A program made the position numbers and the translations under genes. A DNA stretch of 64,000 nt, taken from Ideonella benzenivorans. Lineage in GTDB: Bacteria; Pseudomonadota; Gammaproteobacteria; Burkholderiales; Burkholderiaceae_C. Where the stretch lies: assembly GCF_020387415.1 (NCBI RefSeq), contig NZ_JAGWCB010000007.1, forward strand, positions 310,001-374,000. The letters are read 5' to 3'. The stretch's first letter is position 1; every line of letters starts with the position of its first letter. Below the pieces are notes generated by a model that made no database searches, had not been told where the DNA came from, and saw only the letters and a list, made by a program, of their open reading frames with translations. Positions 1-64,000 of the stretch are shown in pieces.

Positions 1-976
1 CCCGCGCGGCGGCCACGTTGGCATCGTTGGCCTGCAGCGTGAATTCGGCCGCCATCACATCCGGGCGCCGCAGCAGCACACTGGACGGCAGGTCGGCCGG
101 CACGTTCACCAGGGCGGTGGCCTCGGCGCTCTGGTCCAGGGCGCTGCGACCGCCAGCGGGCAACCATTCCGCGGGCGGCTCGGTGCCCAGCAGCAGGCGC
201 AGCGCGTTCAGGTCCTGCGCCACCTGGGTGCGGGCGGTGGCGGTGCTCAGCCGCGCCGTCTGCGTGGCCGCCTGGACGGCGGCCAGATCGAGCGCCGAGA
301 TGGCTCCGAGGTCCTTCTGCTGCAGGCTCAGCTTCAGGGTGCGCTGCTGGCTGGCCAGGGTCTCTTCGTAGAAGGCCAGCGATTGCTGGTCGGCCGCCAG
401 GGTCAGCCAGGTGCCGGCCACCTCGGCCACCAGGGTGGCGCGCACGCTGCGGGCGGTGGCCTCGCTGGCCAGCAGCTTGGCCTGGGCGGCCTCGTCCAAC
501 CGGGCCAGCCTGCCCCACAGGTCGATCTCCCAGGCGGAGATGCCCAGGCTGGCGCTGTGCTGGCGGCTCACGCCGCCGTGGCCGTTGCTGCTGAGGTCAT
601 TGGCGCTCTTGCTGGTGGTGGTGCCGGCCGAGGCGTTCAGCGTGGGCAGGCGATCCGCGGTGGCGCTGGTGACGGCGGCGCGGGCGGCGTCGATGTTACG
701 CAGCGCCACCCGCAGGTCGCGGTTCTGATCCAGCGCCAGGCCGATCATCTGGCGCAGGTGCGGGTCGAGGATCACCGTTTGCCAGTCCGGCATGGGCTCG
801 GCGGCCGTTGGCTGGGGACGGTCGCCCGTCACGGCGCTGGCACCCAGCGTGGCGGGCACCGGGGCCTGCCATTGCGGGGCACCGGGGCCGCTGGGCTGGG
901 TGCTGACACAGCCGGTCAGCCCGGCCAGGCTCACCGCCAGCCCGAGGGTCGAGAGATTGAGGATGGCGCGTGTCAT
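1..976 (-). CDS. RND efflux outer membrane lipoprotein, OprM/NodT family (partial)
   Basis: This is the outer membrane channel of the tripartite drug efflux pump encoded by the next two genes. Only the N-terminal 325 codons are inside the window; the C-terminus runs off the left edge. The N-terminus is a lipoprotein signal with lipobox LTGC and lipidated Cys23. Then come motifs typical of the TolC/OprM fold: WEIDLWGRL near residue 165, alternating Ala/Gln-rich coiled-coil helices, and an LLLRRPDV motif near residue 305. The start ATG overlaps the stop of the inner-membrane pump gene by 4 bases (ATGA), so the two are translationally coupled. The gene order MFP-RND-OMF is that of mexAB-oprM. 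Identification is firm at family level; the exported compounds cannot be told from sequence. Confidence 0.93.
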   Translation of the reverse strand, partial: MTRAILNLSTLGLAVSLAGLTGCVSTQPSGPGAPQWQAPVPATLGASAVTGDRPQPTAAEPMPDWQTVILDPHLRQMIGLALDQNRDLRVALRNIDAARAAVTSATADRLPTLNASAGTTTSKSANDLSSNGHGGVSRQHSASLGISAWEIDLWGRLARLDEAAQAKLLASEATARSVRATLVAEVAGTWLTLAADQQSLAFYEETLASQQRTLKLSLQQKDLGAISALDLAAVQAATQTARLSTATARTQVAQDLNALRLLLGTEPPAEWLPAGGRSALDQSAEATALVNVPADLPSSVLLRRPDVMAAEFTLQANDANVAAAR

Positions 977-3900
977 GCCGCCTTCTCCTGCGAGGAAGTG
1001 GAGGGAGGGGTGGCGCGGGGGCGGTTCTTGAAGAAGCCGCGCACCACCATGTAGAAGACCGGGATGAAGATCAGCCCCAGCACCGTGGCGGTGACCATGC
1101 CCCCCAGCACGCCGGTGCCGATGGCCCGCCGGCTGCCGGAGGCCGCGCCGGTGGCGATGGCCAGCGGCAGCACGCCCAAGCCGAAGGCCAGCGAGGTCAT
1201 CACGATCGGGCGCAGCCGCAGCTTGATCGCCTGCAGGGTCGCTTCCAGCAGGTCCATGCCCTCGTCGTGCAGCTTCTGGGCGAACTCCACGATCAGGATG
1301 GCGTTCTTGGCCGACAGACCGACGGTGGTGAGCAGGCCGATCTGGAAGTAGACGTCGTTGTGCAGCCCCGCCAGCCAGGTGGCCAGCACCGCACCGATGA
1401 CCCCCAGTGGCACCACCAGCATCACCGAGAACGGCACCGACCAGCTTTCATACAGCGCGGCCAGGCACAGGAACACGAACAGGATGGACAGGGCATACAG
1501 CGCCGGCGCCTGCGAGCCCGACAGGCGCTCCTGGTAACTCTGGCCCGCCCATTCGTAGGTGATGCCTTTGGGCAGGGTGGCGGCGATGCGCTCGATCTCG
1601 GCCATGGCGGTGCCGGTGCTGACGCCGGCGGCGGGCGAGCCAACGATCTCGAACGAGGACATGCCGCTGTAGCGCTCGAGTTTGGCCGGGCCGCTGCTCC
1701 AGGCGGCGGTGGCAAAGGCGCTGAACGGCACCATGCCGCCGCTGCTGTTGCGCACGTACCAGTGGTTCAGGTCCTGCGGCTGCATGCGGTAGGGCGCATC
1801 CCCCTGCATGTAGACCTTCTTGACCCGCGACTTGTTGATGAAGTCGTTGACGTAGGCGCCCCCCAGTGCAATCGACAGCGTGTTGTTCACGTCATCGGTG
1901 GAGAGGCCCAGGGCCGCGGTCTTGCTGTCGTCGACGGTGATCTGCAGCTGCGCGGCATCGTCCAGGCCGCTGGGGCGCACCTGGGTCAGCAGGGGGCTTT
2001 TGCGGGCTTCGGCGACGAGCCGGTCGCGGGCCGCCAACATGGCGTCATGGCCCAGCCCGGCCAGGTCTTCCAGCTCCACCGTGAAGCCCGCGCTGCCGCC
2101 CAGGCCGCGCACGGCCGGTGGCAGCATGAAGAACACGCGCGCATCCCGGATGCCGGACAGGTCCCGCGTGAAGCGCGCGGCCAGGGCGCTGGCGTCCTGG
2201 CCCTCGCCCTGGCGCACCGACCAGTCCTTGAGCCGCACGTACAGGTTGCCCGAAGCCTGGTCTCCCCCCATGCCGACCAGCGAGATCGAGCTTTTCACCT
2301 CCGGCTGGGTCTTGAGGTAGTCCTCCACCTGGGCCAGCGCGGTTCGGGTGCGCTCAGCCGAAGCCGAGGCCGGCAGCTGCACCATGGCCATCAACAAACC
2401 CTGGTCCTCGTCCGGCAGGAAGGAGGTCGGCAGGCGCACGAAGCTCACCCCCAGCGCGGCCACCAGCACGGCGTACACGGCCATCATCCGGCCGGTGCGT
2501 CCCAGCGTGCGGCGCATGAAGCTCTGGTAGCGGTTGCTCAGGCTCAGAAAGCCTCGGTTGAAGGCCGCGAAGAAGCGGCCGGCCGGCCCATGGGGGGCAT
2601 GCGGTTCGCCATCCTGCCCCTTGGCGTGCGGCCGCAGCAGCGAGGCGCAGAGGGCCGGTGTCAGCGTCAGTGCCATCAGTACGCTCAAGGCCATGGACGA
2701 CACGATGGTGATCGAGAACTGGCGGTAGATCACGCCGGTGGAGCCGCCGAAGAAGGCCATGGGAATGAACACCGCGGACAGCACCAGCGAGATGCCGACC
2801 AGCGCGCTGGTGATCTCGCCCATGCTCTGGCGGGTGGCCTCGCGCGGGGCCAGCCCTTCCTCGCTCATCAGACGTTCGACGTTCTCGACCACGACGATGG
2901 CGTCGTCCACCAGCAGGCCGATGGCCAGCACCATGCCGAACAAGGTCAACGTGTTGATCGAATAGCCGAAGGCGGCCAGCACGCCGAAGGTGCCCAGTAG
3001 CACCACCGGCACCGCAATGGCCGGGATCAGCGTGGCCCGCAGGTTCTGCATGAACAGCACCATCACGACCACCACCAGCACCATGGCCTCGACCAGCGTC
3101 TTGACCACTTCCTCGACCGAAATGGTCACGAAGGGCGTGGTGTCGTAGCCGATCTCGTAGTGGATCTGGTTGGGGAAGTACGGGGCCAGCAGTTCCAGCT
3201 TGGCCTTGACGGCCTGGGCCACCCCCAGCGCATTGGCGCCCGAGGCCAGCTTGATGCCCACGCCGGCGGCCGGGCGGCCGTTGTAGCGGGTCTGGAAGGT
3301 GTAGCTTTCGCTGCCCAGCTCGATCCGGGCCACATCGCCCAGGTGCACCAGCGCGCCATCGCTGGCCGATTTGACGACCACGTTCTGGAACTGCTCGATC
3401 GTGCGCAGCTTGCTGCGGGCGGACACCACGGCGTTGATCTGCTGACCGGCCGCGGCCGGCAGGGCGCCCAGCTGACCGGCGGACACCTGGGTGTTCTGGG
3501 CCTCCAGCGCGTTGGTGATGTCCGAGGGCATCAGCGCGTACTTCTGCATCTTGGCCGGGTCCAGCCAGACGCGCATGGCGTAGCCCGACCCCAGGGTGGT
3601 CACGTCGCCCACGCCGTCGATGCGGCTGAGCGTGTCCACCAGGCTGGTGGAGATGTAGTCCCCCAGGTCGGTGGCGGTGACGCCCGGATCGTCCGAGACG
3701 AAGTTGGCGATCAGCAGAAAGTCGGTGCCCGACTTGGTCACCGTCACGCCCTGGTTCTGCACCACCTGCGGCAGCCGGGTCAGGGCTTGCTGCACCTTGT
3801 TCTGCACCTGCATCTGGGCCACGTCGGGGTTGGTGCCCGCGATGAAGCTCAGCGTGACGCTGGCGCTGCCGGTGGAACTGGAGCTGGAGGACATGCTCTG

Positions 3901-4125
3901 CAAGCCGTCCAGCCCCTTCATGTTCTGCTCAATGACCTGGGTGACCGAGTCCTCCACGGTTTGCGCATTGGCGCCGGTGTAGGTGGCGTTGACCGAGACG
4001 CGCACCGGCGCGATGTCGGGATACTGTTCCAGCGGCAGGTCCAGGATGGACAGCGCGCCGGCCAGCATGATCAGGATGGCGATGACCCACGCGAAGATGG
4101 GGCGGTCGATGAAGAACTTGGCCAT
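973..4125 (-). CDS. RND multidrug efflux pump inner-membrane transporter (HAE1 family, MexB/AcrB-like)
   Basis: A 1050-residue proton-driven exporter, the normal length for the HAE1 family. It begins MAKFFIDRPIFAWVIAI, the family's first transmembrane segment. It carries two periplasmic porter/docking halves and the TM4 motif GLLVDDAIVVVENVER, whose paired Asp residues relay protons in AcrB. GGSTGVIYRQFSITIV and GLSAKNAILIVEFA are further family signatures. It takes substrates from the periplasm and inner membrane and passes them to the outer membrane channel encoded downstream. The start is 15 bases after the membrane-fusion gene, and the stop overlaps the next start by 4 bases. MexB, AmrB and BpeB types are all possible. 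The adjacent BaeSR-like pair suggests envelope-stress control. Confidence 0.97.
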   Translation of the reverse strand: MAKFFIDRPIFAWVIAILIMLAGALSILDLPLEQYPDIAPVRVSVNATYTGANAQTVEDSVTQVIEQNMKGLDGLQSMSSSSSSTGSASVTLSFIAGTNPDVAQMQVQNKVQQALTRLPQVVQNQGVTVTKSGTDFLLIANFVSDDPGVTATDLGDYISTSLVDTLSRIDGVGDVTTLGSGYAMRVWLDPAKMQKYALMPSDITNALEAQNTQVSAGQLGALPAAAGQQINAVVSARSKLRTIEQFQNVVVKSASDGALVHLGDVARIELGSESYTFQTRYNGRPAAGVGIKLASGANALGVAQAVKAKLELLAPYFPNQIHYEIGYDTTPFVTISVEEVVKTLVEAMVLVVVVMVLFMQNLRATLIPAIAVPVVLLGTFGVLAAFGYSINTLTLFGMVLAIGLLVDDAIVVVENVERLMSEEGLAPREATRQSMGEITSALVGISLVLSAVFIPMAFFGGSTGVIYRQFSITIVSSMALSVLMALTLTPALCASLLRPHAKGQDGEPHAPHGPAGRFFAAFNRGFLSLSNRYQSFMRRTLGRTGRMMAVYAVLVAALGVSFVRLPTSFLPDEDQGLLMAMVQLPASASAERTRTALAQVEDYLKTQPEVKSSISLVGMGGDQASGNLYVRLKDWSVRQGEGQDASALAARFTRDLSGIRDARVFFMLPPAVRGLGGSAGFTVELEDLAGLGHDAMLAARDRLVAEARKSPLLTQVRPSGLDDAAQLQITVDDSKTAALGLSTDDVNNTLSIALGGAYVNDFINKSRVKKVYMQGDAPYRMQPQDLNHWYVRNSSGGMVPFSAFATAAWSSGPAKLERYSGMSSFEIVGSPAAGVSTGTAMAEIERIAATLPKGITYEWAGQSYQERLSGSQAPALYALSILFVFLCLAALYESWSVPFSVMLVVPLGVIGAVLATWLAGLHNDVYFQIGLLTTVGLSAKNAILIVEFAQKLHDEGMDLLEATLQAIKLRLRPIVMTSLAFGLGVLPLAIATGAASGSRRAIGTGVLGGMVTATVLGLIFIPVFYMVVRGFFKNRPRATPPSTSSQEKAA

Positions 4126-4140
4126 GGTGCGGGGCCTCGC

Positions 4141-5316
4141 TCAGCGGCTGGCGGCCGAGGCCGCCGCCGGCGCAGAGGCCCCCAGCGCGGCGGCCACCGC
4201 ATGCACCACCTGGCCGGGGCGCACCTTGGCCACGCCTTCGACGATCACGCGGTCCCCCGCCTGCAGGCCCTGGGTGACGCGCCACTGGTTGCCGATGGCC
4301 TGGGCGACCGTGACGGCGCGCTGCACCACCTTGCCGTCCTGGCCCACCAGCAGGGCGCTGGCTTCGCCACGGGCGTTGCGTTGCACGCCGGCCTGGGGCA
4401 CGAGGATGGCGGCCGGGTCCACCGCCTGGTTCAGTACGGCGCGCACATACATGCCGGGCAGCAGCACATGGTCCGGGTTGGGCACGGTGGCGCGCAGCGT
4501 GACCGCGCCGGTGCTGGTGTTGACCGCCACGCCATTGACCTTCAGCGTGCCTTCTTGGGCGTAGGTGCTGCCATCTTCCAGCACCAGCCGGATGCGGGTG
4601 CCGCCATCCTTCAAGCCACCCTGGGCCAGTTGCTGGCGCAGTTTCAGCAGATCGACACTGCTCTGCGGAATGTCCACGTTGATCGGATCGAGCGTCTGCA
4701 CCGTGGTCAGGGCCGTCGTCTGGCTGGCGGTCACCAGCGCGCCTTCGGTCACGCTGGAGGTGTCGACCCGGCCGCTGATGGGTGAGGTGATGCGGGTGCG
4801 GGCCAGGTCGATGCGGGCGCTGGCCAGCGTGGCCTGGGCCGACAGCAGCGCGGCTTCATCTTCCTTCAGCGCCGCCTGGGCGTCTTCCACCGTCTGCTTG
4901 CTGCTGGCGTCGGCGGCCAACAGGGCCTGCTGGCGCTGCGCGGTCAGCCGGGCGGCGGCCAGCGTCGCGGTGGCCTTGGCCACGCTGGCCTCGGCACTGC
5001 GGACGGTGGCCTGATAGGACGAGGCATCCAGTTGGTACAGCGCCTGGCCGGCCCGGACCTGGCTGCCTTCGGTGAACAGGCGCTTCTGGACGATGCCACT
5101 CACCTGCGGCCGGATCTCGGCCGACTGCATGGCCACGGTGCGGCCCGGCAGTTCGGTGGTGAGCGGCAGGGACTGGGTTGAGACGGTGAACACGCCCACC
5201 TCGGTGGCGGCCGTCTGTGGGGTCTCCTGGTTCTGGGCGGAGCAGGCGCTCAGGCCAATGCTCAGGCTGGCCGCCAGCAAGGCCCACGGGGTGCGTTGGG
5301 GAAGGGGAAGGATCAC
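4141..5316 (-). CDS. RND efflux periplasmic adaptor (membrane fusion protein, MexA/AcrA-like)
   Basis: A 391-residue periplasmic adaptor that joins the RND pump to its outer membrane channel. From a GTG at 5316 the product starts with a lipoprotein signal ending in lipobox LSAC (Cys25), which places the start well. The open frame extends upstream to 5448, but that extension overlaps the divergent kinase start and looks non-coding. No good Shine-Dalgarno precedes the GTG. Visible domains are a barrel-sandwich/lipoyl half (QVSGIVQKRLFTEGSQV), a long alpha-helical hairpin rich in Ala, Gln and Lys, the second lipoyl half (ITSPISGRVD) and a C-terminal beta-barrel. It is first in the operon and 15 bases ahead of the pump gene. 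Confidence 0.93.
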   Translation of the reverse strand: MILPLPQRTPWALLAASLSIGLSACSAQNQETPQTAATEVGVFTVSTQSLPLTTELPGRTVAMQSAEIRPQVSGIVQKRLFTEGSQVRAGQALYQLDASSYQATVRSAEASVAKATATLAAARLTAQRQQALLAADASSKQTVEDAQAALKEDEAALLSAQATLASARIDLARTRITSPISGRVDTSSVTEGALVTASQTTALTTVQTLDPINVDIPQSSVDLLKLRQQLAQGGLKDGGTRIRLVLEDGSTYAQEGTLKVNGVAVNTSTGAVTLRATVPNPDHVLLPGMYVRAVLNQAVDPAAILVPQAGVQRNARGEASALLVGQDGKVVQRAVTVAQAIGNQWRVTQGLQAGDRVIVEGVAKVRPGQVVHAVAAALGASAPAAASAASR

Positions 5317-5441
5317 GGCAGCAAACCACTGGGATGACGATGGCCGGGATGCTGCGCGGCGAATGTGCAGAAAAAACGAGGAACCCTGCGCAGGGGCGGG
5401 CAGCGCTTGCCGAGTCCGCCGGCCTGCGGCCCAATCGGCAC
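5317..5441. promoter_or_regulatory. Divergent promoter region between the efflux operon and its two-component system
   Basis: 125 bases lie between the adaptor's GTG start (minus) and the kinase start (plus), so both operons should be driven from here. No convincing sigma-70 hexamer pair or strong dyad was seen by eye. Autoregulation of both sides by the adjacent OmpR-type regulator is inferred from the arrangement, as in BaeSR/efflux loci. Confidence 0.4.
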
Positions 5442-6905
5442 ATGGCATTCCTGTGGTCCTGGCTGAAACCGCTGTCGCGCACGCGGCTGTCCTGGCGCAT
5501 CTTCCTGGCGGTGTTCGGAACCGGGCTGGCCGTGTCCCTGCTGGTGGGCGCGGCCACGCGCTGGAACTTCAACCGCGAGTTTCTCGGCTACCTGAACGAC
5601 GTGGCGGCCGGGCGCATGACCTATGTGGGCCCCCGGCTGGAACGCGCCTATGCCGAGCATGGCAACTGGGACTTCCTGCGGGAGGAGCCGCGCCACTGGT
5701 TCCATCTGCTGCGGCCGGTGCCGGGCGAGGAACTGCCGGCGGACGTGGACCCGGTGCGCCAGGCGCCGCCCACCTCCGACCTGACCGGGGCCAGCCTGCG
5801 CCTGGGGCTGCTGGACAGCCAGGGGCAGTGGGTGGCGGGCTTTCGCAACCAGGTGCCGGGCATGCTGCGCAACCCGATCCAGGTCGGCGGCGTGACCGTG
5901 GGCTGGCTGGTGCTGGCGCCCTTTCAGAGTGTGGCGGAAGGCGGGGCGGAGCGCTTCGGCCACGGCCAGGCGCAGGCCAGCCTGGCCATCGCCGCCGTCG
6001 CAGGCCTGCTGGCGGCATTGATCGCCTGGTGGGTGTCGAGCCGCCTGCTGGCACCGGTGCGCCGTGTGGCGGCCGCCACCCACAAGCTGGCGGCCGGCGC
6101 CTACGACACGCAGGTGGAGGTGCTCAGCGACGACGAGGTGGGCCAGCTGGCCCGCGACTTCAACCTGCTGGCCCATTCCCTGGCCCGCCACGAAGCGCTG
6201 CGGCGCGACTTCCTGGCCGATGTCTCGCACGAGCTGCGCACCCCGCTGGCGGTGTTGACCGGCGAGATCGACGCGCTGGTCGATGGCATCCGGCCGGTGT
6301 CGACAGCGGCGCTTGAATCTTTGCGCAGCGAAGCCGAGCGCCTGGGCGAGTTGGTGAAGGACCTCAACGAACTGGCGCTGTCGGACGTGGGCGCCCTGAG
6401 CTACCGCATGGCGCCGGTGGCACTGGCCGAGCTGCTGGCGCGCCGGGTGGCCGATCACCGCTGGCGCTTCGCCCAGCGCGGGCTGGACCTGCAGCTGGTG
6501 CTGCCCGACAGGGAGCCTGGCAGGGTGCTGGGCGATGAAGGGCGGTTGCAGCAGTTGCTGGACAACCTGCTGGGCAACAGCCTGCGCTACACCGATGCCC
6601 CGGGGCGGGTGCGTCTGACCCTGGCGGACCGCGGGCGTGAGCTGGTGCTGGACGTGGAGGACAGCGCGCCTGGCGTGCCGGAGGCCTTGCTGCCGCGGCT
6701 GTTCGAGCGCCTGTTCCGGGTCGAGGGCTCCCGCAGCCGGGACACCGGCGGCGCGGGTCTGGGCCTGTCCATCTGTCGCAACATCGTGCAGGCGCACCGG
6801 GGGCGCATCGAGGCCCTGCCCTCGCCCTTGGGCGGCGTCTGCATCCGGATCCACTGGCCGCGGCTGGCGGGGCGCGGGCCGCGCAAGGAGTCTGCCGATG
6901 AATGA
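5442..6905 (+). CDS. Sensor histidine kinase, BaeS-like
   Basis: A 487-residue membrane sensor kinase. The order is: first TM at about residues 18-40 (RIFLAVFGTGLAVSLLVGA), a periplasmic sensor of about 140 residues, second TM near 185-205, a HAMP linker, HisKA with phosphoacceptor His263 ([12 protein letters not shown]), and HATPase_c with N-box NLLGNSLRYTD and G-box DTGGAGLGLSICRNIV. The chosen ATG at 5442 begins directly with a cytoplasmic basic stretch followed by TM1; the open frame extends further upstream without kinase-like sequence. It overlaps the response regulator gene by 8 bases. It most likely senses envelope damage or efflux substrates and controls the divergent RND operon. The BaeS assignment rests on architecture and context. 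Confidence 0.93.
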   Translation: MAFLWSWLKPLSRTRLSWRIFLAVFGTGLAVSLLVGAATRWNFNREFLGYLNDVAAGRMTYVGPRLERAYAEHGNWDFLREEPRHWFHLLRPVPGEELPADVDPVRQAPPTSDLTGASLRLGLLDSQGQWVAGFRNQVPGMLRNPIQVGGVTVGWLVLAPFQSVAEGGAERFGHGQAQASLAIAAVAGLLAALIAWWVSSRLLAPVRRVAAATHKLAAGAYDTQVEVLSDDEVGQLARDFNLLAHSLARHEALRRDFLADVSHELRTPLAVLTGEIDALVDGIRPVSTAALESLRSEAERLGELVKDLNELALSDVGALSYRMAPVALAELLARRVADHRWRFAQRGLDLQLVLPDREPGRVLGDEGRLQQLLDNLLGNSLRYTDAPGRVRLTLADRGRELVLDVEDSAPGVPEALLPRLFERLFRVEGSRSRDTGGAGLGLSICRNIVQAHRGRIEALPSPLGGVCIRIHWPRLAGRGPRKESADE

Positions 6906-7595
6906 ACTTTCCGCACGGGACTTCCCGCAGGTGATGATCGCCGAGGACGAGCCCAAGCTGGCCCAGTTGCTGGTGGACTATCTGCAGGCGGCTTCTTTGT
7001 CGACGGTGGTGGTGGACGATGGTCGCGCCGTGCTGCCAGCGATCCAGGCACAGGCCCCGGACCTGCTGCTGCTGGATCTGATGCTGCCCGGCCGCGACGG
7101 CCTGAGCATCTGCCAGGAACTGCGCGGCTTCAGCCACCTGCCGGTGATCATGGTCACAGCCCGGGTGGAGGAGGTGGAACGGCTGATGGGGCTGGAGGCA
7201 GGCGCGGACGACTACATCTGCAAGCCGTTCCGTCCCCGGGAGGTGGTGGCACGGGTGCAGGCCCAGTTGCGGCGCCGGCAATGGGATCGCGCAGGGGGAG
7301 ACCCCGCCGCCACGGCGCCAGCGGAGGGCGGGCGCTTGCAGCTGGACGAGACCCGCATGCAGGCCTTGGTGGCGGGCCAGGCGCTGGATCTGACCCCGGC
7401 CGAGTTCCGGCTGCTGCGGCATCTGACCCAGACCCCTGGCCGGGTGTTTTCACGCGACCAGTTGCTGGATGTGCTGCACGAGGACGGCCGGGCCGTGACC
7501 GACCGGGCGGTGGACAGCCATGTCCGCAACCTGCGTCGCAAGCTCGAAGGCGTGGCCGGCGACTGGGAGCCGATCCGATCCGTCTACGGGGTGGG

Positions 7596-7620
<25 letters not shown>
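6898..7620 (+). CDS. OmpR-family response regulator, BaeR-like
   Basis: A 240-residue DNA-binding response regulator. The receiver domain (about 10-125) has the acidic pair in IAEDEPK, the phosphoacceptor Asp in LLLLDLMLPGRDG, and the conserved Lys in YICKPF. A winged-helix effector (about 145-238) carries LDLTPAEFRLLRHL and the recognition helix DRAVDSHVRNLRRKL, ending in the usual GVGYAWE. Its start overlaps the kinase stop (ATGAATGA). The last 25 bases overlap the 3' end of the convergent hybrid kinase gene. It is the expected transcriptional activator of the divergent efflux operon. Confidence 0.95.
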
Positions 7621-11429
<3,809 letters not shown>

Positions 11430-11585
11430 AACAGCGACTGACTCATGCAGGAGACAGCCACTGGTTCACATCGTCATTGCTTGAGCTGCCGTATATGGCA
11501 GGCTAGCATGGCCTCGCGAGCCAAGAAAGGGAAATTGTTCCGCAATCGGAACCGCACAGCGCGGTTGATGACGGTGGACCGGTTC

Positions 11586-11849
11586 TCAGGGACGCCGGCG
11601 AGGCGCGGAGCCGGTGGGGTGGGCACTGCGGTCCAGGTGGCGGAACGTGATGCGCCCCTTGCCCAGATCGTAGGGGGAGAGCTCCAGCGAGACGGCGTCA
11701 CCCGCCAGGATGCGGATGTGGTTCTTCTTCATCTTGCCGGCGGTGTAGGCGACCAGCTCGTGACCATTCTCCAGGGTCACACGAAAACGCGAGTCGGGCA
11801 GCACTTCGTTGACGATGCCGCGCATTTCAATGAGTTCTTCCTTGGCCAT
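11586..11849 (-). CDS. infA: Translation initiation factor IF-1 (paralogue)
   Basis: An 87-residue S1/OB-fold protein that binds the ribosomal A site during initiation. [20 protein letters not shown] followed by [30 protein letters not shown] is the diagnostic IF-1 sequence. It departs from the textbook 72-residue form in starting MAKEELIE instead of MAKEDVIE and in having a basic C-terminal tail ([11 protein letters not shown]). Many Burkholderiales carry two infA genes, one in the ribosomal protein operon and a second elsewhere; the tail and the isolated context mark this as the second type. A purine-rich CGGAGGGC lies about 6 bases before the ATG. It stands alone between a hybrid kinase and a recombinase. 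Confidence 0.95.
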
Positions 11850-12160
11850 GACGGCCCTCCGTTCTGAGATTGAGCTGCCCCTGTCAGGGCGTGGGCATCC
11901 TCACGGTCTTGTAGCCGCACTGCACGGGCAACGCACGGTTGCGATGCACCTGGAGCGGGCTTCCCGGGATGCACAGGGAAGCGGGCTGTCGCCCGAAGGC
12001 GGCCAGCGTGGACGGCGTTTGACCACCACCGTCGCCACGGACCACCCCATCCTGACCGGTGAACGGCCACGCTGACGCGCCACCGGGGTGAGCCGATGAC
12101 GCAAGGGGCCATTGATCCGGGCGACGAAAAATGCGTTGCGAGGTGGTCAAGCCTTTGATT
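11850..12160. other. Intergenic region upstream of infA
   Basis: 311 bases separate infA from the recombinase gene. An 88-codon open frame on the minus strand (11884-12150) and overlapping ones resemble no family I recognise and have the Arg/Pro-rich composition of chance frames in GC-rich DNA. I treat the stretch as the infA promoter and a possible long 5' leader. No clear -10/-35 pair or terminator was seen. Confidence 0.4.
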
Positions 12161-13186
12161 CTATGATGTTTCTTGTTCCCATGCAGCTTGTTCTTCGAGC
12201 GCTGCGAGGCGACGCCGATAGCGTTCCATCACATCCGGTTCGGTCACGCCCAGCCAGCGGGCAACCTGGTCAGGCGGGACGCGCCGATGCAGCGCATGCA
12301 AGGCAAAAGCATGGCGCAAGCTGTAGGCACTGATGTCCTCGGCAGCAAGGCCCGCCTCGGCCAGGGTTGTCTTGACCGCGACATGGTGGGCGACCTTGCC
12401 CCAGGGTTTGCCGCTGCCCTTGGTCGACGGCAGGAACTGAGGCCCGGGGATGGCCAACTCCGCCCGCAGCCCTTGCCATCGCCGCAGCACCGGCACGGCC
12501 CAGCGGGGCAGAGGGATGGGCACACGGGTTGGGGGCTCGGTGCCCACGAGGTGCACTGTCGAGACCTCCGACGGTGCTGCCGAGAGGAAGAGACGGGCGC
12601 TGGGCAGGGCCCGGACCTCGGCAGGGGTGAGTCCGGCACCCAGGTGCAGGGCGAGGGCGGCGTGGTTGCGGACCTGCTGCCATGTGGGCAGACCCGCGCA
12701 AGCGGAGGCGGAACCGGTCCGGGCGAGCCAGCGCGCCAGCTTCGCCGCTTGCTGCATTGAGAGCTCCTGCGGCAACTCGTCGAAGCGGCTGGCGTTGGCG
12801 TAGCGGATGTCGGGCCGCCGCTCCAGGAGTTGGAGGCAGGCCAGGGGGGCTGGCAGGCCCTGATCACGGTGGTAAAGCCCCAGCACACGGTCAAGCAGGC
12901 GCAGCACACGCCAAGCATGGCGTGGCGACAACCCATGATGCTGTTCGCGTTCAGCCAGGTAGTCCTGCAGCAGTCCGGCATTGAGCTGCTGGGGAAACAT
13001 CTGGCGCTGACAAGCCCAGTCGGCGAATGCATGCCAGATGTGCCGGTAGACCTCCTCGGAGGATTCCCGGCGCAGCAACGCACGCTCTCGGGCCTGTCGT
13101 TGCCAGAGTGACCAAGCCAATGCGTAAGCGGCTGGCGGATGAGGGGGCGGCAGATGCTGGGACATAAATGAACTAACGGCAGACAC
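12161..13186 (-). CDS. Tyrosine recombinase-like protein with degenerate catalytic site
   Basis: A 341-residue protein with the two-domain layout of tyrosine recombinases: a SAM-like core-binding N-terminal half (about 20-110) and a catalytic fold (about 140-330). The tyrosine is kept (MERYRRR, Tyr323), as is the second Arg (YSLRHAF, Arg291). The first catalytic Arg of the usual TGLR motif is Thr187 (GAGLTPAEV), the His of HxxR is Tyr288, and the His/Trp of LGH is Val314. It may be catalytically weak or inactive and act as a DNA-binding partner of the intact recombinase at 13767-15635. The GTG at 13186 follows a GGGAG; ATG at 13165 is the alternative (334 residues). Its first codons lie in one arm of a 16-bp inverted repeat. 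Confidence 0.8.
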   Translation of the reverse strand: MSAVSSFMSQHLPPPHPPAAYALAWSLWQRQARERALLRRESSEEVYRHIWHAFADWACQRQMFPQQLNAGLLQDYLAEREQHHGLSPRHAWRVLRLLDRVLGLYHRDQGLPAPLACLQLLERRPDIRYANASRFDELPQELSMQQAAKLARWLARTGSASACAGLPTWQQVRNHAALALHLGAGLTPAEVRALPSARLFLSAAPSEVSTVHLVGTEPPTRVPIPLPRWAVPVLRRWQGLRAELAIPGPQFLPSTKGSGKPWGKVAHHVAVKTTLAEAGLAAEDISAYSLRHAFALHALHRRVPPDQVARWLGVTEPDVMERYRRRLAALEEQAAWEQETS

Positions 13187-13247
13187 CGGGAGCTCCCGCG
13201 AACTGCACGTTTCAGGCTTTGAGTAAAGATTTGCCGTTAGTTCATTT
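13166..13247. repeat. 16-bp perfect inverted repeat flanking 50 bp at the recombinase start
   Basis: AAATGAACTAACGGCA at 13166-13181 is repeated exactly as its reverse complement TGCCGTTAGTTCATTT at 13232-13247. The 50 bases between hold a perfect 12-bp palindrome, CGGGAGCTCCCG (13187-13198), which also supplies the GGGAG before the recombinase GTG. The arms are AT-richer than the surroundings. Likely roles are a recombinase-binding/recombination site or an autoregulatory operator; a small invertible segment is possible but 50 bp is short for that. Confidence 0.75.
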
Positions 13248-13315
13248 TAACAGGTGGTCTGCCGGCCTCCCAAGAAACCCATCCCGGGCTTGCTGGGAGA
13301 GCAGCCGGTCCATTC

Positions 13316-13696
13316 TCAGTCGAATGCAGGGGACTCCGGTTTCGCCACCGGCCTGCCTGCCGCCTGCCACCCGTCGAACCCGCCGGCCAGGGAGCGAACC
13401 TGCAGATAACCCATGTCCAGCATGGCCGCCGCAGCCAAAGCCGCCCGACCTCCGGTCTTGCAGTACACAATCACCTTCAGCGTCCGCGGCTCCAGGGCGG
13501 GTGTGGCGCTGAGCTTGAACTCCAGCAAGCCGCGCGGGATGTGCACTGCACCGGGCAAATGCCCTGCCAAGAACTCGTCCTGTTCGCGCACATCCAGCAG
13601 CACATCGGCACCTTGGATGGCATCTTCCGCCTGTTCCAGCGGAATTTCCTGGATGCGCTGCTTGGCAGCGACAACAAGGTCATGGGCAGTTTTCAT
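13316..13696 (-). CDS. Rhodanese-like domain protein (single-domain sulfurtransferase)
   Basis: A 126-residue cytoplasmic single-domain rhodanese. It has the entry motif LLDVREQDEF near residues 33-42, GHLPGAVHIPRGLLEF, and the active-site loop CKTGGRAALAA, whose Cys carries the persulfide. It ends with the usual LAGGFDGWQAAGRPV. Such proteins move sulfane sulfur from thiosulfate or persulfides to acceptors such as cyanide, thiols or other proteins. A GGAAGAAGG stretch lies about 7-15 bases upstream of the ATG. It sits alone between two recombinase genes in the same direction, 70 bases downstream of the larger one, with no sulfur-metabolism neighbour, so its physiological partner is not evident. 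Confidence 0.93.
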   Translation of the reverse strand: MKTAHDLVVAAKQRIQEIPLEQAEDAIQGADVLLDVREQDEFLAGHLPGAVHIPRGLLEFKLSATPALEPRTLKVIVYCKTGGRAALAAAAMLDMGYLQVRSLAGGFDGWQAAGRPVAKPESPAFD

Positions 13697-13766
13697 AGGG
13701 TGGCCTTCTTCCTGAAGCAGGAAATGAAATACCCCCGATGGTAACGAACCCGCGGCGGCGCCGTGG

Positions 13767-15635
13767 TCAGCCTGTGCCAGCCCCCGGCCCGGCTGCAGGC
13801 CCGACCCCCGGCAACTCGCCAGCCCCGGCGGCACCAAACGCCTGATCCAGTTCCTGCTGCAGCCGCTCCAACTGCGCGTGGGCATACCGCATGGTGGTCC
13901 GTGGGTCGGCATGCCCCAGCTGACGCTGAACCACCTCGAGCGGGGCCTTGCGTTCCAGCGCGCGGGTGCCAAAGGTATGGCGAAGCCAGTGGGGCGAGGC
14001 ACGCAGGGCGATCGCCCGCTCCGGTCCGGACAGATCGCTGCCCGCAATCGCTTGCCGGACCCAGCGCTTCATGGTCTGGTACAGCGCCTGGTACCCAATG
14101 GGAGCGCGCGGATCCGACAGCCGGGCGAGCAGAGGCCAATCGGCAGACACCTCGGCGCCCACCAGGGGCCCCAAGCCCCGCGCCTCCAGATAAGCAGAGA
14201 GCGCCTCCAGCGCCTGACCGGGCACCGCAATCACCCGGTTGCGGGCGCCCTTGCCATGGACCTGCATCACCCAGCGACCACGGTGCCGGGTCAACTGCCC
14301 CAGGGTGGCGCCGACCAACTCGGAGGCCCGCAACCCGGTCGCCTCCACGAAGGCGAGGATGAACAGCATGCGCTCGCGCGATGCACTGGCTGGCTCTGCC
14401 CACAATTGGCGTAGCAACGCCTGCCAGGCCTCTGGTGTGAACGCTCGGCTGTCCAGCAGGGATCGTCCGGGGTCGTCCCCCAGCCGGCGATTGACCAGCA
14501 TCCAGGGATTGCGAGCCACCAGATAGCCGACATCCACCATCCACGCGAAGAAGCTGCCCAGGATCACCACCGCCTGGTGACGGCTGGCGGTGCTCAGCGG
14601 GCCCCGGAAGGGCGCCCAGCCTTCCCCCATCACGGTGCTGTGCCGACGCGAGATCCACTCTGCCGGCAAATGTTCCAGAAACGCCATATAGGCGAGACAG
14701 TCCTCCACGCCCATCTGGGCGAAGTCGAGCTGCCGCTCATGCGTCAGCCAGAGCAGGAGACGAAAGGCTTCCCGCCGGTAGCTCTTGGCCGTGGCCGATG
14801 ACCCGGCCCGGGCACTCACCCAGGCCTCGATGATCTCCGCATCGGTGCGGGCCCCGGTCAGGACGGCTGAGCCCGGGACGCCGGCATTCGCAGGGCGCCC
14901 GTCGAACAAGGCCCGCTGGGCCACAACCGTGACGCCCTCACCAACCACCTGGGCGGACACCGCCCCGCCTTCAAACGGGCGGGGCGGCGCGACGGCGCTG
15001 CTGTCTGGCAGCAAGGTGGCCAGATGCTGGGCCAGGCGTTGCGCTTTCACCGCACCAATCGCGGGCAGAGACCGCCACCAATGGCCGCCTTGCGCGATCA
15101 GCCGCTGCAGGTCGATCAAGAGCAGGAGCCCGCACCGGGACAGACGATCGGCCACCACGGGATCGAACCAGCCGTCGATCCGGTCCTCCGGGCGCGGTTG
15201 TTCTGCCGCGACGGCCTGCAGGTGACGCAGCAACGCCAGCTGCCGTTCACGCAGACGGCGGCGACGATCGGCCTTGAGGTCGGGCGGGTGCGCCTCCTCA
15301 TAGAGCTGGAGGACCTCGGCCTCGGTCCAGCCGTCCAGGTCCCGCTCGGCGATGAAGTCCTCCAGGTCCGGCCGGGCGTCGGTCGTTCGGGTTCGAATGG
15401 TCAGGCCGATCAGGCGCCATGCCCGGTGACCTTGCCGACGTGCCAGCGAACGCAAATGGTCCACCACCTGTCGGTGGGCCGTCACCGCCTGATGGCCGTG
15501 ATCGATGCCCAGGTAGCGAAAGGCCGATTCCTGGACAGTCACCCCCTCGGCGACTGCGCGCAGGTGGGCGAAGTGGTGCTGCCCGATGCGGGGACACCCA
15601 CCGGAAGCCGTGGAACGGCGGACAGAAGAGGGCAT
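13767..15635 (-). CDS. Large site-specific tyrosine recombinase (622 residues)
   Basis: A tyrosine recombinase with an unusually long N-terminal half. Residues 1 to about 230 form an extra domain like that of long beta-proteobacterial integrases (annotated in such proteins, I believe, as DUF3701), including a helix-hairpin-like LPAIGAVKAQRLAQHL. A core-binding domain follows at about 270-390, then the catalytic domain at about 400-600. The catalytic set is complete: Arg436 (TGLRASEL), Lys in HGKGARNRVIAV, His549 and Arg552 (HWLRHTFGT), His575 (LGHADPRTT) and Tyr584 (MRYAHAQ). It is probably active. Its position beside parAB-repA suggests dimer resolution or integration for this replicon, which is inference. 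No strong ribosome binding site is visible. Confidence 0.9.
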   Translation of the reverse strand: MPSSVRRSTASGGCPRIGQHHFAHLRAVAEGVTVQESAFRYLGIDHGHQAVTAHRQVVDHLRSLARRQGHRAWRLIGLTIRTRTTDARPDLEDFIAERDLDGWTEAEVLQLYEEAHPPDLKADRRRRLRERQLALLRHLQAVAAEQPRPEDRIDGWFDPVVADRLSRCGLLLLIDLQRLIAQGGHWWRSLPAIGAVKAQRLAQHLATLLPDSSAVAPPRPFEGGAVSAQVVGEGVTVVAQRALFDGRPANAGVPGSAVLTGARTDAEIIEAWVSARAGSSATAKSYRREAFRLLLWLTHERQLDFAQMGVEDCLAYMAFLEHLPAEWISRRHSTVMGEGWAPFRGPLSTASRHQAVVILGSFFAWMVDVGYLVARNPWMLVNRRLGDDPGRSLLDSRAFTPEAWQALLRQLWAEPASASRERMLFILAFVEATGLRASELVGATLGQLTRHRGRWVMQVHGKGARNRVIAVPGQALEALSAYLEARGLGPLVGAEVSADWPLLARLSDPRAPIGYQALYQTMKRWVRQAIAGSDLSGPERAIALRASPHWLRHTFGTRALERKAPLEVVQRQLGHADPRTTMRYAHAQLERLQQELDQAFGAAGAGELPGVGPAAGPGAGTG

Positions 15636-16548
15636 GGCTCAATTTTCCGTACCCTACCCCGTTCGTGCAAGAGATTATCGTAATAATCTAAGTATTAAAT
15701 AATTTCGTCAAAACGATCATCTTTGGCATCGCTGGGGCTTTCCCGCCTCAAATCAAAGACTTACGAGTCTTTTGCCGATCTCAAATCCAAGCTTCAGCCC
15801 ACGGGGGTCGATCACCGAGACACGCCTTCAGCGTGCACGTCGTCCGCAAGGTCATGCCGGATGCGGCCACCCGCGCCATGCTGGCCAAGGCTCACGTTGG
15901 AAACGGGAGGGCGATGCTGCGTGACCCACCCTTCGCGCTCGCCATGGCGCAGCCAGTCACGCTGGCGAGACGCTTTTTGATCGGACCGGGGGTCGAGCAG
16001 AACAGATGGAGGGGGTCAGGCAACAGGCCATTGGTCGGGGCTGTCGCGCACTGTTCTGCGACGGTCCGTCGCGCCCTGAGATGTCAGAGGGGGTCGTGCG
16101 ACCCTGCGCCCGGCTGATCGCAGCACAGCCAACAAGAGCTCCGCCATTCAGGAAAGTTGCGGCTCGGGCGAACAGGTCGTCGGATTCTTTGCGGGGCAGG
16201 CAGTGCCCTCGAGACCAAACCTGCGGAGCGAGGGAGACCCCCAGCAGGGGCGCTCAAAGGCATCAGCCAAGCCCCTCGTTGTCTTACAGGCCCCACAGCG
16301 CAGGCGCGCCTGACCGCTCGGCCGACATCCCTCTGAAACCTGCCCCACGGTGTCCGGGCTGGCAGAGTGGTCCAGGATGCATTCGTGCATGCTCAAGCCC
16401 TGAACCGTATTGCGGGGCCCGGTCCCAGTCCGCTGGCACCTCAGCATCGATGCAGCACGATCCGCAGTCAACGACCTGACCAAACGCGTCGTTGTTGCCG
16501 CCCCGCACGACGACTGCAGGCGAATCGGCCGAAGGATTGGCCGACCCC
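15636..16548. other. Long intergenic region without a recognisable gene
   Basis: About 0.9 kb lies between the large recombinase and the parB terminator. The first 150 bases are markedly AT-rich and hold three dyads (separate entry). The rest is GC-rich with only short frames of 60-110 codons on both strands, none resembling a known protein or showing steady codon bias. Possible contents are the recombinase promoter, a recombination site, a small RNA or decayed coding sequence. Confidence 0.5.
15672..15772. repeat. Cluster of three dyads in AT-rich DNA upstream of the large recombinase
   Basis: AGATTAT-cgta-ATAATCT spans 15672-15689, TCGT-caaa-ACGA spans 15705-15716, and AAAGACT-tacg-AGTCTTT spans 15755-15772. 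All have 4-base centres. They lie 37-137 bases upstream of the ATG of the large recombinase in a local AT-rich island. They could be operator sites, recombinase arm sites, or, for the third, a weak plus-strand hairpin. Confidence 0.6.
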
Positions 16549-16575
16549 AAAAGAAAAGGGGCCCTCACGGGCCCC
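16549..16575 (-). terminator. Rho-independent terminator of the parAB operon
   Basis: Read on the minus strand, GGGGCCC-GTGA-GGGCCCC (16575-16558) is a perfect 7-bp GC stem with a 4-base loop, followed by TTTTCTTTT. It lies about 50 bases after the parB stop, where a terminator for repeat-rich partition transcripts is expected. Confidence 0.85.
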
Positions 16576-16628
16576 TCCTCTGCTCCCCATCCGCTGGCAG
16601 CCTCCTGCGGGTTCTGCCAGCACGATCC

Positions 16629-17654
16629 TCATGCCTTGACGAATCCTTCCAGCCAGGCCACGAGTTCTGGGTAACGCTCCGGGGATACCGTCCCCGGCTC
16701 CAGTTTGACGGTCACCCTGCCCTTCGCATCAGACTGAAGCGTTGCAGCCACCTTGCCCTGCCGAAGAAACTTCTGGGACGAGACCTCCAGTGACCGGACC
16801 ACCGGCTCAGAAATGCGGCACAGGCGGTCAAACACCTGGACGGCCGTCAAACGCTCATCGGACTCCTGCAACTGCTTTGCCCGCAAGAGCACGCCGTCGG
16901 GATCCTTCTGCAGGGCTTCAGACAGGGGCTGCGCCCAGCGGAATTGAATGTCGAGTGGCGAAGGGAAGGCCGCCACAACCGACTCCGGCAGACGTGCCAG
17001 GGCCAGGCTCTTCGAGACCAAGGAGACATCCACCTTGACCGCTTCCGCGAGCTTGCGCAGCGATGGATACAGCCCTTCATCCAGGGCCTTGCGGTACATG
17101 CAGCCCTGCTCCCAGGCGCTCAGGTTCTTGCGGCCGCGGTTTTCCCGCTCCATCGCTTCGAACAGCTCCTGATCCGTCGCGTCCTCCACCAGCGCGCGCA
17201 CCGGAATGCCCAGCTCCAGACAGGCGCGGTGCCGGCGATGCCCAAATACGATTTCGTATTGCGGCCCTGTTGAACCGTTCAACACACTGGCCAAGGGACG
17301 GACACGGACTGGCTGAACATTGCCGCCGGCAGATTCAATCTCCGCCTTCAGTTCGTCGAAATCCGCGGTCTCGAACGATGCGTCGTGCCGATTGGCCCAC
17401 TTCGAGGGCCGGATCAGCGCCGGGTCGATCTGACGAACTGGGCTCGCCCCGTCAAAGGACCTCAACCGTTCCTTGAGATCCTCCGCCTCCTTGATGGCGG
17501 CACTCTGGGACGACATGAATTGCAGCATGGACCCCGGAGCCGTTTTGGGACGGGCCGCCTCGCCAGTGGGCTCGGGTCCCGCGCGATGGGCCGAGACCGG
17601 CGGAAGATTCAAGGCTTGGATCAGCCCGGCTTTGGCCGCCAACTTCTTGCTCAT
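16629..17654 (-). CDS. parB: ParB-family chromosome/plasmid partition protein
   Basis: A 341-residue centromere-binding protein. After a variable basic N-terminus (1-70), the ParB/Spo0J nucleotide-binding domain covers about 72-165, with NVQPVRVRP (112-120) and the CTP-binding/arginine motif GHRRHRA (138-144). A central helix-turn-helix region follows (YPSLRKLAEAVKVDVSLVSKSL), with a smaller C-terminal dimer region ending WLEGF. It should load on parS-type palindromes and work with the ATPase encoded upstream to segregate the replicon. Its start overlaps the parA stop (ATGA). One copy of the GTTGAAC palindrome lies inside its coding sequence, encoding VLNGSTG. Confidence 0.93.
   Translation of the reverse strand: MSKKLAAKAGLIQALNLPPVSAHRAGPEPTGEAARPKTAPGSMLQFMSSQSAAIKEAEDLKERLRSFDGASPVRQIDPALIRPSKWANRHDASFETADFDELKAEIESAGGNVQPVRVRPLASVLNGSTGPQYEIVFGHRRHRACLELGIPVRALVEDATDQELFEAMERENRGRKNLSAWEQGCMYRKALDEGLYPSLRKLAEAVKVDVSLVSKSLALARLPESVVAAFPSPLDIQFRWAQPLSEALQKDPDGVLLRAKQLQESDERLTAVQVFDRLCRISEPVVRSLEVSSQKFLRQGKVAATLQSDAKGRVTVKLEPGTVSPERYPELVAWLEGFVKA
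17268..17284. repeat. Candidate centromere (parS-like) palindrome, copy 1
   Basis: TGTTGAAC-C-GTTCAACA, two 8-base arms around a single central base, lies inside parB. The 15-bp core GTTGAACCGTTCAAC is identical at 17682-17696 and 19014-19028. It is not the canonical TGTTTCACGTGAAACA parS, but secondary replicons of Burkholderiales use their own centromere sequences. Confidence 0.8.
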
Positions 17655-18922
17655 CGCTTAGCCCCCTGCTTGTTGGTGCCCGTTGAACCGTTCAACACCC
17701 CTGCCCTCCCCTGCCCTGCGATCTGCACTTGCTTGGCCCACACCGAACGGATGGAGCCATCGATGTGCCCCACGAAAGAATCGTACGCATCGCGCGCACG
17801 CTTGAAAGTACGTGCGGAGCCATCGTACTTGGCCACGTCGTACACCGTGCCGAATTCGGCTGCCGTCACACCGGTCACCGCGGTCTTCGGAATCTCGACC
17901 GGCAGCACCTTCTCCGCGTAGGTCTGGCCGATCCACTGCCGCACGATGTTGCTGGCTGCATCGGTCGAATCCACGCGCGCCAGCAGGATGTGAATGAAGT
18001 CAAACTCCTTGCTCAGGCCACGGTTGGTCAGCAATTCCGCCGTCAGATCAGAGAACAGGCTCCAGAACTGGGATGCCGAAGCGAAATCCAATGCATTGGG
18101 TGGCAGGGGCATGATGATGCCGTTCGACGCCATGAAGGCGTTGATGGTCGTGTACGACAGCGCGGGCGGCGTGTCGATGATGATGACATCGTATTCATCC
18201 CGCACATCGTCGATGCCCAGATCCAGCACGCGCCAGAATTCGAACCCGGGCTCCTGCGTCTGCCGGGCAGGCAGGGCGAACTCGGCGCCGAAGAGAACCG
18301 GCGCGGCCGAGACCAGATCAATGCCGTTCCAATAGGTAGGGCGAATCGCGTATCGGATTGAAGTCTCCGTGCCCATGGCGAGAGGAAGAATCGTGTCGCC
18401 CTCCTCCACCTCGGTGTCCGGCAGGATCCCAAACAAGGTGGTGAGCGAACCTTGTGGGTCGGTGTCGATCACCAGCACCCGATGCCCCAGCAGCGAAAGC
18501 CCCTGCGCCAAGGTGACGGCCGTCGTCGTCTTGCTCACGCCGCCCTTGAAGTTTCCAATGCTGATCGTGACGGCCTCCGCCCCGGTCGGACGGAGCAGCT
18601 CCTTGCGATATTCGCGAATCCAGCTCCGGGCCTCCTCCAGACTGAATTCGCGGCGGCTGCCCGCCTCGTTAAGCCGGCCGGCCGGCAGATCCCCTTTGCT
18701 CAGACGGTGGCTGAGAGAGCCTTTCTCGATACCGCACAACCCGGCCAACTGGCTGAGATTGAAGACAGGTGGCGTCTTCCGTGCGGTGGGTGCCAGCATG
18801 GCCGTGCGAATCTGCGCCATCATGCCAACGGCACGTTCGGCTTGGTCCGCAATGTCTGCCAAGGAGATTGGGGCGGGTGACTTGAAAGCGATGCGATCCA
18901 ACGGGAGTCTCCGTTTCGACAA
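17651..18922 (-). CDS. parA: ParA-family partition ATPase with N-terminal HTH
   Basis: A 423-residue Walker-type partition ATPase. Residues up to about 110 form a DNA-binding extension with a helix-turn-helix (NLSQLAGLCGIEKGSLSHRL, about 55-74), typical of P1/P7-type large ParA proteins that repress their own operon. The deviant Walker A is KGGVSKTT (126-133), with Walker A' VIDTDPQGSLTTLFG and Walker B VIIIDTPPALSY. No ATG fits: TTG at 18922 gives 423 residues, while TTG at 18901, seven bases after GGAG, is better placed and gives 416. It is coupled to parB by a 4-base overlap. A centromere-like palindrome sits in its last codons and another lies about 90 bases upstream. Confidence 0.94.
   Translation of the reverse strand: MSKRRLPLDRIAFKSPAPISLADIADQAERAVGMMAQIRTAMLAPTARKTPPVFNLSQLAGLCGIEKGSLSHRLSKGDLPAGRLNEAGSRREFSLEEARSWIREYRKELLRPTGAEAVTISIGNFKGGVSKTTTAVTLAQGLSLLGHRVLVIDTDPQGSLTTLFGILPDTEVEEGDTILPLAMGTETSIRYAIRPTYWNGIDLVSAAPVLFGAEFALPARQTQEPGFEFWRVLDLGIDDVRDEYDVIIIDTPPALSYTTINAFMASNGIIMPLPPNALDFASASQFWSLFSDLTAELLTNRGLSKEFDFIHILLARVDSTDAASNIVRQWIGQTYAEKVLPVEIPKTAVTGVTAAEFGTVYDVAKYDGSARTFKRARDAYDSFVGHIDGSIRSVWAKQVQIAGQGRAGVLNGSTGTNKQGAKR
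17682..17696. repeat. Candidate centromere (parS-like) palindrome, copy 2
   Basis: GTTGAAC-C-GTTCAAC lies inside the last codons of parA, about 30 bases before its stop. It has the same orientation and central base as the other copies. Confidence 0.8.
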
Positions 18923-18934
18923 GCCATCAAAGGC

Positions 18935-18971
18935 TTGACAAGAAAAAGCTGATAGGACGCTATTCTGTCAA
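18935..18971. promoter_or_regulatory. Candidate parAB promoter/operator with TTGACA...TGTCAA dyad
   Basis: TTGACA at 18935-18940 and TGTCAA at 18966-18971 form an inverted pair around 25 bases; the dyad extends imperfectly inwards (TTGACAAGAA against TTCTGTCAA). On the minus strand the distal TTGACA is a consensus -35 for parA, although no clear -10 follows at 16-18 bases. The dyad is a plausible binding site for the HTH domain of ParA. Confidence 0.45.
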
Positions 18972-19777
18972 GGAACGGGCTGCGTGGAAAGAGAAGAAGC
19001 CCGTCAACAGGGTGTTGAACCGTTCAACACCTTGGATTTCGTAGCGAACTTCCCTTCGAAACCATGAATGGGCATCTGCTTTCGGCTTTGTCTGTCCCCG
19101 GTCGCTTTGGAATGACTATGAGTTCTTCAAACTCTTTAATACCTTTAGAACACAAATTCTCCTTGAAAAACAAAGACTTGTATGCTCTTCTGTGAGTGGA
19201 TTCGGGGGCGCTTGGAGACTTTTCAGGGGGATGCGTGAGGGGGATCGGGCACTGACGGCGAAAAAACAGGACCTGAGGTGAGTGAACACAGGAATTGCTC
19301 CTGCAGACGGCTCTCGGTGAGCCGGATGGGGCATGCATCGTCCGAGAAAGGCCGATCCAGAACGTGGCCCGTTGCATTCAATGGTCTCTTTCGGGGGCGT
19401 GGCAGGCCTGAAGGTGAGAGTAAACGGGAGACTGGCCGTTGAGAGTGAATGGTGGGGCTGGGTGGCCCTCCCCCGGAGCCCACTTGTCTGGCGAAAGAAC
19501 CGACCGGGTTCCGCCGGGCTCCTGAAAAACCTCCAGTTCAGAATGACCGTTGCCCTCAGTGCGGAGACTTTTCGGGAGCGAGTTCGGGCGAGCCGACCCT
19601 CTCCGGGCGATCGGGCGTGCTTGCCCGGCTCGGGCGGCTCCGCGCAGGACCGTGTGAGCGTTTTCGGGAAGTGTGTGAAGCGCCCTCTTCACCCCCGCCG
19701 AGTCGGCGGCCCGTGGACGGCAATGACCCGCGGATGGAGTGTGAAAGCCGAATTCACATCTGAGGTAGAGTCGCGCC
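18972..19777. other. Candidate replication origin (oriV) between parA and repA
   Basis: About 800 bases without a credible gene separate the divergent parA and repA. The region 19105-19195 is strikingly AT-rich for this genome and could be the unwinding element. Downstream, degenerate short repeats recur: GTGAGTGGA (19192), GTGAGTGAA (19278), GTGAGAGTAAA (19414), TTGAGAGTGAA (19439), GTGTGAGCG (19652), GTGTGAAAG (19739). GGAGACTTTTC occurs twice (near 19213 and 19563) and TTCGGGGGCG twice (19201, 19391). These look like iterons for the adjacent initiator. No perfect DnaA box (TTATNCACA) was found by eye. Open frames here look accidental. Confidence 0.65.
19011..19031. repeat. Candidate centromere (parS-like) palindrome, copy 3 (longest)
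   Basis: Two 10-base arms, GGTGTTGAAC and GTTCAACACC, flank a single C, making the longest copy. It lies between parA and repA, about 90 bases upstream of the parA TTG. It is the only copy outside coding sequence, so it may also serve as an operator. Confidence 0.85.
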
Positions 19778-21205
19778 ATGTCGGAACTGGCGCCTGAGTC
19801 CCCTTCCCTGTCCACCTCCTCTGCGGCCTCGTCCTCGCGGCGGCGCCCGGTGGAAGCCGCGGTGAAGGCGCCGACGCGGGCTCCGGCGCCCTTGCGCAAG
19901 CCCGTCAACACCTTGGCCATCGTGCCCAAGTCGGCCCGTATCACCTCCTTGGGGCGCAAGGCCTACAACGTCCTGCTCTATGAAGCCCAGGACCAGGGGC
20001 TGGAGAAGGATGTCTTCCGGGTGCCGCTGGAGCGGGTGGTGCGGGGGGTGGATTTCGACTCCAACGACCACGCCCTGATCAAGAAGCATCTGCGCGCGAT
20101 GGTGTCGACCACGGTGGAATGGCAATCGCCGACCACCGGGGAAGGTGCGGCCTGGAACGTCTCCGGCCTGCTGGCCCATGCGCGCCTCACCAAGGAACGC
20201 GGTCAGGTCTGGGTCGAGTGGTCTTATGCCGTGAACCTCAAGCAGGAGTTGCTGGAGCCGACGGTGTTCGCCCGCCTCAAGCTGGAGATCATCAGCCAGC
20301 TTCGCTCCCATGCCGGGATCGCGCTCTATGAGATCTGCACCCGTTACAAGGACATCGGGCGGACCTCACGCCAGCCCTGGCGCTGGTGGCATCCGGTCCT
20401 CAGCGGTCAGCCCGTATCGGAGCGCACGGCCAAGCTCGAGTACCGGATTTTCAAGCGTGACACCCTCAAACCGGCCATCGCGGAGGTGAGCGCTGTCACG
20501 GACCTGGAAGTGGAACTGCTCGAGCACAAGGAAGGTCGGTCCATCAGTGAGATCCAGTTCCTGATCCGGCCCAAGCAGCAGACGCCCCTGGCGCTCAAAC
20601 AGCCACCCGAGCCGGTGGATCTTCGCCTGGTGGAGCGCGCGGTGTCCCTGGGCGTCGAGGAAGACAAGGCCGAGGATCTGCTGCAGACGCATGGCGGCCC
20701 GGCGGTGGAAACCGGGCTGGAGGTGCTGGCCCAGCGGGTGGCGTCCGGCTTTCCCTCGCCACTCAAGGACCCCTCCCGTTACCTGCGGGCCTTGATGCCT
20801 GGGTCGGCACCGGCCACCGCTGCGCATGAGGCGGAGACGTCACCACCGTCGGCCCCTGCCGAAGAGGCGCCGTCGGCCGAGGCGCATGGAGAGCTGCAGG
20901 CCCGGCGCCAGATGCGCTGGACCGAGGAATGGAACCGCCGCCGCCGTGAGCAGGTGATCGGGCAGATCGCGGCCATGTCCGAGGAGGGGCAGGGCCAGTT
21001 GGTGCAGGACCTCTTGTCGGACATGGAGCGTCGGCAGTTGCACCCTTCGATCCGCAAGCGTCTGCAGACCAGTGGCTGGCGCCATCCGTTGGTGTTGCCC
21101 GAGATGGTGCGCTATTACGCCGAAGGTTCCCTGGGCGAATCCTGGGACAAGCCCACGCCCCAGCAACTGCTGCAGATTGCCACCGAATTGGGCGATCTGG
21201 GCTGA
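19778..21205 (+). CDS. repA: Plasmid/chromid-type replication initiator protein
   Basis: A 475-residue initiator of the type found on secondary chromosomes and megaplasmids of Burkholderiales. After a Ser/Pro/Ala-rich N-terminus (1-45), VNTLAIVPKSARITSLGRKAYNVLL opens the winged-helix initiator domain (about 46-290). In it, SQLRSHAGIALYEICTRYKDIGRTSRQPW resembles the first winged helix of Rep_3-type initiators, and IFKRDTLKPAIAEVSAVTDLEVELLE resembles the second. The C-terminal 180 residues are acidic/helical and less typical. AGGTAGAG lies about 12 bases before the ATG. It is divergent from parAB across the candidate origin, the standard layout of a rep-par module. The role is clear from context; the exact family needs a profile search. 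Confidence 0.88.
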   Translation: MSELAPESPSLSTSSAASSSRRRPVEAAVKAPTRAPAPLRKPVNTLAIVPKSARITSLGRKAYNVLLYEAQDQGLEKDVFRVPLERVVRGVDFDSNDHALIKKHLRAMVSTTVEWQSPTTGEGAAWNVSGLLAHARLTKERGQVWVEWSYAVNLKQELLEPTVFARLKLEIISQLRSHAGIALYEICTRYKDIGRTSRQPWRWWHPVLSGQPVSERTAKLEYRIFKRDTLKPAIAEVSAVTDLEVELLEHKEGRSISEIQFLIRPKQQTPLALKQPPEPVDLRLVERAVSLGVEEDKAEDLLQTHGGPAVETGLEVLAQRVASGFPSPLKDPSRYLRALMPGSAPATAAHEAETSPPSAPAEEAPSAEAHGELQARRQMRWTEEWNRRRREQVIGQIAAMSEEGQGQLVQDLLSDMERRQLHPSIRKRLQTSGWRHPLVLPEMVRYYAEGSLGESWDKPTPQQLLQIATELGDLG

Positions 21206-21220
21206 CACACCTGGCGCCGT

Positions 21221-22102
21221 TCAGGCGGCCAGGGCCATCACCTGCTGTCGCAGCCAGTCATTGGCCGGATCCCCTTCGCGGTGGGCGTGCCAGTACAGAT
21301 GCAGCTGCACGGGGGGCAGCGAGAAGGGCAGGGGCCAGCGTCTCACGGCGGGGCCCTGCCCGATTTCATCGGCCAGGCGTTCGGGCACCGTCAGCCAGAG
21401 ATCCGAATCGGCCACCAGGCGGACGGCCGTGGTGTAGTTCTGGCAGCGCACGGCCACCTCACGCTGCCACCCCAGGTGGGCCAGGGCGCCGTCCTCCATC
21501 ACCACGCCCGTGGCGCGGGAGGACACAGCCACATGCCTGGCCTGCAGGTATTGCGCCAAGGAGGGGGCTTCGGAAGAAGGCTGGTCCTGCCGCATCAACA
21601 GGCAGAAGCGGTCCTCCAGCAAAGGGCCGTGCCGCACCGGTTCACCCAGGGGCAAGGCCACGTCAATGGCCAGGTCGAGTTGCCCGGCCGCCAAGACGCG
21701 GGCCAGACTGGATCTTTCGAAGTGAGTGCTAGCTGTTGTTGCAAGCGGTGCCAACTGGGTCAGCCGGCGGTGCAGCGGCGTCAGCAGCATCAGTTCCACC
21801 GGGTCCGGCATGCCGATGCGAAAGCACTGTCGGGTCAAGGCCGGGTCAAACTGCCCCCAGGCCTGGATCAGCTGGCGCAGCCGGGCCAACTGGTCCAGCA
21901 GGGCGGGCGCCAGCCGCTGGCAGGTGGGGGTCGGACGCATCAGCTTGCCATCCCGCACGAACAAGGCGTCGCCCAGTTGCTCCCGCAGCCGGCGCAGGGC
22001 GTGGCTGACCGCGGAGGGGGTCAGGGCCAGGACATCGGCCGCCCGGGTCAGGTGCTGCTCGCGATAGACCGCCTCGAACACATGCAACAGGTTCAAGTCC
22101 AT
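21221..22102 (-). CDS. LysR-family transcriptional regulator
   Basis: A 293-residue LTTR from the ATG at 22102; an upstream in-frame ATG at 22132 would add ten residues (MNFVHWNRPT). The N-terminal winged HTH (residues 1-60) reads MDLNLLHVFEAVYREQHLTR and SAVSHALRRLREQLGDALFV. A periplasmic-binding-like effector domain follows (about 90-290). It is divergent from the acyl-CoA dehydrogenase operon starting at 22239 and is the likely regulator of that operon. Its 3' end is 15 bases from the repA stop, convergent. The effector is unknown. Confidence 0.92.
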   Translation of the reverse strand: MDLNLLHVFEAVYREQHLTRAADVLALTPSAVSHALRRLREQLGDALFVRDGKLMRPTPTCQRLAPALLDQLARLRQLIQAWGQFDPALTRQCFRIGMPDPVELMLLTPLHRRLTQLAPLATTASTHFERSSLARVLAAGQLDLAIDVALPLGEPVRHGPLLEDRFCLLMRQDQPSSEAPSLAQYLQARHVAVSSRATGVVMEDGALAHLGWQREVAVRCQNYTTAVRLVADSDLWLTVPERLADEIGQGPAVRRWPLPFSLPPVQLHLYWHAHREGDPANDWLRQQVMALAA

Positions 22103-22238
22103 GGTCGGGCGATTCCAATGAACAAAATTCATCGGACAAGCTTAAAACAAATCACTTCATTCACCGATGGGGCCCGCCTACCATCGCCTGAAACCAGAAG
22201 CGCGACCGGGATGGCCGTGCCGATTCAGGAGACACACC

Positions 22239-23480
22239 ATGGATTTCAGCCCCAGTGCCAAGGGCCGGGAGATGCTGGCGCGCGTGCAGGCCTTCATGGC
22301 CGAGCATGTGCTGCCCGCGGAAGCCGCCTACCGGGAAGCCAACCGCACCCTCAACCCAGGATCGGACTGGACCCAGTGGCGGACGGTGCCGCTGATCGAA
22401 GCGCTCCAGGCCAAGGCCCGCGCGGCCGGACTGTGGAATCTCTTTCTGCCCGACCCGGTGCTGGGCGCGGGGCTGAAGACGGTCGAATACGCGCCGCTGG
22501 CCGAGGCCATGGGCCGTTGCGACTTCGCGGCCGAGGTCTTCAACTGCAATGCGCCCGACACCGGCAACATGGAGGTGCTCTACCACTATGGCAGCGGGGC
22601 CCAGAAGGAGCGTTGGTTGAAGCCGCTGCTGGCGGGCGAGATTCGCTCGGTGTTCTGCATGACCGAGCCGGGCGTGGCCTCCTCGGATGCCACCAACATG
22701 CAGGCCACCGTGCGCGAGGAGGGGGATGAACTGGTGCTGCAGGGCCGCAAGTGGTGGTCCACCGGGCTGGGGCACCCGAAGGCGCGGGTGGCCATCTTCA
22801 TGGGCCTGTCGGATGACCCGACGGCGGACCGCCACCACCGTCACAGCATGGTGCTGGTGCCGCTGGACACGCCGGGCGTGCGGATCCAGCGCATGCTGCC
22901 GGCCGCGGGCCAGTGGGATCCGCCCTATGGGCATGGCGAGGTGCAGTTCGATCAGGTGCGCGTGCCCAGGGAGAACCTGATCCTCGGTCATGGGCGTGGC
23001 TTCGAGATTGCCCAGGGACGGCTGGGGCCGGGCCGCATTCACCACTGCATGCGGGCCCTCGGGGCGGCCGAACATGCGCTGGAGCTGATGGTGACGCGCG
23101 GCATGCAGCGGGTGGCGTTTGGCCAGCCTCTGCTGCAGCTGGGGGGCAACATGGAAAAGCTGGCCCATGCCCGCATGGCCATCGACCAGGCGCGTTTGCT
23201 CACGCTGTACGCGGCCTGGAAGATCGACACCGTGGGGGTGCGCCAGGCGATGACCGAGATCTCGGCCATCAAGGTGGTGGCCCCGAACGTGCTGCAGTCG
23301 GTCGTTGACCAGGCGATCCAGATCCACGGCGGCTGCGGGCTGTCGGATGACGTACCGCTCAGCGGTCTGCACCTGATGGCGCGCGCCTTGCGCCTGGCCG
23401 ATGGGCCCGACGAGGTGCATTGCGCGATGGTGGCACGCCAGGAGCTGCGCCGCTTCAAGCCTCGCAAGGAGGCGGCATGA
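22239..23480 (+). CDS. Acyl-CoA dehydrogenase
   Basis: A 413-residue FAD-dependent acyl-CoA dehydrogenase oxidising an acyl-CoA to the enoyl-CoA. The N-terminal helical domain is followed by the FAD/substrate signature FCMTEPGVASSDATNMQATV (about 137-156), the beta domain, and a C-terminal helical domain with QIHGGCGLSDDVPLSGL. The size and the DFSPSAKGREML start fit the longer ACAD subgroup close to ACAD10/11-type proteins. AGGAG lies 8 bases before the ATG. It is the first gene of a four-gene operon; its stop overlaps the SDR start (ATGA). The association with an ACAD10/11-like phosphotransferase (24304) suggests catabolism of unusual or hydroxylated acyl groups, which is inference. Confidence 0.93.
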   Translation: MDFSPSAKGREMLARVQAFMAEHVLPAEAAYREANRTLNPGSDWTQWRTVPLIEALQAKARAAGLWNLFLPDPVLGAGLKTVEYAPLAEAMGRCDFAAEVFNCNAPDTGNMEVLYHYGSGAQKERWLKPLLAGEIRSVFCMTEPGVASSDATNMQATVREEGDELVLQGRKWWSTGLGHPKARVAIFMGLSDDPTADRHHRHSMVLVPLDTPGVRIQRMLPAAGQWDPPYGHGEVQFDQVRVPRENLILGHGRGFEIAQGRLGPGRIHHCMRALGAAEHALELMVTRGMQRVAFGQPLLQLGGNMEKLAHARMAIDQARLLTLYAAWKIDTVGVRQAMTEISAIKVVAPNVLQSVVDQAIQIHGGCGLSDDVPLSGLHLMARALRLADGPDEVHCAMVARQELRRFKPRKEAA

Positions 23481-24307
23481 AGACCCCGCGCGTGTTCATC
23501 ACCGGGGGGGCCTCCGGCCTGGGGCGGGCACTGGCCGAGTGCTTTGCGAAGGAGGGCGCGTCCGTCTGCCTGGGCGATGTGGACGCCACCCAGGGGGCTG
23601 ACACCCGCCAGGGCTTGGCGCGCCATGGCTGGCCGGTGCACTTCCTGCACTGCGATGTGACGCAGGAGGGCGATCTCCGCGCCGCGGCCGACTGGCTGCA
23701 GCAGCACTGGGGCGGGGTGGACATCGTGGTCAACAACGCCGGGGTGGCCCAGATGGGGGGCATCGCCGATGTCGGTCTGGCCGACTGGCAGTGGATCGTC
23801 GACATCAACCTGTTGGGGGTGGTGCGGGGCTGCAAGGTGTTCACGCCGCTGTTCCGCCGGCAGGGCGGGGGCACCTTCCTCAACATCGCCTCCATGGCCG
23901 GCATGATCCACCTGCCGGAGGCCGCGGCCTACAACGCGACCAAGGCCGCGGTGGTGGCCCTGTCCGAAACGCTGCAGCTGGAGCTGGAGGCCGACCGTAT
24001 CCGGGTGAGCGTGGCCTGCCCGGCCTTCTTTCGCAGTGACCTGGCGCGGCACATGCGCGCCGCCACGCCAGCGGCCGAACGCACCACGCAGCGGCTGGTG
24101 GAGCGGGCCCGCATCGGCGCCGAGGAGGTGGCACGGGCGATCCATCGGGGCTTGATGGCGGGTGAGGCTCACATCCTGACCCACCCGGAAGGTCGGATGG
24201 CCTGGCGCCTCAAACGCTGGCTGCCGTACCGCTGGTACCTGGCGACGCTGCGTCGGCGCATGGCCCGGCTGCAGCTGCGCATGCAGCGACCGGCGGGGGC
24301 GGCATGA
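23477..24307 (+). CDS. Short-chain dehydrogenase/reductase
   Basis: A 276-residue classical SDR oxidoreductase. It has the NAD(P) motif TGGASGLG at about residues 9-16, NNAG near 90, catalytic Ser in NIASMAG, and YNATK as the YxxxK pair. An Asp after beta-2 (LGDVDA) points to NAD rather than NADP, as inferred from the family. It is translationally coupled at both ends, overlapping the acyl-CoA dehydrogenase stop and the phosphotransferase start by 4 bases each. It probably oxidises or reduces a hydroxy/keto intermediate in the same acyl-CoA pathway. Confidence 0.92.
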   Translation: MKTPRVFITGGASGLGRALAECFAKEGASVCLGDVDATQGADTRQGLARHGWPVHFLHCDVTQEGDLRAAADWLQQHWGGVDIVVNNAGVAQMGGIADVGLADWQWIVDINLLGVVRGCKVFTPLFRRQGGGTFLNIASMAGMIHLPEAAAYNATKAAVVALSETLQLELEADRIRVSVACPAFFRSDLARHMRAATPAAERTTQRLVERARIGAEEVARAIHRGLMAGEAHILTHPEGRMAWRLKRWLPYRWYLATLRRRMARLQLRMQRPAGAA

Positions 24308-25371
24308 GCAGCGCGCCAATCGACACCGCCGGCGCCGTGCGCGCCGGCGAAGCGTTGGACTTGCCACCGCTGGATGCCTGGCTCAAGCAGCAGCTGCCGG
24401 GGCTGGCCGGTGCGCCACAGGTCACCCAGTACAGCGGTGGCGCCTCCAACTGGACCTACCGCCTGGCCTATGAGAACGCGGACCTGGTGCTGCGCCGGCC
24501 GCCCGCCGGAACCAAGGCCAAGTCAGCCCATGACATGGGCCGGGAATACCGGCTGCAAGCGGCGCTCCAGCCGGTGTTTCCCTTCGTGCCGACCATGCGG
24601 GCCTATTGCCCCGATGCCAGCGTCATCGGGGCCGAGTTCTATGTGATGGACCGGCTGGCAGGGGTGATCCTGCGGCGCAACCCCCCGCGGGGGTGGTCGC
24701 TGCCGCCGGAGCAGGTCCGCACGCTGTGCCTGAAGGTGCTGGACACACTGATCGCCCTGCACCAGGTGGACCACCAGGCGGCCGGGCTCTCGCATCTGGG
24801 ACTGGGGCAAGGCTATGCCCGTCGCCAGATCGAAGGCTGGAGCCGGCGCTACCGCGATGCGCGTACCTGGAACGTGCCTGGCGGACAGGCCATCATGGAC
24901 TGGTTGATGGACCATCTGCCGAGCACCGAGCGCATCTGCATCACGCACAACGACTTCCGCTTTGACAACGTGGTGCTGGATGCGCAAGACCCTACCCACA
25001 TCCTGGGGGTGCTGGACTGGGAACTGGCCACACTGGGCGACCCGCTGATGGACCTGGGCAATCTGCTGGCCTACTGGGTGCAGGCCGACGACGACGTCCT
25101 GGCCCAGGCCACGCGCCGTCAGCCCACCCATCTGCCCGGCATGCTGACCCGCCGTGAGGTGGTGGACTACTACGTCGAGAAGACCGGCTTCGTGCCCGAG
25201 CACTGGGCCTTCTACGAGGTCTACGGTCTGTTTCGGCTCTCGGCCATCGCCCAGCAGATCTACTACCGCTACCACCATCGGCAGACGCGCAACCCTGCCT
25301 TCAAGAACTTCTGGGTCTTCGTGCACTACCTGCACTGGCGCTGCCGCCGGGCCATGAAGGCAGGGCACTGA
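24304..25371 (+). CDS. Aminoglycoside-phosphotransferase-fold kinase (ACAD10/11-like)
   Basis: A 355-residue protein with a protein-kinase-like fold. Visible elements are the Gly-rich start YSGGASNWTYRL, the beta-3 Lys region VLRRPPAGTKAKSAHDMGREY, the catalytic Brenner motif HNDFRFDNVVLD (HxDxxxxN) and the metal-binding LDWELATLGDPLMDLG. Members linked with acyl-CoA dehydrogenases, such as the N-terminal part of human ACAD11, phosphorylate hydroxyacyl-CoAs before elimination. That is the likely role here because it is cotranscribed with such a dehydrogenase. It overlaps the SDR by 4 bases, and the phosphatase-like gene begins one base after its stop. Antibiotic resistance is unlikely from this context. 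Confidence 0.88.
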   Translation: MSSAPIDTAGAVRAGEALDLPPLDAWLKQQLPGLAGAPQVTQYSGGASNWTYRLAYENADLVLRRPPAGTKAKSAHDMGREYRLQAALQPVFPFVPTMRAYCPDASVIGAEFYVMDRLAGVILRRNPPRGWSLPPEQVRTLCLKVLDTLIALHQVDHQAAGLSHLGLGQGYARRQIEGWSRRYRDARTWNVPGGQAIMDWLMDHLPSTERICITHNDFRFDNVVLDAQDPTHILGVLDWELATLGDPLMDLGNLLAYWVQADDDVLAQATRRQPTHLPGMLTRREVVDYYVEKTGFVPEHWAFYEVYGLFRLSAIAQQIYYRYHHRQTRNPAFKNFWVFVHYLHWRCRRAMKAGH

Positions 25372-25372
25372 G

Positions 25373-26065
25373 GTGGGGGAGATCGTCCTGATCCGCCATG
25401 GCCAGGCCAGCTTTGGCGAGGACGACTACGACCGTCTGAGCGACCGCGGCGTGGCGCAGTCACGCCGCCTGGGCCTGGCCTTGAAGGCGATGGGCCAGCA
25501 GGCGCCGCGCGTGGTGTGCGGCCGCCTGCGCCGGCACCGGGACACGGCCATCCACTGCCTGGCCGGTGCCGGGACGGTCACCGAGCCGGAGGTCCGGGCG
25601 GCCTGGGATGAGTTCGACCACATGGCTGTTCTCCGCGCGGCCTGGCCCCGCTATGCGGACCTGGCCGCGCTGCGCGGCGACATGGCGGCCGCCCCGTCGC
25701 CGCGGGGTTTCTTTCAGGACGTGTTCACGCAGGCCATGCTGCGCTGGGTGGGCGGGGACCACGATGCCGAATACGCGGAGACCTGGGCAGCGTTCCAGGC
25801 CCGTTGTCGTGACGGCCTGCAGCGTCTGCAGGAGGAACTGGACCCGGCCCAGACGGTGCTGGTGTTCACCTCGGGGGGGCCGATCGCCGTGGTGATGCAG
25901 GCGCTGTTGAACCTGGCCACACCGGCGGCCCTGGCGCTCAACGCGGTGCTGGTGAACACGGGGGTGACCCGCGTGAGCACGGGGCGGCAGGGGGCTCGTC
26001 TGTTGAGCTTCAACGCCCATGACCATCTGCTGCAGGCCGGGTCGGAATGGGTCACCCACCGCTGA
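25373..26065 (+). CDS. Histidine phosphatase superfamily protein
   Basis: A 230-residue phosphoglycerate-mutase-like protein. LIRHGQASFGEDDYD at residues 6-20 is the RHG catalytic motif with the phosphorylated His9. The second catalytic His, normally in SHGG, is replaced by TSGGPIAVV, so this subgroup lacks it. It starts at GTG one base after the phosphotransferase stop and closes the acyl-CoA operon. It may remove the phosphate installed by the neighbouring kinase or act in proofreading; neither can be shown from sequence. Confidence 0.88.
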   Translation: MGEIVLIRHGQASFGEDDYDRLSDRGVAQSRRLGLALKAMGQQAPRVVCGRLRRHRDTAIHCLAGAGTVTEPEVRAAWDEFDHMAVLRAAWPRYADLAALRGDMAAAPSPRGFFQDVFTQAMLRWVGGDHDAEYAETWAAFQARCRDGLQRLQEELDPAQTVLVFTSGGPIAVVMQALLNLATPAALALNAVLVNTGVTRVSTGRQGARLLSFNAHDHLLQAGSEWVTHR

Positions 26066-26147
26066 CGGGCCGCTGGCCCGCAGGGCGGCCGTGCGAAGCG
26101 AGCGACAATCCGGGCCGCCGGCACGTTGCCGGTGAAGAGAGAGCTTG

Positions 26148-26522
26148 ATGAAGAAGAGCGAACTGATTGAACTGCTGGCCACCAAGGCCGAGGTGAGCAA
26201 GGCAGCGGCCACCCGCATGCTGGAGACCCTGACCCAGACCGTCGTCACTTCGGTCAAGAAGGGTGAGAACTTCACGATTGCCGGTTTCGGCACCTTCAAG
26301 CAGGCCCAACGCGCTGCGCGCAAGGGCCGCAACCCCGCCACGGGCGAAGCCATCAAGATCGGTGCCGTGAAGACGGCCCGCTTCACGCCGGCGGCAGCCT
26401 TCAAGGCAGCGGTCGATCCGCGTGCGGCGGCCCGCAAGGCGGCCAAGAAGGCCGAGGCCGCGCCGGCCAAGAAGGTGGCGGCCAAGGCCCCCGCCAAGAA
26501 GACGGTCAAGGGCAAGAAGTAA
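26148..26522 (+). CDS. HU-family DNA-binding protein with lysine/alanine-rich C-terminal tail
   Basis: A 124-residue nucleoid protein. Residues 1-90 are a standard HU fold: MKKSELIELLATKAEVSKAA, the family signature GFGTFKQAQRAARKGRNPATG (near 48-68), and a DNA arm region. Residues 91-124 add a histone-H1-like Ala/Lys/Pro tail (KKAEAAPAKKVAAKAPAKKT). GAGAGAG precedes the ATG by a few bases; an in-frame TTG directly before it is not needed. It is monocistronic, ending in a strong terminator. Extended HU proteins occur in Burkholderiales; the tail probably increases non-specific DNA binding and compaction. Confidence 0.93.
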   Translation: MKKSELIELLATKAEVSKAAATRMLETLTQTVVTSVKKGENFTIAGFGTFKQAQRAARKGRNPATGEAIKIGAVKTARFTPAAAFKAAVDPRAAARKAAKKAEAAPAKKVAAKAPAKKTVKGKK

Positions 26523-26544
26523 TTCCTGCGCTGTCCCGTACCCA

Positions 26545-26571
26545 GGGCTGCCCGCGGGCAGCCCTTTTTTT
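26545..26571 (+). terminator. Rho-independent terminator after the HU gene
   Basis: GGGCTGCCC-GC-GGGCAGCCC (26545-26564) is a perfect GC-rich hairpin followed by seven T residues, 22 bases after the HU stop. The convergent kinase gene ends 15 bases beyond the T tract. Confidence 0.93.
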
Positions 26572-26585
26572 GTCTGATGGCGAGC

Positions 26586-28307
26586 TCAGGCCGCTGCCAG
26601 CGGCAGGTGCAGCGTGAAGCAGGCCCCTTCACCGGGACGGGAAGTCAGCGTCAGGCTGCCCTGCATCAACTCGGCCAGCCCGCGGGCCAGGGCCAGGCCC
26701 AGGCCGGTCCCGCCGTGGTCATAGCTCACCCGGGCGTGCCCTTGCTGGAAGCGCTCGAACACGGTTTCCTGCAGTTCCGGCGGAATACCGGGGCCGGTGT
26801 CACGCACATGGAACAGCAGCGCGTTTCCCTGGCGTTCCACGCTGAGCCGCACCGCGCCTTCCGGGGTGAACTTGATCGCGTTGGACAGCAGGTTGTTGAG
26901 GATCTGCTTGAGGCGCAGGCCGTCGCAACGCACCTGCGCCGGCACGTCGGGGGCGATGTCTGCCGTGAGGCGCAGGCCCTTGGCATTGGCGGCGATCGCG
27001 AAGAAGTCCGCCGTGCCGTCGATCAGCGGGCGCAGGGCCACCGGTTCCGGGCTGAGGGCCACGGCACCGGCTTCGAGCTTGGTGAAATCCAGGATCTCGG
27101 TGAGCAGCTCGTTGAGGTGCTCGGCCCCCTTGCGGATCAGGCCCGCCTGTTCACGGAATTGGGGCTGTTCCAGCCGCAGTTCCATCAGCTCGGCAAACCC
27201 CCGGATGCTGGTGAGGGGGGTGCGCAGCTCGTGCGAGATGGCCGCCAGGAAATCGCTTTTGGCCTGGCTGGCGGCATGGGCCTGGGCCTCGCTCAGGCGC
27301 AGGGCTTCGTTGGTCTGCTCCAGCCGGCGCAGGCCGATCACGAAGTTGATCGTCGCGATCAGCGCCACGCCGGTCAGCAGGCCACTCAGGGTCAGCAGGA
27401 CGTTGCGGGTGGCACGCCAGGCCGCCAGGGCCTCGTCGACCGAGGAGCCCACGGTCACGTACAGCGGATAGTCGGCCACCCGTCGGAAGGCGACGAGGCG
27501 CTCAATGTGGTCGAGGCTGCTGCTGCCTGTGTAGGTGCCGGCGGCCTGGCCGAGGTGCTCCTGCAGCTTGCTCTGGAGCAGCTGCGTGCCCATGCCCTTG
27601 CTTTGTCCGCCGACGACGCGGGCGCGCAGGGCCAGGTCGGTGCCGACCAGCGTGACGATGCCCTGGCGGCCCAGGCTCACGCTGCGATAGACCTCCTCGA
27701 AATAGCTCGGGTCCAGCGAGGCCACCACGACGCCCAACACCTGCCCCCGGGCGTCGGTGATCTTGCGGGAGAGTTGGATGGTCCACTTGCCGGAGACCTT
27801 GCCCAGCACCGGCTTGCCGATGAACAGACCGCCGCTGACCAACTGGCGGGTGCCGGCCGGCAGGTGGGCGGGCGCCAGGTGCACCCGGATGTGCTCGCGC
27901 GAGGACAGGTCCACATGCTGGCTCTTGCGCCCGTCCGGGTCGAGGTTGCTGCCGACGAAGTGACCGGTGGCGTCGATCAGCGACAGCTGAGCCAGGATGT
28001 GGGGCGTCTGGCCGGTCTCGTTGGCCAGGCGCACCAGGTCCGGGGTCTGCCCGGGCTGGGCCAGCACGGCATTGCGCACCCGCAGCGTGGCCTGATCCAG
28101 CGTGGCCAGCACGCGCAGGGTCTGTTCCCCCAGCACGTTGGCGATGTTGACATCCTGCCGCCGTTCGGCGTCGAGGGCATCGTTGCGCTTGGAGGCCAGC
28201 ACGGCCAGCACGGCCAGCCAGACCAGCAGCAGCAGCGCGGCGGCGAAGGTGCCGACCATCAGGCTCAGGCGGCTGGGGCGGGTGGCAAGGGCAGAGCGGT
28301 GGGGCAT
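26586..28307 (-). CDS. Cache-domain sensor histidine kinase
   Basis: A 573-residue membrane kinase. TM1 is at about 17-39, a periplasmic double-Cache-like sensor covers about 45-285 ([31 protein letters not shown]), and TM2 is at about 298-320. A short coiled coil leads to HisKA with His359 ([14 protein letters not shown]) and HATPase_c ([16 protein letters not shown]). No receiver or HPt is attached, so it must pass phosphate to a separate receiver; the REC protein at 30841 in the same operon is the obvious partner. It is the last gene of a four-gene minus-strand operon, 21 bases after the PAS kinase. Ligand unknown; small organic acids or amino acids are usual for Cache sensors. Confidence 0.93.
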
Positions 28308-28328
28308 GGTGCAGGGGGCCGCTGGCGT

Positions 28329-29987
28329 TCAGTACGTCAGCGGAATGGGTTTGGTGATCAGGTCGCCCGTGAGGGTGTCGGCAAAGCCGCGGCTGGGCAG
28401 TGTCAGCTCGAACTGGCTGCCGCCATCGGGCATGTTGCAGGCCGTGATGTCGCCACCGTGCGCTTCCATGATCTTGCGGCTGATGGCCAGGCCCAGCCCG
28501 GTGCCACCGGCTCCGTTCTTGGTCTGGCTCGATTGCACAAAGGCCTCGAAGATCTTTTCCAGTTCCTGGGCCGGAATGCCCGGGCCATGGTCCCGCACCC
28601 GCAGGCGGATGTCACCATCGGGCGTGAGTTCGCCATGGACTTCGATGGCTGAGCGCTCGGGGGAGAACTTGATCGCATTGGCCAGCACGTTGCGCACCAC
28701 CTGTTGCAGGCGCAGCGGATCGACCTTGGCCGACAAGGGCAGTTCGCCCAGGTCCAGCTCGATGTGCAGCCGCTTCACGGCCAGCAGCGGGGCCAGTTCC
28801 TGGACCACCGTCCGGACGGGGGGACGGATGTCCACACGCTCCAGGTGGAAGGTGCCGACCGTGCTCTCGATCTTGGAGACGTCCAGCAGGTCGTTCACCA
28901 GGGCCAGCATGCGCTGCCCGGCCGCATGGACGTCGGAGAACATCGCGGCCAGGCGCGGCTGGTCGTGCGCGCGCAGCAGTCCGAGTTCGGAGAAGCCCAG
29001 GATGGACTGCAGGGGGGTGCGCAGCTCGTGGCTGATGTTGGCCACGAACTCGGACTTGGCGCGCGAGGCTTCCTCGGCCACGTCGCGGGCCTCGCGGATG
29101 GCCCGCTCGGCATCGCGGAACTCGGTGACGTCGGTCAGCACCGTCAGGATGCCCGCGGTGTGGCCGTTGGCGGCGGGCACCGCCACCCGCGTCAGGATGA
29201 TGTCGCGCAGGCTGCCGTCGCCGGTCGGCATGTGGGCCTCGTAGCGGATCCGCCCCCCCTCGGCCAGCAGGTGTTGGCGGTGCGTCTGGTGCACCGGCCA
29301 CTCTGCGGGGTCCTGCAGGCTGGTCGCCAACTTCCCGACGACATCCTGCCGTTGCAGGCCGCGGAATTCCTCCCAGGCATGGTTGACGGTGACGTAGCGG
29401 TCCTCGTTGTCCACCAGCGAGACCGGCAGCGGGCTGATGTCCAGCAGCAGGTCGCTGAAGGCGAGCTGGGCGCCCAGGCGCTCTTCGATTTCAACCCGCT
29501 CGGTCACATCCACGGCACTGCCCGAGAAGCCCGCCAACTGGTCGCCGGCATACCAGGGCACGACGGAGACATCGAAATGGCGCGCTCGCCCATCGGCGGT
29601 CGGAATGCGGAACCGGCCGCGGCGGCGTGCGTGGCCGGCCTGGGCCGTCAGCAGGGGTGCCAATTCATCCCGGCACGCCGGGGGGACCAACTGCAACAGC
29701 GGCTGGCTCAGGGCGTGGCGGGCCGCGTCGCCAACCACGGCGAGCCAGCGGTCGTTCAGGTAGATCACCCGGCCCTGGGCATCGGTGCGGAAGATCAGCT
29801 CCTGCACGCTGCGCAGGAGAACCTGCAATTCGCGTTCGCGGGCGCGGGTCTCGGCCTGCGCGCGCGTCAGCTCGGTTTGCAGGGCCTGGCCATGGCGGGC
29901 GGCCCGGCCGGCCCGGCGCAGGCTGAGCACGCAGCCAATCAGGGCGATGACCAGCAGAACGAGGCTGGTCGCGAGTCCCGGATTCAT
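28329..29987 (-). CDS. PAS-domain sensor histidine kinase
   Basis: A 552-residue kinase with a single N-terminal TM (LVLLVIALIGCVLSL, about 9-24). Two PAS/PAC units follow (about 50-170 and 175-295; linkers VDVTERVEIEERL and TDVTEFRDAERAI). HisKA has His320 ([13 protein letters not shown]), then HATPase_c ([19 protein letters not shown]). There is no periplasmic sensor, so the PAS domains probably sense a cytoplasmic or membrane redox/light/ligand signal. It overlaps the HD-GYP gene by 4 bases (ATGA) and lies 21 bases upstream of the Cache kinase. Two kinases sharing one operon with a single REC protein suggests signal integration. Confidence 0.92.
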   Translation of the reverse strand: MNPGLATSLVLLVIALIGCVLSLRRAGRAARHGQALQTELTRAQAETRARERELQVLLRSVQELIFRTDAQGRVIYLNDRWLAVVGDAARHALSQPLLQLVPPACRDELAPLLTAQAGHARRRGRFRIPTADGRARHFDVSVVPWYAGDQLAGFSGSAVDVTERVEIEERLGAQLAFSDLLLDISPLPVSLVDNEDRYVTVNHAWEEFRGLQRQDVVGKLATSLQDPAEWPVHQTHRQHLLAEGGRIRYEAHMPTGDGSLRDIILTRVAVPAANGHTAGILTVLTDVTEFRDAERAIREARDVAEEASRAKSEFVANISHELRTPLQSILGFSELGLLRAHDQPRLAAMFSDVHAAGQRMLALVNDLLDVSKIESTVGTFHLERVDIRPPVRTVVQELAPLLAVKRLHIELDLGELPLSAKVDPLRLQQVVRNVLANAIKFSPERSAIEVHGELTPDGDIRLRVRDHGPGIPAQELEKIFEAFVQSSQTKNGAGGTGLGLAISRKIMEAHGGDITACNMPDGGSQFELTLPSRGFADTLTGDLITKPIPLTY

Positions 29988-30838
29988 GAAGCAGCCTCGG
30001 CCGGGTTGGTCAGGGGGGCGCGGCGCGCGGGGTCGGTCTCGAAGTCCACCAGGAAGCGGCGCACATCGAGCAGCGGGGCGCCGGCGATGCTGTCCAGCGC
30101 GCCGTGCTGGCTGCGGTCGATGCTTTGGCGCAGGGCCACCAGGGCCGGCGCATGGGCCAGGAAGGCATCGACGATGCGCGGGTCGAAGCTGCGGCCCCGC
30201 TCGCTGGCCAGCATGGTCAAGGCCGCGGCGGTGCTGAAGGCGGGCCGGTAGACACGGTCCATCGTCAACGCGTCGACGTAGTCCGCCACCGCGACGATGC
30301 GGCCGGTGATGGGAATGGACTCGCCGAACAGCCCCGCTGGATAGCCGCGGCCGTCCCAGCGCTCATGGTGGTGCTGGGCCACCTCGGCGGCCATCTGAAA
30401 CAGCGGAATGCGCGAACGGCCCAGGATGTGGGCGCCGATCTCGGCATGCCGGTTCATCAGCTGGCGTTCGCCCGGGTCCAGCGGGCCGGGCTTCTTCAGC
30501 ACCGCATCGGGCACACCGATCTTGCCGATGTCGTGCATGGGCGCGGCCTTGCGCAACAGGGTCGCGGTCTCGGCGCTCAGTCCCAGCAGCAGGGCCAGGG
30601 CCTCGGAGAGGTAGCCGATGCGGATGATGTGCACGCCGGTGTCGGTGTCGCGGTAGTCCGCCGCCAGGGCCAGCCGCAGCAGGGCCTCATGGTGGGCGCC
30701 CGCCACTTCCTCCAGGGCCGCATTGCGCTCGTGGTACATCTGGCGCAGGTCCATCACCAGCCGTTCCATCTGTGCGGCCGAGGCCGTGTCGAAGCGGTTG
30801 GCATCGCCCGGCAAGGGGGTGTGCAGCGGGGCGTCCAT
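29984..30838 (-). CDS. HD-GYP domain protein (putative c-di-GMP phosphodiesterase)
   Basis: A 284-residue protein: a short coiled-coil N-terminus (1-50) followed by an HD-GYP domain (about 55-240). The metal-binding HD is MHDIGKIGVPD, later histidines lie in QHHHERWDGRGYP, which contains the GYP signature, and DALTMDRVYRP follows. All residues normally needed for c-di-GMP hydrolysis appear present. It has no attached receiver domain. Instead, a separate REC protein is encoded two bases upstream in the same operon, so the usual REC-HD-GYP fusion is here split into two genes. It would lower c-di-GMP when activated. Confidence 0.92.
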   Translation of the reverse strand: MDAPLHTPLPGDANRFDTASAAQMERLVMDLRQMYHERNAALEEVAGAHHEALLRLALAADYRDTDTGVHIIRIGYLSEALALLLGLSAETATLLRKAAPMHDIGKIGVPDAVLKKPGPLDPGERQLMNRHAEIGAHILGRSRIPLFQMAAEVAQHHHERWDGRGYPAGLFGESIPITGRIVAVADYVDALTMDRVYRPAFSTAAALTMLASERGRSFDPRIVDAFLAHAPALVALRQSIDRSQHGALDSIAGAPLLDVRRFLVDFETDPARRAPLTNPAEAAS

Positions 30839-30840
30839 GC

Positions 30841-31215
30841 TCAGCCCGCCAAGGTGCTGACGTCGTCGATCACCCGGATCAGCTGCAGCGGGCTGAAGGG
30901 CTTGATCATGTAGGCATCGGCGCCGGCCTGCTGGCCGCGTTCCACGTCGGCGGCGGTGCCCCGCGCCGACAGCATCACCACCCGGGTGTGGGCCAGGGCC
31001 GGGTCGGCCTTCACCCGCCGGCAGACGTCCAGGCCGTCGAGTTCGCCCGGCATCATCACGTCCAGCAGGATCACGTCCGGCCGCAGGGTCTGGGCCTCGG
31101 CCCAGCCACTGGCCCCGTTGTTGGCCTCGTGCACCTCGCAGGCCTCGAACTCCAGCGTCATGCGGATCAGGCGGCGGATGTCGGCATGGTCTTCGACGAC
31201 GAGTACTTTTTTCAT
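30841..31215 (-). CDS. Single-domain response regulator (CheY-like REC)
   Basis: A 124-residue stand-alone receiver. It has the acidic pocket VVEDHAD (Glu8, Asp9), phosphoacceptor Asp52 in LLDVMMPG, Ser in VVMLSARG and the conserved Lys in YMIKPFSP. It is the first gene of the operon REC, HD-GYP, PAS kinase, Cache kinase. Its natural role is to carry phosphate from the two kinases to the HD-GYP protein or to the REC-HPt protein across the divergent promoter. The start ATG is clear. Confidence 0.93.
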   Translation of the reverse strand: MKKVLVVEDHADIRRLIRMTLEFEACEVHEANNGASGWAEAQTLRPDVILLDVMMPGELDGLDVCRRVKADPALAHTRVVMLSARGTAADVERGQQAGADAYMIKPFSPLQLIRVIDDVSTLAG

Positions 31216-31325
31216 GGAGATCGAATCCGGCGGAGAGATTGAATGATGAGTATCATATTTACAGAATTTGCAGAATCAAGATCGCTACAATAGGTGGAAT
31301 CGCCAGGTGCGGCAATAGTGCACAC
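31216..31325. promoter_or_regulatory. Divergent promoter/operator between the REC-HD-GYP-kinase operon and the HTH-REC gene
   Basis: 110 AT-rich bases. Minus-strand promoter: -35 TTGATT (complement of 31274-31279), 16-base spacer, -10 TATGAT (complement of 31252-31257). Plus-strand -10 candidate: TACAAT at 31286-31291, lacking a good -35. A direct repeat CAGAAT-TTG-CAGAAT (31262-31276, period 9) lies between the two, and the dyad TGAT-GAGT-ATCA spans 31244-31255. Direct repeats at about one helical turn are what BldC/excisionase-like HTH proteins bind, so the HTH-REC protein may control both directions. Confidence 0.65.
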
Positions 31326-31958
31326 ATGACTTCTGCTTCCGAATCCCCGGGCGTTTCCGCCTACACCACCCAGGAGGCGGCGCGTCTGCTCGGTCTGGCG
31401 GTGCGCTCTGTCCAGCTGATGGTGGACCGGGGTGAGTTGCAGGCCTGGAAAACCCCGGGCGGACACCGGCGCATCGATCCGGCCTCCGTGGCGGCGTGGC
31501 AGGCGCGGCAGCAGGGCACGCTGCCCGCGGCGGCCGGGCCCCGGGGGACGGCAGAGGCAGTACCCCGGGCCTTGCGCATCCTGCTGATCGAAGACTCTGT
31601 GCATTACCAGAACCTGATCGGGCTGCTGGTGCGGCGCGCGTTGCCCGAGGCCGAGTTCCAGGTCGCCAGCGATGGCATCGTGGGCCTGGCCCAGGTGGGG
31701 CAGTGGCAACCCGACCTCCTGATCGTGGACCTGCTGCTGCCCGGCATCGATGGGGCGGCGCTGATCGCCAGCCTGCGCTCCCAGCCCATGTTTGGCGCCT
31801 TGCGCCTGGTGGTGGTCACCTCGCTGGAAGAGGCGGAGCGCGCATCCTTCGCCCTGGCGCTGGAGGGCTTGCCAGTGGTGCACAAGACCGCCCTCGTGGC
31901 CCGGCTGCCGGACCTGTTGGCCCGGGAAGCCCGGGCGGTGATGGCCTCACGCGCATGA
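31326..31958 (+). CDS. Response regulator with N-terminal MerR/excisionase-like HTH and C-terminal REC
   Basis: A 210-residue regulator with reversed domain order. Residues 12-60 are a BldC/excisionase-type winged HTH (YTTQEAARLLGLAVRSVQLM, then WKTPGGHRRI). A Gly/Ala/Pro linker follows, and residues 82-205 form a receiver with acidic LIEDS, Asp135 in LIVDLLLPG, and a late basic residue in VVHKTAL. The DNA-binding domain is the wing-turn form that binds direct repeats, often cooperatively, so phosphorylation of the receiver probably controls oligomerisation. The ATG at 31326 is preferred; an upstream frame to 31239 crosses the divergent promoter. It overlaps the next gene by 4 bases. Confidence 0.9.
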   Translation: MTSASESPGVSAYTTQEAARLLGLAVRSVQLMVDRGELQAWKTPGGHRRIDPASVAAWQARQQGTLPAAAGPRGTAEAVPRALRILLIEDSVHYQNLIGLLVRRALPEAEFQVASDGIVGLAQVGQWQPDLLIVDLLLPGIDGAALIASLRSQPMFGALRLVVVTSLEEAERASFALALEGLPVVHKTALVARLPDLLAREARAVMASRA

Positions 31959-32719
31959 GACCGCTGCCGCGCCTGCTGCTGGTCGAGGACGATGCGTCCA
32001 TCCGCCAGTTCGTCGCGATGGCCCTGGACGACCTGGCGGTCACCGTGGTGCCCTGTGCGACGGTGGCGCAGGCCCTGGCCGCCCTGGCCGAGGGGCCGGT
32101 CGCCTTGGTGCTGACGGATCTGAACCTGGGCGGCGAAGCCTCAGGCTGGACGCTGCTGGAACGCCTGGCGGCGGATCCCGCCTTGGCGGGGTGGGCCCGA
32201 CGGGTCGTGTTCAGTGCCACCGAGGCCGCCGCCCTGGCCGATCGGCCGGGGTGGTCGGCGTTGCAGGTGGCGCAGGTGTTGTCCAAGCCAGTCTCGGTGG
32301 GGGCCTTGCGGCAGTGCGTGCAGACGGCCTTGGCTGCAGTGGGCGGCGATCCGGCGCCGGCCGACAGGGAGACCAGCGGCGCGGCCCCGGCGCCGCAGGG
32401 GCGGGCCGCCGCCGTGGCGTCGCACTTCGAGGGGGACGTGCTGCTCTACGAGGCCTTCCGGGCGGGCAGTCTGGCCCAGTTCGCGCAGGATCTGGCTGTC
32501 GGAGAGGCGGCCTGTGCGGCCGTGGATGGGGCCACCCTGCGCCACCTGGGCCACAGCCTGCGCACCGTGCTGGGCCTGCTGGGCGAACCGGCGGCCGGCG
32601 CGCTGGCGGGGCGGTTGCAGCAGGTGGCCGAAGCGGGGGCCTCGCGCGAAGACCTGGCCGCGGCCTGGCAGGCCTTGCGGCAGGCGCTGCAGCGGGTGAT
32701 CCAGACGCCCGCGCCCTGA
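31955..32719 (+). CDS. REC-HPt phosphotransfer protein
   Basis: A 254-residue two-domain signalling protein. The receiver (about 5-125) has VEDDAS, Asp55 in LTDLNLGG, and Lys in VLSKPVSVG. A linker (130-160) precedes a C-terminal HPt domain (about 160-250) with LRHLGHSLRTVLGLLG, where His200 is the expected phosphotransfer histidine. There is no DNA-binding or enzymatic output, so it should act as a phosphorelay intermediate or sink. It is coupled to the HTH-REC gene (ATGA overlap). It could serve the nearby non-hybrid kinases or the HPt-less hybrid kinase at 7596-11429. Confidence 0.88.
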   Translation: MRPLPRLLLVEDDASIRQFVAMALDDLAVTVVPCATVAQALAALAEGPVALVLTDLNLGGEASGWTLLERLAADPALAGWARRVVFSATEAAALADRPGWSALQVAQVLSKPVSVGALRQCVQTALAAVGGDPAPADRETSGAAPAPQGRAAAVASHFEGDVLLYEAFRAGSLAQFAQDLAVGEAACAAVDGATLRHLGHSLRTVLGLLGEPAAGALAGRLQQVAEAGASREDLAAAWQALRQALQRVIQTPAP

Positions 32720-32726
32720 GCGGCGT

Positions 32727-33491
32727 TCAGGCCAGCGTGGCGGGGAGTTCCGGCCGGGCCTGGGCCAGGGCGTGGGTCACGAAGGCCACCAGCTGGGTGG
32801 CGCGCTCGGTCCCGCTGCGCTGGTCGAGCAGGGCGGCGCAGCGGCCGGCACCGGTCAAGGCGCGCTGGCTGCGCTGTCCATAGGCCTGGGCCTCGGCCCC
32901 GTTGCTGTGTTCACGCAGGCTGTTGAGGGCCTGCCCGGCCTGCAGCTGACGGCCCAGGCGGCGGGCCAGGGGCGCCCACTCGGGGCGGCCCGCCAGGCGG
33001 GCTCCGGCCTCGGCGGCGGCCCCGGCCAGGGCCATGTCCAAGGCGGCCCGGCGGCGGGCCCGGCTGCGGCCGCGGGGATCGTCGGCCAGCGTGCGGTTGT
33101 CGGCCTCACAGGTGCGGGTGATGGTGCGGGCCACCTGGTCGAGCACGGCCAGGTCATTGCAGCGGATCAGCACCTTGAAGGCCGCGCTGGTCAGGTAGTC
33201 ACCGGCCAGCACACAGGCGCCGGTGCCCAGCAGGGCGGGAATGCCGTCGCCATCCTCCAGCCGCAGATGCAGGCGCTGCAGGCTCACATGGATCAGGTCC
33301 AGCGCCACGCCCACATTCCGTGCGGCGTCGCTTTCCGCCAGGCAGCAGGCCAGCAGGCCGCGCAAGGCGCCCAGGCGCTGGGCGAAGTGCATCTCCAGGG
33401 CCAACTGGACGGTGTCGGCCTGACAGGTGAGCGAGTCCTGTACCGAGGCACGCAGGCGGGGCAGCAGGGAGTGCGGAAATGCAGCGGTCAC
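32727..33491 (-). CDS. Degenerate polyprenyl-synthetase-like protein
   Basis: A 254-residue protein from GTG 33491; the frame runs on to 33602. The stretch VALDLIHVSLQRLHLRLEDGDGIP, then LLGTGACVLAGDYLTSAAFKVLIRCNDLAVLDQVARTI, matches in order the region of trans-polyprenyl diphosphate synthases normally reading IHTATLLHDDVVD...GNAASVLVGDFLYSRAF. The first aspartate-rich DDxxD motif is absent, and no second DDxxD is evident (the C-terminal half is Ala/Arg rich). Prenyl-transfer activity is therefore unlikely; a structural or regulatory role, or an unrelated helical protein, is possible. It converges on the REC-HPt gene with a 7-base gap. Family assignment is by eye and moderate. Confidence 0.6.
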   Translation of the reverse strand: MTAAFPHSLLPRLRASVQDSLTCQADTVQLALEMHFAQRLGALRGLLACCLAESDAARNVGVALDLIHVSLQRLHLRLEDGDGIPALLGTGACVLAGDYLTSAAFKVLIRCNDLAVLDQVARTITRTCEADNRTLADDPRGRSRARRRAALDMALAGAAAEAGARLAGRPEWAPLARRLGRQLQAGQALNSLREHSNGAEAQAYGQRSQRALTGAGRCAALLDQRSGTERATQLVAFVTHALAQARPELPATLA

Positions 33492-33605
33492 GGGTGGGGC
33501 GCGAAGGAGCGGGCGGCCAGAAGGCGGCGCAGGCAGGAACCCTGCGCCGGGCGCGCATTTTACGGTTGAACACAGGTGCCCGCGCGGGACGCCCTGGCGC
33601 AAGGG

Positions 33606-34166
33606 TCACCAGCGGCGCACGCGGCCGGTGTCGATGTGGACGAACTGCTCGCTGGGGTAGAAGCCCACGCCACCCGCCTGCAGCGACAGCGCCGCATCGC
33701 GCAGCGCCGGCAGCGGCACGCCGGGCAGCCGCACGTCGATGGCCTTGCCCACCATGTGCAGGCTGTGGGTGGCCACGCCGCCGCTCCGGGTGGATTTGAG
33801 CGTTGCGTTGGTGGTCGGGCAGCGGTAGCCGGAGATGACCTCGAATTCGCCCGTGCAGCCCAGGCGGCTGCGCACCTGGAAAAGCAGATCGAACAAGTTC
33901 GGATCCATCACCCCCACCTGGCCGCTGTAGTGGTCGCGCAGGAAGTGGTTGAGCGAACTCAGCGAATCGTCCAGGAACTGGTTGCCGACGGCATAAACCA
34001 GATCCAGCCGTTCGCGGGTGTGGGTGTTGTAGAAGGCGAGCTCCCGCCGCTCGGCCACATTGGCCAGGGCCACCCGCGGGGCCACCAGGGCAGGCACCGC
34101 CCCGGCAGCCAGGCCGGCCGTGCGGTGCAGGAAACGACGTCGATCAGGAAGATGTTGCTTGCTCAT
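33606..34166 (-). CDS. Tat-exported DUF882/M15-like peptidoglycan peptidase (YcbK family)
   Basis: A 186-residue periplasmic protein. The N-terminus RRRFLHRTAGLAAGAVPALVA is a twin-arginine signal. The mature part shows the YcbK/DUF882 pattern related to peptidase M15: ELAFYNTHTRERLDLVYAVG, VISGYRCPTTNATLK, THSLHMVGKAIDVRLPG (metal-binding His and Asp) and FVHIDTGRVRRW (third metal ligand). It probably cleaves or modifies cell-wall peptides. It lies 44 bases downstream of an L,D-transpeptidase gene in the same direction; ycbB and ycbK are neighbours in E. coli too. The inner ATG at 34166 is preferred because it starts at the Tat signal. Confidence 0.92.
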   Translation of the reverse strand: MSKQHLPDRRRFLHRTAGLAAGAVPALVAPRVALANVAERRELAFYNTHTRERLDLVYAVGNQFLDDSLSSLNHFLRDHYSGQVGVMDPNLFDLLFQVRSRLGCTGEFEVISGYRCPTTNATLKSTRSGGVATHSLHMVGKAIDVRLPGVPLPALRDAALSLQAGGVGFYPSEQFVHIDTGRVRRW

Positions 34167-34210
34167 AGGATCAACATGGATCGCGGCGGGCCGGCAGAGT
34201 GTGCCTTGGA

Positions 34211-35797
34211 TCAAGGAAGACGCCGGTTGCGCAATGCGGCATCCAGCGCCTTGTCCTGCCCGTAGAGATCGGGGAAGAAATACGGTCGACCGTGTTTGAC
34301 CAGCGCAGTTCCGTAGGCGATCAGCACTGGAATGGGGTGAGTCAGCTTCAAGGTGCTGGATTCCCCCTTGGTCATGGCCTGAACAATACGCTCTTCCGTC
34401 CAGTCGGGCATGTCCTGCAGCACGAACTTGGCCAGCTCGACGGGTTTTTCGACCCGGATGCAGCCGTGGCTGAAGTCCCGGCGTTCGCGTTCGAACAGCG
34501 CGGTGGCCGGGGTGTGGTGCAGGTAGATGTTGTCGTTGTTCGGGAACACGAACTTGATGTCGCCCAGCGCGTTCTCCGGCCCCGGGCGCTGGCGGATGCG
34601 CATCCGGCCGGCCAGCACCGCGTCCAGGTTGGCGCCGCTGACCGAGCGCAGCACCTGGCCGTCGCCCGCGACGAATTCCATGCCCTGGCGCGCCAGGTAA
34701 CCCGGGTCCCTGCGCAGCTTGGGCACCGTTTCCTTGCGGGCGATGCTGGGTGGGATGTTCCAGTAGGGGCTGAATTCGATGAAGCGCATGTCCTCGTCGA
34801 AGATCGGCGTGCGGGTGTTGAGCGCCTTGCCGACGATGACCTTCATCTCGGTCTTCACCGTGATCTGGCCGTCCTTCACCTCGTAGCCGCGCAGCACGAA
34901 CTCGGGGAGGTTGATGGCGATCATCCGCGCGCCTTCGGTGAACGGCGTCCAGCGCAGCCGCTCCATCGTCAGTGCGATCTGCCGCACCCGTGCCGCGGGC
35001 GGCACGTTCAGTGCGGCCAGGGTGCCGGTGCCGATCACGCCATCGTCGTTCAGGCCGTGGCGCTGCTGGAAGGCCTGTACCGCCTCGACCAGCGGGCTCT
35101 GGTAGTGCGCCGGCGTGGTGGCCTGGGCGTCCAGGTCGCCCAGCAGTTGCAGGCGCTGGCGCAGCAGGTCCAGCCCGGCCCAGTCCTGGCCTGGCTCAAG
35201 CTTGGCCGGGCGGCCCTTCTGCCGGCTGGCTGGCAGCGGGGGCAGGGGGGTCTGCCAGGCGGACGGGTGGCCCAGCGCGCGGTAATCGGCCAGGGTCTGG
35301 CGCAGCGCTGCGTAGATGGCGGCCCGGGGCTCGGCGGTCTGCACGGCATCGGCCAGCCGCCCGCTGGCGGCGGCCTGTTGCAGGGCGGCCGCGGCATCGA
35401 AGTGGCTGCGGGCGGGCAGGTCGTAGTTCTGCTGCAGCTGCCGGGGGTCGATCCGGCCACGGTGCAGGTCGTCCAGGTAACGGCGCATCGCCGTGGACAG
35501 CCGGCCCGACAGCGCGGCAGCGGCCTCGGGGGCCAGCGCGGTCCGCTCGGCCCGGGTGACGGCATTGCCCAGCGCCTGTGCCTGGTAATCCTGCGGGTCC
35601 AACCCTTCGCGGTCGGCATCGGCCAACAGGGCCACGGCCTGACGGGCCAGGGTGCCGGCGCGGCCATCTGGCAACCAGGCCATGGCCGGCCCCGCGGCTG
35701 CATCCACACCAGTCGTCTGAGCCCAGGCCAGCGGGCCGGACCACCAAGTCAGGGCACCGCCGCCGAGCGCGCGGGCCATCAGGTCACGTCGGTTCAT
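34211..35797 (-). CDS. L,D-transpeptidase, YcbB/LdtD-like
   Basis: A 528-residue periplasmic enzyme making 3-3 cross-links in peptidoglycan. It starts with a Tat-like signal (NRRDLMARALGGGALTWWSG). The scaffold region follows, a peptidoglycan-binding domain lies at about 225-300 (VEAVQAFQQRHGLNDDGVIG), and the YkuD catalytic domain covers about 320-480. Its motif is HGCIRVEKPVELAKFVL with catalytic Cys446. The inner ATG at 35797 is chosen because it begins at the signal peptide; the frame extends further upstream. It forms an operon with the YcbK-like gene. Confidence 0.93.
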   Translation of the reverse strand: MNRRDLMARALGGGALTWWSGPLAWAQTTGVDAAAGPAMAWLPDGRAGTLARQAVALLADADREGLDPQDYQAQALGNAVTRAERTALAPEAAAALSGRLSTAMRRYLDDLHRGRIDPRQLQQNYDLPARSHFDAAAALQQAAASGRLADAVQTAEPRAAIYAALRQTLADYRALGHPSAWQTPLPPLPASRQKGRPAKLEPGQDWAGLDLLRQRLQLLGDLDAQATTPAHYQSPLVEAVQAFQQRHGLNDDGVIGTGTLAALNVPPAARVRQIALTMERLRWTPFTEGARMIAINLPEFVLRGYEVKDGQITVKTEMKVIVGKALNTRTPIFDEDMRFIEFSPYWNIPPSIARKETVPKLRRDPGYLARQGMEFVAGDGQVLRSVSGANLDAVLAGRMRIRQRPGPENALGDIKFVFPNNDNIYLHHTPATALFERERRDFSHGCIRVEKPVELAKFVLQDMPDWTEERIVQAMTKGESSTLKLTHPIPVLIAYGTALVKHGRPYFFPDLYGQDKALDAALRNRRLP

Positions 35798-35852
35798 GCC
35801 CCGATTGTGGAAGATGCGAGACCGGACAGGCCGCGTCGACGCTTGATTTGCC

Positions 35853-36215
35853 TCAAGCCGCCGGGGGCAGCAGCGTCTGCACGAGCTCTGCCGGCCGGCA
35901 CAGGCGGCTGCCACGCTCGGTGACGACGATGGGGCGGTTGATCAGTTCCGGATGGGCCAGCATGGCGTCGAGCAACTGGTCGTCGCTGAGCGCCGGGTCG
36001 GCCAGCCCGAGGGCCTCATAGCGCTCGCCCTTGGCGCGCAGCAGGCCGCGCACGCCCACGCCGCAGTTCTGGGCCAGCCGGGTCAGCGTGGCGCGGTCGG
36101 GCGGGGTCTTCAGGTACTGGATGATGGTGGGCTCGATGCCGGCCTCGCGGATCGCGGCCAGCACGTTGCGCGACGTGCCGCACTGCGGGTTGTGGTAGAT
36201 GGTCACGGTGCTCAT
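35853..36215 (-). CDS. arsC: Arsenate reductase (glutaredoxin-dependent, ArsC family)
   Basis: A 120-residue thioredoxin-fold enzyme reducing arsenate to arsenite with glutathione/glutaredoxin. Catalytic Cys12 lies in IYHNPQCGTSRN, and the family's INRPIVVTERGSRLCRPAE segment (near residues 91-109) is present with the arsenate-binding Arg residues. The length is near normal for the family (about 115-140). There is no ars operon neighbour (no arsB or arsR), so it may be a housekeeping ArsC/YffB-like copy. It lies 55 bases upstream of the transpeptidase gene in the same direction. Confidence 0.93.
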   Translation of the reverse strand: MSTVTIYHNPQCGTSRNVLAAIREAGIEPTIIQYLKTPPDRATLTRLAQNCGVGVRGLLRAKGERYEALGLADPALSDDQLLDAMLAHPELINRPIVVTERGSRLCRPAELVQTLLPPAA

Positions 36216-36248
36216 GCCGGCGATTGTCCCGCGCCGGGGCGCTCTTGC

Positions 36249-37559
36249 TCAGCGTGGGGCTTCGTCCGGTTCCGGCAGGTGGATCATGCCGGTGGTGTAG
36301 TTGTACTCGTAGGCTTCGCCGTGACGGCCCCATTCGATGGCCACGCGCAGCACCTGTTCGGCCTCCTCGGCTTCGAGGTTCTCTCGCAGCAGGCGCAGGA
36401 AGGGTTCCTCCGGCAACTCGCCATCGGGCTCCTGCTCCAGGCTGTGGCGGATGTGCGCGGCCAGCGGGACGCGGGCCAGCAACTGGCGGCCGAACATGGC
36501 CTGCCGCTCGGCGTGTTCGGCGGCGACATAGGCCTGCCCCACGGGCGTGAGCAGCAGGTCGCCATGCGCCACGCGGGCCAGATCGAGCAAGGCCAGGGCC
36601 TCGACCAGCGGCAGCAGCTGCTCGTCGGTGAGTTCGGACTCCTCGCCCAGCGCAGGCAGGTCGGCCCGTCCGCCGAAAGGCTCGGCGGACAGCATTTCCA
36701 GCAGGCCTTCCATGCGGCTGAGGTCGGCCTCGGGCAGGCGGGCGTCCAGGGCCAGCGGTGCCGGTTCTTCCTGGGGCCTGCTGGTCGGACGGATGCGGCC
36801 GGCGGTCATCACGGCGTAGATCTCGTCCACCAGGGCGCGCACCTCGGGGCTGTCGGCATCGCGCGGGCGGGGCAGCTGCACGCCCATCTGGAACTTCACG
36901 CGGCCAGGGTCGCTGTCGAAAATCAGCACCCGGTCGGCCATCATCACCGCCTCCTCGATGTTGTGGGAGACGACCAGGATGGCCCGCGTCGGGATGCGGC
37001 GCTCCTCCCACAGTTCCAGGATGTCGTCGCGCAGGCGCTCGCCGGTCAGCACGTCCAGCGCCGAGAAGGCTTCGTCCATCAGCAGCACGTCGGGTTCCAT
37101 CACCAAGGCCCGGGCGATGCCCACCCGCTGGCGCATGCCGCCGGAGAGTTCACGCGGCAGGGCGCCTTCGAAGCCGCTCAGGCCGATCATCTCGATCGCC
37201 TCTTGCGCCCGACGCTCGCGCTCGGCCGTGGGCATGCCACGGGCCTCCAGGCCGAGGGCCACGTTCTGCTGCACGGTCAGCCAGGGGAACAGGGCGAAGG
37301 ACTGGAACACCATGCTGATGCCCCGCGCGGGGCCATACAGCGGCTGGCCGCGGTAGCGCACGTCGCCGCGGTCGGCTTCGATCAGCCCGGCCATGATGCG
37401 CAGCAGGGTGGACTTGCCCGAGCCCGACTGGCCCAGCAGGGCGACGACCTCACGCTCGCGCAGCGTGAAGTCCACCTCGGCCAGCACCTCGCGGGGGGCG
37501 CCGTCCGGCGAGCGGAAGGACTTGCCGACCGACTGGAGTTCAAGAATGACGTTCGACAT
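36249..37559 (-). CDS. ABC transporter ATPase, nitrate/sulfonate/bicarbonate type, with C-terminal AAA-associated domain
   Basis: A 436-residue ATPase. Residues 1-250 are a full ABC ATPase: Walker A LLGQSGSGKST, Q-loop VFQSFALFPWLTV, signature LSGGMRQRVGIARAL, Walker B VLLMDEAFSALD and the H-switch VVSHN. Residues 290-430 form the extra domain found C-terminal in a subgroup of these ATPases (LLEMLSAEPFGGRADL), acidic and rich in Glu. Together with the fused permease it drives import of an unidentified anion or organic substrate. It starts 5 bases after the permease stop. No substrate-binding protein gene is nearby. Confidence 0.93.
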   Translation of the reverse strand: MSNVILELQSVGKSFRSPDGAPREVLAEVDFTLREREVVALLGQSGSGKSTLLRIMAGLIEADRGDVRYRGQPLYGPARGISMVFQSFALFPWLTVQQNVALGLEARGMPTAERERRAQEAIEMIGLSGFEGALPRELSGGMRQRVGIARALVMEPDVLLMDEAFSALDVLTGERLRDDILELWEERRIPTRAILVVSHNIEEAVMMADRVLIFDSDPGRVKFQMGVQLPRPRDADSPEVRALVDEIYAVMTAGRIRPTSRPQEEPAPLALDARLPEADLSRMEGLLEMLSAEPFGGRADLPALGEESELTDEQLLPLVEALALLDLARVAHGDLLLTPVGQAYVAAEHAERQAMFGRQLLARVPLAAHIRHSLEQEPDGELPEEPFLRLLRENLEAEEAEQVLRVAIEWGRHGEAYEYNYTTGMIHLPEPDEAPR

Positions 37560-37564
37560 GGGGC

Positions 37565-39298
37565 TCAGAGGTAGATGCGGTCCTCGGCCAGCCGGTACAG
37601 GCGGCGCCAGACGAAGTGGTTGAGCGTCATCACGTAGACGCACATCACACCGATGCCCAGTGCGATGCGGGGGAAGTCGCCCGTGGCGGTCATCTGGGCG
37701 ATGTAGCTGCCAATGCCGTGCGCCTGCACGGTGGTGTCGCCCCAGGTGACGTATTCCGAGACGATGCTGGCGTTCCAGGAGCCGCCGCTGGCGGTGATGG
37801 CGCCGGTCACCAAGCTGGGGAACACCGCGGGCAGCAGGTAGCGCCGCCACTTCAGCGCGCCCTTGAGCTGCAGGTTGGCCGCGGCCCAGCGCAGCTCGGT
37901 GGGCACGGTGGAGGCGCCGGCGATCACATTGAACAGCAGGTACCACTGGGTGCCGAACACCATCAACACGGACAGCCACAGGTCCGGGTTGAGGTGAAAG
38001 CGCACGATCAGCAGCACGAACACCGGGAACATCAGGTTGGCCGGGAACGCTGCCAGGAACTGCGCCACGGCCTGCATGCGCTGCGACAGACGCGGATGCA
38101 GCCCCAGCCCGATGCCCACCGGCACCCACAGCAGGGCGGCCAGCGTCAGCATGACGAGCACACGCAGCAGGGTGTAGAAGCCCAGCACGAAGACATGCAG
38201 CACTTCGGCCCAGCCCACCTCCTGGTGCACGAAGGTGACCAGACGCCAGAGCGCCAGCATGGCGGCGGCGGCAATCACCGCATCCCAGGCGCGGGTCCAG
38301 TGCGGGGATGTGGCGGCCCGGCGGGCCCGGATCGAGGTGCCGTCGTGCCGCTTGCGCAACAGCACGATGCTGTGGCCCAGCATGTGGCCGATGGCATCGC
38401 CCAGGCGCCGGACCCGGTCGGTGCGACGCACCCAGGTCAGCAGCCAGGAACGCGGGGCGTCGCCGCCGCCGGATTCCTCGAACCGGAAGCGGTCGGCCCA
38501 GGCGAGCAGCGGGCGGAAGAACAGCTGGTCGTACAGCAGGATGCCGATCAGCATGGCCAGGATGGCCCAGCCGATGGCCGGCAGGTCGCGGGCCTCGATG
38601 GCCAGGGCGATGTAGGAGCCAATGCCCGGCAGCTTGATGCTCTGGTGCGATACCGAGATGGCTTCGGAGGCCACGACGAAGAACCAACCGCCGGACATGG
38701 ACATCATCATGTTCCACAGCAGCGCCGGGATGGCATAGGGCAGCTCCAGCCGCAGGAAGCGCTGCCAGCCCGAGAGCTGGAACACCGCGGCGGCTTCGCT
38801 CAGTTCGGCGGGCACGTTCTTCATCGACTGGTAGAGGCTGAACGCCATGTTCCAGGCCTGCGAGGTGAAGATGGCGAAGATCGCCGCGCATTCGACGCCC
38901 AGCAGCGAGCCCGGGAACAAGGCGATGAAGCCGGTGACCGTGATCGACAGGAAGCCGAGGATGGGGATGGACTGGAGGATGTCCAGCAAGGGCACCAGCA
39001 CTTTCTCCGCTGCCGGCGATTTGGCGGCCGTGACGGCGAAGACCATGCTGAACAGCAGCGAGGCGGCCAGTGCGGCAAACATGCGCAAGGTGGTGCGCAG
39101 CAGGTCGTAGGGCAGGCTCCACGGGTCCAGCGACAGCGGCAGCGGGGTGCCCACCTGGTAGGGCGTGGCCATCTGCCGGGCGCCGTAGGCCAGCAGCACC
39201 AGCACCGCCAGCAGGATGGGCAACAGGGCCCAGTCCCAGCGGTTGCCGCCGGCATCCGTCACCACGCGGGGGAAGAAGGTTGGGGCAGTCCACTTCAT
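37565..39298 (-). CDS. ABC transporter permease with two fused inner-membrane domains
   Basis: A 577-residue permease formed of two BPD-type membrane modules in one chain, each with its own coupling loop: LSEAAAVFQLSGWQRFLRLELP in the first half and VPTELRWAAANLQLKGALKW in the second. The first TM lies near residue 25, and many hydrophobic segments follow in two blocks separated by a charged linker near 270-310. Nitrate/taurine-type permeases normally are one module that dimerises, so this fused version makes the pore as a single polypeptide. It is first in the operon with the ATPase. A binding protein must be encoded elsewhere or is not used. Confidence 0.93.
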   Translation of the reverse strand: MKWTAPTFFPRVVTDAGGNRWDWALLPILLAVLVLLAYGARQMATPYQVGTPLPLSLDPWSLPYDLLRTTLRMFAALAASLLFSMVFAVTAAKSPAAEKVLVPLLDILQSIPILGFLSITVTGFIALFPGSLLGVECAAIFAIFTSQAWNMAFSLYQSMKNVPAELSEAAAVFQLSGWQRFLRLELPYAIPALLWNMMMSMSGGWFFVVASEAISVSHQSIKLPGIGSYIALAIEARDLPAIGWAILAMLIGILLYDQLFFRPLLAWADRFRFEESGGGDAPRSWLLTWVRRTDRVRRLGDAIGHMLGHSIVLLRKRHDGTSIRARRAATSPHWTRAWDAVIAAAAMLALWRLVTFVHQEVGWAEVLHVFVLGFYTLLRVLVMLTLAALLWVPVGIGLGLHPRLSQRMQAVAQFLAAFPANLMFPVFVLLIVRFHLNPDLWLSVLMVFGTQWYLLFNVIAGASTVPTELRWAAANLQLKGALKWRRYLLPAVFPSLVTGAITASGGSWNASIVSEYVTWGDTTVQAHGIGSYIAQMTATGDFPRIALGIGVMCVYVMTLNHFVWRRLYRLAEDRIYL

Positions 39299-39423
39299 GG
39301 GGTGGCGAGGCAGGCAAAGTCCTGCAGTATCTGGATTGTGGCTGTCTGACCCATGACACGCGGCTGACCGGGACCTGTCTTCGTCCAGACCCGGCGCGCA
39401 ACAGTGGCAGACTGGCCGTCACG

Positions 39424-39741
39424 ATGAGCGACGATCAACTGACGCCCCTGCCCGAGAGCTTTCTGGCGCTCCAGGCACCCTCCCGCCGGCGCGGCGCGGC
39501 CGAACTGGCGGAATTGCGGGCCCGCTATGAGCTGTGCGAGGACCTGGCCAACCACCTGGTGTCCAGTGCGCAGGCCTTGCTGCACGACGATGGCCTGGCC
39601 GAGGAGGATGTGCTGTGGCGCTGCCACCTGGGTCTGGCCCAGCCCGCCTCGGGCCTGCAGCCGGGGGAGGCTGGCTGGGTGGTGCGGCGGCTGGCCGAGC
39701 TGCTGCACTGGTCCTGCCCTCCGTTGGATGACGCGCCCTAG
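39424..39741 (+). CDS. Small conserved protein, 'ATPase with chaperone activity'-type
   Basis: A 105-residue acidic helical protein. The block ARYELCEDLANHLVSSAQALLHDDGLAEEDVLWRC and then GEAGWVVRRLAELLHW match a small beta-proteobacterial family often labelled as ATPase with chaperone activity. No nucleotide-binding motif is visible, so that label is probably inherited, not evidence-based. It is monocistronic, divergent from the ABC permease and overlapping the c-di-GMP gene by 4 bases at the 3' ends. Function unknown. Confidence 0.75.
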   Translation: MSDDQLTPLPESFLALQAPSRRRGAAELAELRARYELCEDLANHLVSSAQALLHDDGLAEEDVLWRCHLGLAQPASGLQPGEAGWVVRRLAELLHWSCPPLDDAP

Positions 39742-42041
39742 GTGTTGTTGAGCGGGATCGCCCGGCGCTCGGCCAGCCAGGCATCCATGGCTTCGGCCGG
39801 CATGGGGCGGGCGAACAGGTAGCCCTGGCCGAAGTCGCAGCCGGCCTGCAGCAGCAGGTCACGCTGGGTGAGGGTCTCCACGCCTTCGGCCACCACCTGC
39901 ATGCCCAGCTCGTGGGCCATGCGGATGATGGCCTTGCACAGCGCCAAGGTGGGGCTGCCCGGCCCCAGGTCGCGCACGAAGGCCTGGTCGATCTTCAGCT
40001 GGTCGATGGGGTAGCGGTGCAGATAGGACAGGGATGAGTAGCCGGTGCCGAAGTCATCCATCGCCAGTCCCATGCCGGCGGCCTTCATCTGGGTCAGCTG
40101 GGTGCTGACCTGCGGCGTGGCCTCCAGCAGCAGGCCTTCGGTGATCTCCACCGTCACGCAGTTGCCCGGCAGGTGCTGGGACTGCAGGGCCTCGGCCCAG
40201 GTGGGGATGCCATGCCCGTGCGAGCGGAACTGCACTGGCGATTTGTTGACGCTCACGTTGAAGCGGGGGTCGTGCTCGGCACGCCATCGCACCACCTGGT
40301 GGAGGGCTTGCTGGAAGACCCATTCGCCGATCTCGCGGATCAGGCCCGTGGATTCGGCGATCGGCACGAACAGGGCCGGACTGACCGGCCCACGCACGGG
40401 GTGGTGCCAGCGCAGCAGCGCCTCGGCCTTGCGCACGGCGCCGGTGGCCAGGTGCACGATGGGTTGGTAGTGCACCTCGAATTCGTGCCGGGTCAGGGCG
40501 TCGTGCAGGTCGTTGGCCAGGCGCATCCGGGTCTGGGCCGCCTCCTGCAGCGCCGGCGTGAAGTAGCGGTAGGCATTGCGGCCACCATCCTTGGCCAGGT
40601 AGAGCGCCTGGTCGGCATGCTTGAGCAAGTCCTCGACGGTCTGGGCATGCGCGGGGGCGAGGGCGATGCCGATGCTGGCGGTGACGTGCACCCGTTCGTT
40701 GCCCAGGGAGAAGGGCTCGCTCAGCCGGGCCAGGATGCGGCGCGCCAGCTCGTCGGCCCGGGGGCTGCTGCCCTGCGGGCGCAGCAGCACGGTGAACTCG
40801 TCGCCGCCCATGCGGGCCACGGTGTCGGTCTGGCGCACGCATTGACGCAGGCGGCGCGCTGTCTCCACCAGCAGCAGGTCGCCGTGCGCATGGCCCAGGG
40901 TGTCGTTGACTTCCTTGAACCGGTCCAGATCCAGCAGCATCAAGGCCAGCGGGGCCTCCTCGTGCAGGGGCTGGTCGAGGTCCTGCTGCAACTGCTGCAG
41001 CAGCATGTTCCGGTTGGGCAGCCCGGTCAGCGCGTCGAAATGGGCCTGCTGCCAGATCACCGTCTCCGCCTCCTTGCGCAGGGTGATGTCGGTGATCAGC
41101 CCGGTGCGCACCCAGCCTTGTTCCGCGGGTTCGGGCGCCGAGGCGGTCAGCTCCACCCACTTGACCTGGCCATCGCGGGCCACGATGCGGAACGCCGTGG
41201 CGATGGGCCGCCCCTGCGCACGGGACGCCAGGATCAGGGCCTCAAGATTGGCCCGGTCGTCCGGGTGGCGATGTTGCTCCAGGGCCTGAGGGTCGGCGAT
41301 CACCTCTTCGGGGCTCAGGCCGTAGAGTGTCTGCACGCCCGGGCTGACATAGGTGAACTGGCGCTGCCCCTCGCGCTGGGTCAGCCGAAAGATGACGCCG
41401 GGGACCTGGGCGGTCAGTTGCCGGAGGTTGGCCTCGCTGGCCCGCAGGGTGGACTCGCTCCGGCGATGGGCATCCAGGACATTGTGCAGGCCGTACAGCA
41501 GGGCTCCGGCGGCGAACACCATCAGCCCGTCGGCGACCAGGGCGTTGACCGCCATCACCCCGAACACGCCGTCGCCAGCCAGGCTGCGGTCCAGGGCCCC
41601 CAGCCCGGCATGGGCCGCCAGCCCCAGGAGCAGCCAGGTGAACACATTGGCGGCCAGGGCCAACCAGGCGGCCCGCATGCCCAGCAGCAGCACGGCCAGC
41701 ACGGGCACCGCCATCAGATAGGCCTGCCCGACCAATCCCACCCACCAGAGCAGGGCGGTTCCCACCCCTTGCAGCACGACCAGCAGGCTGGTGGCCCGCA
41801 GGTCGTGGCGCAGGCTGGGGGCGTGGCCGAGACCGGTGATGAAGGCTGGGGCCAGCACATTCAGCACCACGATCGGCCAGAGGCCCCGGTTCCAGGCCAG
41901 GGCGCCGCTGGGCAGGGCCACCAGCCAGGCCACCCACTGCAGCGGCGACAGCAGGTCGCGCAGCACCTGGGCCCGCCAGGACTTCAGGTCCTGGGGCGGG
42001 CGCGCGTCGTTCGGCGGTGACGGATGCGGATGATCGGGCAC
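39738..42041 (-). CDS. Membrane PAS-GGDEF-EAL c-di-GMP enzyme
   Basis: A 767-residue protein starting at GTG. An N-terminal membrane sensor with about six TMs (residues 33-190, MASE-like) is followed by a PAS/PAC domain (about 200-325), a GGDEF domain (about 335-495) with intact MGGDEF near residue 410, and an EAL domain (about 510-760) with intact EAL (KAEALLRWHH near 540), MDDFGTGYSSLSYL and the QGYLFARPM end. Both catalytic motifs look functional, so it could make or degrade c-di-GMP according to its signal. Its stop overlaps that of the convergent small gene. It lies downstream of, and is transcribed away from, the tRNA-Leu promoter region. Confidence 0.95.
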   Translation of the reverse strand: MPDHPHPSPPNDARPPQDLKSWRAQVLRDLLSPLQWVAWLVALPSGALAWNRGLWPIVVLNVLAPAFITGLGHAPSLRHDLRATSLLVVLQGVGTALLWWVGLVGQAYLMAVPVLAVLLLGMRAAWLALAANVFTWLLLGLAAHAGLGALDRSLAGDGVFGVMAVNALVADGLMVFAAGALLYGLHNVLDAHRRSESTLRASEANLRQLTAQVPGVIFRLTQREGQRQFTYVSPGVQTLYGLSPEEVIADPQALEQHRHPDDRANLEALILASRAQGRPIATAFRIVARDGQVKWVELTASAPEPAEQGWVRTGLITDITLRKEAETVIWQQAHFDALTGLPNRNMLLQQLQQDLDQPLHEEAPLALMLLDLDRFKEVNDTLGHAHGDLLLVETARRLRQCVRQTDTVARMGGDEFTVLLRPQGSSPRADELARRILARLSEPFSLGNERVHVTASIGIALAPAHAQTVEDLLKHADQALYLAKDGGRNAYRYFTPALQEAAQTRMRLANDLHDALTRHEFEVHYQPIVHLATGAVRKAEALLRWHHPVRGPVSPALFVPIAESTGLIREIGEWVFQQALHQVVRWRAEHDPRFNVSVNKSPVQFRSHGHGIPTWAEALQSQHLPGNCVTVEITEGLLLEATPQVSTQLTQMKAAGMGLAMDDFGTGYSSLSYLHRYPIDQLKIDQAFVRDLGPGSPTLALCKAIIRMAHELGMQVVAEGVETLTQRDLLLQAGCDFGQGYLFARPMPAEAMDAWLAERRAIPLNNT

Positions 42042-42144
42042 GGACGGGCGCCCTCCTGGGTGAGTCGCATGGGGGTTATCGACGGGGCGGGCCGTGGCTT
42101 GAGGTGGGTAGGGCTCGGCGGCCCCGCCCTCATCGCCGAATGTC

Positions 42145-42174
42145 TTGCGTTCCTTTCAAAACCTGTGCTATAGT
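42145..42174 (+). promoter_or_regulatory. Sigma-70 promoter for tRNA-Leu
   Basis: TTGCGT at 42145-42150 and TATAGT at 42169-42174 are separated by 18 bases. The -10 lies about 50 bases before the mature tRNA, in a locally AT-richer stretch. Confidence 0.6.
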
Positions 42175-42223
42175 TCAAGGCTTACCGGGGCAACACGCCA
42201 AACACGTGAAGCTTCAGTCACCT

Positions 42224-42308
<85 letters not shown>

Positions 42309-42317
42309 AACAAGCCG

Positions 42318-42350
42318 ACGGCCTGCACAGCAATGTGCAGGCCGTTTTGC
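42318..42350 (+). terminator. Rho-independent terminator after tRNA-Leu
   Basis: ACGGCCTGCACA (42318-42329) pairs perfectly with TGTGCAGGCCGT (42334-42345) around GCAA, followed by TTTGCTTT. Being nearly symmetrical, it could also serve in the other direction, but the convergent gene on the plus side is only this tRNA. Confidence 0.92.
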
Positions 42351-42390
42351 TTTGTGGCCCGCCCTGGGGGCGGGGCCAAGGGGGTGGGGG

Positions 42391-43557
42391 TCAATCCTGG
42401 CCGAACAGGTCGCGCGTGTAGACCCGGTCCTGCACCCCCTGCAGTTCGGGCACCAGCCGGTTGGCCACGATCACATCGGCCTGCGCCAAAAAGGCAGGGA
42501 GGTCGTGGAAGACCTTCGAGCCGAAGAAGCTCTCATCCTTCAGGGCCGGTTCGTAGACGATCACCTCCACGCCCTTGGCCTTGATGCGCTTCATGATGCC
42601 CTGCACGCTGCTGGCGCGGAAGTTGTCGGAACCCGCCTTCATGATCAGCCGGTGGATGCCCACCACCTTGGGGTGGCGGCGCAGGATGTCGTCGGCCACG
42701 AAGTCCTTGCGGGTGGTGTTGGAGTCGACGATGGCGCGGATCAGCGTCTGCGGCACCTGGCTGTAGTTGGCCAGCAGCTGCTTGGTGTCCTTGGGCAGGC
42801 AGTAGCCGCCGTAGCCAAAGCTCGGGTTGTTGTAGTGGTCGCCGATGCGCGGGTCCAGGCACACGCCGTCGATGATCTGGCGCGTGTCCAGACCGTGGGT
42901 GGCGGCGTAGGTGTCGAGCTCGTTGAAGTAGGCCACCCGCATCGCCAGATAGGTGTTGGCGAACAGCTTGATGGCCTCGGCCTCGGTGCTGTCGGTCAGC
43001 AGCACCGGCACCTCGGGCTTCTGGGAGCCTCCGCGCAGCAGGTCGGCAAAGCGGCGGGCCCGCTCGCTGCGCTCGCCCACGACGATGCGCGAGGGGTGCA
43101 GGTTGTCGTAGAGCGCCTTGCCTTCGCGCAGGAATTCCGGCGAGAAGATCAGCTGGGTGCAGCCCAGCTCGGCGCTGAGCGTCTTCGTGTAGCCCACCGG
43201 CACGGTGGACTTGATGACCATCACCGCCTCGGGGGCCAGGGCCATCACGTCGCGCACCACGGCTTCCACCGAGCGGGTGTTGAAGTAGTTGGTGACGGGG
43301 TCGTAGTCGGTGGGGGTGGCGATCACCACGTAGTCGGCGCCGGCATAGGCCTGGGCCTTGTCCAGCGTGAACGTCAGGTTCAGTTCGCGGTGGGCCAGGT
43401 AGTCCTCAATCTCGCGGTCGGCGATCGGGCTTTGGCGGGCGTTGAGCATCGCCACCTTCTCGGCGTCGATGTCCAGGCCCACCACCTCGTGATGCTGGGC
43501 CAGCAGCACGGCATTGGACAGGCCGACATAGCCTGTGCCGGCAACGGCAATTTTCAT
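42391..43557 (-). CDS. ugd: UDP-glucose 6-dehydrogenase
   Basis: A 388-residue cytosolic enzyme oxidising UDP-glucose twice with NAD to UDP-glucuronate, a precursor of exopolysaccharide and lipid A modification. The N-terminal Rossmann motif is AVAGTGYVG, ending VGLDID (NAD-binding Asp). KSTVPVGYT and [16 protein letters not shown] belong to the central region, and the active-site motif [14 protein letters not shown] contains Cys253. The length matches the short E. coli-type Ugd (388 residues). The inner ATG at 43557 is chosen because the N-terminus then starts at the Rossmann strand; the frame extends upstream to 43713. It stands alone, with no polysaccharide cluster nearby. Confidence 0.96.
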
Positions 43558-43636
43558 GGCGCTCCCTTCACCGGTTGGAATGTCCGGCGTCGCGTTATTG
43601 TGACCTTTGTGCCGCAGGGGTTGGGGCTGCCCCCCC

Positions 43637-45394
43637 TCATGTGGCATCGGTGTGCAGGCCCAGGCCCTGCATCTTGGCCCGCCGCTTGGCGCGTGCCGCG
43701 GCATTCGCCACATCCTCGGGGCGCAGCGAGGGGTTGGCCGACACCCGCACGGCCCCCACGCTCAGGGTGGTCAGCGGATGAAAGCGCAGGTTGCCATGGC
43801 GGTCCTCGGCCATCACACCGCCGGCCTGCCGCTCGGGTTCGTCATAGAGCTGCGCCGCTGCGGCGTTGAAGCTGGCCAGGATCGCCCGACAGCGGGGCTC
43901 CCAGTCGTCGCTCTGGAACAGCACGACGAAGTCGTCGCCGCCGACATGGCCGACGAAGTCGCGCCGAGGGTCGGTCTGACCGGTGAGGGTGCGGGCGGTC
44001 AGCAGGATCATCTCGTCGCCGCGCCAGTAGCCATAGAGGTCGTTGAAGGGCTTGAACTGGTTGAGGTCGAAGTAGCAGGCGACGAAGTCGCGGCCCGCGT
44101 CCAGCAGCCGCTCGATGTGCTGGGTGATGGGGATGTTGCCGGGCAGCAGCGTGAGGGGGTTGGCATGCCGCGCGGCCTCGATGCGCGCCTCGGTCACGGC
44201 CCGCACCAGATCCTCCCCCGCCCCCAGTCCGCGGTAGCGGCCGTGCTCGACGATGATCACGCCCTCGGACAGATAGCGCTGGTCCTCCGAGGTCAGCACG
44301 CCGGTGAGGGTGTCGATGTCGGCGGCAATGTCCAGCAGGCGCGGGGTGAGGTTGGCCGACACCGTGCAGGACTGGCGGCCGTAGAGCTCCCGGAAGTAGG
44401 GCTTGGCGTACTGGGTGATGAAGCGGGTGCGGCTGACCAGGCCCAGCGGGCGGCCCTGGTCGTCGATGATGGCGATGGCGTGGCTGGCGTCGTCGACCGA
44501 GAAGCGCTGGAACAGCTCGTCGTTGGACACCGCGGGCGTCACCGGGGCGACCTCGCGCAGCACCTGGGGCACGGCGGCGCGCCGCTGCAGGGTGCGGCGG
44601 CGTTCCGGGAACACCGCCAGGTCCTTGCGCTCAATCACCGCCAGCGCGGCCGGCAGCGCACGTGGCACGGGGACTGGCGCCGGCCGTCCCAGCAGCCAGC
44701 CCTGGCCCAGACGGATGCCCAGGTCGCGCACCAGGTGCAGCTCGTCCTCGGTCTCGATGCCCTCGGCGATCAGGGTCGAGCCGAACACCTGGGCAATCTG
44801 GATCAGCGCGCGCAGCGTCTGCAGCTTTTCCGGGTGCTGCGGCAGCTGGTGCACGAAGTAGCGGTCGATCTTGACGAACTCGGGCTTGAGCTCGGACCAC
44901 AGGCGCAGGCTGGAGCGGCCATCGCCGAAATCGTCCAGCGCGATGGCCACCTGGTGGCGGCGCAGCCGCTGCACGGCGGCCTCCAGGGCGGCGATGTCGC
45001 GCACGCGCTCATGTTCGGTCAGCTCGATCACCACCCCGCTGGCGCCCAGCGCCTCGTCTTCGGTTCGGGTCAGCAGCAGGTCCAGATCGGCCTGGCCCAG
45101 CGCGGTCACCAGCGCCTGGGCGCTGAGGTTGACGAAGAGGCGTCCCGGCGGACGGTGCCGCAGCCAGGCCTGCAACGCCAGGCGCACGCATTCGATCTCC
45201 AGCGCGACCAGACAACCCTCGTCCCGCGCCGCGGCGAACAAGGCATCCGGATGGGGCCAGGGGCAGCCGGCGGGCGTGCGGATCAGGGCCTCGTGCGCGG
45301 CACTGCGGCCCTCCGCCAGATCGGCAATGGGCTGGAAATGCGGTTGCAGACCACCCTGGGCCAGAAGGGCCTCGACCGTTTCCAACTGCACCAC
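43637..45394 (-). CDS. EAL-CBS-GGDEF c-di-GMP protein
   Basis: A 585-residue cytoplasmic protein with the order EAL (about 1-245), a CBS-domain pair (about 265-400), GGDEF (about 410-580). The EAL motif is intact ([10 protein letters not shown]), with [28 protein letters not shown] and QGWLLGRPA, so hydrolysis is likely. The GGDEF signature is GGDDF ([13 protein letters not shown]), a conservative change that often keeps cyclase or GTP-binding activity. CBS pairs usually bind adenine nucleotides, suggesting energy-state control. It is 79 bases upstream of ugd in the same direction and divergent from the CaCA exchanger. Confidence 0.93.
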
Positions 45395-45468
45395 TCAAGT
45401 TTGGGGAAATGACCCCTACCATAGCCCGCCAAGATGTCGCCCCGATGAACGGTGGCGGGGAGGTCTCG

Positions 45469-46476
45469 ATGGCGGTGTGGGGTGTGTGGCTGCAGTTTCT
45501 GGGATGCATGGCGCTCATCGGCGTGGCCGGTGTGCAGCTGAGCCGTCAGGGGGAGGCCATCGCCAGCCTGACGGGCCTGTCCCGCGGCTGGATCGGCCTG
45601 GTGCTGGTGGCCACCGTGACCTCGCTGCCCGAGCTGGTCACGGGGCTGGGCGCGGTGCGGGTGGCACAGGCGCCCGATCTGGCGGCCGGGGACGCCCTGG
45701 GCAGCTGCGTCTTCAACCTGTTGATCGTCGGGCTGGTGGATGGCCTGTACCGGCGCGGCCGCCTGTTCGTGCTGGCCTCGGCGGACCACGTGCTGTCGGC
45801 CGCCTTCGGGGTGGGGGCGCTTGCGCTGGTGATGCTGGCCCTGTGGCTGGAGCCCCAGGGGCGGCTGCCCGCGCTGGGGTCGGTCAGCCCGGTCAGCGTG
45901 GTGCTGGTGTTGCTCTATTTCGTGGCGGTGCGCACGCTGTTCCGTGCTCAGGCGCGCAGCGACCGTCCCCCGGAGCCCGGTCTGCGGGCCGACCGCCAGG
46001 GCCTGCGGCGGGCGCTGCTGGCCTATGGCCTGGCGGCGCTCATCATCGTGGCCGCAGGTCTCTGGCTGCCGATGGTGGGGGCCGAACTGGCCCGCCAGAT
46101 GGGCTGGACGGACTCCTTGGTGGGCACCTTGCTGATGGCCATGGCCACCTCGGTGCCCGAGCTGGCGGCCACGCTGGGGGCGCTGCGGGTGGGGGCCGTG
46201 GACCTGGCGCTGGGCAACCTGCTGGGCAGCAACCTGTTCGATCTGCTGATCCTGGCCATCGACGACTTCGCCTATGCGCCCGGTAGCCTGTTCGCCCACC
46301 TGTCACCGGTGCATGGCGCCAGTGTCCTGGTCGCCATCCTGATGAATGCGGTGGTGGTGGGGGCGCTGACCTTCCGGCCGGACCGGCGGGTCTGGGGCAC
46401 CGCCAGCACGGCCGGGGTGGTGCTGGTGCTGCTGTACGGGCTCAACGGACTGCTGCAGGCCCAGGCCCTGCCCTGA
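45469..46476 (+). CDS. CaCA-family sodium/calcium exchanger-like membrane protein
   Basis: A 335-residue integral membrane antiporter. The two inverted alpha-repeats are visible: LVATVTSLPELVTGLGAVRV near residues 44-63 and MAMATSVPELAATLGALRV near 223-241, each with the cation-binding Glu and followed by GSCVFNLLIVG or GSNLFDLLILA. About ten TMs can be counted. The ATG at 45469 lies after GGGGAGG at ideal spacing; in-frame ATGs further upstream (45409, 45445) are less well placed. It exchanges Ca2+ or another cation for Na+/H+. Divergent from the EAL-CBS-GGDEF gene; no partner gene. Confidence 0.92.
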   Translation: MAVWGVWLQFLGCMALIGVAGVQLSRQGEAIASLTGLSRGWIGLVLVATVTSLPELVTGLGAVRVAQAPDLAAGDALGSCVFNLLIVGLVDGLYRRGRLFVLASADHVLSAAFGVGALALVMLALWLEPQGRLPALGSVSPVSVVLVLLYFVAVRTLFRAQARSDRPPEPGLRADRQGLRRALLAYGLAALIIVAAGLWLPMVGAELARQMGWTDSLVGTLLMAMATSVPELAATLGALRVGAVDLALGNLLGSNLFDLLILAIDDFAYAPGSLFAHLSPVHGASVLVAILMNAVVVGALTFRPDRRVWGTASTAGVVLVLLYGLNGLLQAQALP

Positions 46477-46497
46477 GGGGCGGGCCGGGCGGGCGCT

Positions 46498-47259
46498 TCA
46501 AAGCCGGATGCCGCCATCCACCTCAATGCAGCGGCCGGTGAAGTAGTCGTTCTCGAAGATGAACTGCGCGGCCTGGGCGATTTCCTCGGGCTGGCCGGTG
46601 CGGCGCAGCGGCACGGCCGACAGCAGCTTGTCCATCGTCTCGGCCGGGATGGTGTGCAGGATGTCGGTGGCCGTGAAGCCGGGGGCGATGGCGCCGACGC
46701 GGATGCCGTGCCGGGCCAGCTCACGGGCCCACACGGTGGTCAGGGCCACCACGCCGGCCTTGGCCGCGCTGTAGTTGCTCTGCCCGAGGTTGCCGGCGCG
46801 TGACACGCTCGACAGGTTCACGATCACGCCGCCTTGCCCGGCGCGGATCATCTGCTCGGCACCCGCGCGGGTGCACAGGAACACGCCGGTCAGGTTCACG
46901 TCCAGCACGGCCTGCCAGGCCGACAGGCTCAGGCGGTCGACCACCTGGCCGTCGCGCACCTTCAGCAGCATGCCGTCACGGGTGATGCCGGCGTTGTTGA
47001 TCAGCCCGTCGAAACGGCCGAAGTCCTCGGCGATGCGGGCCATCACGGCCTCGACGCTGGCCTCGTCGGCCACGTTGGCGGTGTAGGCGCGTGCGCGCAC
47101 GCCCAACGCGGCACATTCGGCCACGGCGGTGGCCAGCGCCTCGGGATCAAGGTCGATCAGGGCCAGATCCGCCCCTTGGCGGCCCAGGGCCAGGGCGATG
47201 GCGCGGCCGATGCCGCGGGCGCCACCGGTGATGGCGATGGTCTTCTCGGTCAACTTCAT
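46498..47259 (-). CDS. FabG-like short-chain dehydrogenase (3-oxoacyl reductase family)
   Basis: A 253-residue SDR. TGGARGIGRA is the cofactor motif (near residues 11-20) and LIDLDPEAL, with an Asp, follows beta-2. NNAG lies near 87, catalytic Ser in NLSSVSRAG, YSAAK is the catalytic pair, and GFTATDIL and EVDGGIRL are typical of FabG/PhaB. It could be a 3-oxoacyl-ACP reductase or an acetoacetyl-CoA reductase of polyhydroxyalkanoate metabolism; the Asp suggests NAD preference. It is monocistronic, convergent with the CaCA gene and divergent from the ferric-reductase-like gene. Confidence 0.92.
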   Translation of the reverse strand: MKLTEKTIAITGGARGIGRAIALALGRQGADLALIDLDPEALATAVAECAALGVRARAYTANVADEASVEAVMARIAEDFGRFDGLINNAGITRDGMLLKVRDGQVVDRLSLSAWQAVLDVNLTGVFLCTRAGAEQMIRAGQGGVIVNLSSVSRAGNLGQSNYSAAKAGVVALTTVWARELARHGIRVGAIAPGFTATDILHTIPAETMDKLLSAVPLRRTGQPEEIAQAAQFIFENDYFTGRCIEVDGGIRL

Positions 47260-47408
47260 GGGGTCTCCTGCCCAAGGTCAAAACGGGGATACGCGGGTGA
47301 TTGAACCATTGATGCCGCTGGCCTGCCTCCATCTTTCCTGCAACTTGTGCCGCTATCCTCTCCGCCATCGCTTCCAGAGACGGGCTGTGACCGGACAGCT
47401 TGATTGAG

Positions 47409-48755
47409 ATGAACACCACCCCCATCCAGCGCTTCTTCCTGGGCAGCCTGCTGCTCATCACGCTCCTGTGGCTGTGGGCCGATCCCCGCTGGCTGCAGCC
47501 GCAGAACTACTTCGGTTTCCGCACCGTGGCGATGCAGTACAGCGGCGTGCTGGCGATCGGGGTGATGAGTCTGGCGATGCTGCTGGCCACCCGCCCGCGC
47601 TGGCTGGAACCGCGGCTGGGCGGGCTGGACAAGCTGTACCGCCTGCACAAGTGGCTGGGCATCAGCGCTCTGGTGCTGTCGGTGCTGCACTGGTGGCTGG
47701 GCCAGGGCACCAAGTGGATGGTGCAATGGGGTTGGCTGGTGCGGCCGGCCCGCGGCCCACGCCCGGCCACCACGGACCAAGGGGGGCTGGAGGCTTGGTT
47801 CGGCACGCAGCGGCATCTGGCGGAGACCGTGGGCGAATGGGCCTTCTACGCGGTGGCCGTGATGCTGGTGCTGGCCCTGGTCAAGCGCTTTCCCTACCGG
47901 CTGTTTGCCAAAACGCACACGCTGATGGCGGTGCTGTACCTGACCCTGGTGTTCCACTCGGTGGTGCTGACGCAGTTCAGCTACTGGAACCAGCCCCTGG
48001 GGGCGTTGATGCTGCCGCTGATGGTGGCTGGCACCCTGGCCGCGGTCTGGGTGCTGGCGCGCCAGGTGGGGCGCAGCCGTCAGGTGCCTGGGCGGGTCGA
48101 ATCGCTGCAGCATTACCCGGCCCTGGATGTGCTGGAGACCACGCTGGTGTTGGAACCCGGTTGGCCCGGCCATGCCGCCGGTCAGTTTGCCTTCGTCGTC
48201 TCGGACCGCCATGAGGGCGCCCATCCCTACACCATGGCCTCGGCCTGGGATCCCCAGACCCGGCGCATCACCTTTGTCACCAAGGCGTTGGGGGACCACA
48301 CGCGGCGTCTGCCTCACCAACTGAAGGTGGGGCAGGCCGTCACGGTGGAAGGCCCTTACGGCTGCTTCAACTTCCTGGATGGGCGACTGCACCAGATCTG
48401 GGTGGGGGCGGGCATCGGCATCACGCCGTTCATCGCCCGGCTCAAGTCGCTGGCGGCGCAGCCGGTGGCCGGGCTGCAGGTGACGCTGTTCCATCCGACG
48501 GCCGTGTTGGAACCCGAGGCCCTGGCCAAGCTGGAGGCGGACGCCCAGGCGGCGGGCGTGCAGCTGCATGTGCTGGTGGATGGACGCGATGAGCGCCTGA
48601 CCGGTGAACGCATCCGCCAGCGGGTGCCCCAGTGGGCGCAGGCCAGCGTGTGGTTCTGTGGCCCGGCCGGGTTCGGCCGCAGCCTGGCGGCGGACTTCGC
48701 CGCCCAGGGCCTGCCGGCCAACGCCTTCCACCAGGAACTGTTCGAGATGCGCTGA
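47409..48755 (+). CDS. Ferric-reductase-like transmembrane protein with FAD/NAD(P)-binding module
   Basis: A 448-residue membrane flavoprotein of the ferric reductase/NADPH oxidase type. The N-terminal half has about six TMs with haem-ligand candidates in YRLHKWLGISALVLSVLHWW and RFPYRLFAKTHTLMAVLYLTLVFHS. The C-terminal half (about 220-448) is a ferredoxin-reductase-like module: FAD-binding HPYTMAS, a phosphate-binding VEGPYGCFNF, and NAD(P)-binding GAGIGITPFIARLKSL with VWFCGPAGFG. It would carry electrons from NAD(P)H across the inner membrane to iron or another acceptor. The ATG at 47409 is preferred over the TTG at 47400. No partner gene. Confidence 0.92.
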   Translation: MNTTPIQRFFLGSLLLITLLWLWADPRWLQPQNYFGFRTVAMQYSGVLAIGVMSLAMLLATRPRWLEPRLGGLDKLYRLHKWLGISALVLSVLHWWLGQGTKWMVQWGWLVRPARGPRPATTDQGGLEAWFGTQRHLAETVGEWAFYAVAVMLVLALVKRFPYRLFAKTHTLMAVLYLTLVFHSVVLTQFSYWNQPLGALMLPLMVAGTLAAVWVLARQVGRSRQVPGRVESLQHYPALDVLETTLVLEPGWPGHAAGQFAFVVSDRHEGAHPYTMASAWDPQTRRITFVTKALGDHTRRLPHQLKVGQAVTVEGPYGCFNFLDGRLHQIWVGAGIGITPFIARLKSLAAQPVAGLQVTLFHPTAVLEPEALAKLEADAQAAGVQLHVLVDGRDERLTGERIRQRVPQWAQASVWFCGPAGFGRSLAADFAAQGLPANAFHQELFEMR

Positions 48756-48789
48756 CGCGCACCGGCGGCGGGTCGACTTCCCCTGTGTC

Positions 48790-50229
48790 CTATGACGCCT
48801 TCGCAGACAGGCGGTTCCTGGCCAGGCCGCCCAGGGTGCGCAGGGCCTCGTCCACCCGCACGTCGTCGGGCCGGCCGATGTTCAGCCGCAGCTGGTGCAC
48901 AAAGCGCTGGTCGGCCGAGAACAGCACGCCCGGTGCGGTGCTGATGCCCTGGGCCAGGGCGTCCTGGCTCAGGGCCATGGCGTCCACCCCGGCCGGCAGC
49001 TCCAGCCAGAGGAAGTAGCCGCCCTCGGGGTGGGTCACCCGCGTGCCGGCCGGAAAGTGCCGGGCGATCTGCCGGGCCGCCCGCTGCCGCTGGGCCGAGA
49101 GCGCCTGGCGCAGCTGACGCAGGTGGCGGTCGTAGCCGCCGTGGGCCAGGTAGTCGGCCACGGCCCGCTGCGCGGGCAGCGAGGTGGCCAGGGTGCTCAT
49201 CATCTTCAGGCGCTGCACCTGGGCGGTGTAGCGGCCGGCCGCGGCCCAGCCCACTCGGTAGCCCGGGGACAGGCATTTGGAAAACGAGCTGCAGTGCAGC
49301 ACCAGGCCGGCCTGGTCGAAGGCCTTGGCCGGCAGCGGGCGGTGGGCGCCGCCGTGCAACTCGCCGTACACATCGTCCTCCACCAGCGGAATGCCGTGGC
49401 GGGCCAGCAGGGCCACCAGGGCCTTCTTCTTGGCCAGCGGCATCAGCGCGCCCAGCGGGTTCTGGAAGTTGGGCATGAACCAGCAGGCCGCCACCCGCCG
49501 CTGCTGGAGCAGCGCCTCCAGCGCCGCCAGGTCCACACCCTCCTGCGGGTCGGTGGCCACCTCCAGCGCGCGCAGGTTCAGCCGTTCGATGGTCTGCAGC
49601 GCGGCATAGAAGGTGGGCGACTCCACCACCACCACATCGCCCGGTCGCGTGCAGGCCTGCAGGCAGAGGTTGAGCGCCTCCATGGCGCCGTGGGTGATGA
49701 CGAGCTCGCCCGGGTCCAGCGCCACGCCCTGCTGGGCATGGCGGCGGTGCAGCAGCTCGCGCAGCGGCTCGTCGCCACGCACCAGCGCGCCGGTGATCTG
49801 CGCGGGCTTGAGCTGGCGCATGGCCCGCGCGCCCGAGCGGGCCAAGGCCTCGAAGGGGAAGAGCTCGGGCGGCGGGAAGGCCGAGCCCAGGGGCACGACG
49901 GCGGCGTCCTGCACGCTGCCCAGCAGTTCGAAGATCAGCTCGCTGACGCTGACCTTCTGCGCCCCGGGGCGCGGCCGGGCCACGGATGGTGGCAACGGCC
50001 GCGAGGCCTGGCGCGTGCGCACGTAGTAGCCCGAGCGGGGGCGCACCTCCACCAGGCCGCGGGCCTCCAGCGTGGCGTAGGTCTGGAAGGCGGTGGCGGG
50101 GCTGATGCCGTGGTCGGCGCAGAGCTGGCGGATGGAGGGCAGACGGGCGCCATCGGGCAGCCGGCCCGCCGCGATGGCGGACACCAGCTCCTCGGCCAGG
50201 CGCTCGTAGAGGAAGGGGGTGCCGGTCAT
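48790..50229 (-). CDS. MocR/PdxR-type regulator (GntR HTH fused to PLP aminotransferase fold)
   Basis: A 479-residue transcription regulator. Residues 1-75 are a GntR winged HTH (LYERLAEELVSAIAAGRLPD, LPSIRQLCADHGISPATAFQTY). A linker follows to about 110, then a type-I aminotransferase-like domain, with PTFYAALQTIERLNL, VEDDVYGELHGG and the PLP-lysine region CSSFSKCLSPGYRVGW. It senses PLP or an amino acid/amine. It is divergent from the gene at 50289 across 59 bases, which makes that gene and ccoG its most likely targets. It lacks the pyridoxal synthase neighbours of PdxR. Confidence 0.93.
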   Translation of the reverse strand: MTGTPFLYERLAEELVSAIAAGRLPDGARLPSIRQLCADHGISPATAFQTYATLEARGLVEVRPRSGYYVRTRQASRPLPPSVARPRPGAQKVSVSELIFELLGSVQDAAVVPLGSAFPPPELFPFEALARSGARAMRQLKPAQITGALVRGDEPLRELLHRRHAQQGVALDPGELVITHGAMEALNLCLQACTRPGDVVVVESPTFYAALQTIERLNLRALEVATDPQEGVDLAALEALLQQRRVAACWFMPNFQNPLGALMPLAKKKALVALLARHGIPLVEDDVYGELHGGAHRPLPAKAFDQAGLVLHCSSFSKCLSPGYRVGWAAAGRYTAQVQRLKMMSTLATSLPAQRAVADYLAHGGYDRHLRQLRQALSAQRQRAARQIARHFPAGTRVTHPEGGYFLWLELPAGVDAMALSQDALAQGISTAPGVLFSADQRFVHQLRLNIGRPDDVRVDEALRTLGGLARNRLSAKAS

Positions 50230-50288
50230 CTGATCCGGTCGAAATGCGGCATGTCTGGATCTTACGGCTCAGATGCCGGCGCCGCACC

Positions 50289-50975
50289 ATGCCGGTCATG
50301 CACAGCAGCCCCTTCGATCTGGCGCCGGAACCCCTGGCGACCTCCCGTTCCGCGGCTCACACCCTGCGGCGCCTGGGCCAGGCTGGCCTGTTCCGCCTGA
50401 GCCTGCCCAGCGAGTACGGTGGCCTGGATGCGCCCCTGCGCGATCTGGCCGTGGCCTTGGCGCAGCTGCGCGCTGCGCACCCCGCCGCAGCCCGCCTGGC
50501 CCTGGCGCAGCTGGGCGCCATCCAGGCCCTGCTGCTGGGCGACAACGTGGCCCTGCGCGAATTCCGCTTGCCGGGCCTGGTGGCGGGCGAGCGCGCGGCG
50601 GTGGTGGCCGGCGGCCCGCCCGGCCCCGCGCTGGAAGGCCTGCCCAGCCCGCCGGTCTGGCGCATCAGCGGCTTGCTGCCTGGCCTGGCCAACCTCTCGG
50701 CCGATGGCTTCAGCCTGATCGCCCGCGCCCGCCTGGGCGACACCCTGGGCTGGGTCTGCCTGGACAGCGAGACCGACGGCCTGGACGTGCTGCCGCCCCA
50801 TCCGCCGGGCAATGCCGCGCTGGCGCGTCAGGCCGGCCTGGGCGATGTGCGCTGCCGCCGCGTGCTCTTCCGCGTGGACGAGTGGCTGGGCGAGGACAGC
50901 CTCAGCCCCGCGCTGCAGGCCTTCCAGGCGCAGATCGCCGCCAGCGCATCCACCACTTGTTCTTCACCCGTCTGA
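50289..50975 (+). CDS. Shortened acyl-CoA-dehydrogenase/DszC-like protein
   Basis: A 228-residue protein (ATG 50289; ATG 50298 is an alternative). Its first half resembles the N-terminal helical domain of acyl-CoA dehydrogenase or DszC/SfnC-type flavin monooxygenases: LRRLGQAGLFRLSLPSEYGGLDAPLRDLAVALAQLRAAHP. The middle resembles a worn beta domain (WRISGLLPGLANLSADGFSLIARARLG, then VRCRRVLFRVDEWLGED). The C-terminal helical domain that completes the FAD site is missing; the full family is about 380-410 residues. It may be a pseudo-enzyme or a remnant, although codon use looks normal. It lies 8 bases upstream of ccoG and divergent from the MocR regulator. Confidence 0.65.
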   Translation: MPVMHSSPFDLAPEPLATSRSAAHTLRRLGQAGLFRLSLPSEYGGLDAPLRDLAVALAQLRAAHPAAARLALAQLGAIQALLLGDNVALREFRLPGLVAGERAAVVAGGPPGPALEGLPSPPVWRISGLLPGLANLSADGFSLIARARLGDTLGWVCLDSETDGLDVLPPHPPGNAALARQAGLGDVRCRRVLFRVDEWLGEDSLSPALQAFQAQIAASASTTCSSPV

Positions 50976-50983
50976 GCAGGGTC

Positions 50984-52429
50984 ATGTCATACCTTCCCAA
51001 TCCCTTTGCCCCCGGCCATCTGCTGGAGATGGAGCCCTGGCAGAAGATCCAGGCCCGCAGCGTCAGCGGCCGCTACACCCGGCTGCGCTGGGCCTTCGTC
51101 TGGCTCACCCAGCTGGCCTTCTACGGCCTGCCCTGGTTGAGCTGGGCCGGGCGGCCCGCGCTGCTGTTCGACCTGGAGCATCGGCGCTTCTTCGTCTTCG
51201 GCGCGGTGTTCTTCCCGCAGGACATGATCTGGCTGACGGCGCTGCTGATCGCCAGCGCGCTGCTGCTGTTCTTCGTCACCACGCTGGTGGGCCGGGTGTG
51301 GTGCGGCTTTGCCTGCCCGCAGACGGTTTACACCGAGCTCTTCAGCTGGATCGAGCGGCGCTGCGAGGGCGACCGCCTGGCCCGCCAGCGCCTGGACGCC
51401 GCGCCCTGGGGCGCACGCAAGCTGCTGCGGCGCGGCGGCAAGCACCTGGCCTGGGGCCTGCTGGGCCTGTGGACCGGCCTGAGCCTGGTGGGCTATTTCA
51501 CGCCGGTGCGCGAGCTGCTGGCGGCCTTGCCGGCCGGTGCGCTGGGCGCCTGGGAGCTGTTCTGGATCCTCTTCTACGGCGCGGCCACCTACCTGCACGC
51601 CGGCTGGCTGCGCGAGAAGGTCTGCCAGCACGCCTGCCCCTACGGCCGCTTCCAGGGCGCGATGCTGGACAAGCGCACGCTCAACGTGGCCTACGACGCG
51701 GCGCGCGGCGAGCCCCGCGGCAGCCGTGCCCGCCAGGCCGATGCCCGCGCCCTGGGCCTGGGCTCCTGCGTGGACTGCACGTTGTGCGTGCAGGTCTGCC
51801 CGGTGGGCATCGACATCCGCGCCGGCTTCCAGGCCGCTTGCATCAACTGCGGCGCCTGCATCGACGCCTGCGACACGGTGATGGACAAGACCGGCCAGCG
51901 GCGCGGGCTGATCCGCTTCGCCTCGCTGGAGGGGCTGGCGCAAGCGCGTCCGCAGCCGGCCGCGCAGCCCGTGAAGGCCCCGCCGCGCGCCGGCCTGTGG
52001 CGGCCCCGGGCGCTGGTCTACGGCACGCTGCTGGTGGCCACGGTGGTGGCGCTGGGGGTGGGCCTGCTGCAGCGCCCGACCCTGCGCATGGACGCGATGC
52101 GCGACCGCGCGGTGTTCGCGCGCGAGGTGGAGGACGGCGCCATCGAGAACACCTACCAGGTGCTGCTGCTCAATGCCCGTGACGGCGAGCGCGCTGCCGC
52201 GCTGCAGGTGGTGGCGGACCCGGCCCTGCCGGGTCTGACGGTGGTGTCCGACCCGCGCGTGATGCTGCCGGCGGCCGACAGCCAGACGGTGCTGCTGCGC
52301 CTGCGTCTGCCGGCCGAGGCGGCGCAGCGCCTGCGCGGCCGCATCCTGCCGGTGACCCTGCAGGCCCGCACGCTGGAGCCGGATCCTGAGGCCGCCCGCA
52401 CCCGCACCACCTTCGTGCTGCCGCGCTGA
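50984..52429 (+). CDS. ccoG: CcoG-family cytochrome c oxidase accessory protein (membrane ferredoxin)
   Basis: A 481-residue membrane iron-sulfur protein implicated in copper handling for cbb3 oxidase assembly. Five or so TMs lie in the first 215 residues, with conserved WCGFACPQTVYTELF and CQHACPYGRFQGAMLD. Two 4Fe-4S clusters are indicated by CVDCTLCVQVCPVG and CINCGACIDACD (about 260-300). After another TM (near 345), a C-terminal Ig-like periplasmic domain carries NTYQVLLLNARDG. No ccoNOPQ, ccoI or ccoS genes are nearby, so this may be a second copy. A CAGGG lies just before the ATG. It follows the truncated dehydrogenase-like gene by 8 bases. Confidence 0.94.
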   Translation: MSYLPNPFAPGHLLEMEPWQKIQARSVSGRYTRLRWAFVWLTQLAFYGLPWLSWAGRPALLFDLEHRRFFVFGAVFFPQDMIWLTALLIASALLLFFVTTLVGRVWCGFACPQTVYTELFSWIERRCEGDRLARQRLDAAPWGARKLLRRGGKHLAWGLLGLWTGLSLVGYFTPVRELLAALPAGALGAWELFWILFYGAATYLHAGWLREKVCQHACPYGRFQGAMLDKRTLNVAYDAARGEPRGSRARQADARALGLGSCVDCTLCVQVCPVGIDIRAGFQAACINCGACIDACDTVMDKTGQRRGLIRFASLEGLAQARPQPAAQPVKAPPRAGLWRPRALVYGTLLVATVVALGVGLLQRPTLRMDAMRDRAVFAREVEDGAIENTYQVLLLNARDGERAAALQVVADPALPGLTVVSDPRVMLPAADSQTVLLRLRLPAEAAQRLRGRILPVTLQARTLEPDPEAARTRTTFVLPR

Positions 52430-52445
52430 GCGGGCCGCGGCGGCA

Positions 52446-53318
52446 TCACACCCGCAGCGTGGCCAGGTCGGCCACGCACCGGCCGTCGCTCTGGCGCTGC
52501 ACCTGGGTCCAGCTCCAGTGGCCCAGGCCGGTGTGGCGCAGCGCGCGCAGCCGAAAGCGCAGGGCCTCGCCCGGGTTGACGTTGCCGTGGAAGACCATCT
52601 GCCGCTCGCGCACCACGCCGTGCGCGGCCCGTTCGGTGGCGTGCAGGCCCCAGTGGCCGTGCGCGCGATCGGCCAGGGCCTGGAAGCTGGCGAAGTAGAG
52701 CAGGCCGGCGCCGTTGAAGTCGTTGTAGGGGCAGGGCGTCACGGCCCAGTCGGCCAGTTCAGGCAGCTCGACCAGAGGGGCCTGCGTCGGCAGCGCGAAG
52801 CGCTCCCGCCAGCCCTGGGCCCGCACCGCGCGCACGCTGGCATCGGCCGCCTGCGCGGCGCTGGCCAGGGCGGCGTCGGCCGCCGTCGGCAAGGTGGGCA
52901 GCGGCACCCGCGCGACGGTGTGGTTGTCACCCGCCCGTTCGCGCACCACCGCGGCGGTGAGCAGGCTCAGCTGCGCCACCTCGCCCTGCGGCCCCTGGGC
53001 CCACTGCTGGCTGAAGTGCCGCGAGCGGCCCAGCGGCTGGTGGGCGATGCGCAGGTCCAGGGTCTGGTCCTCGTCCACCTCGCGCAGGCGGGCGCCGCGC
53101 AGGTGCACCAGCGTGAAGGCGGCGTACACGCGCCGGCCCTGCGCATCCTGCAGCGCCGAGGGCCGGCAGCCGTGGGTGGCCACCAGCGCCTGCCAGTGCA
53201 GGTCGCCCGCGGTCTTGAGCAGCCAGTGTTCGGACAGGCCCTGGCCGCACAGCTGGGGCATGCCCAGGCGGATGCGCTGCGCCAGCGGCTCGGCCTGCGC
53301 GCGCGGCTGCCCGCTCAT
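52446..53318 (-). CDS. LnmK/Pnap_2097-like biosynthetic protein (double hot-dog fold)
   Basis: A 290-residue protein. RIRLGMPQLCGQGLSEHWLLKTAGDLHW at the N-terminus and PCPYNDFNGAGLLYFASFQALADRA in the middle are features of the Pnap_2097/LnmK-type family. In leinamycin synthesis LnmK is a bifunctional acyltransferase/decarboxylase acting on an acyl carrier protein. The sequence suggests two hot-dog units, about 20-145 and 170-290. It is coupled by a 4-base overlap to a flavin monooxygenase gene upstream, so the two probably act together on one substrate. No polyketide synthase or carrier protein lies nearby. The family assignment is from memory of conserved blocks and should be checked by profile. 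Confidence 0.72.
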   Translation of the reverse strand: MSGQPRAQAEPLAQRIRLGMPQLCGQGLSEHWLLKTAGDLHWQALVATHGCRPSALQDAQGRRVYAAFTLVHLRGARLREVDEDQTLDLRIAHQPLGRSRHFSQQWAQGPQGEVAQLSLLTAAVVRERAGDNHTVARVPLPTLPTAADAALASAAQAADASVRAVRAQGWRERFALPTQAPLVELPELADWAVTPCPYNDFNGAGLLYFASFQALADRAHGHWGLHATERAAHGVVRERQMVFHGNVNPGEALRFRLRALRHTGLGHWSWTQVQRQSDGRCVADLATLRV

Positions 53319-54619
53319 GCTGTCTCGGCCTGGCGGGGCGCTGGGGCCGGCGCCCGCGCGGCCTGGCGCTGGGCGATCACCTCCACCAGGTGCTGCGCGT
53401 CCTCGGCCACGCCCAGGAAGCGGCCCGAGCCCCAGGTGTTCAGCCAGGGCAGTCCCAGGAAGTACAGGCCCTCCACCGGCGAGACGCCGCGGCGGAAGCT
53501 GGGGTGGCCGCGGCCGTCGAAGGTGGGCAGGTCGATCCAGCGGTAGTCCGGCCGGAAGCCGATGGCCCAGACGATGCTGGTGATGCCCTGGGCGGCCAGG
53601 TCCAGCGTCAGCGGGTCGGCCTCGGGCGCCCAGATCTTCTCGAAGGGCGGCTCCTCCGGGGCCTGGATGCCGTGGGCGGCGATGTACTTGTCGATGTCGC
53701 GCCGGATGGCGCAGTAGACCTCGTCGGCCTCGTCCAGGTTGCGGCTCAGGTCGGGGCGGAAGTGCACCGTGCCGCCCTGGATGTCGTCCAGCGTGCCGTA
53801 GAGCTTCACGCCCTGCAGGGCGAAGCGGCGCAGGTCGATCTCGTGGCCGCCGTCGCGGCCGGTCATGTAGTGGTTGGTCTTGTGGCGGGCCTCGTCGCCC
53901 AGCGGGTGCCGGTCCACCGTGAGCTGGTAGAAGCCCAGGTCGAACAGCCACTCGGTGGCCTCGCGGCCGCGGTAGACCCGCGGCGAGCGCGGCGCCGAGC
54001 CCACGGCCAGGTGCACCTGGCGTCCGGCCAGGTGCAGGTCTTCCATGATCTGCACGCCCGACTGGCCCGAGCCCACCACCAGCACCCCGCCCGGGGGCAG
54101 CTGGTCCGGGTTGCGGTAGTCCACCGAATGCACCTGGCGGATGCCGGCTGGCAGGCTGTGGGCACAGGGTGGCACGATGGGCAGGTCGTAGCCGCCGGTG
54201 GCCACCACCACATGGTCGGCCAGGCAGCTGCCCATCGTCGTCTCCACCTGGAAGGCGCCGCTGGCGTGGCGGCTCACCCGGGTGACGCCCACGCCTTCGT
54301 GGATGGGCGGGCGCACCTGGCGGGCAAAGGCCTCCAGGTAGGCCACGATCTCGTCCTTGACCATGAAGCCCTTGGGGTCCGGGCCGGCGTAGGGGAAGTC
54401 GGGCAGGCGGCACTGCCAGTTGGGCGTGACCAGGCAGAAGGTGTCCCAGCGGTCCAGCCGCCAGGAGTCGAAGGAGCGGCGCTTCTCGAACACCACGTGG
54501 TCGATGCCCCGGGCCTGCAGGTAGTGGCTGGTGGACAGGCCGGCCTGTCCGCCGCCGACGACGACGACGGGGTAGCGGGGGGCGAGGGTGGCGGTGGGGG
54601 TGGCGGGGGTGTTGGGCAT
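53315..54619 (-). CDS. Flavin-dependent monooxygenase, MSMEG_0569-like
   Basis: A 434-residue class-B-type flavoprotein. The FAD motif is GGGQAG (22-27), and the NADPH motif is VVGSGQSG near 183. The block [26 protein letters not shown] is characteristic of the MSMEG_0569 group, which is found in several bacteria within a conserved nitrogen-related gene cluster. ATGGYDLP and the closing [22 protein letters not shown] are typical of the family. It oxygenates an amine, thioether or ketone; the substrate is unknown. Its stop overlaps the start of the LnmK/Pnap_2097-like gene (ATGA), forming a two-gene operon preceded by 265 bases without a gene. Confidence 0.85.
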
Positions 54620-54884
54620 GGCGGCGTGTGGAGCTGTCGAGACGGAGGACCCGCCGGAGGCCGGCGGTGCTGGGTTCTTCCGAATGCGATCTCCATGCCG
54701 CGCGCCACCCGCGTGACGCGATCAAGGTGCGATCAGCGGCGGTGGGCCCGGGCAGGGGCTCGCCGAGGGGCCGCGCCATGGCGTGCGCCGCCGGGGCCGG
54801 TGCGCGGCCCAGCGCACCGACTTGCCCCGCCCGCCGTGCAATCAATGCATCCGATCAGGGGCGGGCATGCACCGGGACGGGCGT

Positions 54885-58610
<3,726 letters not shown>

Positions 58611-59034
58611 GGATGGAAGCGCTCGCGGGTTTCGGACGCAAACCTCTCAAGAATGGGCGATCCGTCCTGCCGTGGCAATGGACTGCACAGGGTGCCCTTC
58701 CCTCAAACGAATCATGCGAGGTGTTTTCCCTCGGGGCGGGGGTGCTGTCTTGCCCCATGTCAACGCCACGCCACGGATTGGCCCTTCGGGTTCGGGTTGC
58801 CCCGATCGGGGCTATCCCGTATCGGCGCCGAGTGACTGCCAGGCTGGCACATCCGGTCCGGGCGCGGGCGCCCCAGCTTGTCACACCGTCCTCGGGTTGA
58901 CCCTGGGGCCGGAGCCGCCGGAGGGTGGTTTCGGGCATGGCCCACGGTTTGCAAAGTGGGGTGGTGGGGGGACGCCGACAGGCCCCGGCCCCTTGCAATT
59001 CGGGATGGGAGTGCGGGATGGGAGAGGAGACACG
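58611..59034. other. Intergenic region between divergent hybrid kinase and repeat protein genes
   Basis: 424 bases with no credible gene. It should hold promoters for the kinase (minus) and the 59035 operon (plus). The short frames here do not resemble proteins. No clear dyad, riboswitch or hexamer pair was recognised. Confidence 0.5.
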
Positions 59035-60120
59035 ATGACGCCCCAGGAGCGCCAATGGCTGGAGACTTTGCTGGAGGTGCGTGCGCCCTGGCAGGTGCAG
59101 GGCTTCAAATGGAGTGACGGCTCGCGGCAGCTCTCGGTTCAGGTGGGCACGGCCACGGAAAGCGCCGGCCCCTTCTGGGCACCGCGCAAGCCGGCGGCGG
59201 GTGGCCAGCGCCTGCACTGGGCCCACCTGCCGATGGCCGGGCGCCGCTGCGAGGTGGTGCTGACCCTGCGCGAGGGCCAACCCCTGCCCGACGCGCCCTG
59301 GGCTGGCGAGCATGAGCTGCCGTTCTCGCATGCGCTCTCGCGCCTGGTGCTCGACCTGATGCTCGACGGCGCCACCATGTCCCAGCTCTGCCGCATGCTG
59401 GACCTGCCGCTGTCGGACCTGTGGAAGTACAAGTTCCGGCTGGACCATGGCAGCGCCCGGCCGCCCCAGGCCCGCGATGCACGGGAGGCCCGCGAGACGG
59501 CACGGCCGGCGGCGCCCATGCCGGTCCCCCCGCCGGTGGCCGCCCGCCCCATCGAGCTGGCCCCGGCCCAGCCCCGTGTGGCCGACGACGACGAGGCCAT
59601 TCCGCCCGAGGACGCGCCGGTCTGGCTGGCCCTGCTCACCGGGCGGCAGACCCTCGAGGTGCGGGCCCTGGGGCTCAAGCTGCTGCTGTCCAAGCTCACC
59701 CGCGAGGCCGCCACCCACCGTGACGCCGACCTGCATCGCCAGGCCTCGCGCGGCCTGTACCGCTACTTCGTGCGCAGCCAGCCCCTGCTGGCCAGCGAGA
59801 TCGCCCAGCTGCGCACCGCCGATGCCGCGGCCCGGGCCGCCTTGCAGGCCTCGCTCAGCCGGGCCATGGCCGGTGAGGACGATGAGGTGCCCGATGTCAG
59901 CGACCCGTTGTGGCAGGCCCTGCTCAGCGGCGACTGCGACATCGAGGTGCGCACGCTGAGCCTGCGCCTCTTGCTGACCAAGCTGCGTCAGCAGGCCCGC
60001 GGCCTGCAGGACGACGAGCTGCGCATGCTCAAGCTGGTCGAGCTGCACCGCTTCTTCGCCCGCCACCGCGCGGTGCTGCGCCACGAGCTGGAGCAGCTGC
60101 GCCGCTGGCCCCTGAACTGA
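59035..60120 (+). CDS. Uncharacterised protein with duplicated 65-residue domain
   Basis: A 361-residue protein of unknown function. Residues 1-140 form an N-terminal domain ending in a helical, HTH-like stretch (LDLMLDGATMSQLCRMLDLPLSDLWKYKF). A Pro/Ala/Arg linker covers 141-190. Residues 196-260 and 292-356 are two copies of the same all-helical unit: W-ALLTG-EVR-LGLKLLLSKL...YRYFVR...EIAQLR against W-ALLSG-EVR-LSLRLLLTKL...HRFFAR...ELEQLR. There is no signal peptide or TM. GGGAGAGGAG precedes the ATG at good spacing. The next gene follows 11 bases after the stop, so they form an operon. The duplication suggests a scaffold or DNA/protein-binding role. Confidence 0.85.
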   Translation: MTPQERQWLETLLEVRAPWQVQGFKWSDGSRQLSVQVGTATESAGPFWAPRKPAAGGQRLHWAHLPMAGRRCEVVLTLREGQPLPDAPWAGEHELPFSHALSRLVLDLMLDGATMSQLCRMLDLPLSDLWKYKFRLDHGSARPPQARDAREARETARPAAPMPVPPPVAARPIELAPAQPRVADDDEAIPPEDAPVWLALLTGRQTLEVRALGLKLLLSKLTREAATHRDADLHRQASRGLYRYFVRSQPLLASEIAQLRTADAAARAALQASLSRAMAGEDDEVPDVSDPLWQALLSGDCDIEVRTLSLRLLLTKLRQQARGLQDDELRMLKLVELHRFFARHRAVLRHELEQLRRWPLN

Positions 60121-60131
60121 ACGCCGTTCCC

Positions 60132-61130
60132 ATGAATGCACTGACCCACCGCCTGGTCTCGCTCGACGAGGCCGCCCGTCTGATCCAGGCCCGCAAGCCC
60201 TGCTGCATCGCCGGCGACGAGGCCCTGCTGCGCCAGCTGCCGCGGGGCGACTGGATCGGCGGCACCATCCCCTACTTCATGGCCGACAGCGGTGGCACCT
60301 GCAGCCGCCAGCAGGTCTTCGTGACCGAACTGCCCGCCGGCCCGCTGCCGCCCAGCGTGCGCCTGTACCCGCGCACCCAGCTCTCGCGTGTGTGCATCGA
60401 CGGGCCGGAGCACGGCTTCTCGGTGATGGTGCTGCCGGCCTTCAGCGAGGTGCACGAGGCCTTCGCCCAGGAGGCCCCCGGCTACGAGGACATGTACATG
60501 AAGCCGCTGGTGGGCTGGATCGCCGGCATGCACCTGGACGAGCCCGGCACCCGGGCCCGGGTGGTCGACGGCCAGACCGGTTTGCTGCACGACAACGCAG
60601 CGGTGGTGATCCACCTGCCGCTGCCGGAGACTGCGCTGGTCCATGTGGACATCCTCAACCTCTTCACCCCGGGCGACGGGCCGGTGATCGAGTTCGCGCG
60701 CAGCGGCTTCACCGGGGGCGACTGCCTGATCGACGGCCAGCCGGCCAACCTGCACGACTGGTGGGTGCGCCAGGGTGCCGACACCCGCTGGCCCCTGGTG
60801 GCCGATTACCACGGTGCGCTGATCAACGTCAGCATCAAGGCCCTGGACGCGGCCCACCGTCGGGTGGAGTTCTACGCCCCGGTCTTCCCGGGCGTGGGTT
60901 ATCGCCTGGCCCGGCCGCTGCCCGACTATTCGGCCGCCTTCGCCCGTGCCACGGCCGGCCAGGCCCTGGCCAGCGACCCGGTGTTCTGCTGCAACTGCAT
61001 CCTCAACTACCTGCATGGCCAGCTGCAGGGCCGCCGCACCGGGCGCTTCCAGGGCCCGATGACCTTTGGCGAGATCGGCTACCAACTGCTCAACCAGACC
61101 CTGGTGCACCTGAGCGTGGAGGGCCTGTGA
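60132..61130 (+). CDS. Uncharacterised conserved protein (DUF6976-like)
   Basis: A 332-residue soluble protein without signal peptide. Conserved-looking blocks are SLDEAARLIQARKPCCIAGDEALLRQLPRGDWIGGTIPYFMADSGG at the N-terminus, GFSVMVLPAFSEVHEAFAQEAPGYEDMYMKPLVGWIAG in the middle, and CCNCILNYLHGQLQG near residue 280, which resembles the Cys-containing end of FIST-type sensor domains. I recall this as a family of unknown function, tentatively DUF6976. A sensor or ligand-binding role is possible by the FIST resemblance only. It lies 11 bases after the repeat protein and is the second gene of that operon. Confidence 0.75.
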   Translation: MNALTHRLVSLDEAARLIQARKPCCIAGDEALLRQLPRGDWIGGTIPYFMADSGGTCSRQQVFVTELPAGPLPPSVRLYPRTQLSRVCIDGPEHGFSVMVLPAFSEVHEAFAQEAPGYEDMYMKPLVGWIAGMHLDEPGTRARVVDGQTGLLHDNAAVVIHLPLPETALVHVDILNLFTPGDGPVIEFARSGFTGGDCLIDGQPANLHDWWVRQGADTRWPLVADYHGALINVSIKALDAAHRRVEFYAPVFPGVGYRLARPLPDYSAAFARATAGQALASDPVFCCNCILNYLHGQLQGRRTGRFQGPMTFGEIGYQLLNQTLVHLSVEGL

Positions 61131-61151
61131 GGCCCGCCCGTGCGACGGCCA

Positions 61152-62063
61152 TCAGGGCGCCGGAAACAGCTCGCCCAGGTAGGCCACGAAGGCCTTGACG
61201 GCCGGATTGGCGCGCCGGCTCTCGGGCCACACGGCGGTGATGACCGAGCTCTCGACCGCACAGTCGGCCAGCAGGGGCACCAACCGCCCCTGCCGCACGT
61301 AGGGCGCGGCCACCCATGAGGCCGCCATGCCGATGCCGCCGCCGGCGGCCAGCACCTCCATCACCGCATCGCTCACATCCACCACGATGGCCGCATCGGG
61401 GATGAACTCCACCGTGCGTTGGCCGGCCCGCAAGCGCCATTGCAGCAGCTGCCCGGAAGTCTGGTAGCGGAAGTTCACGCAGTCGTGCAAGGCCAGATCC
61501 TCCGGCCGGGTGGGCGTTCCGCGCGCGGCCAGGTAGGCGGGGGAGGCATAGGCGCCCAGGCGGATGGGCGCCAGCCCGCGCGACACCAGGCGTGAATCGG
61601 GCAGGTGGCCGATGCGGATCGCCACGTCGATGCCCTCCTCGACGAGGTTGACGAAGTGGTCGCTCAGCCGCAGGTCGATGCGCAGCTGGGGATGGCGGCG
61701 GCGGAACTCCGGCAGCGCGGGCGCCAGCACCCGCGTGCCGATGGGCAGCGGGGCGGCAATCTTCAGCGTGCCTGCCGGCTCGGACTGCGCCGCTGCTGCC
61801 GACTGCACCACGTCCTCCACCGCCTGCAACAGGTGCAGGGCGCGCGCGTGCAGATCACGCCCTTCCGGCGTCAGCACCAGCGAGCGGGTGCTGCGCGTGA
61901 ACAGGCGCAGTCCCAGCTGCTGCTCCAGCCGCTGGATCGTCTTGCTGACCGCCGATGGCGACACCGACAGCGAGCGGGCGGCCGCCGTGAAGCTGCCCAG
62001 GGAGGCGGCCCGCGCAAACGCGACGATGCCGGTCAGACGCTCCAGGCTGATTTGTTCCGTCAT
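61152..62063 (-). CDS. LysR-family transcriptional regulator
   Basis: A 303-residue LTTR of the common DsdC/CrgA-like subgroup. The HTH is in residues 5-65 (LTGIVAFARAASLGSFTAAA, then SVSPSAVSKTIQRLEQQLGLRLFTRSTRSL). The effector domain (about 90-295) has LKIAAPLPIGTRVLAPALPEF and ENLARHDCVNF-like LALHDCVNFRYQTSG. It is divergent from the quinone-oxidoreductase-like gene at 62171, which is its likely target, as for many LTTRs that regulate an adjacent reductase in response to electrophiles. Palindromes lie in the shared intergenic region. Confidence 0.94.
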   Translation of the reverse strand: MTEQISLERLTGIVAFARAASLGSFTAAARSLSVSPSAVSKTIQRLEQQLGLRLFTRSTRSLVLTPEGRDLHARALHLLQAVEDVVQSAAAAQSEPAGTLKIAAPLPIGTRVLAPALPEFRRRHPQLRIDLRLSDHFVNLVEEGIDVAIRIGHLPDSRLVSRGLAPIRLGAYASPAYLAARGTPTRPEDLALHDCVNFRYQTSGQLLQWRLRAGQRTVEFIPDAAIVVDVSDAVMEVLAAGGGIGMAASWVAAPYVRQGRLVPLLADCAVESSVITAVWPESRRANPAVKAFVAYLGELFPAP

Positions 62064-62066
62064 GGC

Positions 62067-62117
62067 ACTTTATAAGTGAACTATCGATGGATTATCAAAC
62101 TGAGATTGAATGTTCAC
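62067..62117. promoter_or_regulatory. Operator candidates between LysR gene and oxidoreductase gene
   Basis: The dyad CACTT-TAT-AAGTG (62067-62079) lies directly upstream of the LysR start. GTGAAC (62076-62081) and GTTCAC (62112-62117) form an inverted pair 30 bases apart, with ATCGAT between. The region is AT-rich against its surroundings, as expected for a divergent LTTR-controlled promoter. Which dyad the regulator uses is not known. Confidence 0.45.
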
Positions 62118-62170
62118 ACTGCTTGCCCATGACAACTGGGTCCGGATGCGGGCCTGCAAGGAGCACAGAG

Positions 62171-63196
62171 ATGGCAGCGGTTGACCAGACGATGAAGGCA
62201 ATTCGGATCCACGCATTTGGCGGCCCCGAGGTGCTGCGCTATGAAGATGCCCCCCGGCCGCAGCCCCTGCCGGGCGAGGTGCTGATCCAGGTCCATGCGG
62301 TGGGCCTGAACCCGCCGGATTGGTACTTGCGCGAGGGCTACAAGATGCTGCCGCCCGAATGGCAGCCGCAGGTGAGCTTTCCGATCATCCCGGGCACCGA
62401 TGTGTCCGGGGTTGTCCAGGCGGTGGGAGGGGGGGTGCAGGGCTGGGCCGTCGGCGACGAGGTCTATGCCATGGTTCGCTTCCCCGATGGCCTGGCCGGA
62501 CAGAGCCAGGCCTGTGCGGAATATGTCAGCGTGCCGGCGACGGAGTTGGCGCGCAAGCCGCGTGGCATCGACCATGCGCATGCCGCCGCCGCGCCCATGT
62601 CGCTGCTCACCGCCTGGCAGTTCCTGATCGAGCAGGGCCACGAGGTGCCCAATCCCTTGCAGCCACGGCAGCATGTGCCGGTGCCGCTGGCGGGGCGCAC
62701 CGTGCTGGTCAACGGCGCAGCAGGCGGTGTGGGGCACTTTGCGCTGCAACTGGCCAAATGGCAAGGCGCGCGGGTGATCGCCGTGGCCTCGGGTCGCCAT
62801 GAGGCCCTGGTGCGGGACCTGGGGGCCGACGCCTTCATCGACTACACCCAGGCGCCGGCCGAGGCGCAGGTGCACGATGTGGACCTGGTGGTCGATGCGG
62901 TGGGGGGCCCTGGCAGTGCGCGCTTTCTGCGCACCCTGCGGCGCGGTGGCGCGCTGTTCCCCATCTTTCCCCTGGGCTTCGCCGGCCACGAGGAGGCCTT
63001 GCAGCGGGGCGTGACGGTCTCGACCACGCAGGTTCGCTCCAGCGGCGCCCAGCTCTCGGTGCTGGCGGAGCTGCTGGAGGCAGGGACGGTGCGGGCCGTC
63101 ATCGACAGCCGCTTTCCGCTGGCGCAGGCGCGCCAGGCCCATGAGCGCGCCGCGGCCGGGCACATCGCCGGCAAGATCGTGCTCACGGTTCGCTGA
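62171..63196 (+). CDS. Zinc-independent medium-chain dehydrogenase/reductase (quinone oxidoreductase-like)
   Basis: A 341-residue NADP-dependent MDR oxidoreductase. The N-terminal GroES-like domain (about 10-150) reads MKAIRIHAFGGPEVLRYEDAPRP, with GLNPPDWYLREGY and GTDVSGVVQAVG. The Rossmann domain (about 150-330) has VLVNGAAGGVGHFALQLAKWQGA, the AAGGVG cofactor motif, and VVDAVGGPG. The Cys/Asp/His zinc ligands of alcohol dehydrogenases are not present, so it belongs to the zeta-crystallin/QOR type. AGGAG lies 9 bases before the ATG at 62171; ATG 62192 is the alternative. It is followed after one base by an NTF2-like gene. Confidence 0.92.
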   Translation: MAAVDQTMKAIRIHAFGGPEVLRYEDAPRPQPLPGEVLIQVHAVGLNPPDWYLREGYKMLPPEWQPQVSFPIIPGTDVSGVVQAVGGGVQGWAVGDEVYAMVRFPDGLAGQSQACAEYVSVPATELARKPRGIDHAHAAAAPMSLLTAWQFLIEQGHEVPNPLQPRQHVPVPLAGRTVLVNGAAGGVGHFALQLAKWQGARVIAVASGRHEALVRDLGADAFIDYTQAPAEAQVHDVDLVVDAVGGPGSARFLRTLRRGGALFPIFPLGFAGHEEALQRGVTVSTTQVRSSGAQLSVLAELLEAGTVRAVIDSRFPLAQARQAHERAAAGHIAGKIVLTVR

Positions 63197-63197
63197 C

Positions 63198-63584
63198 ATG
63201 GACATGCCCTCCGCGACCCCGCCCGAGGGCCAGGCCCTCCGACACGCGATCGAGGATCTGCTCGCGCCGCAGATGCCTCTGGACGAGGCCCTGGACCGGC
63301 ACTTTGCCCCCGGTTTCCGCCAGCGCGCCCATGGACAGTGGCATGACAGGGCCGCCTTTCGCGTTCGCATGGCGCAACTGCGGGCGCGGCTGGTCCGGGC
63401 CAGCATCACTGTGCTGGACGAGCATGTCGATGGCCTGCGCTATGCCGAGCGCCATGGCATCGACATGCTCCTGCATGACGGGGACCGGCTCGTTCTGGAG
63501 GTCTTCGTGTTTGCCCGGCGGGACGCGCAGGGGCGCTTTCTGTGCATTGAGGAAGTGACTCAACCCTGGATCGCGAGCCCGTGA
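63198..63584 (+). CDS. NTF2-like/SnoaL-type small protein
   Basis: A 128-residue cone-barrel protein. ALDRHFAPGFRQRAHGQWHDRAAFRVRMAQLRARLVRASI and HGIDMLLHDGDRLVLEVFVFARRDAQGRFLCIEEVTQPW fit the SnoaL/ketosteroid-isomerase-like pattern of helices followed by a curved sheet. Family members are ester cyclases, isomerases or ligand-binding proteins. It starts one base after the oxidoreductase stop, so it is cotranscribed and probably acts in the same LysR-controlled response. ATG 63204 is an alternative start. Substrate unknown. Confidence 0.8.
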   Translation: MDMPSATPPEGQALRHAIEDLLAPQMPLDEALDRHFAPGFRQRAHGQWHDRAAFRVRMAQLRARLVRASITVLDEHVDGLRYAERHGIDMLLHDGDRLVLEVFVFARRDAQGRFLCIEEVTQPWIASP

Positions 63585-63676
63585 AAACACGGGTCTGGAT
63601 AGGGCAGATCGGGCATTGGAGGGGCGCCGGGGCCGCTTAAGATCCTCGCCACATCCCTTCGGACCGGCGAGCCCCC

Positions 63677-64000
63677 ATGAGCGCTCAGCGCATCGTCCTT
63701 TCCTTTCTGGCGTTCGGCGTCCTCTGGATCCTGGGGTCGGACCGGCTGCTGGCGATGCTCGTCAGCGACGTGGACACCCTGTCGACCCTGCAGTCGATCA
63801 AGGGTTTGGTCTTTGTCGGGCTGAGCGCGCTGCTGATCGGGGTGCTCGGGCGCATCGCTGAACGGCGCCACCAGCGCCTGCAGGACGAGACCAGCCGCCA
63901 GCGCGAGCGTCTGGCCCACATCCTGGACGTCACGCCAGCGGTCCTCTACACACTCAAACCCCATCCCATGGACCCCGCCCAATGGCAGGTGGACTTCGTG
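63677..64000 (+). CDS. PAS-containing membrane sensor (partial, 3' end outside window)
   Basis: The first 108 codons of a sensor protein. Two TMs (about 5-20 and 38-58) flank a short loop, LGSDRLLAMLVSDVDTLSTLQS, the small N-terminal membrane unit common in diguanylate cyclases and kinases of this order. A coiled-coil linker (RRHQRLQDETSRQRERLA) leads into a PAS domain (HILDVTPAVLYTLKPHP) cut by the window end. The output domain (GGDEF/EAL or kinase) cannot be seen. The gene starts 92 bases after the NTF2-like gene and appears separately transcribed. Confidence 0.85.
   Translation, partial: MSAQRIVLSFLAFGVLWILGSDRLLAMLVSDVDTLSTLQSIKGLVFVGLSALLIGVLGRIAERRHQRLQDETSRQRERLAHILDVTPAVLYTLKPHPMDPAQWQVDFV

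Follow-up and report, generated by a model that had tools for sequence, protein, structure and literature searches.

The window analyzed here, 64,000 nucleotides of Ideonella benzenivorans DNA, carries the origin and partition genes of what is probably a circular replicon of ~0.6 Mb that replicates unidirectionally, with its terminus and a dimer-resolution site ~4 kb behind the origin. The composition of the DNA suggests copying in one direction, with the finish ~4,000 bases behind the start. The computed evidence comprises the module itself, its candidate parS repeats, broad collinearity with a closed plasmid, a one-signed strand skew, the polarity of the KOPS motif GGGNAGGG with a reversed segment, and the recurrent pairing of a recombinase with a dif-like palindrome.

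As the first-pass annotation had described, parB, parA, an oriV gap and repA adjoin one another at 16629-21205, and the profile search that it had proposed for RepA and ParAB returned Pfam ParB_N/SoPB_HTH, AAA_31 and Rep3_N/Rep3_C, all above their cut-offs. The features of the module are listed in window coordinates, with counterparts in the closed Ideonella dechloratans plasmid NZ_CP088082.1 (W01):

16629..17654, minus strand: parB, centromere-binding protein of 341 aa (Pfam ParB_N, SoPB_HTH)
17269..17283: candidate parS copy 1, within parB (W01 counterpart 675262)
17651..18922, minus strand: parA, partition ATPase of 423 aa (Pfam AAA_31, 1.4e-33)
17682..17696: candidate parS copy 2, parA 3' end (W01 counterpart 675675)
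18923..19777: candidate oriV, the 855-bp gap from parA to repA
19014..19028: candidate parS copy 3, in oriV (W01 counterpart 677007)
19135..19148, plus strand: AT-rich block TTTAATACCTTTAG, exact in the window and W01
19192..19292, plus strand: predicted iteron array, with GTGAGTGGATTCGGG, GTGAGGGGGATCGGG and GTGAGTGAACACAGG at 19192, 19235 and 19278
19740..19758: inverted repeat TGTGAAAGCCGAATTCACA, immediately upstream of repA
19778..21205, plus strand: repA, replication initiator of the Rep3 (WH1/WH2) superfamily by Pfam, 475 aa

The arrangement is that of a Rep3/iteron plasmid origin with ParABS: a Rep3 initiator (Rep3_N 2.8e-8, Rep3_C 3.4e-9) adjoins the predicted iteron array, and ParA and ParB are accompanied by private candidate parS repeats. 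RepA has its closest plasmid relative in W01 (83.2%), and 52 of 299 genomes of the family, its own included, contain a match to it at E<=0.001. ParB passes the TIGR00180 cut-off; ParA resembles RepA of repABC systems, yet scores 228.6 bits with TIGR03453, below the cut-off of 348.45. The centromere-like repeat that the first-pass annotation had called private is indeed so, as GTTGAACCGTTCAAC has three exact copies at the module (mean 0 in 100 shuffles) and no other exact copy in the genome. The one further genomic copy, with 1 mismatch, lies at position 74838 of the same contig. Exact candidate parS copies were found in 8/14 genomes or records searched, invariably on the repA contig. ParB would sit on the three parS copies, with ParA segregating the origins.

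Within oriV, an alignment of five sequences showed conserved blocks (mean column identity 51%). The pattern G[TG]GA[GA]N6C[AG]GG, picked after viewing this alignment (A1), has six copies in the gap against 0.10 expected from the contig as a whole. The array advances in 43-bp steps with weaker units in between, and more copies of the pattern lie at 19414, 19574 and 19654. RepA presumably binds these iterons and starts replication. The AT-rich block, of which AATACCTTT is present in 5/5 aligned sequences, is a possible unwinding element, and the inverted repeat a possible RepA operator. No DnaA box TTATCCACA was found in the oriV gap at <=2 mismatches.

The contig that carries the module (C14) measures 606,669 bp in a genome of 4.49 Mb. 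Its gene order broadly follows the closed 708,898-bp "plasmid unnamed1" of I. dechloratans CCUG 30977 (W01) over its full length, with 188 of 211 reciprocal best hits on the same strand and a Spearman coefficient of 0.91 (blastp on genes called by a custom codon-usage caller, which in the window missed the second integrase and a rhodanese). The two contig ends land at W01 ~283 kb and ~277 kb, the pattern expected of one gap in a circle. This broad collinearity makes it very likely that C14, itself unclosed in the assembly, is a secondary replicon. The first-pass view of the module as the origin and partition hub of such a replicon is therefore very likely right, also in light of the sole strong DnaA match of the genome, which lies on C17; the findings named there as speaking against it, a skew minimum elsewhere together with a dnaA origin on the same molecule, or an integrated element, did not materialize.

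The monotone skew described below had prompted us to consider the module as an integrated plasmid or island in the main chromosome, with C14 a chromosomal contig. Such an insertion would fit a skew that is monotone across the whole contig, a low-GC module within high-GC surroundings and tyrosine recombinases adjoining the module. Against it, C14 tracks a whole closed replicon, mainly in one orientation, with its ends meeting at W01 277-283 kb. The one 16S motif searched had no match on C14, only 1/57 tRNA matches of the genome lies there, no XerCD-type dif of Burkholderiales was found on it at <=3 mismatches, and the best ParB_N hit of the genome is on C17, as is the strong hit for DnaA. The idea was abandoned after the comparison with the closed W01, and we consider it highly improbable.

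The probable secondary replicon, a chromid or a megaplasmid, has a GC content of 0.6965 against 0.6944 for part of C17, as expected of a chromid. The first-pass annotation had also put module and surroundings at matching GC, which was not confirmed (module 62.8%, contig 69.7%), and the housekeeping genes that it cited make a weak argument. IF-1 has three redundant copies in the genome with the top-scoring one on C9, and for the tRNA two genes on C13 tie at 53.4 bits. ARAGORN called five tRNAs on C14; a covariance search retained one, and the other four were set aside.

The skew minimum had been expected at 18970-19780, whereas the cumulative skew of C14 climbs from end to end, with its minimum at base ~467 and its maximum at ~606,665. 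Skew is positive in 27/30 20-kb bins of C14 and 28/35 of W01. The strand component R at fourfold sites is positive in 8/8 octants of both, and when each replicon is split into halves, the bootstrap interval of every half excludes 0 on the positive side. Gene-strand bias was rejected as the cause, since strands are balanced (238+/185- in C14, 241+/281- in W01) and the fourfold-site component is one-signed. This single-signed skew round the circle, as in unidirectional replicons, points to one-way replication. The W01 signal is weaker, with R in the last octant at 0.003 for fourfold sites and -0.014 for all third positions, and several of its bins have a raw skew below zero (e.g., -0.043 at 620-640 kb).

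The distant RepA relatives W09 (Diaphorobacter) and W10 (Burkholderia cenocepacia) have an ordinary two-sided skew (half by half, +0.025/-0.049 and +0.030/-0.026), and the one-way pattern is thus unsupported as a general trait of the RepA family. Four further contigs were sampled at 10-12 stretches each: G183:C1 appears two-sided (KOPS 2/14 left, 14/5 right), G296:C4 is weakly two-sided, G268:C1 is negative in 8/12 stretches, on both sides, and no pattern stood out clearly in the stretches from G181:C2, which belongs to the same genus (RepA 32%).

The motif GGGNAGGG runs mostly in one direction, with forward/reverse counts of 143/44 in C14 and 141/52 in W01. The maximum-scoring reversed segment (C14 325,652-329,801; W01 674,386-677,865, both in record coordinates) has one end at the palindrome or close to it and the other slightly past the start of repA, and its score was matched in 64/5000 and 17/5000 permutations, respectively. 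Between palindrome and repA we counted 0 forward and 6 reverse motifs in C14 and 1/8 in W01, against 143/38 and 140/44 elsewhere. The reversed motifs of this short arm sit in genes homologous between C14 and W01, and the two are therefore not independent cases. The motif is itself biased by coding strand, and the counts of 24/26 in plus-strand and 96/9 in minus-strand genes of C14 indicate that polarity persists after allowing for gene strand. Whole-record counts were 26/17 (W02), 22/31 (W03), 37/54 (W04), 29/34 (W05), 29/44 (W06), 90/104 (W07), 26/19 (W08), 106/102 (W10) and 15/11 (W11). W09 stands at 23/48, i.e., 48/23 in the repA direction, as polar in ratio as a one-way replicon despite its two-sided skew, so KOPS counts serve as supporting evidence only. 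KOPS polarity, with KOPS function in the genus assumed, is by itself no proof of one-way replication.

An ordinary bidirectional megaplasmid or chromid could also show a one-signed skew if its backbone had been excised from one chromosomal arm and had not yet re-equilibrated. C14 does equal the chromosome in GC, and within a single arm both the skew sign and the KOPS polarity would be uniform, as to the left of dnaA in our partial chromosomal control (9/10 sampled stretches negative, KOPS 17/54; to the right, 4/6 stretches positive and KOPS unpolarised at 13/16). The same strand component is nevertheless present in genes that the two replicons do not share (C14, n=148, R=0.053 [0.031, 0.075]; W01, n=273, R=0.021 [0.003, 0.038]). 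Only 40-47% of the DNA is alignable between C14 and W01, which means that the signal lasted through heavy turnover, and a reversed KOPS segment between palindrome and repA would be unexpected for an inherited skew. We regard this origin of the skew as quite improbable.

To the left of parB, in the region of the proposed terminus, lie the following features:

12161..13186, minus strand: second tyrosine recombinase, weak match, syntenic in I. dechloratans (57%)
13767..15635, minus strand: Xer-like tyrosine recombinase with DUF3701, 622 aa, adjoining the palindrome
15667..15694: dif-like palindrome GCAAGAGATTATCGTAATAATCTAAGTA, predicted dimer-resolution/terminus site

The recombinase and palindrome (13.8-15.7 kb of the window) lie outside the module coordinates and formed no part of the first-pass finding. 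I. dechloratans has the same 18-bp palindrome core AGATTATCGTAATAATCT (15672-15689 in the window), there within a perfect 11-6-11 palindrome, and GAT[AT]A N5-7 T[AT]ATC has a single match each in C14 and W01, the palindrome itself. At 4.1 kb from repA, this putative dif/terminus lies near the origin, as in unidirectional replicons. The adjacent recombinase matches Pfam Phage_integrase (2.2e-24) and DUF3701 (9.4e-16) and has the catalytic residues R436, K462, H549, R552, H575 and Y584 of the TnpR-type class, K462 and H549 being read off the sequence and absent from the conserved-column list. With XerC/XerD models it reaches ~96 bits against cut-offs of 330-335, which sets it apart from XerCD/dif systems.

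An E. coli-like dif on C14 was considered and dropped: there is no such site with <=7 substitutions in 28, and TTATGT[AT]A has one stray copy only. Genome-wide, the dif half-site pattern had no match at <=2 mismatches, and the XerCD-type search gave a candidate on C16 (1 mismatch) and a weak match on C9 (3 mismatches).

TnpR of Tn4401 resolves cointegrates. The recombinase and palindrome by parB could be left over from a transposon or integrative element and play no part in maintaining the replicon, given that DUF3701 recombinases are described in PMC8138268 as the TnpR subgroup, named for TnpR of transposon Tn4401, and that other integrases lie close by. A homologue (E<=1e-8) is, however, found in the same stretch as rep/par genes in 48/56 related loci. 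The palindrome stands just upstream of it (-350..+100 of its start) in 17/40 distinct loci against 0.17 expected, with a pattern derived partly from loci later used for this count. The palindrome is also retained where the recombinase is displaced, as in W01 (3.6 kb away, with five annotated genes between), or unseen, as in locus L319, where the stretch left of repA had no recombinase match, and KOPS polarity switches at or near it. A remnant is thus unlikely.

In the unidirectional replicon that we favor, essentially one fork would leave oriV rightward, travel ~600 kb round the circle and end ~4 kb behind the origin, near the palindrome at 15667-15694. There the replicon-encoded DUF3701 recombinase may resolve replicon dimers, probably guided by FtsK along the polar GGGNAGGG motifs. 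On balance, we lean towards a Burkholderiales replicon of 600-700 kb copied by one fork, with its terminus fixed by a single-recombinase dif system beside rep/par, and towards one broad RepA family with both unidirectional (Ideonella, which stayed or became so) and bidirectional members (B. cenocepacia, Diaphorobacter). Secondary chromosomes have been proposed to start as one-way plasmids and to acquire two-way replication with growth, in PMC4948915 for Burkholderia and in PMC7858055 for Pseudoalteromonas. If our reading is true, a one-way replicon of 0.6-0.7 Mb with two-way members in the same family would make this step testable in one lineage. Additionally, the recurrent recombinase and palindrome near the origin suggest a dedicated dimer-resolution cassette travelling with such replicons.

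Among known systems, Pseudoalteromonas and Allorhizobium offer examples of unidirectional replication, and our search of the literature found none for Burkholderiales. The I. dechloratans plasmid shares with C14 the module, three candidate parS, the recombinase, the palindrome core, neighbouring genes, a circle-wide gene order that is broadly the same, and the one-signed skew; it differs in being 102 kb larger, with a weaker skew. Allorhizobium ampelinum, by contrast, belongs to the Alphaproteobacteria, and its secondary replicons initiate through repABC. Its Chr2 and pAtS4e are likewise secondary replicons of large size, for which PMC13342612 gives a marker frequency with a single slope and depicts ori and ter together.

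As described in PMC7858055 and PMC12053903, the unidirectional chromids of Pseudoalteromonas share a GC skew without a two-sided pattern and a dif ~4-27 kb from ori, and replication mode differs among relatives. They differ in belonging to the Gammaproteobacteria, in an initiator possibly akin to that of plasmid R1, and in a 28-bp dif identified via E. coli/Vibrio references, whereas the initiator of C14 is of the Rep3 type and its recombinase, encoded on the replicon, comes with a palindrome of its own. Chromosomes 2 and 3 of B. cenocepacia share rep-par-iteron origins, and the c2 iteron CCCGAAAAacCTCACCT is similar to the C14 unit at 19654 (GTGAGCGTTTTCGGG) when the latter is read as its reverse complement; PMC4948915 reports their replication as measured to be essentially or predominantly bidirectional, with a unidirectional plasmid ancestry proposed by its authors. 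The skew that we computed for the 3.22-Mb B. cenocepacia record, unlike that of C14, is two-sided. For the recombinase, the XerS model of single-recombinase dif systems scores far under its cut-off, and TnpR of Tn4401 shares the DUF3701 domain and TnpR subgroup (PMC8138268). Unlike XerS and TnpR, the C14-type recombinase is encoded next to rep/par on large replicons of Burkholderiales.

At window positions 16629-21205 the first-pass annotation had proposed an origin and partition module belonging to a secondary replicon; this module stands as real, with open reading frames and Pfam profile matches concurring on it. The features considered here are listed below in window coordinates.

13767-15635, minus strand, tyrosine recombinase with a DUF3701 domain, adjoining the palindrome
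15667-15694, dif-like site (palindrome) GCAAGAGATTATCGTAATAATCTAAGTA
16629-17654, minus strand, ParB (ORF and Pfam match)
17651-18922, minus strand, ParA (ORF and Pfam match)
18923-19777, gap between the ParA and RepA genes, oriV candidate
19778-21205, plus strand, Rep3-type initiator RepA (ORF and Pfam match)

The candidate parS, GTTGAACCGTTCAAC, was found in three copies: one inside parB, a second at the 3' end of parA and a third in the gap (mean in shuffled sequence, 0). Across the 21 contigs of the 4.49-Mb draft genome there is a single additional copy at one mismatch or fewer, the one-mismatch GTTGAATCGTTCAAC at C14:74838-74852, which lies outside the window on the same contig (C14), ~250 kb from the module. 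Exact copies were present in eight of the 14 genomes or records searched, every time on the repA contig; among the same 14, genomes G268 and G284 each had one 1-mismatch copy away from the repA contig, and none was found in G078, G183, G296 and G225. Six matches to an iteron pattern lie in the gap, where whole-contig composition would give 0.10, and three of them are spaced exactly 43 bp; the count is not independent of the choice of pattern, which was picked only after inspecting the alignment. An AT-rich block in the gap has a core, AATACCTTT, common to all five aligned sequences, and no DnaA box was found in the gap at up to two mismatches. The GC content of the module, earlier described as equal to that of its surroundings, was 62.8%, well under the 69.7% of C14.

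The window corresponds to C14:310001-374000 of this 606,669-bp contig. Among plasmid relatives, its RepA comes closest (83.2%) to the one that Ideonella dechloratans carries on 'plasmid unnamed1', a closed replicon of 708,898 bp (NZ_CP088082.1, W01). C14 is broadly collinear with W01 round the whole circle, mostly in one orientation and with some blocks displaced. Its path begins at ~283 kb of W01, reaches the module at ~677 kb and, after passing base 1 of the record, stops at ~277 kb; a single gap of ~6 kb would thus close C14. Aligned DNA amounted to 47% of C14 and 40% of W01; of 423 called genes on C14, 275 have a homologue in W01, and 211 form reciprocal best-hit pairs, of which 188 share the strand, with circle positions correlated (Spearman 0.91). 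The sole strong DnaA match in the genome was on the chromosomal contig C17 and not on C14, and the strongest ParB_N match was also on C17. The assignment of the module to a secondary replicon is supported. Regarding the earlier description as a chromid origin, the secondary-replicon part is borne out, with C14 following the closed W01 and the DnaA match on C17, while C14 is at most a possible chromid in the strict sense. Its GC content (0.6965) is in line with that of the chromosome (0.6944 for part of C17), but IF-1 had a higher-scoring copy on C9 than on C14, just one of the 57 tRNA matches in the genome was on C14, and one 16S motif had no match there.

Besides the infA copy of C9, C14 has two extra copies, at C14:544108-544299 and, near the module, at C14:321640-321831 (window ~11586-11849), the latter syntenic in I. 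dechloratans. A second Rep3 and ParB_N set was observed on contig C2 (63,234 bp; GC lower, at 63.3%), apparently a plasmid or plasmid fragment.

At an ordinary two-way origin, the minimum of cumulative skew is expected at oriV. The check for such a minimum, anticipated by the first-pass annotation, showed it to be absent, as cumulative skew on C14 rises all the way between base ~467 and base ~606,665; one-way replication, proposed here, would account for this. W01 also had a large net skew (+6917; minimum at 52,715, maximum at 575,634), and counted from oriV, 27 of 30 20-kb bins in C14 and 28 of 35 in W01 were positive. Wherever the origin were placed on a closed circle, such a skew would not become a two-way pattern. 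Gene orientation does not account for it, given the called gene strands (238 plus and 185 minus on C14; 241 and 281 on W01) and the strand-dependent component of skew between plus and minus genes (R), which at fourfold-degenerate sites was above zero in all eight octants of both replicons, although the weakest octant of W01 reached no more than 0.003. With all third positions counted, R was positive in 8/8 octants of C14 and 7/8 of W01. By halves, it was 0.062 and 0.043 in C14 and 0.025 and 0.024 in W01, all bootstrap 95% intervals excluding zero. Inheritance of the skew from a chromosome arm is spoken against by genes without a homologue on the other replicon, which still show positive R in C14 (n=148; 0.053 [0.031, 0.075], bootstrap 95%) and in W01 (n=273; 0.021 [0.003, 0.038]). 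A 10-kb stretch at C14:450001-460000, with 61% GC and negative skew, is perhaps acquired DNA.

As skew controls, 20 stretches were sampled in each of two records with a distantly related RepA, with sides split at repA. Both the 761-kb record of Diaphorobacter HDW4B (RepA 32.7%; +0.025 / -0.049) and the 3.22-Mb B. cenocepacia record, taken as chromosome 2 (RepA 45.3% over 65%; +0.030 / -0.026), were clearly two-sided. Among contigs of closer relatives, skew appeared two-sided in G183:C1 (3.1 Mb, RepA 69%), was weakly two-sided in G296:C4 (RepA 57%), had no clear sampled pattern in G181:C2 and was negative in 8/12 sampled stretches, on both sides, in G268:C1. At ~180-260 kb of this last 1.14-Mb contig (loci L281, L188, L282), a cassette of rep, par and recombinase genes, together with a perfect palindrome, sits in a ~60% GC stretch, the skew sampled along the contig being mostly negative on both sides; the cassette is perhaps an integrated replicon. 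Within the genome of the window the control was partial only, with negative skew in 9/10 sampled stretches left of dnaA on C17 and positive skew in 4/6 to its right (dnaA stretch excluded).

The motif GGGNAGGG is the KOPS of E. coli, and we assume the same role in Ideonella. Its forward/reverse counts were 143/44 in C14 and 141/52 in W01, ranking second and first in polarity, respectively, among 56 same-letter arrangements. The whole-record count for B. cenocepacia was 106/102. The Diaphorobacter record, with its two-sided skew, was nevertheless polar (48/23 in the repA direction), and thus the motif alone does not settle the replication mode. The maximum-scoring reversed segments were C14:325,652-329,801, running from the palindrome to the repA start, and W01:674,386-677,865, beginning at most 0.8 kb from the palindrome and likewise reaching the repA start (score reached in 64/5000 and 17/5000 permutations, respectively); the two are not independent cases, because the short-arm genes are homologous between both. 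The polar motifs locate the turning point at or near the palindrome.

The W01 counterpart of this site, AACTAAGATTATCGTAATAATCTTAGTT, is perfectly palindromic over 28 bp (11-bp arms around a 6-bp centre) and sits in a ~20% GC pocket. The degenerate pattern GAT[AT]A N5-7 T[AT]ATC derived from it occurs once in the 607 kb of C14 and once in the 709 kb of W01, both times at the palindrome. The XerCD-type dif candidate of the genome is on C16, with a weak 3-mismatch match on C9, and none was found on C14 at up to three mismatches. In the adjoining recombinase, the catalytic motifs were located at R436, H549, R552, H575 and Y584, while K462 was identified by reading the sequence; four of these residues (R436, R552, H575, Y584) were among the conserved columns over 22 homologues. 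Matches to the XerC, XerD and XerS models were far under the cut-offs; by sequence, the protein matched solved XerD, XerA and XerH chains.

Of 56 related loci, which were fetched as RepA relatives and are not a random sample, 48 have a recombinase homologue (40 of the 48 distinct); outside the 56 are L103 and L104, without a recombinase match, and L197-L199, L201 and L203, incomplete or unsuitable. The palindrome pattern fell within -350 to +100 bp of the recombinase start in 17 of the 40 distinct loci versus 0.17 expected from the remaining sequence of those same loci, a partly circular count, as the pattern was derived from some of these loci, but a hundredfold excess all the same. Pairing was seen in 10 of 11 loci with recombinases at least 47% identical, the exception being W01, where five annotated genes separate the two, and in 7 of 29 with more distant recombinases. 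Locus L319 (Ideonella oryzae) retains the palindrome beside parB, at 5947, even though the 10 kb to the left of its repA gave no match to the recombinase. An inverted repeat at window 13166-13250, ATGAACTAACGGCA ... TGCCGTTAGTTCAT, flanks the start of a second integrase (12161-13186, minus strand), and W01 has a similar pair at ~667.65-667.73 kb with one arm altered.

The simplest reading of these data is a one-fork replicon with its terminus and dimer resolution ~4 kb behind the origin. RepA would start replication at the iterons, and one fork would leave rightwards, copying ~600 kb round the circle to end ~4 kb behind the origin. The replicon's own recombinase may resolve dimers at the palindrome, to which the polar motifs would lead FtsK.

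Among the matches listed from the open-access literature, no report was found that describes a large Burkholderiales replicon copied unidirectionally, or the DUF3701 recombinase/palindrome pair. One study places DUF3701 within the TnpR subgroup of tyrosine recombinases and gives its function as unknown (PMC8138268). Another describes replicons with a single slope in Allorhizobium, Paracoccus and Pseudoalteromonas, the Betaproteobacteria that it sampled being Burkholderia and Cupriavidus (PMC13342612). For B. cenocepacia c2 and c3, replication is described as essentially or predominantly two-way, with asymmetries taken by the authors as occasional unidirectional rounds (PMC4948915). The one-way mode is known elsewhere, and C14 is a likely one-way large replicon of Burkholderiales with a dif-like system of its own. 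Unidirectional chromids, supported by sequencing depth, are described in Pseudoalteromonas (PMC7858055, PMC12053903), where dif lies ~4-27 kb from the origin; in C14 a dif-like palindrome lies ~4 kb behind it.
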